This document shows, one piece after another, positions 1 to 20,014 of a DNA stretch of 20,014 bases. The position numbers and the translations under genes were made by a program. Source of the stretch: DATKZS01 sp035527835 [NCBI: bacterium] (GTDB taxonomy: Bacteria > RBG-13-61-14). Under the pieces are notes generated by a model that made no database searches, was not told the DNA's origin, and was given only the letters and a program-made list of their open reading frames with translations. Location of the stretch: positions 1 to 20,014 of the forward strand of contig DATKZS010000133.1 in assembly GCA_035527835.1 (NCBI GenBank). Reading direction: 5' to 3'. Every line of letters starts with the position of its first letter. The stretch's first letter is position 1.

Positions 1-283
1 AAATCCTCCACACCACCACGCAGCGCAGCGCGATGTTCTTCTTGTCCCGGGTGAGCGTCTCCATGAGCAGTCCCTGGTGGAGCTGGAGCCTGCGGTCAAA
101 ACGGTTCACGCGCTGGATCGGCGCCGGCCACTGGAATTTCAGGCCCGGCTCGGTGATGGTCTCGACCGGCTTGCCGAACTCAGTCTTCACCGCGTACTCG
201 TTCTGGTTCACGGTGAAAGTGACCGCGGACACGGCCCCGATCGCGGCCCCCATCACGGCCAGAATTATCAGTACTCGCTTCAT
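1..283 (-). CDS. hflC: HflC-like SPFH/band-7 protein, N-terminal part (runs off window)
   Basis: Partner of HflK. In bacteria the HflK-HflC complex is a membrane-anchored, periplasm-facing SPFH assembly that surrounds and modulates the FtsH protease. About 94 residues are visible. They begin MKRVLIILAVMGAAIGAVSA, a single N-terminal membrane anchor, followed by FTVNQNEYAVKTEFGKPV and then PGLKFQWPAPIQRVNRFDRR, the usual opening of HflC. The gene continues past base 1. It lies 173 bases downstream of the HflK-containing fusion on the same strand, so the normal hflK-hflC order is kept. The spacer between them holds an inverted repeat, which is unusual for this normally tight pair. The family call is firm; choosing HflC over another SPFH protein rests on gene order and the early sequence. 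Confidence 0.85.
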   Translation of the reverse strand, partial: MKRVLIILAVMGAAIGAVSAVTFTVNQNEYAVKTEFGKPVETITEPGLKFQWPAPIQRVNRFDRRLQLHQGLLMETLTRDKKNIALRCVVVWRI

Positions 284-319
284 GCTATTCTCCCCTTAAT
301 TCGATGGAGCCGCGGGCGC

Positions 320-411
320 GTAGAGCGTAGAGCGCGGGGCGTAGGGCGTGAAAGACCTTTGCCTTGGCGCTCCGATGATTTACGCCCTTCGCCCTTCGCT
401 CTACGCTCTAC
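320..411. repeat. Imperfect inverted repeat (29-base arms) between hflK-type and hflC-type genes
   Basis: The arm at 320-348 (GTAGAGCGTAGAGCG followed by CGGGGCGTAGGGCG) and the arm at 383-411 (CGCCCTTCGCCCTTCG followed by CTCTACGCTCTAC) are reverse complements with about four mismatches. Each arm is itself built from short tandem units (TAGAGCG, GAAGGGCG or TAGGGCG). The loop is about 34 bases. It resembles dispersed intergenic repeat elements, and as RNA it could form a long hairpin between the two cistrons. Nothing coding is seen in 284-456. Confidence 0.6.
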
Positions 412-456
412 TCGATCAATTACGCCCATATTATTCAATCTCCAGCGCGAACCTTA

Positions 457-2205
457 TTATTTCGACCCGGCCGCCCGGCCCGGGGTGGCGGTCATGAACA
501 GCTCGATGGACCCGGAAAAGGCTTTCGCGGGAACGATGATCTTTTCCCGCCCCGGCAAAATGCGTTCGGCGGCCTCGATCCGGAGCCGGATCCGGGAGAC
601 CTCCGGGGCCAGCGCGTGGGCCTGGCGCACGAACTCGAAGCGCGCCGCGTCTCCGCTGGCCCGGCTCCGGGCCCCGGCCCGTTCGGCCTCCGCGGAGGCG
701 ACGTTGACCACGGCCTCGCCCCGGGCGCGGGGGATCAAGTCGTTGGCGTAACCTCTCGCCTCGTTGATCCTGGTCTCGTACTCGATGGTGGCCGAGACCA
801 CGTTTTCGAAATCCGCGGCCACGGCGGTCGGGGGATGCGCGTCGCGCACCTGAAGCGAGATCAGCTCGATCCCCGGCTGATAGAATTCAAGCGCGTCCCT
901 GACCCGATTGGTGAGCGCGGCCTCCAGCTCGTCGCGGCCCGAAGTGATGCTCTCCAGAAAGTGCAGGCGCGAGAACTCCTCGGTCAGCACCGAGTAGGTG
1001 ACGGATTTCAAGAGGGCTTCGGGGTCGGAGGTATTGTACAGCCAGGCCGCGGCATCCAGGACCCGGTAGTGGAGCACCACTCCCACGTCCACGAAGATGT
1101 TTTCACCGGACAGCAGGTTGAATTCCTCCACGTAATGCCGGTTGGTCCAGAGCACCGCCCGGCTGCCCGGCGCCACGGCCGATCCCACGTTAAGCCTCCT
1201 GATCCTTTGCATCTCCACCTTGCGCACGCGGTCGAACGGCCGGGGCCAGCACCAATGGATCCCGGGACCGAGCGGATGTCCCGGGTCCAGGGGTTTTCCC
1301 AGGTGCTCCACGATGGCCTGCTCAGGGGCCTGAACCGTGAATAAGCCTGAGACAAGATAGGCGAGAAAGAGCACGGCCAAGGCGCCGCTGGAAATCATGG
1401 CCCCGGCCTTCCTGCGGTCTTGGGCCGACTCCGGCGAGCCACCCATCGCGCGGGCCACCATGCTCACCAGGCGGGGGACGACGCCCGGCATCCGCTTCCG
1501 GATGGCAAGCCACAGCCACTCACCGTAAACGTAATCAGGCCGCTCCTCGCCGCTCGCCATGTCCCGGATCACCGCGCCGAACACGTTCACGGCCTGGGTC
1601 AGGATGAAAACGGCGAGCAGCCCGGCGGCCACGCGGTCGAGGCCCCAGCCCAGGCCCTCTCCCAAGAGCGCGCCGGCGACGACCAGGGAGCCGAACATGT
1701 CCACCCGGGCGTGGAAGCTGTCGGCCACCAGCGCCGTCGAGCCTTCCTTCTCGCCCACCGTGAGCTCCAGCCGGGAAAGCAGAAAAGACATCAGGGCCAA
1801 CACCAGCATGGCCAGGCCCACCGGCACCGGATAGGCGACCGAGACCGTTTCCGGCGTGATGATCTTGCGCAGGAAAAGCAGCCCCACCGCCAGCAGAAAC
1901 ACCCCGATGAAAATGGCCACCAACCGCTGGGGGTTGCGGATCAAGACGGCAACCGTGGCAGGGCCGGAATTATTGTGCTTACGGGTCATCTCCGCCCGCA
2001 CCGCCCACCATACCGCCAGGCTGGAGCCGATGTCCGCCAGCGAATGGAAGGCCTCCACCTTCAAGGCCAGACTTTTTGACCACCAGGCCAGGCCGAACTT
2101 GAGGACCGTGAGGAGAAGGTTCACTCCGATCGCGGCGGCCGCGGCCTTTTCCGGCAAGGACCAACCCGAGTCCGGCTTTTCGTGTTCTATCTGATCTTGA
2201 TTCAT
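457..2205 (-). CDS. hflK: Fusion protein: cation-diffusion-facilitator-type membrane domain + HflK SPFH domain
   Basis: 582 residues. Residues about 20-215 form a CDF (cation efflux) membrane domain with about five or six hydrophobic segments. Two HxxxD metal-site motifs are present where CDF transporters bind metal: H54-S-L-A-D58 and H165-A-R-V-D169. There is no recognisable CDF cytoplasmic C-terminal domain. Instead, a further membrane segment (about 270-290) leads into an HflK-type SPFH domain with TVQAPEQAIVEHLGKP, GPGIHWCWPRPFDRVRKVE, FVDVGVVLHYRV and an EAERAGARSRASGDA helix, which is the usual HflK coiled region. Known biology: CDF proteins export Zn, Fe or Mn, and HflK controls FtsH. 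The inference is a metal-responsive or metal-exporting HflK variant. The reading frame is intact with one start, so this is not two genes run together by error. The hflC-like gene follows downstream. Confidence 0.88.
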   Translation of the reverse strand: MNQDQIEHEKPDSGWSLPEKAAAAAIGVNLLLTVLKFGLAWWSKSLALKVEAFHSLADIGSSLAVWWAVRAEMTRKHNNSGPATVAVLIRNPQRLVAIFIGVFLLAVGLLFLRKIITPETVSVAYPVPVGLAMLVLALMSFLLSRLELTVGEKEGSTALVADSFHARVDMFGSLVVAGALLGEGLGWGLDRVAAGLLAVFILTQAVNVFGAVIRDMASGEERPDYVYGEWLWLAIRKRMPGVVPRLVSMVARAMGGSPESAQDRRKAGAMISSGALAVLFLAYLVSGLFTVQAPEQAIVEHLGKPLDPGHPLGPGIHWCWPRPFDRVRKVEMQRIRRLNVGSAVAPGSRAVLWTNRHYVEEFNLLSGENIFVDVGVVLHYRVLDAAAWLYNTSDPEALLKSVTYSVLTEEFSRLHFLESITSGRDELEAALTNRVRDALEFYQPGIELISLQVRDAHPPTAVAADFENVVSATIEYETRINEARGYANDLIPRARGEAVVNVASAEAERAGARSRASGDAARFEFVRQAHALAPEVSRIRLRIEAAERILPGREKIIVPAKAFSGSIELFMTATPGRAAGSK

Positions 2206-2250
2206 TTAATGCCGTGCTTTCTCATTGGCTTGGTTCTGTCGCTGCCGTTT

Positions 2251-2649
2251 TCATTTCAACCGCCATGTGCCATGAAGCCGGTAATCCTCGCAGGCGGCCC
2301 GCAAGGTGTTGGCCGCGAGCAGGGCGCAATGCTCGGATTCCCTGGGAAAGCCGCCCAGCGCCTTGAGGATGTCCTGCTGGCTAAGCCGCGCCGCCACCGC
2401 GACGGGCTTCCCCTCGACCAGGCAGGCGGCCATGCTTCCGCAGGCCAGGGAAGAACCGCATCCGTCGGTGTCGAACGACGCTTTCAGCACCTGGCTGTTT
2501 CTCGCATACAGCCAAAACTCCATGGTGTCTCCGCAAGGCCCGGTGATGCGACCATGTCCGTTGAAATGCGTAAGCGGCCCATGATTGCGCGGGTTCCGGG
2601 CGTGGTCTTGCGCGGTTTCCGAAAACTGTCCATGATCGGAGCATTCCAT
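2251..2649 (-). CDS. IscU/NifU N-terminal-type Fe-S cluster scaffold protein
   Basis: 132 residues, the usual IscU size. IscU/NifU-N proteins assemble Fe-S clusters on three cysteines and an aspartate. All are present: C39 in GPCGDTM with D41 two residues on, C64 in TDGCGSS, and C108 in SEHCALLA. The spacing closely matches IscU (C37, D39, C63, C106). ARNPRNHGPL near the N terminus is also typical. Residues 64-75 carry two extra cysteines (C70, C76). No cysteine desulfurase is seen nearby, so the protein may serve the adjacent ferredoxin-insert ATPases rather than a complete ISC system. The ribosome-binding site AGGAGG is about 12 bases upstream of the ATG, a rather long spacer. Confidence 0.85.
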   Translation of the reverse strand: MECSDHGQFSETAQDHARNPRNHGPLTHFNGHGRITGPCGDTMEFWLYARNSQVLKASFDTDGCGSSLACGSMAACLVEGKPVAVAARLSQQDILKALGGFPRESEHCALLAANTLRAACEDYRLHGTWRLK

Positions 2650-2719
2650 CTTTTCTAATTACCTCCTCTTCTCCAGATCAAGCGAGTCCCATATGCCTAG
2701 ATTTCTTCGAATGATAAGC

Positions 2720-3487
2720 TCAGTTCCTCGCGCAAGGGCAGACGCGCGGCAGATTAATCAGCCGGCTGACCCCGGCCGCCGTCACGCCATAGACCACGGC
2801 CGCTTTCCCCTCACGCCGGGCCAAGTTCCAAAGATCGTCGAAAGTGCCGTTGACCACGGTTGTTCCCGTGATCAATACCAGGTCGGAGGCCCGGATCATG
2901 TCCTCGGTTTCGCTCCGGCCGTCCCTAATTTCAACGCCGAACTTTTTCCGGCCGATGTTTTGCCGGTTGAGGTCCGCGATCCGGACCGACTCGGTCCCGA
3001 ACTCGCGCACCAGCGCTTCGGCGATGGCCGGGTTCAATCCGATCAGGCCCACCGAGTTCGCTCCCGACTTTCTCGCCAAGGCCGCAATCTCCAGGGCGCA
3101 TTTTTCCGGATCGTCGTCCTTGCAGTGAACCGTCCCTTCCACCATCTCCAAATGCCGCAGAATGGCGTTCAGCGCCGACACAAAGACAGCCCGGCCGCGG
3201 TTGTCCGCGAGCGGCAATTCCAGGATGTCCCGGATTCTTCCCGCGAAATCAGAAGGGGAATCGGTAAAGGCCTGGCCCCGCGCGCCGAGCACCGAGGCCT
3301 CGATCATCATCTCCTTGCCCTCGATAATGGGGAAGTCCCTCCGGCCCGGAGTCCCGATGGCCTCCTCCGCCGAGAGCGGCTTGGCCAGGACCTGGATCTC
3401 GACGCGGTCAAGTCCCGGTTTGGAAACCAGGTCCCGGAGCATATCGCGGCACTGCTCCAGGATGGGAGCATGATCTTGCGCATTCAT
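2720..3487 (-). CDS. DUF364-type putative heavy-metal chelation protein
   Basis: 255 residues from ATG at 3487. The start is chosen because the ATG overlaps the stop of the upstream permease gene (ATGA) and has GGAGG seven bases upstream. A GTG two codons earlier (3493) would sit on top of that site. The N-terminal half fits the DUF4213-like part. The C-terminal half has the Rossmann-like DUF364 pattern: SVGLIGLNPAIAEALV, then SDLVLITGTTVVNGTFDDLW, and VVYGVTAAGV near the end. Structures in this family have suggested heavy-metal or metal-complex binding, but no reaction is established. The C terminus ends in CPCARN, so two cysteines could bind metal. Position between a TSUP permease and an Fe-S scaffold fits metal or sulfur handling. 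Confidence 0.72.
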   Translation of the reverse strand: MNAQDHAPILEQCRDMLRDLVSKPGLDRVEIQVLAKPLSAEEAIGTPGRRDFPIIEGKEMMIEASVLGARGQAFTDSPSDFAGRIRDILELPLADNRGRAVFVSALNAILRHLEMVEGTVHCKDDDPEKCALEIAALARKSGANSVGLIGLNPAIAEALVREFGTESVRIADLNRQNIGRKKFGVEIRDGRSETEDMIRASDLVLITGTTVVNGTFDDLWNLARREGKAAVVYGVTAAGVSRLINLPRVCPCARN

Positions 3488-4272
3488 TTCCACGCCTCCA
3501 ACGCGCCCCAGATAAAACGCAGGGCCACCCCGGAAAAAGCCAGGCCGAACAATAGGCGCAGAGCAGCCGACGGAGTGCGGCGATTAATGATCGCGCCGAC
3601 CCATGCCCCCGAGGCCGTGCCCGCGCAAAGGGGAAAGGCCAGGGCCAGATCAACATAGCCCTGCGCTGTTTTCATGGTGGCGCTGATCGCCGCGTTGACC
3701 GCGAAGCAAACCAGCGCCGACCCGATGGCGACCTTGATGGGCGTCTTGAGCAGGTAGGTGAAGCCCGGAACCAGGATGGCCCCGGTCCCGATCCCAAACA
3801 GCCCGGGGAGCAGGCCGGCCACGCCGCCCAAGACTACTTTTCGCGCCGGGGAATCATTTAATTCCTCCAGCGAATCCTCGCCGGCTTCCTCTTTATTTCG
3901 TAATCGAATCCCGTCAAAAATCATGCGCGATGAAACCAGCAGGAACACCATTCCGATGCCGAAATCAAGCCAATATCCCTTTTGGGCAAAATAAATAAAC
4001 AGAATGGAAAACAAAAGCGTGGACACGGCCCCGCTGACAATCACCGGATAGAGAAACCTTAGAGGCGCGTGCCCCAGCCGATAATGTTTGAAGCCCCCTC
4101 CCAGCGTGGTAAAGAACACCGCCATGACGCAGGTCCCGGCGGCCTGCGCCGGAGGGAGATCAAGCGCGAAGCGGAGCACCGGCATCAAGATGATGCCGCC
4201 GCCGATGCCCAATAATCCTCCAGCCAGGCCCGCGGCCAGGCCGACAACGAGGAGCATTCCCAGCTCCAACAT
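3484..4272 (-). CDS. TSUP (TauE/SafE) family membrane permease
   Basis: 262 residues with about eight hydrophobic segments. The family's two-fold repeat is visible: GLAGGLLGIGGGIILMP near residue 20 and GLLPGLFGIGTGAILVP in the second half. TSUP proteins are inner-membrane carriers for sulfite, sulfoacetate, thiosulfate or similar anions and organosulfur compounds. The substrate here cannot be told. The ATG at 4272 is chosen because it is preceded by AAAGGT at normal distance and starts the first membrane segment directly. A longer reading frame to 4434 adds a basic, non-membrane stretch overlapping the ATPase gene upstream and is unlikely. The gene overlaps the next one by four bases (ATGA), so the two are probably translationally coupled. 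Confidence 0.88.
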   Translation of the reverse strand: MLELGMLLVVGLAAGLAGGLLGIGGGIILMPVLRFALDLPPAQAAGTCVMAVFFTTLGGGFKHYRLGHAPLRFLYPVIVSGAVSTLLFSILFIYFAQKGYWLDFGIGMVFLLVSSRMIFDGIRLRNKEEAGEDSLEELNDSPARKVVLGGVAGLLPGLFGIGTGAILVPGFTYLLKTPIKVAIGSALVCFAVNAAISATMKTAQGYVDLALAFPLCAGTASGAWVGAIINRRTPSAALRLLFGLAFSGVALRFIWGALEAWK

Positions 4273-4306
4273 TGTCAGCTTACCTTTGAATGGATGTCTG
4301 TCATGT

Positions 4307-5185
4307 TCAGTTTCCTTGATTAAGCTCTTGCCAAAGGGCCCTGATCTCCGCGGCCACGGGCGTATCAAGCTCCACCACCGCCCGCTCTTGCATCTGGGCC
4401 GCGGTGACGTCACGGTTATAAGCAATCCGGCCAACCACGCGCGCGCCGCTCTCCCGCGCCCGGTCCTCGATCCGCTGCGCCATCGCGGGATTCAGGTCCC
4501 ACTTGTTAACGCAGACCGTCGCGGGGATGTTGAAGTGCCGCGTCAGGGAGAGGACCCGTTCCAGATCGTGTTCACCGGACACCGTCGGCTCCGTTACCGC
4601 CAACACCAGCGAGGCCCCGGTCAGGGAGGCGATCACGGGACAGCCGATACCGGGCGGACCGTCCACCAGGATGAGGTCGCGGCCCTGCTCCGCGGCCAGG
4701 CGCCGGGCCTCGCGCCGCACCATGGTGACCAGCTTGCCCGAGTTCTCGGCCGCGATGCCCAGCCGGGCGTGGACCATGGGGCCGCAGCGCGTATCCGACA
4801 CCATCCACTCCCCGCAAAGCCGCTCCGGGAAATCAATCGCTTGCTCCGGACAATACCGGACGCACACCCCGCACCCCTCGCACGAGACCGGATCAATCAC
4901 GAACCGCGCGCCGCCGCCGTGGCCGTTCTTTTTAACCGCGTCAAACCGGCAGAGCTCCGCGCACTCGCCGCATCCGGTGCAGTCCTCCCTCCGGATCACC
5001 GCCTCGCGGCCCGACCAGAACTCGTGCCGCTCCCGGACCCGGGGCGAAAGCACCAGGTGCAGGTCCGCCGCGTCCACGTCGCAGTCCGCGATCACCGCCC
5101 GGGCCGCGAGCACGGCGAACGACGCGGCGATGCTGGTCTTGCCGGTGCCGCCCTTGCCGCTGACGATCACAATCTCATTTATCAT
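4307..5185 (-). CDS. MinD-family P-loop ATPase with inserted 2x[4Fe-4S] ferredoxin domain (second of pair)
   Basis: 292 residues. It opens with the deviant Walker A motif of MinD/Mrp ATPases (SGKGGTGKTS, 9-18). A ferredoxin-like insert carries two four-cysteine sets: C69, C72, C75, C79 and C102, C105, C108, C112. The Walker B-like DGPPGIGCPVI follows near residue 174. In Desulfovibrio vulgaris a pair of such ATPases (DVU2103/DVU2104) belongs to the ORP complex, and related proteins act as Fe-S carriers. The start overlaps the previous ATPase by four bases (ATGA) with GAGGG upstream, so the two are coupled and probably made in equal amounts. It is clearly diverged from its neighbour, not a recent duplicate. 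Confidence 0.9.
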   Translation of the reverse strand: MINEIVIVSGKGGTGKTSIAASFAVLAARAVIADCDVDAADLHLVLSPRVRERHEFWSGREAVIRREDCTGCGECAELCRFDAVKKNGHGGGARFVIDPVSCEGCGVCVRYCPEQAIDFPERLCGEWMVSDTRCGPMVHARLGIAAENSGKLVTMVRREARRLAAEQGRDLILVDGPPGIGCPVIASLTGASLVLAVTEPTVSGEHDLERVLSLTRHFNIPATVCVNKWDLNPAMAQRIEDRARESGARVVGRIAYNRDVTAAQMQERAVVELDTPVAAEIRALWQELNQGN

Positions 5186-6060
5186 CTGCTTCCCTCGGCC
5201 TCCCGCCGGCCGGCCACGGTCCCGGGCGGCGCGAGCTCGAAAGCCCTTTCCATGAGCCGCGTGAAAAGCCCGCGCAACTGCGGAAGAGTATCAATGATGA
5301 GCTCTCCCCGCGAATAGGCCTCGGCGATCCTGCGGTCGTCCGGGATTTCCAGGAGGATGGGGATGGCTTCTTCCCGGCAAAATTCATGGACCCGGTCATC
5401 GCCGATCCCCACCCGGTTGACCACCACGCCGAAAGGCACTCTCAACTCCTTGACCATGTCCACCGCCAGCCGCAGGTCGTGCAAGCCGAAGGGGGTCGGC
5501 TCGGTGACCAACAGCACGAGGTCCGCGTCCCGGACCGCCGCGATCACCGGACACGACGTGCCCGGCGGCGCGTCCAGGATGGCGGGCACACCGTTTATCA
5601 GCCGCTCCTTCACCGCCCGGATCAGAGGCGGGGCCATGGCGCTGCCCACGTCCAGTTTCCCTTGCATAAGGGTGATGTTGCCCGAGGCCATGGTCTCGAT
5701 TTCGCCGATACGGTGGTCGGTCTCGCGGATGGCCCCTTGCGGACAGGCCTTGGCGCAGCCGCCGCAACCGTGGCACATCTCCGGGAACACCAGGGGCGCG
5801 GTCCCGAAGGAGACGATGGCGTGATACTGGCAGACGCTGCTGCATTGCGCGCAGCCGTCGCACAATGATTCGTCCACCTCCGGCACGGGAATGCAGACCG
5901 TTTCCAGGCTTTTGGCCACGCCATGCAAAAACAGGTGCGCGTTCGGCTCCTCCACGTCGCAGTCCAGCAATTGCACGGGTGTGCTAAGCGACATAGCCAG
6001 GTTAACGGCCACCGTGGTTTTACCGGTCCCGCCCTTGCCCGAAGCGATGGCGATAATCAT
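5182..6060 (-). CDS. MinD-family P-loop ATPase with inserted 2x[4Fe-4S] ferredoxin domain (first of pair)
   Basis: 292 residues, the same length as its neighbour. Deviant Walker A ASGKGGTGKTT sits at residues 6-16. The ferredoxin insert has C67, C70, C73, C77 and C96, C99, C102, C106, enough for two [4Fe-4S] clusters. DAPPGTSCPVIAA is the Walker B/switch region, whose cysteine is conserved in these CPxI-type Mrp/MinD proteins, and VTEPTPFGLHDL follows. The likely role is ATP-dependent Fe-S or metal-cofactor transfer, possibly with the NifX-like proteins encoded upstream, as in ORP-type loci. The ATG has GGGGGA close upstream. The spacer before it holds two short hairpins (6090-6136). Confidence 0.9.
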   Translation of the reverse strand: MIIAIASGKGGTGKTTVAVNLAMSLSTPVQLLDCDVEEPNAHLFLHGVAKSLETVCIPVPEVDESLCDGCAQCSSVCQYHAIVSFGTAPLVFPEMCHGCGGCAKACPQGAIRETDHRIGEIETMASGNITLMQGKLDVGSAMAPPLIRAVKERLINGVPAILDAPPGTSCPVIAAVRDADLVLLVTEPTPFGLHDLRLAVDMVKELRVPFGVVVNRVGIGDDRVHEFCREEAIPILLEIPDDRRIAEAYSRGELIIDTLPQLRGLFTRLMERAFELAPPGTVAGRREAEGSR

Positions 6061-6089
6061 TGTCCCCCGTCCTGAAAATACCTGGTGGC

Positions 6090-6136
6090 GGGGACACTCT
6101 TGTCCCCGGACTTTGGGCCGACAAGAGTGTCGGCCC
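6090..6136. repeat. Two adjacent hairpins that are reverse complements of each other
   Basis: Hairpin 1 (6090-6107) is GGGGACA-CTCT-TGTCCCC, with a 7-bp stem. Hairpin 2 (6115-6136) is GGGCCGACA-AGAG-TGTCGGCCC, with a 9-bp stem. The loops CTCT and AGAG are complementary, and the 12-base cores GACACTCTTGTC and GACAAGAGTGTC are exact reverse complements. The unit can therefore fold as two hairpins, as one long hairpin, or as kissing loops. It lies between a NifX-like gene and the first MinD-type ATPase. It may be a dispersed intergenic repeat or a processing/attenuation element. Confidence 0.7.
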
Positions 6137-6151
6137 CACCCTTATTCTCCT

Positions 6152-6514
6152 TCATGCCCAGTGCCCCCCCACGTCCGCGGCCCGGGCCTCGCTGAGCTTT
6201 CCGGAGCGGTATTGCTCGAGGGCCTCGCCCACCGTGGAAGCCTGGGTGTTGAATATTTTTATGCCGGCGGCGGTGAGCACCCGGAAGGCCTTGGGCCCGC
6301 AGTGCCCGGTGACCACGATTTTTACGCCGGCCCTGGCCACGGTCTGCGCGGCCTGGATGCCGGCGCCTTGCGCCGCCTGCAGATTCTGAGAGTTGTCCAC
6401 GGCCTCGACCATCCCGGTGTCCGGGTCCACCATGACAAACACCGCGGCCCGGCCGAAGCGCGGATCGAGCGGGCTCGTTAAGTCCCGGCCCTGACTGGTA
6501 ATGCATATTTTCAT
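6152..6514 (-). CDS. NifX/NifB-type dinitrogenase iron-molybdenum cofactor-binding domain protein (third copy)
   Basis: 120 residues from the ATG at 6514, chosen because AAGGAGA lies just upstream and the domain begins at once (MKICITSQGRDLTSPLDPRFG). A longer frame to 6559 adds unrelated residues. The family signature follows: DPRFGRAAVFVMVD, then a TVARAGVKIVVTGHCGPKAF core and EALEQYRSGKL at the end. Proteins of this fold bind FeMo-cofactor precursors in nitrogenase systems. The Desulfovibrio ORP protein of this family binds a Mo-Cu-S cluster. No nitrogenase gene is seen here, so a non-nitrogenase metal-sulfur cluster is more likely. His and Cys in TGHCGP may be ligands. Confidence 0.9.
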   Translation of the reverse strand: MKICITSQGRDLTSPLDPRFGRAAVFVMVDPDTGMVEAVDNSQNLQAAQGAGIQAAQTVARAGVKIVVTGHCGPKAFRVLTAAGIKIFNTQASTVGEALEQYRSGKLSEARAADVGGHWA

Positions 6515-6583
6515 CGCATCTCCTTGTTCGGAATTCAGGCCCGGGAGCGGAGGGCACACGGCAGGCCCCCCCGCCCCCGGGGT

Positions 6584-6609
6584 TTAAAGGGAGGAGAAGC
6601 TCCCTTTAA
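6584..6609. terminator. Strong hairpin downstream of the Gly-rich gene (terminator, attenuator or stabiliser)
   Basis: TTAAAGGGAG (6584-6593) and CTCCCTTTAA (6600-6609) form a perfect 10-bp stem with a six-base loop. It starts two bases past the stop of the leftward gene at 6612. On the minus strand the hairpin is not followed by a U-run, only A and C/G, so it is not a textbook Rho-independent terminator. It may shape differential expression inside the operon by partial termination or by protecting mRNA ends. Confidence 0.5.
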
Positions 6610-6611
6610 CG

Positions 6612-6959
6612 CTAAGGCTGGCCAGGGCTTTTCCCGGAAAGCTCGGAAAGCCGCTGATTAAGAAACTCGATCCGCTGCCTAAGCTCCGCGATCTCGTCCC
6701 TCACCGTCTGTGTTTCATCGGCCGCCGGATAATAGCCCGGGCCCGCACTCCAGAAAGCCCGACGCCGTAAACCCCGGCCCCGGCCCGGACCGAATGTCCC
6801 CGCGAAGCCGCGGCCGCGTCCCGGGCCGAAACCACGGCCCATGCCCCGGCCCATACCGGCATTCATGAATCCCGGCGCGTCCGCCCCGGCGCAATAACCC
6901 GCGCCCCATCCCGTCATCGGACCCTGTCCCAGCGGTCCGGTTCTGTCTCCTCCAGGCAT
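6612..6959 (-). CDS. Gly/Arg-rich MPGGD-type small protein (DUF5320-like) with C-terminal coiled coil
   Basis: 115 residues. It starts MPGGDRTGPLGQGPMTGWG, the opening typical of DUF5320-like proteins found beside NifX/NifB-type and MinD-type genes in anaerobes. Residues about 35-70 are made of Gly, Arg and Phe (GRGMGRGFGPGRGRG). The last 35 residues are a charged heptad-like helix (ETQTVRDEIAELRQRIEFLN), likely a coiled coil. Of two in-frame ATGs, the one at 6959 has GGAG seven bases upstream and is preferred over 6965. The function is unknown. The neighbourhood suggests a partner or metal-binding accessory of the cofactor-binding proteins. One cysteine (in GYCAGAD) is present. Confidence 0.75.
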   Translation of the reverse strand: MPGGDRTGPLGQGPMTGWGAGYCAGADAPGFMNAGMGRGMGRGFGPGRGRGFAGTFGPGRGRGLRRRAFWSAGPGYYPAADETQTVRDEIAELRQRIEFLNQRLSELSGKSPGQP

Positions 6960-6987
6960 GATCATTCTCCTTTTTTATAAGATTTTT

Positions 6988-7179
6988 TTATTGGTTTCCT
7001 TTCCGGCCCTGTCCGCGGCCCTTGCCGCTTCCCGCGCCGGCCCCCTGGCCCGCTCCGCGCCCGGTCCCCCGGCCTTGCCCCGGTTGGGCCGGCCGCCCGG
7101 ATCCTTTTCCGCAACCTCCCCGGCCGCGGCCGGTCCCTGGTCCCTGGCCTTGCGGCCCGGTTCCGTCTCCTTTTGGCAT
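6988..7179 (-). CDS. Very small Gly-rich MPKGD-type protein (DUF5320-like, no coiled coil)
   Basis: 63 residues. It starts MPKGDGTGPQGQGPGTGRG, the same opening pattern as the next gene downstream, but it consists almost wholly of Gly, Gln, Arg, Lys, Ala and Pro and has one cysteine (GGCGKG). The ribosome-binding site AAGGAGG lies six bases before the ATG, which argues that it is translated despite low complexity. It may be a shortened paralog of the 115-residue protein. Low-complexity GC-rich sequence can give false frames, but the start motif and the site together support it. The function is unknown. Confidence 0.65.
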   Translation of the reverse strand: MPKGDGTGPQGQGPGTGRGRGGCGKGSGRPAQPGQGRGTGRGAGQGAGAGSGKGRGQGRKGNQ

Positions 7180-7201
7180 AACATACCTCCTTGGTTAAAA
7201 T

Positions 7202-7642
7202 TCATCCGCGATGGTCTTCCAAGCTTTTGCCTTTATCGCCATCCTCAGGGCTTTTGATTTGTTGGCAACACTCCCCGTGAATCTCGACAAACTCCAACTT
7301 TCCTTTAAGGAATTTTTCCACCGCCTCCGCGGGCGACTGCTTGGGATCAGCCACCACGAAAGGTTTTATCCCCCGGTTTTCCAATTCCTTGGCCACCGGG
7401 TAAGCCATGCCGCCGCTCAACACCGCCTCGCAATCCAAGAGCGGCGTCAGGATTTCAGCATGGATGTGAGTCTGCTCGCGGGCCTGGGCCTGCGCCCAGT
7501 CCTGAGAGCGATGCTCGGTCAGCATCCGGATCTCCTTGCCGGTGATCTCTCCGCCTTGAACCCGGAAAACCAGGTAGCACAGACTCTGTCCGAAATGCGG
7601 AGAAATATTGATCCCATCCACGGAGGGCACGGCGATTTTCAT
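7202..7642 (-). CDS. NifX/NifB-type cofactor-binding domain protein (second copy)
   Basis: 146 residues. The ATG at 7642 is chosen for its GAGGAG site and because the domain starts there (MKIAVPSVDGINISPHFGQS). A longer frame to 7945 overlaps the upstream gene in another frame and is not real. Features of the family are PHFGQSLCYLVFRV, the core CEAVLSGGMAYPVAKELENR and EAVEKFLKGKLE. The tail adds histidine- and cysteine-bearing sequence (VEIHGECCQQ) and a charged end. HIHAEI in the middle also offers metal ligands. It is distinct in sequence from the other two copies in the cluster, so the three probably have separate tasks such as carrying, receiving and regulating a metal-sulfur cofactor. 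Confidence 0.88.
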   Translation of the reverse strand: MKIAVPSVDGINISPHFGQSLCYLVFRVQGGEITGKEIRMLTEHRSQDWAQAQAREQTHIHAEILTPLLDCEAVLSGGMAYPVAKELENRGIKPFVVADPKQSPAEAVEKFLKGKLEFVEIHGECCQQIKSPEDGDKGKSLEDHRG

Positions 7643-7668
7643 GGCCTTCTCCTCTTGTTCCCTTCCAG

Positions 7669-8271
7669 TTATTCCCTGGTCATGGCTGTCCCGCAGCGGG
7701 GACATTGCCGCCCAACACACGGGACTCCGCGTTGGTGCTCTTCCCGATGCCCGCATTGCGGACAGACGCAAAACCCGCTCGGTCCAGCCGCCAACGGCCC
7801 GCCCGTGAACCCGCGGTTTTGTCCGCGACGTCCAGCGCCGCCTCCCCGGCCCATTCCTCCCCGGCCTTTTCCCTTGATCCCGGTCCCTTCCCGGCCCATT
7901 CCAGCGCCGGCCATGAAGCCCCGCCGGCGTCCCCGCCCGCAGCAACCGGGCATAAGAAAGGCCTCGTTTTCCAACTCGCCCTTGAGCCAGGCCTGGATGA
8001 CCTCGCCAAGATCGCCCTTCACAAACGGGATTACCCGGATGCCATGCGCCAAAACCATTTCATGGAGGGGCCGGGAGATGGCGCCGCAGATCAACTCCTC
8101 CACCTTCAAAGCGCTGAGCCTGGCGATCCGGTCGCCGGGGTCGGGCCCCGGCAAGGGTTCTTCTTTTCTCGTGACGACTTCAGCGCGCTCGATCTCCAGG
8201 ACCAGAAGCTTCCGGGAAACATCGAACACCGGCGCAATGCGCCCGTTCCATATGGAAACCGCGGTCCTCAC
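7669..8271 (-). CDS. NifX-type domain fused to Gly/Arg-rich linker and C-terminal zinc ribbon (first copy)
   Basis: 200 residues from a GTG at 8271 with GAAGAAGG upstream. Residues 1-105 are a NifX/NifB-type cofactor-binding domain (RTAVSIWNGRIAPVFDVSRK, and then EELICGAISRPLHEMVLAHGI). Residues about 108-165 are a Gly/Arg/Met linker like the DUF5320-type proteins next door, with CC at 110-111. The end carries a zinc-ribbon-like cysteine set: C168, C170, C173, C185, C190, C193 (CPQCGHREE, then CPRCGTAM). The linker resembles a fused copy of the neighbouring Gly-rich proteins, which supports a physical partnership between them. A role as scaffold or regulator of cofactor delivery is inference. 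Confidence 0.82.
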   Translation of the reverse strand: MRTAVSIWNGRIAPVFDVSRKLLVLEIERAEVVTRKEEPLPGPDPGDRIARLSALKVEELICGAISRPLHEMVLAHGIRVIPFVKGDLGEVIQAWLKGELENEAFLMPGCCGRGRRRGFMAGAGMGREGTGIKGKGRGGMGRGGGAGRRGQNRGFTGGPLAAGPSGFCVCPQCGHREEHQRGVPCVGRQCPRCGTAMTRE

Positions 8272-8293
8272 GCGCCTTCTTCCCCTTTTCCCG

Positions 8294-8638
8294 CTACATG
8301 TATTCGTGCGTACCCATCACCACGTTGGCCCCGGTCTTGTTCGTGACGATCTTCGCCAAGTCCTCGATAGTGGAATAAGGGCAGCCGGGCTTGGCATTGG
8401 CCAGGCAGCTCGAGAACCGGATCTCCTCGGGCTTGATCTCCGAGAGCTTGATGGCCATCCCGATATTGGCGGCCAGGTTTCTGCCCGGGCAGTTGCACTT
8501 GACAAACCCCACTACCTGGACCGGCTCCTCGAACTTGCCCTCGCCCAGGGCCGCGGCTTTCAAACAGCGCCACTCGCCCGGGCAGCCATAGCCGCTGTCC
8601 ATGTAGGCGCCGCATCCCACGATCAATACTTTTTTCAT
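8294..8638 (-). CDS. CGGC-domain-type cysteine-rich protein
   Basis: 114 residues from the ATG at 8638. AAGGGGGGA lies four bases upstream, which decides the start over a longer frame to 8692. Seven cysteines are spread in the CGGC-domain manner: C9 in VGCGAY, C19 and C25 in YGCPGEWRC, C48 and C50 in KCNCPGRN, C78 in SSCLA, and C86 in PGCPYS. CGGC-domain proteins are small proteins of anaerobes predicted to bind metal or an Fe-S cluster. No reaction is known. Position directly after the selenoprotein candidate suggests redox or metal partnership. Confidence 0.72.
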   Translation of the reverse strand: MKKVLIVGCGAYMDSGYGCPGEWRCLKAAALGEGKFEEPVQVVGFVKCNCPGRNLAANIGMAIKLSEIKPEEIRFSSCLANAKPGCPYSTIEDLAKIVTNKTGANVVMGTHEYM

Positions 8639-8719
8639 CAGTCCCCCCTTGCTTTCGCTTGAGATCTTTCCGTCCATTGCGGCGCCGATCATCGGCTCAT
8701 CAAGATGCCGCGGTGAATT

Positions 8720-10075
8720 TCATCTTCCCAGCTTCTGGAGTGCCTGCTCCGCGGCGATCGTGATCGGCTCCGCGCTGGGCTCGGAGGAGCAGTCGGGATT
8801 GCCCGCGCACATGAGCGTGGTCAAATCGGGGATGGTCATCCCGCCCAGGATCAGGGCGTTAACCGCGTCAATCTCCTTTGCCGGGGCCACGTCATCGCTT
8901 ATGATCTGGCCGCCGATCAGCTTTTTGCTCTCCTTGTCGAACACCAGCTTCAGGGTCCACGGCTTCTTGCCGGGGATCATGCCGTGCTTGCTCCTGGAGT
9001 CAACGGTTGCGCACACGGGGTTAAAATTCTCCTGCTGAGCCTGCTCCTCGGTAAGGCCGGTGGCCGCAATGTACTTGTCGAACAGCCTGACCACACTGTT
9101 TCCCAGCACTCCCGGGAACGGTATTGCATGGCCGGCAAGCCTCTTGGCGACAAGGCGGCCCTGGATCACCGCGGGACCGCGAAGCTGGATGGGGACAGGC
9201 TTTTTCGTCACGAAATGGATGTTCTCCACACAGTCTCCCGCCGCCAGGACATCCGGATTCGAAGTCTCCAGAAATTCATTGACCTTGACGCCGAACCTGC
9301 CTATCTCCAGGCCCATGTCCCTGGCCAGCTCCAGGTTGGGCCTGGCTCCCACGTTCATGAAAACCATGTCAGCCTCCAGGCTTTCCCCGGAGCCCAACTC
9401 CACTCCCGCAACTCCCCCGTCCCGGCCCAGGATTTTGGTCACCTTCTCGCCCATCCTCATGTACAGGCCCTTCTCCGCCAGGTATCCCTGGACCTTGGCG
9501 CCCAACTCCGCGTCAATCATGAGGGGAAGAGGGTGGCCCAGAAGCTCGATGATGCTGATCTCGTACTTGCCGGGCTGGTTTTCCGTGAGCAGCGCGGCCA
9601 GCTCCATGCTGATGAACCCCGCTCCGATGAACACCAGTCTCCGGGGGGTTTTATCATTCAAAAAACTTCTGATCTTTTCCGCATCCACCAGAGACCGCAG
9701 GGTAAATACTCCCCGCAGGCCGCTTCCCTCGATGGGAGGAATGAACGGCTTGGCCCCGACTCCCAGGACCAGCTTGTGGTAAGCGAGTTCGCGTCCATCC
9801 GACAACTTGACCTTCTTGGAAGCGGCATCCACGCTTTCCACCCGCGCGATGATCGAGTTGATCCCATTATCCGCGAACATCTTGTCCGGATTTACAATGG
9901 ACTCCCCAGTGACCAGACCGGCCACCACGTGCGGCAGCGCTCACCTGACGATGAAGGTCTCCTCCTCCCGGATCACGGTCACCTCCACCTCCGGCATGAG
10001 CTTTTTGGAAAGCATGGCCGCGGGACCGCCCACTCCGCCGCAGCCAATGATCACCAATTTCCCGCCCTGGTTCAT
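8720..10075 (-). CDS. FAD/NAD-dependent disulfide oxidoreductase (CoA-disulfide reductase/NADH oxidase type), probable selenoprotein with in-frame TGA as Sec45
   Basis: 451 residues when the in-frame TGA at 9941-9943 is read as selenocysteine. The N-terminal FAD site is KLVIIGCGGVGGPAA (6-20), which ends just before FIVR-U45-ALPHVV. In CoA-disulfide reductases and NADH oxidases the redox-active cysteine sits exactly here (C-A-L-P-Y), so Sec replaces that cysteine. The NAD site is FIGAGFISMELA (about 149-160), the second FAD motif is DVLAAGDCVEN (about 275-285), and a dimerisation domain follows with a Cys pair near the end (C423, C428). A SECIS-like hairpin follows the TGA. The ATG at 10075 has GGGGAG upstream and overlaps the stop of a 34-codon ORF. 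Stop at TGA would leave a useless 44-residue peptide and a headless enzyme. Alternatives are a sequencing error or a nonsense mutation. Confidence 0.82.
9909..9943 (-). promoter_or_regulatory. SECIS-like element: UGA (9941-9943) plus downstream hairpin (9909-9925)
   Basis: Read on the minus strand, the TGA is followed after 15 bases by GTGGCC-GGTCT-GGTCAC, a 6-bp stem (one G-U pair) with a five-base loop. The loop GGUCU is the same as I recall for the Escherichia coli fdhF SECIS apical loop, where SelB contacts the G and U. The first loop base is 25 counted from the U of UGA, against about 22 in fdhF and within the usual bacterial range. Weaker G-U pairs could extend the lower stem. The coincidence of the TGA at the active-site position and a canonical loop at the right distance makes chance unlikely. 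Confidence 0.78.
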
Positions 10076-10176
10076 GGCCTCTCTCCCCGGCCGATTCGCC
10101 GGCCATGTTCAACGGCCAATGATTTGCCCGTTCCGGCCCGGGATTTTCCCGCCATCAATAATGCGACGTTCTTCAT
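10072..10176 (-). CDS. Putative 34-residue leader or small protein, coupled to the selenoprotein gene
   Basis: A short frame opening MKNVALLMAGKSRAGTGKSL and ending RRIGRGERP. It has an excellent ribosome-binding site (GGGAGG seven bases before the ATG). Its stop overlaps the ATG of the oxidoreductase gene (ATGA). It is the first cistron after the candidate sigma-54 promoter. GKSRAGTGKS loosely resembles a P-loop, but the peptide is too short to be an ATPase. It could be a translational-coupling leader, a small protein, or the scar of a longer gene. I do not recognise it. Confidence 0.45.
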   Translation of the reverse strand: MKNVALLMAGKSRAGTGKSLAVEHGRRIGRGERP

Positions 10177-10200
10177 GACTTGGCCTCCCGGCCCCATAAA

Positions 10201-10219
10201 GAAGCAACCATAATACCAG
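10201..10219 (-). promoter_or_regulatory. Candidate sigma-54 (-24/-12) promoter for the metal-cofactor/selenoprotein cluster
   Basis: The minus strand reads CTGGTATTATGGTTGCTTC. It has the invariant GG and GC elements separated by exactly ten bases, with TTGCT at -12, against the consensus TGGCAC-N5-TTGCA. The -24 half is weaker (TGGTAT). The predicted start point, near 10192, gives a short leader before the Shine-Dalgarno of the 34-codon ORF. A sigma-54 activator gene ends 137 bases upstream on the same strand, which supports the call. Confidence 0.6.
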
Positions 10220-10356
10220 AATTGAAAAAAATGACAGGAAAGACAATAAGACTCAATAAATCAGAACGTTAAGACGGAGGGGAACACGACTTTTCCGGTG
10301 ACGATAGTAGCTGAGATGAGACTGTATTGGAATTTCAGGGTCGTAAAATAAAGACT

Positions 10357-11781
10357 CTACTTGCGCGGTTTTTTGCGGGAGCGGCCGTCCTCTTCGGGCA
10401 GGTCGAGTCCCAGTTCCTTGATCTTGCGGAACAGGGTGGACTTGTGGATGCCCAGTTCCCGGGCCGCGGCCAGGCGGTTTCCGGAGTTGCGCGCGAGGGC
10501 GGAGCGGATGAGCTGGGCGTCCATCAACCCGCGGGCATTACGAATACCGGAAGACGAATCCATCTTGGCTCCGGAAGCGGTCAATTCCTCCGGCAGATGG
10601 CCCATGCCGATGAGTCCCTCCCGGCACAAGATAAAGGACCGCTCGATGGCGTTTTCCAATTCGCGCACGTTTCCGGGCCAGTCATGGGCCATGAGCAGGG
10701 ACAGGGCCTCGGGCGCGATCCCCTGAATGGACTTTCGCTGCAGGCGGTTGAACCGGGCGATGAACTGATCCACCAGAAGCGGGATGTCCTCCTTGCGCCG
10801 CCTAAGCGGCGGCAGTTCCACCCGGACCACGTTCACCCGGTAATAGAGGTCCTCGCGGAAAGCGCCGTGGCGCACCTCTCCGGCCAGGTCCTTGTTGGTG
10901 GCGACCATGACCCGGGCGTCGGAGGTTTCGGAGCGGGTCGCGCCCAGCGGCTCGAAGGTCTTGTCCTGGAGCACCCGCAAGAGCCGCACCTGCAAAGCCG
11001 GGCTGACCTCGCCGATCTCGTCGAGGAAAAGGGTCCCGCCCCGGGCCAGCGCGAAGCGGCCGGGCTTGTCCTGGCTCGCGCCGGTGAACGCGCCCGCCTT
11101 ATAGCCGAACAGCTCGGACTCGAGGAGCGTGTCCGGCAAGGCCCCGCAGTTGACCGCGATGAACGGGCCCTCCTGGCGCGGGCTCAATTCGTGAATGGTG
11201 CGCGCCACCAGTTCCTTGCCCGTCCCGGTTTCACCCAGGATCAACACCGTGCTGGGGCTTGAGGCGATGGCGGGCAAGACCTCGAACAACCTCTGCATCA
11301 GGGGGCTGCGGCTGACCAGGTCGCCGGCCCGATACCGGCCCTCCAACTCCTGGCGCAACGCCTCCACCTCGGAGAGGTCCCGGAAGGTTTCGGCCCCCCC
11401 GACAATCCGGCCCTGGCCGTCCTTGAGCACCGCCGTGGATACGCTGATCGGAATCCGGGTCCCCTCCGCGTCAATAATGTAACCCGACCGGCCGATGATC
11501 GGCTTCCCGGTCTTCATGGTCCGCCTAAGCGCGCACTCGGCCTCGCACATGCTCGAACGGAACACCTCCGAGCATTGCTTCCCGATGGCCTCCTTCCGCA
11601 TGATCCCCGTGATCTCCTCCGCCGCCCGGTTGAACGACGTGATGCGCCATTCGTGGTCCACGGTGAACACCCCATCCGAGATGCTCTCCAAAATGGCCTC
11701 GGTCGGCGTCAGGCGGGCAGGCTTCTCATTGGTTCGCTTACTCATCAACTTATACGCTCGATCAACAGGCGATAGATCCAC
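10357..11781 (-). CDS. Sigma-54-dependent transcriptional activator: PAS - AAA+ - Fis-type HTH
   Basis: 474 residues. A PAS domain (about 24-138) has the pattern ILESISDGVFTVDHEWRITS. It carries a cysteine cluster C70, C79, C83, which could sense redox state or metal. The AAA+ domain has Walker A GETGTGKE (183-190), the sigma-54-contacting GAFTGA loop (230-235), Walker B GGTLFLDE (248-255) and the R-finger region FREDLYYRVN. The C-terminal Fis-like HTH has NRLAAARELGIHKSTLFRKI. It most likely activates the promoter at 10201-10219, in the manner of the sigma-54 regulator of the Desulfovibrio ORP operons. The start is uncertain: GTG at 11781 (AGG five bases upstream), or ATG at 11745 without a clear site. 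Confidence 0.93.
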   Translation of the reverse strand: MDLSPVDRAYKLMSKRTNEKPARLTPTEAILESISDGVFTVDHEWRITSFNRAAEEITGIMRKEAIGKQCSEVFRSSMCEAECALRRTMKTGKPIIGRSGYIIDAEGTRIPISVSTAVLKDGQGRIVGGAETFRDLSEVEALRQELEGRYRAGDLVSRSPLMQRLFEVLPAIASSPSTVLILGETGTGKELVARTIHELSPRQEGPFIAVNCGALPDTLLESELFGYKAGAFTGASQDKPGRFALARGGTLFLDEIGEVSPALQVRLLRVLQDKTFEPLGATRSETSDARVMVATNKDLAGEVRHGAFREDLYYRVNVVRVELPPLRRRKEDIPLLVDQFIARFNRLQRKSIQGIAPEALSLLMAHDWPGNVRELENAIERSFILCREGLIGMGHLPEELTASGAKMDSSSGIRNARGLMDAQLIRSALARNSGNRLAAARELGIHKSTLFRKIKELGLDLPEEDGRSRKKPRK

Positions 11782-11803
11782 CCTGACCTAAAAATAGAGA
11801 ATA

Positions 11804-11863
11804 TCACGACCTCAAGACCGAAACCAAAACCGTGGGTGAGAGCAGGGCATCGGCCATGTGCAT
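11804..11863 (-). pseudogene. cbiM: CbiM-type cobalt/nickel transporter start, cut after about 12 codons
   Basis: A 19-codon frame reads MHMADALLSPTV and then unrelated LVSVLRS to a stop. The first 12 residues are the near-invariant start of CbiM/NikM, the membrane component of cobalt or nickel ECF transporters, whose N-terminal Met-His is itself a metal ligand. A perfect GGAGG lies five bases before the ATG, directly after the beta-barrel gene. This looks like the surviving 5' end of a gene deleted up to the activator gene. Because it is so short, chance resemblance cannot be fully excluded. Confidence 0.6.
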
Positions 11864-11876
11864 TACGACCTCCTAT

Positions 11877-12617
11877 TTACCAGCCGATCAGGGTGGCAAA
11901 GGTGAAGTGATAATCGTGGCTGGCGTCGGTTAGACCGACTCCAAATCCAGCGCTCAGGGTAAGCCAATCAGCGGCGGAATAAAGTGCGCCCACTCGGGCC
12001 TCAAGTGGGTTGTCATTGCCCGCCAGTTCGATATCGGTCTCGCTGAATATTTCCCCGACCAATGCGAAGTCGTCGGTGGCCTTATACTCCAGCGCCAACC
12101 CGTATAAGAGCAAGTCATTTGCGTCCGGGACGAAGATTACGCCAGTGTTCCATAATGCCCGAAACGGGCCTTTGCCAGCCGAGCCAAAGAGGAGAGCGGC
12201 CGGGATTATGGTATCGCCCTCCGACAGGCCCTTGGCGGTCTCGCCCGAGGGCAACAGGGTGACGACCTCGATGCCGAGGTTATAGGGACCTTCATTGTCT
12301 CCCAGGAAGCGCCATTTCAGCGCAACTTCAGCGTCGCCAAAACCGCTGACGTTTTCATGCCCACTGTTCATGGAATAGGCAAACCCGAGCGCGGTGTCGA
12401 ACTCGAGCCCGGGCGCAAGGCCAGCCTTGAGGGCGAGATATCCGCTGGCCTCATCCATTCTGCCATCCGGCCAGATGAAATCATTGCCCCACTCCAATTC
12501 GAAGTGGCGTTGGTCGGTGGTGCCGGGGTCATCGGTGCTAAGCGGATGGTAGGCGAAAGCCGGCCCCGCTACGATGAAGAATAAGGAAGCAAGGATTAAC
12601 CACTTTAAATTGCGCAT
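11877..12617 (-). CDS. Outer-membrane beta-barrel protein with signal peptide (MetA-pathway/transporter-like)
   Basis: 246 residues. A Sec signal peptide (MRNLKWLILASLFFIVAGPAFA) precedes YHPLSTDDPGTTDQRHFELE, the start typical of 'phenol degradation MetA-like' outer-membrane proteins. The rest alternates polar and hydrophobic residues as in beta-strands, with strand-turn patterns such as GLAPGLEFDTALGFAY and NTGVIFVPDANDLLLYG. The last residue is Trp (FATLIGW), a terminal aromatic as in BAM-assembled proteins. It implies a double-membrane cell. The start has GGAGG eight bases upstream. It is followed at once by a CbiM-type stub, so it may once have been the outer-membrane partner of a metal uptake system. 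The substrate is not known. Confidence 0.82.
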   Translation of the reverse strand: MRNLKWLILASLFFIVAGPAFAYHPLSTDDPGTTDQRHFELEWGNDFIWPDGRMDEASGYLALKAGLAPGLEFDTALGFAYSMNSGHENVSGFGDAEVALKWRFLGDNEGPYNLGIEVVTLLPSGETAKGLSEGDTIIPAALLFGSAGKGPFRALWNTGVIFVPDANDLLLYGLALEYKATDDFALVGEIFSETDIELAGNDNPLEARVGALYSAADWLTLSAGFGVGLTDASHDYHFTFATLIGW

Positions 12618-12636
12618 CTTTTATTCCTCCCAGTAT

Positions 12637-12780
12637 TCATATTTTTCGCCAAAGCCAAGTGTTACGATTATTAAAAACGTAGCACCATTGAAGGAACCTG
12701 TCAAGAAGTGCCCGCAGGTTCCGCGAGAGAGATCTGCGCAAGGCCATCGAGGATTTGGGGTTTAGGGGGAAGGAGGTCAT
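12637..12780 (-). CDS. Doubtful 47-residue frame at the edge of the phage segment
   Basis: It opens MTSFPLNPKSSMALRRSLSR after an AGGAGG (12793-12798) that directly follows the cyclotransferase stop, but the spacer of 12 bases is long. The second half runs through the AT-rich promoter of the barrel gene and is unlikely to be coding. It may be the 5' end of a further phage gene cut off at the junction with the chromosome. The opposite strand (12722-12862) also has a protein-like frame, so neither can be trusted. Confidence 0.2.
   Translation of the reverse strand: MTSFPLNPKSSMALRRSLSRNLRALLDRFLQWCYVFNNRNTWLWRKI
12676..12722 (-). promoter_or_regulatory. Promoter of the beta-barrel gene with a dyad operator overlapping the -35 box
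   Basis: On the minus strand TTGACA (12699-12704) is a perfect -35, followed after 17 bases by a weak -10, TACGTT (12676-12681). An inverted repeat GGAACCTG (12693-12700 on plus) and CAGGTTCC (12715-12722) has perfect 8-base arms with a 14-base gap and overlaps the last bases of the -35. A dimeric regulator bound there would block or modulate the promoter. The same dyad lies at the border of the phage segment, so a recombination-site role is an alternative. Confidence 0.45.
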
Positions 12781-12798
12781 TGAGAAGAAAAGCCTCCT

Positions 12799-13350
12799 TT
12801 ATCGCCAGATGCCTATTGTGATCACCTTAAGGCCGGAGAAGGAGCGGGGCAAGCCAGCATAAAGCCAGGCCGGGACTTGACTTCCCGGCGCGATAACTTG
12901 GACCAGAACTCGCCGGTAGAGGCAGGGGCCAACGGGATTGAAGCCCTCCAGCCGGTCAATGGCCGGGAGGCGGGATTCGGGGTCGTTAAACGCCAACAGT
13001 TCGCCGCACACGCGGCCCCAGTCGCCCACGGGTGCGTCCTGGGGCTGGAGGGCGTGGTGTTGGGCCAAGTGCTTGGCGAAGCGCTCCTGTGTGGCGACGT
13101 CGGCGAGGGGGTCGTGAGTGCCCTGGGCGAGGATGTGCTCCTCGGGGACCTCGATAATTGGGATGCCGGAAGGGAACTGGTACAGGCGGCCAATGATGGT
13201 GATTGGCTCGACCGAGAGGACGCCGCGACAGTAACGGTCATGGTTTATATGGCCAACCTTCAAGGTGCCATAAGTTGCGAGATACAAGAGGCCATTCGTG
13301 TTCTCCTTCGGGCTGTCATGATCATTCATTGGGGGTAGTCTCCGCTTCAT
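12799..13350 (-). CDS. Gamma-glutamylcyclotransferase-like (GGCT/AIG2 fold) protein of the amidoligase operon
   Basis: 183 residues. Family marks are YLATYGTLKVG (YGTL at 27-30, the substrate-binding loop), IGRLYQF, VCGELLAF, the LPAIDRLEGF motif (D131, E134) and CLYRRVLVQV followed by PAWLYAG. These enzymes release 5-oxoproline from gamma-glutamyl amines. In operons with amidoligases they are predicted to remove or edit gamma-glutamyl linkages. The start at 13350 overlaps the stop of the amidotransferase gene (ATGA) and has AGGAG seven bases upstream. The N terminus has about 20 extra polar residues. It is the last gene of the phage-like module. Which acidic residue is catalytic I cannot tell. 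Confidence 0.82.
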   Translation of the reverse strand: MKRRLPPMNDHDSPKENTNGLLYLATYGTLKVGHINHDRYCRGVLSVEPITIIGRLYQFPSGIPIIEVPEEHILAQGTHDPLADVATQERFAKHLAQHHALQPQDAPVGDWGRVCGELLAFNDPESRLPAIDRLEGFNPVGPCLYRRVLVQVIAPGSQVPAWLYAGLPRSFSGLKVITIGIWR

Positions 13351-14144
13351 TGCCCTGCTCCTGCGGGTTCTGGTACCCTTCTGGCCTGCGCCTGGAACGT
13401 GAAGACTTCCCTTGAGTACCCTGACAGATCATCGTGCCGGAACACAACCAGACTCATGGGAGGGAGGGGAATCTCGACCCAGCCGCGCTCACCCGCGAGC
13501 GCGGCGTCCAGGAAGGCCGGGTCGGAGGCGTAAATAACCGCCCGGTGACGCTTGCTGTAGCGCAGTTCGAGCGGCTTGTTGCCCTTGAGGACCAGGACGG
13601 TCCCAGGCAGCTTCCGTGAGGCCATGATCGTGGTGAGTTGCCCCCGGCAATGGGCGACCCAGCGCTTGAATTTATCGAGATCGAGCTGCCCATTTCTGAA
13701 TGCCCGGTCCGCCAGGCGGAAGATGATCTCGCTGTCCACCTCGGCATGGCGTCGCACCTTGAATCGCGTGAAAAGATAGTCCGCGTTGAGGATGGTCCCG
13801 TTGTGGGCACCAATCACGTTGCCAGCGCGGATGGGGTGATTATTGAGATTGTTGCGCTCGTCCCCGCGAGTACGCCAACGATTGTGGCCGAGAAGAAGCG
13901 TGGTGCTGTTGCTCACGCCGGAGAGCAAGTCGTGATAGGCCTTGTCCATGATGAACTGTTCGGCGGTGACCGGAAGCTTGAAGAGCCGATGCTCGCCGCC
14001 CTGGTCGAGCCAGGCCGCGCCGGTAGCGTGCGGGCCGCGCTCCTCGCTCAAGACGAGGAGACGGGTGAAGAGCCAGGTGAGATGGTCAAGCTCTTCGGGC
14101 TTCCGCCGCTTTTTGCCGAAGATTACTCCGGTAAGGCCGCACAT
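13347..14144 (-). CDS. Class II (Ntn) glutamine amidotransferase, glutaminase domain only
   Basis: 265 residues. Cys2 after Met ([10 protein letters not shown]) becomes the N-terminal nucleophile. Other GlmS-type glutaminase residues are R36-G37, GHNRWRTRG (86-94), NNHPI, GAHNGTI with N115-G116 for the oxyanion hole, and D137 in HAEVDSEII. No synthase or isomerase domain follows, so the ammonia must be passed to a partner, most simply the amidoligase encoded two genes upstream. The end of the protein is Pro/Gly/Gln-rich. The stop of the upstream gene and this ATG overlap in TGATG, and GGAGG lies nine bases before. Similar stand-alone GATase II genes are known in phages and in amidoligase clusters. 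Confidence 0.9.
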   Translation of the reverse strand: MCGLTGVIFGKKRRKPEELDHLTWLFTRLLVLSEERGPHATGAAWLDQGGEHRLFKLPVTAEQFIMDKAYHDLLSGVSNSTTLLLGHNRWRTRGDERNNLNNHPIRAGNVIGAHNGTILNADYLFTRFKVRRHAEVDSEIIFRLADRAFRNGQLDLDKFKRWVAHCRGQLTTIMASRKLPGTVLVLKGNKPLELRYSKRHRAVIYASDPAFLDAALAGERGWVEIPLPPMSLVVFRHDDLSGYSREVFTFQAQARRVPEPAGAGQ

Positions 14145-14647
14145 CAGGACTGCCCTCCATTCGGCTCGGGGGCGAAGCCCCGGAACACACCCTCGGCGTA
14201 CTCCTTGGGATGCTCCTCGATCCAGCGCGTGGTTTCGGGGAAGCCGAGCTTCCCGGCGAGCCGGGCGACCAGGGGCCGGTCGAGCATGTTGGTGAGGCCC
14301 GAAAGGCGCACCGCGTCAATGCCTCGCCAAGCGCGGTCCGGGAGCGGTACCGGCCCTGCGGGTTTCTCATCCAGCAGTTCCGCCAGCCTGTGCGCGACCA
14401 GGGCGTCGAGGAGGGACGAGGCCTTTTCCTCGGGCGTGTCGCCCACGACCGCGAGCTCGATCCCGGCGAGCATCTTGGCATTGCGCAGGACCATGTCAAT
14501 GTAGTCCTCGATCCCGCACTGGTCAGAGAAGAGGGACGAACCTTTCATGGCTCGCAAGACTTCGAGAGGATTTTTCCCGGTGAAAACCTCGCCGTCACCG
14601 TCGAGCGGTTTGCCGTCGAGAGATGTGTTCCTGATCATGACCCTCAT
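14144..14647 (-). CDS. Unknown 167-residue protein inside the amidoligase operon
   Basis: I do not recognise a family. The protein opens [20 protein letters not shown], looks soluble and mostly helical, and has acidic and basic helices ([40 protein letters not shown]) and one cysteine (C44). It overlaps both neighbours: ATGA with the amidoligase stop and TGATG with the amidotransferase start. This shows that it belongs to the module. Possible roles are an acceptor or carrier for the ligated group, or a subunit that couples glutaminase and ligase. Both roles are inference. Its run of downstream helices with conserved-looking Trp/Arg ([19 protein letters not shown]) could be checked for conservation across phages. 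Confidence 0.8.
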
Positions 14648-15600
14648 TGCGCACCTCCTTCCTCCGCACTGGAAGCGGGCGAATCGGTTTCAGTCTCGGC
14701 GCTCGTCTGCGGCTCCTCGACCGGTCGGCCGCGCTTGAAGGCCGAGTCCCCGGGCATGGCCTCAAGGAGGTGCTTGCGCGCTGTCTTGAACTCATCGCCG
14801 ATCAGCCCGAGGTGCAGGAGGAACACCCGGAAGTCGTAGCGGGCGCTCTGCGGGTTGAAGGTTCGCTTGCGGCTGGAGGCGGCCCGGCCATTCAAGGACT
14901 TGGCGGCCACGGCCAGGACCAGCTGGACGTAGGCTTTGATCTTGCCCGCGTGGAGCGTGCCCTCGAACCAGCGGAACTCAACCGTGCCTCGGTACCAGAC
15001 GTTGTGCAGGTTCACACCGTGGTAGCGGGTGCTGTCGTAGTGCTGGGGCTGCTGGTTGTGGTAGCCATACCAGATGCGGTTGAGTTGGTCCTTGGTCTTG
15101 GGCCGGCTCCGCTCTATCTGGGCGATAAGGTCATCGCTCACCGGCTTGGTGTAGCTCTTCCGCCGGTTCTCTTTGACGCCCAGGGCGGTAAGGATGAGCG
15201 CCTCCTGCTTGTAGACGATCTTGGCGAGGTTGCCGAGTGTGCGGCCGTCAAAGGCCGAGGCGTCCACGTGGACGTGGATGCCGCAACGGTCGTCCACCTT
15301 GGCCCCGCAGGTCCGCACCGCGCGGACGACCTCCTGGAGGAGCGGGAGGTCCTCGTAAGTGAGGACCGGACTCACCACCTCGGCCCGCAGGCTGAAGGGC
15401 ACGTTGATGAGCGAGCCGTCCGCGACCACCTTCCAGACCCGCCCCCGCGTGTCCTTGACCTCCCAGGGGTCGTAATGAGAGGGCGTGCCCACGTGCCTCA
15501 CGTCGCCGCCCACCGCCATCTGGATCGCTCTGGCCACCACCTCGCGTGTTCTTTTGACCGTCTCGATCTCGATCCCGAAGTTCAGTTCCCTTAGTTCCAT
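14644..15600 (-). CDS. Phage-type amidoligase (glutamine-synthetase-like COOH-NH2 ligase)
   Basis: 318 residues from the ATG at 15600, which has AAGGAGG four bases upstream. A longer frame to 15672 is unlikely. Amidoligase_2-type motifs in order: FGIEIETV (E11, E13), WKVVADGSL (K57, D61), AEVVSPVL (E74), [10 protein letters not shown] (H109, H111), a RYHGVNLHN stretch (R192, H194, N197) and [12 protein letters not shown] (E208, R210). These match the metal- and ATP-binding acidic, histidine and arginine positions of the glutamine-synthetase fold. Such enzymes are predicted to form amide bonds between a carboxylate and an amine or ammonia. Aravind's group described them with glutamine amidotransferases and cyclotransferases in phages and bacteria. 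The substrate is unknown. The last 40 residues are polar and probably disordered. Confidence 0.88.
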
Positions 15601-15853
15601 CTTGCCTCCTTGCTTTCTCGTAAGCCGCTGTTCTTGCATACTTATTAGTATCACATGAACGCTTCTTTTCACCGTGAAAGCAAGTCAAATCTTCAAGTTT
15701 CCTCCGGCAGGATCTACAGGCAAAGGGAGCGGATGTACATGCCTAAAATTGCACTAAATTAACGCCTGGTTGCGGAGCGACTAGAAATGGCCCATGAACC
15801 CCGAGGCTCAAAAAAGAACACAGGATGGCCGGCTTCCGGGCGGAAGCGGGGGC
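15601..15853. other. 253-base intergenic stretch upstream of the amidoligase operon
   Basis: No convincing gene on either strand. It holds a perfect dyad TTTCAC-C-GTGAAA at 15667-15679 (arms of six, one-base centre) and, on the minus strand, an extended -10-like TGTGATACT, whose hexamer lies at 15647-15652. No good -35 is present at the right spacing. The dyad is centred near where a -35 would lie, as expected for a phage repressor or activator site. The rest (15700-15853) shows nothing I can interpret. Confidence 0.45.
15667..15679 (-). promoter_or_regulatory. Candidate operator dyad and extended -10 promoter for the amidoligase operon
   Basis: The dyad TTTCACCGTGAAA is a perfect 6-1-6 palindrome. 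On the minus strand it is followed by GATACT with a TG extended element 14 bases on, and the operon's first ATG is about 47 bases further. Dyads of this size commonly bind small dimeric HTH regulators. No such regulator is visible in the window. Confidence 0.35.
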
Positions 15854-16123
15854 TCAGGTGGCCCTCTCCTGGTGGGTCAGCCCGGCGTCGAGGAGTTCCT
15901 GGTTGATCCTGCCCGCCTCGTGTTCCTCGCGGCGGATAGCGGCCATGAGGTTGGCAAACTCGGTAGCGGCTTCAGGCGGGATTCCCAACCGCTTTTCGAT
16001 TCGCCTCACGCGGGCCTCCAGGTTGGCGAGCAGGTCGAGGGCATGGTCGCGCAGCACGCCGTCGCGCTTCTCCTGGGGCGAAGGGATGAACTCGGTCAAG
16101 CCTCCGGCTCTTCTCACGATCAT
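15854..16123 (-). CDS. Small phage protein with coiled-coil region, unknown function
   Basis: 89 residues. It has a very good site (AAAGGAGG, five bases before the ATG at 16123) and follows the tail-type gene by 11 bases. The middle is helical and heptad-like (LRDHALDLLANLEARVRRIE, then KRLGIPP), and the end is charged (AAIRREEHEAGRINQELLDA). The placement directly after a tail protein suggests a structural accessory or chaperone, but I do not recognise the family. It happens to be in the same frame as the out-of-frame extension of the upstream broken gene, so an automatic caller may wrongly merge them. Confidence 0.75.
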   Translation of the reverse strand: MIVRRAGGLTEFIPSPQEKRDGVLRDHALDLLANLEARVRRIEKRLGIPPEAATEFANLMAAIRREEHEAGRINQELLDAGLTHQERAT

Positions 16124-16134
16124 CGCGGCCTCCT

Positions 16135-17142
16135 TTAGCTCAGCGTCGCCCCCAGAGTGTGAATCCTCGGGTAGACCAGGTTGTTGCCGGTCAACTCGGC
16201 CTTGTAGCGGACCTTGTTCCCGTTGGGGTCGGTGAAGGTGCGGGTAAGCGTGTACTCGGTCCACTCCTGGTCGATCTCGCGAGTCGTGAGGATGGACATG
16301 GCCTCCCAGGTCACGCCGCCATTGTTGGAAGCGAACCAATTGATGGTGGTCCCGCTGGGGATGCTCATCTGCGCGTAGACCTTGGTGGAGGCCACTCCCT
16401 GGGTGAGTTCGTTTTCGCGGTTCAAGTACGCGCCGGTCGGGTTGTTGAGGAAGCCGAGCAGGTTCACGTCCTTGAAGTTGAGCGCGGGCGAGTCGTTGGC
16501 CGCGCCGGTCGAGAACAGGGCCCGCACGAGCACTTGCCCGGCCAGGTTCGGCAACCGCTCCTCTTCGGCGGGCACGATGGCGTCCCAGGTCACGCCGCCG
16601 TCGGTAGAGTATTCCCAGACGATGGCCGAACCCTCGGGGGTCGAAGAATACTCGTCGAGGTTCAGGTCGCTGAACTGCACGCCGGTGATCGGCTGGAAGC
16701 GGACCTCGCCGCTCGGCTGGAAGTCGTAGCCGTAAATTTTCATGGTGAGGTCGGAGCCGTTGAGCGGGGTCCAGGTCTCGGCGTTGGAGCTTTCGAGAAG
16801 CACGCCTGCGGTGTAGGTCTGGCTGGTGATAACGCCGTTCTGCCCCAGCTGGCCGAGCGTGGCGATCCGGACCTTGTAGTTGTTGCTGTTGGTGAGGAGC
16901 ACGACCGCGTAACTCGTGTTGGCTTGGGCATAGAACGGATCGGCGAAGGCGATCTTGGTCTCGGCGTTCAGGACGACCTCGCCCGGGGCCACCACCTTCT
17001 CGGCCAGCACGACCTCGTTGGGAAGCCCGGTGGTCACGCCGCGAATCTGGATGGTGACCGGGATCGTGGCGTCCTTTTGCGTGAAGTAAACGCCCACGGC
17101 GGAGACGATCCGGTTCTCTGTGAAGCTGAAGGTCTGGGCCAA
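16135..17142 (-). CDS. Tail-fibre/adhesin-like phage structural protein, C-terminal fragment
   Basis: About 335 residues, beta-rich. It reads AQTFSFTENRIVSAVGVYFTQ, then VTIQIRGVTTGLPNEVVLAE, a jelly-roll-like domain seen in phage tail and receptor-binding proteins. Two Asp-box-like turns follow (STDGGVTW and SNNGGVTW), a pattern found in beta-propeller sialidases and phage adhesins. The only start at the 5' edge is a TTG at 17142 with AAGGA about 11 bases upstream, which is poor. The frame continues the frame-shifted upstream ORF (needs a +1 shift). It is therefore either the second half of a broken or frameshifted gene, or a gene whose 5' part was lost. It is followed by the 89-residue gene. 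Confidence 0.7.
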   Translation of the reverse strand: MAQTFSFTENRIVSAVGVYFTQKDATIPVTIQIRGVTTGLPNEVVLAEKVVAPGEVVLNAETKIAFADPFYAQANTSYAVVLLTNSNNYKVRIATLGQLGQNGVITSQTYTAGVLLESSNAETWTPLNGSDLTMKIYGYDFQPSGEVRFQPITGVQFSDLNLDEYSSTPEGSAIVWEYSTDGGVTWDAIVPAEEERLPNLAGQVLVRALFSTGAANDSPALNFKDVNLLGFLNNPTGAYLNRENELTQGVASTKVYAQMSIPSGTTINWFASNNGGVTWEAMSILTTREIDQEWTEYTLTRTFTDPNGNKVRYKAELTGNNLVYPRIHTLGATLS

Positions 17143-17143
17143 T

Positions 17144-17677
17144 GTTGGCGTTGTCCTTGATCACGTAGTAGCTGCCGAGCTTGAAGATCGAGGCGTCATT
17201 CACCTGGATCGTCACCACCGAACCGGCGGCAACCGCGGCCTGCGAAATCGCAACCGCGCCAGACCAGAACCGTTTGGGCAGTCCGCAATAATGCGCGTAG
17301 TAAGTGGCCACGAGCTTGGTGACGATGAAGGCGTGGTCCTTGTCAGCGTAAATCCAGTAGAGGAAAGCGGCGGCGTCTGTGGTCTTGATGTAGGTGTTGC
17401 TGGTGTTGAATGCCTCCTTCACGCCTGCGTGGGTTGTGTCGTTCCAATACAGGTAGGCTTTCACGGCGATCCGGTCGGCGGTGGAGTCGTTCTGAAAGCG
17501 GAGATATATGTCCTCCGAGCCGCTCTCACCGTTGGAAAAGAGCACGTAGCTGGGTTCGGTATCGCCAGACCGGTCATCGCGCAAGGTCCAGCCAACGGTT
17601 CCGACCAGGTAGTCTTTGAGTTTGACCAGGAAATCCGCTGAATTGTTGGCGAGACCAGTGGTACTTTGATAGGCCAT
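17144..17677 (-). CDS. Phage tail-type structural protein, N-terminal fragment, broken at its 3' end
   Basis: 178 residues are believable before the frame turns into a shadow of the next gene. It starts MAYQSTTGLANNSADFLVKL, after GAGGTG six to seven bases upstream, and continues WTLRDDRSGDTEPSYVLFSN and SGSEDIYLRFQNDSTADRIA, as in phage baseplate/tail-associated proteins. It ends in VVTIQVNDASIFKLGSYYVI-KDNAN, where the open frame should go on with more beta structure. Instead, the tail-fibre-like sequence continues one base out of frame. The reading frame technically stays open to 15854, but that part is low-plausibility (His/Arg/Pro-rich). Confidence 0.7.
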
Positions 17678-17680
17678 GAT

Positions 17681-17938
17681 TCACCTCACTCGATGGGGCT
17701 TTCGGTTCCGGTAATGGGGAGCGAGGATCCGCAGGGTCCACTTGAGCATCGGGTTGCCCGCGGTCTTGGACTTGGTCAACTCCACGCGCTCGACGTTGAC
17801 CTGGTACTTGCCATCGGGGACCTCCTCGAAGTCCCGCTCCTCAATGGGCGCATGGGTGTAGTCCTCATCGAACTGGGAAAGATCAATGTCGCCCGTGCTC
17901 CCGGTTGAGGGGTTGGTCTCGAATTCATTGTTCGGCAT
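17681..17938 (-). CDS. DUF669-like phage recombination/ssDNA-binding-type protein, C-terminally cut
   Basis: 85 residues, about half the usual length. The start is acidic (MPNNEFETNPSTGSTGDIDL), and VPDGKYQVNVERVELTKSKT, AGNPMLKWTLRIL, APHYRNRKPHR follow, which fits the DUF669 pattern of a conserved Gly-Asn-Pro-Met/Leu turn and a beta-barrel. DUF669 proteins sit beside RecA-like ATPases and nucleases in phages and are thought to bind single-stranded DNA. Here the gene stops after HYRNRKPHRVR, four bases short of the tail-type gene. A clean ribosome-binding site (GGAGG, eight bases before ATG 17938) shows that the start is sound. The cut end suggests a deletion junction at about 17690. Confidence 0.58.
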   Translation of the reverse strand: MPNNEFETNPSTGSTGDIDLSQFDEDYTHAPIEERDFEEVPDGKYQVNVERVELTKSKTAGNPMLKWTLRILAPHYRNRKPHRVR

Positions 17939-17959
17939 GGTTCGGTCCTCCTTAATTCG

Positions 17960-18745
17960 TTATTTGGTTTGGTTCGCAGGCGCGGTCGGTTTGGTATGCG
18001 CGGTGGAAGGCTTGGTCTCGGTCTGCGATGTGTTCATCTGGGGCGCTACGCTCTTGCTGTTGAACGCCTCCATGAACTTGTTGAAGTCCAGGTCTAGCAC
18101 TTCGGGCAATCGCCCGGTGCGGTCGCCGGCCTCGTAGTTGGGGCTGGGCTTCGTGCGCATGACGCGCTTGTAGGTGGGCTTGCCGTCCTCGCCCGGGACC
18201 ACCTCGATGTCGCAGAAGAGGATCATGTCCACCATGCCCAGCACCTGCTTGCGGGCCTTGTCGGGCAGGGTCGGGACGATCCGGGTGAGCTTGCCGGTGC
18301 GGGTCTCGATCTCCTTCTCCTGTGAGTGCGAGATGAGGAACAGGCCATAGGGCAGGAAGGCCAGCTTGTTCAGCACGCGCAGGAATTCGTTGTTGATGAG
18401 CGCGTAGCCCTTGCCGTAGCCCAGGTCGGACTCGTGCTCGATCTTGAACTTCTTGCAGATGTAGTCGCTGCACATGCGGTAGGCGTTGTCCAGGGTGTCG
18501 AGCACGATGGTCTTGAAATTGTGCTTGCCCTCCGCGATCTCGGCGCAGGCCGCGAGCAGGTCCTCCCAACTGTTCACCGGGGTCTGGAACACCTCAAGGG
18601 AGTTGAGGCCTGGCTCGGTGGCCAGGAAGAGTGCGTTGTCGGCCTTGGCGCAGAGGGACGATTTCCCGATCTTGCTCGGCCCATACACCAGGACCGTCAG
18701 GTTGGACAGGTCCTGCTTGGGCGAGGTCTTTTGAGTGGGTAGCAT
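17960..18745 (-). CDS. Phage RecA-like ATPase (AAA_24/Sak4-type)
   Basis: 261 residues. Walker A is GPSKIGKSS (22-30) and Walker B is in KTIVLDTLDN. A HNFKTIVLDT-type motif, ISHSQEKEIETRTG (motif near the sensor) and the polar tail fit Sak4-like single-strand annealing/RecA-type phage ATPases. These assist recombination or replication with an ssDNA-binding partner, and the DUF669-like gene follows. The last 30 residues are Thr/Lys/Pro-rich and disordered. The start at 18745 has GGAG eight bases upstream. A second ATG nearer the site is in another frame and would give a short shadow. Confidence 0.85.
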   Translation of the reverse strand: MLPTQKTSPKQDLSNLTVLVYGPSKIGKSSLCAKADNALFLATEPGLNSLEVFQTPVNSWEDLLAACAEIAEGKHNFKTIVLDTLDNAYRMCSDYICKKFKIEHESDLGYGKGYALINNEFLRVLNKLAFLPYGLFLISHSQEKEIETRTGKLTRIVPTLPDKARKQVLGMVDMILFCDIEVVPGEDGKPTYKRVMRTKPSPNYEAGDRTGRLPEVLDLDFNKFMEAFNSKSVAPQMNTSQTETKPSTAHTKPTAPANQTK

Positions 18746-18763
18746 TTCATTTTCTCCTTTCGC

Positions 18764-19801
18764 TTAGAATGCCGGGGCGCTTTCGGCCACTGCGTGGTCC
18801 CGCGCCTCGGCTTGTTTCGCCGCCAGTTCCTCGTGAGGCGGCGCTTGTTGATAAAAGTTCTCGATGACGTTGGGGCTGCCGTTGGAGCGGCAGAGGGGGT
18901 AGTAGGAGCACTGGCGGCGGTAGTGGAAGCAGAACGCGGTGTTCTGGTAGAAAACCCCGCGCCGCCTGGCGTCGAGGAAGGCCTGGGAGAGTTCCCACAA
19001 CTCGGCCCGGAGCGTGTCGAACTGGTCACGGGAGACGTAGAGCATCTCGCGGTGGAACATGCCCGGCTCGGAATACTTCTCTGCGAGCCGTGCCTGGAAG
19101 TCCGCGTCACTCTCCGGGAGCTTGCGCTTGGCGCTCGTCTTGCCGGTCTTGGACTTGGCTATCAGTTCCGCTCGCCGGGCCTCGAACTCGGCCTCGGTCT
19201 CGCCTTTGCCTTGCTGGAGCCGGGCTTTGACCAGGATGTTGTAGATGACGCCCGCGATCTTGATGCCCAGCGCCTGCTCCACGTACCAGGTGTAGAGCAC
19301 GATCTGGAAGTCGGTCCACAGCCGCTCCAGGTAGTCGGCGTCCACTTGCGAGGCGGTCTTGTGTTCGAGAAGGAAGTGCTCATTGCCTCTCAGCACGATG
19401 CCGTCCACCTTGCCCGCGAGGGTGAAACTCCGTGAGGAAGCTCCCGTGGCCGGGTTGATGATCTTGTCCTCGAACGGTTGCTCCAGGCCTACCACTTCGA
19501 ACTCTTCTTCCTGGTACCGGACCGCGTAGCTCTTCATCATCGCGGTCGCCAGGTGCCAGTCACCAAGCTCGCCCTCATCCTGCGCCCGCTTCGGATACGC
19601 GCGGTCAATGTAGTCGAGGACCTTGGCCAGGTCCCGCTCCCGGTGCCATAGTTCCAGGCACTCGTGGATCATCGAGCCGAAGCTCAAGTTGTGGTCCTTC
19701 TCCAGCGGCACAAGTCCCTTGAGATAGCGCCACTCGCAGGCCTTCCGGCAGTTGCGGAACATGGACCACATCGAATACGTGCTGATCATCTGCTCGCTCA
19801 T
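18764..19801 (-). CDS. PD-(D/E)XK nuclease, Cas4/RecB-like, with Fe-S cysteine set
   Basis: 345 residues from the ATG at 19801, which overlaps the upstream stop (ATGA) and has GGAGG seven bases upstream. A frame reaching 19978 is a shadow of the upstream gene. Nuclease motifs are FGSMIHECLE (His46), GKVDG (D133) and FLLEHKTA (E146, K148). The N-terminal C18 (or C22) plus C-terminal C291, C298 and C304 give the four-cysteine [4Fe-4S] arrangement of Cas4 and AddB. Such phage nucleases resect DNA for recombination and work with RecA-like and ssDNA-binding partners, as encoded here. A charged region (about 205-250) is inserted between the nuclease core and the cysteine end. Confidence 0.9.
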   Translation of the reverse strand: MSEQMISTYSMWSMFRNCRKACEWRYLKGLVPLEKDHNLSFGSMIHECLELWHRERDLAKVLDYIDRAYPKRAQDEGELGDWHLATAMMKSYAVRYQEEEFEVVGLEQPFEDKIINPATGASSRSFTLAGKVDGIVLRGNEHFLLEHKTASQVDADYLERLWTDFQIVLYTWYVEQALGIKIAGVIYNILVKARLQQGKGETEAEFEARRAELIAKSKTGKTSAKRKLPESDADFQARLAEKYSEPGMFHREMLYVSRDQFDTLRAELWELSQAFLDARRRGVFYQNTAFCFHYRRQCSYYPLCRSNGSPNVIENFYQQAPPHEELAAKQAEARDHAVAESAPAF

Positions 19802-20014
19802 AACGCGGCCTCCACCGGCCTGCCAGCTGGCATGGTCGGCTGCGGATCGCGGCTGATCTCCGGCGGCGAAAAAGTCCTCTCCACCTTGAACGCACCTTCC
19901 CCGAACTGGCGGGTGATAAAACCCGTGAAGATCTTGGCGATGTTGCGGCCGACCTCGGTCCCGGCGTCGATCACGCACGAGCGTTTTTTCAGGTCCAGGC
20001 GGAACTTCGCGTCC
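19798..20014 (-). CDS. Partial unknown phage protein (C-terminal end)
   Basis: 71 codons to the stop are visible. The gene enters from beyond base 20014. The sequence reads DAKFRLDLKKRSCVIDAGTE, then VGRNIAKIFTGFITRQFGEG and AFKVERTFSPPEI, with a Pro-rich end. The stop overlaps the nuclease start (ATGA), so it is in the same operon. I do not recognise the family. The fragment looks like a small soluble DNA-metabolism accessory of the sort commonly found upstream of phage Cas4-like nucleases. Confidence 0.65.
   Translation of the reverse strand, partial: DAKFRLDLKKRSCVIDAGTEVGRNIAKIFTGFITRQFGEGAFKVERTFSPPEISRDPQPTMPAGRPVEAAL

Follow-up and report, generated by a model that had tools for sequence, protein, structure and literature searches.

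A flavoenzyme gene with a single in-frame TGA codon

The minus strand of the window (the whole stretch of DNA that was analysed, 20,014 nucleotides) holds a reading frame of 451 codons that runs from an ATG at 10075 to a stop codon at 8720-8722, with a TGA at codon 45 as its sole interruption. The original prediction had placed this TGA at 9941-9943 in an otherwise intact gene, within the peptide context FIVR-U-ALPHVV, and translation bears out both the frame and the context. It had also held that standard gene calling would start at about 9928; the table-11 open reading frame indeed spans 8720-9928, with a GTG start and 402 amino acids, and lacks residues 1-49. An annotation made from this shorter frame would start the enzyme 49 residues late and leave out the N-terminus that binds FAD as well as the catalytic residue. 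On the sequence comparisons presented below, the TGA that seems to break the gene is very probably translated as selenocysteine, which would place selenium at the catalytic site of a flavin enzyme. The gene has the following features.

8720-10075, minus strand: predicted selenoprotein gene, encoding a 451-residue FAD/NAD(P)H pyridine nucleotide-disulfide oxidoreductase with Sec45 (translation, Pfam, 17-row ortholog alignment)
9941-9943, minus strand: in-frame TGA, the predicted selenocysteine codon 45, at the catalytic cysteine position (translation and alignments with relatives)
9926-9928, minus strand: GTG, codon 50, start of the table-11 open reading frame (ORF list)
9909-9925, minus strand: candidate bSECIS hairpin, a 6-bp stem pairing 9925-9920 with 9914-9909, loop GGUCU at 9919-9915, 15 nt past the TGA (comparative conservation, folding)
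10078-10088, minus strand: putative Shine-Dalgarno-like GGGGAGAGAGG preceding the ATG at 10075 (read by eye only)

The encoded protein resembles CoA-disulfide reductases and NADH oxidases

In Pfam, the protein matches Pyr_redox_2 over residues 6-288 (3.2e-51; 174.9 bits against a gathering score of 26.1) and Pyr_redox_dim over residues 333-430 (2.8e-11; 44 bits against 25.3), and its best sequence relatives in the PDB are named CoA-disulfide reductase or NADH oxidase. The catalytic cysteine of these relatives, in the motif C-G-[LI]-P, is aligned with residue 45 in the three PDB alignments shown, in agreement with the earlier claim that selenocysteine occupies the redox-active position. The enzyme had been typed in the same prediction as a CoA-disulfide reductase/NADH oxidase. 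Its resemblance to this group stands, in fold and in alignments, but it is no orthodox member: it scores 259.5 bits with the CoA-disulfide reductase equivalog model TIGR03385, below the curated cut-off of 578.8. The model is matched by all 17 ortholog rows at E-values up to 1e-30.

A predicted structural model of the protein has a mean pLDDT of 70.5, with values under 50 at residues 42-61 and 422-434; because it is weak at the active site, it was used for the fold only. The top Foldseek matches to this model are CoA-disulfide and persulfide reductases, with a best E-value of 3e-40. The CoA-disulfide reductases 1yqz (S. aureus), 3icr (B. anthracis CoADR-RHD) and 5l1n (P. horikoshii) have the same fold at 24-31% identity, but Sec45 stands here for their catalytic cysteine, and the tyrosine of their APPY motif aligns with C429 in the two alignments that reach it. 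This tyrosine is catalytic in CoA-disulfide reductase, and the structure title of the S. aureus Y419F variant is found among the Foldseek matches. The window gene has CAGNPDC rather than a C-terminal APPY motif, and no rhodanese domain was matched by Pfam in its protein. Also among the best fold matches are the NADH-dependent persulfide reductases 3nta (Shewanella Npsr), 6pfz (A. fulgidus) and 8a56 (E. faecalis CoAPR); the persulfide reductase targets are 535-565 residues in length, compared with 451 here, and Npsr has an extra rhodanese domain. The type III sulfide quinone reductase selenoprotein (NF049943) is likewise NAD(P)/FAD-dependent, but it belongs to the COG1252 (Ndh) family and has the motif HxxU; it is predicted in Desulfosediminicola in the available text of PMC12013277, and is tabulated under this accession and motif in PMC13188914.

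The gene neighbourhood points to sulfur or metal-cluster chemistry

The flavoenzyme gene is flanked by genes for small cysteine-rich and NifX-like proteins, ATPases and a regulator.

10357-11781, minus strand: PAS / sigma-54 activator / Fis-type regulator, upstream (PF00158, 7e-67)
8294-8692, minus strand: CGGC-domain small Cys-rich protein, the next gene downstream, with 8638 as a possible alternative start (PF08821, 2.3e-21)
7669-8271, minus strand: NifX-like protein, Nitro_FeMo-Co (PF02579, 2.7e-8)
7202-7642, minus strand: second NifX-like protein (PF02579, 1.4e-10)
6152-6559, minus strand: third NifX-like protein (phmmer, 5e-36 to the NifX-like seed from locus L088; translation)
5182-6060, minus strand: MinD/Mrp-type ATPase with a 4Fe-4S ferredoxin insert (CbiA, 1.1e-18; Fer4, 1.7e-13)
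4307-5185, minus strand: second MinD/Mrp-type ATPase with a 4Fe-4S insert (Fer4, 6.6e-12; CbiA, 1.4e-11)

A DUF5320 gene comes after the NifX-like genes in this downstream series, and a NifU_N gene after the two ATPases. Neighbour seeds were searched (E up to 1e-5) in 61 loci, which include the window and the cysteine-containing copies, many with only 1.5 kb of flank; MinD-type genes were found in 13 (some of them weak matches), sigma-54 regulators in 10, NifU-like genes in 8, NifX-like genes in 7, CGGC genes in 6 (weak in L056) and DsrE-like genes in 6. Most loci thus share none of these neighbours. Only in the window, L002 and L005 does a sigma-54 regulator lie in the same orientation and no more than 500 bp upstream, and this domain is a common one. 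The neighbourhood points to sulfur or metal-cluster chemistry, without fixing the substrate.

The DsrE-like gene beside the flavoprotein gene itself has a TGA, in the motif U-IPC, at four loci (L007, L008, L057 and L088), which would each carry two adjacent selenoprotein genes; the DsrE-like neighbour has cysteine in L084 and L087. A DsrE-like selenoprotein (UxxC) already figures among the catalogue entries available in PMC13188914.

A proposed selenolate mechanism, by analogy with CoA-disulfide reductase

In the mechanism that we propose, the hairpin that starts 15 nt past the UGA would guide SelB with Sec-tRNA in decoding codon 45 as selenocysteine. NAD(P)H would reduce FAD, and FAD would reduce the active-site residue; the selenolate of Sec45 would then attack its sulfur substrate (a disulfide, a persulfide or a polysulfide), and the flavin would resolve the Sec-S adduct that results. 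CoA-disulfide reductase works with a single catalytic cysteine, and by analogy we infer a single-residue chemistry for Sec45. The best reading of the enzyme, by the same analogy, would be an NAD(P)H-dependent disulfide or persulfide reductase that uses a selenolate. A sulfur compound is suggested as the substrate by the closest structures, together with the CGGC, DsrE-like, NifX/NifU-like and Fe-S ATPase genes found near a minority of the loci.

NADH oxidases and peroxidases belong to the same fold group, and the reaction of selenols with peroxides is fast; the enzyme could on this basis be mainly an oxygen- or peroxide-reducing NADH oxidase or peroxidase, with selenocysteine serving peroxide chemistry. 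We regard this as unlikely, given that CoA-disulfide and persulfide reductases head the list of structures and that some loci adjoin the four kinds of gene just named, although all of this would still be compatible with peroxide use.

The C-terminal cysteine pair of CAGNPDC was considered as a defining part of the mechanism, and its distribution weakens this candidate. Among 51 of the 52 TGA rows described below (the truncated L095 was left out), C423 and C429 are both present in only 25, C425 alone in 17, C423 with C425 in 4 and C423 alone in 2, while 3 have no C-terminal cysteine. On these alignments, the partner subunit could supply another redox residue in most members, and not all would require one.

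TGA and cysteine at codon 45 among relatives

A scan of genome contigs gave 45 loci, the 16 closest of which, at 65-72% identity, were taken as close orthologs; all 16 have TGA at codon 45, so that its occurrence there is more than chance. Among 389 genomes from the class to which Desulfocicer vacuolatum belongs (strain DSM 3385 of this species has the ortholog L003), we found 50 matches in 49 genomes (E up to 1e-90), with exactly one TGA in 46 matches and none in 4, and a TGA-bearing copy is present in 46 of the 389 genomes sampled. In an overlapping sample of 395 genomes of the phylum (E up to 1e-75), 42 genomes had 44 matches between them, and six of these matches have one TGA.

Rows of over 300 bits and at least 380 residues were taken as the family; with the window gene included and 12 genome-repeating loci left out, these number 59. 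At the catalytic position, 52 rows (including the window gene) have TGA, six have cysteine (L070, L078, L080, L100, L101 and L102) and one is frame-broken, which is the exchange around residue 45 that the original prediction had anticipated among homologs. L097 and L103, which are shorter, share the TGA and its motif and stand outside the 52. The broken row, L079, has lost its frame near the TGA, between this codon and a conserved histidine, either by decay or through a draft error. Two of the cysteine rows, L070 and L078, are nested within the selenocysteine clade, and genome G180 carries both a cysteine copy (L078) and a TGA copy (L066).

A branch distinct from the catalogued UGxP selenoproteins

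Selenocysteine at the catalytic position of this flavoenzyme superfamily is already catalogued, as a computational prediction, and the branch described here is distinct. A predicted selenoprotein, "FAD-dependent oxidoreductase (CoA-disulfide reductase)", WP_011365774.1, is assigned to COG0446 in the available text of one review (PMC9312934), and the corresponding part of another gives the same selenoprotein the motif UGxP and the model TIGR03385 (PMC13188914); both cite Kryukov and Gladyshev 2004 for this selenoprotein. No separate description of the U[A/S]LP branch was found in the accessible portions of the literature, in which it may be counted silently within COG0446/TIGR03385.

WP_011365774.1 itself is known from its catalogue entry; rows for comparison were found with the DNA pattern U-G-x-P-Y in the 395 genomes, a noisy search that gave 23 matches in 23 genomes against 11 for a reversed control pattern. 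From 13 of the 23 loci we obtained superfamily rows that could be aligned, with the motif S[YF]xx-U-G-[IM]-P-Y; among the others, L125 is superfamily-like by eye and at least 8 of the remaining 9 are not. These UGxP rows have the superfamily and the selenocysteine position in common with the window gene, both groups are found in one phylum sample, and a hairpin lies 3' of the UGA in the UGxP rows found. With the reviews listing, in their available parts, one broad family (COG0446 in PMC9312934; TIGR03385 in PMC13188914) that may silently include these genes, the window gene could be merely another member of the UGxP subfamily, sharing a single cysteine-to-selenocysteine event. We consider this improbable. 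All 52 TGA rows have U[A/S]LP, as opposed to UG[IM]P; the C-terminus [AS]PP[FY] of the 13 aligned UGxP rows is absent from the U[A/S]LP branch; and the hairpin sequences differ. The two sets of rows also lie apart, with several cysteine-only lineages between them, both in a quick tree of 92 rows and in a careful tree of 60 rows, from which long and odd rows, L130 among them, were left out and in which close copies were thinned. In the 92-row tree, L130, a long UGxP row, does not group with the main body of UGxP rows. A single clade of 39 U[A/S]LP, 10 UGxP and 3 nested non-selenocysteine rows was rejected by an AU test on the quick tree, in which L130 was not constrained (p 5.6e-6).

As judged from these comparisons, the gain of selenocysteine in the U[A/S]LP branch was probably separate from that in the catalogued UGxP enzymes. 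The trees are unrooted and formally allow a single ancient gain followed by several losses, a history that would involve a larger number of changes. Inside the U[A/S]LP branch, L094, which has the same hairpin, splits off before L070 and L078 (support 97/93 in the 60-row tree), and this order suggests one gain followed by one loss of selenocysteine to cysteine. The two selenocysteine clades in one superfamily, the nested cysteine copies and the pair of copies in G180 together offer a natural system on the benefit of selenium to a thiol flavoenzyme.

A more elaborate picture is speculative and, in our view, rather doubtful as a whole. The U[A/S]LP enzymes would form an uncatalogued selenoenzyme subfamily in a superfamily that gained selenocysteine at least twice; Sec45 and a partner-subunit cysteine (C429, C423 or C425, near or at the position of the CoA-disulfide reductase tyrosine) would form an intersubunit selenenylsulfide relay, carrying electrons from NAD(P)H to small sulfur-carrier partners of the CGGC or DsrE-like type, the latter sometimes selenoproteins themselves.

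A constrained hairpin follows the TGA codon

The original prediction had described a 6-bp stem with loop GGUCU, 15 nt after the TGA. This structure is present at 9925-9909, where GUGGCC is paired with GGUCAC around a loop that is, presumably, identical to that of E. coli fdhF. The length from UGA to loop is 21 nt, and a 39-nt segment folds at -13.5 kcal/mol; the loop GGUCU and both these values agree with the bSECIS model as given in the available part of PMC13188914, with G in the first two loop positions, a loop of 3-9 nt, a stem of 4-16 bp, a UGA-to-loop length of 16-37 nt and an MFE at or under -7.5. Folding energy was rejected as evidence for a SECIS element, with a z-score of +0.5 and 134 of 200 shuffles folding at least as well; the case for the hairpin therefore rests on comparative evidence. 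A scan of the 20,014-nt window with Rfam at gathering scores gave no match, and a tRNA gene search of the window found none.

All six stem pairs are present in 47 of the 52 TGA rows and in none of the six cysteine rows, and the four loop-proximal pairs in 51 and none, respectively; the exact loop GGUCU is found in 47 of the 52. Possible outer pairs in the window are not conserved (the seventh occurs in 20/52). The underlying codons are nearly invariant in the TGA rows, with GTG at codon 51, GCC at codon 52 and GGT at codon 53 each in 51/52, and CTG at codon 54 in all 48 rows that have leucine there. We compared codon choice with each gene's own usage in 118 conserved degenerate columns of the 52 TGA rows. 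The resulting z-scores were -24.9, -19.1, -26.5 and -15.0 for codons 51 to 54, against a median of -1.7, and treat related rows as independent, which overstates their independence. Codons 53, 51 and 52 have the three lowest z-scores of the 118 columns; four serine columns rank between these and codon 54 (z -18.2 to -15.4), in which the split between AGY and TCN makes switching hard. As far as these sequences go, the hairpin codons are frozen beyond the needs of the protein.

The nested cysteine copies L070 and L078 are a better control for the hairpin than the z-scores, and they bear on a further alternative, that conservation of the peptide VAGL has produced the hairpin incidentally and that selenocysteine insertion, if any, depends on something else. 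The invariance of V51, A52 and G53 in the 17-row alignment and a fold no stronger than that of shuffled sequences would fit such a by-product. The third positions of GTG GCC GGT CTG are frozen, however, unlike those of most other conserved columns, and L070 and L078 retain Gly-Leu yet use a GGC codon and have no stem, which makes this alternative very improbable.

Selenocysteine machinery in the genomes of relatives

A tRNA-Sec was found above the cut-off in 11 of the 16 ortholog genomes, with one match each at 75-78 bits. The model matches all 14 control genomes at E-values up to 0.001, and 5 of them above the cut-off, so that weak matches are meaningless. SelB is above its cut-off in 13 of the 16 ortholog genomes compared with 2 of the 14 controls, and in 32 of 43 further genomes (29 of the 37 with a TGA copy). 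Across the 53 genomes of TGA-bearing relatives, SelB is above the cut-off in 42 and under it in 11, with genome completeness unstated. Among genomes in which only a cysteine copy was seen, SelB is also above the cut-off in G026, G506 and G533 and below it in G185 and G558; its presence therefore does not discriminate between the two kinds of copy.

The open frame, the exchange of TGA and cysteine, the constrained hairpin, the fold family and, for most of the relatives' genomes, the selenocysteine machinery are established; from these we infer that selenocysteine is actually inserted at codon 45. A real stop at this codon, in a pseudogene or by sequencing error from TGC or TGT, is hardly credible. 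The table-11 frame is indeed a truncated ORF of 402 amino acids, and L079 shows that frame-broken copies of the gene occur in drafts; but TGA stands at one and the same codon in 52 of the 59 family rows, which come from different genomes, conservation extends over the remainder of the frame, and synonymous change in the hairpin codons is strongly constrained. The selenoprotein assignment of the original prediction is supported by the TGA/cysteine exchange and by the hairpin comparison. We hold with high confidence that the best joint explanation is a genuine selenoprotein gene, in which SelB and the hairpin would direct Sec45 into a flavoprotein of the CoA-disulfide reductase/NADH oxidase/persulfide reductase group that uses selenolate chemistry.

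Promoter candidates and other features of the window

Upstream of the gene, a sigma-54 type -24/-12 site with two mismatches at 10218-10203 is not claimed as a promoter, as the window holds 5 such sites against 8.6 expected. A sigma-70-like site lies upstream of the gene at 10237-10210 on the minus strand, as a consensus match only; four such sites occur in 8000-10400, compared with a mean of 0.7 in shuffled sequences. Elsewhere in the window, the minus strand of 12799-20014 carries a run of GGACT, GATase_6, DUF5049, Amidoligase_2, AAA_24 and PDDEXK_1 genes, possibly a block of phage or mobile-element origin. At 457-2205, also on the minus strand, a 582-amino-acid ORF matches both Cation_efflux and Band_7/SPFH and appears to be a fusion.
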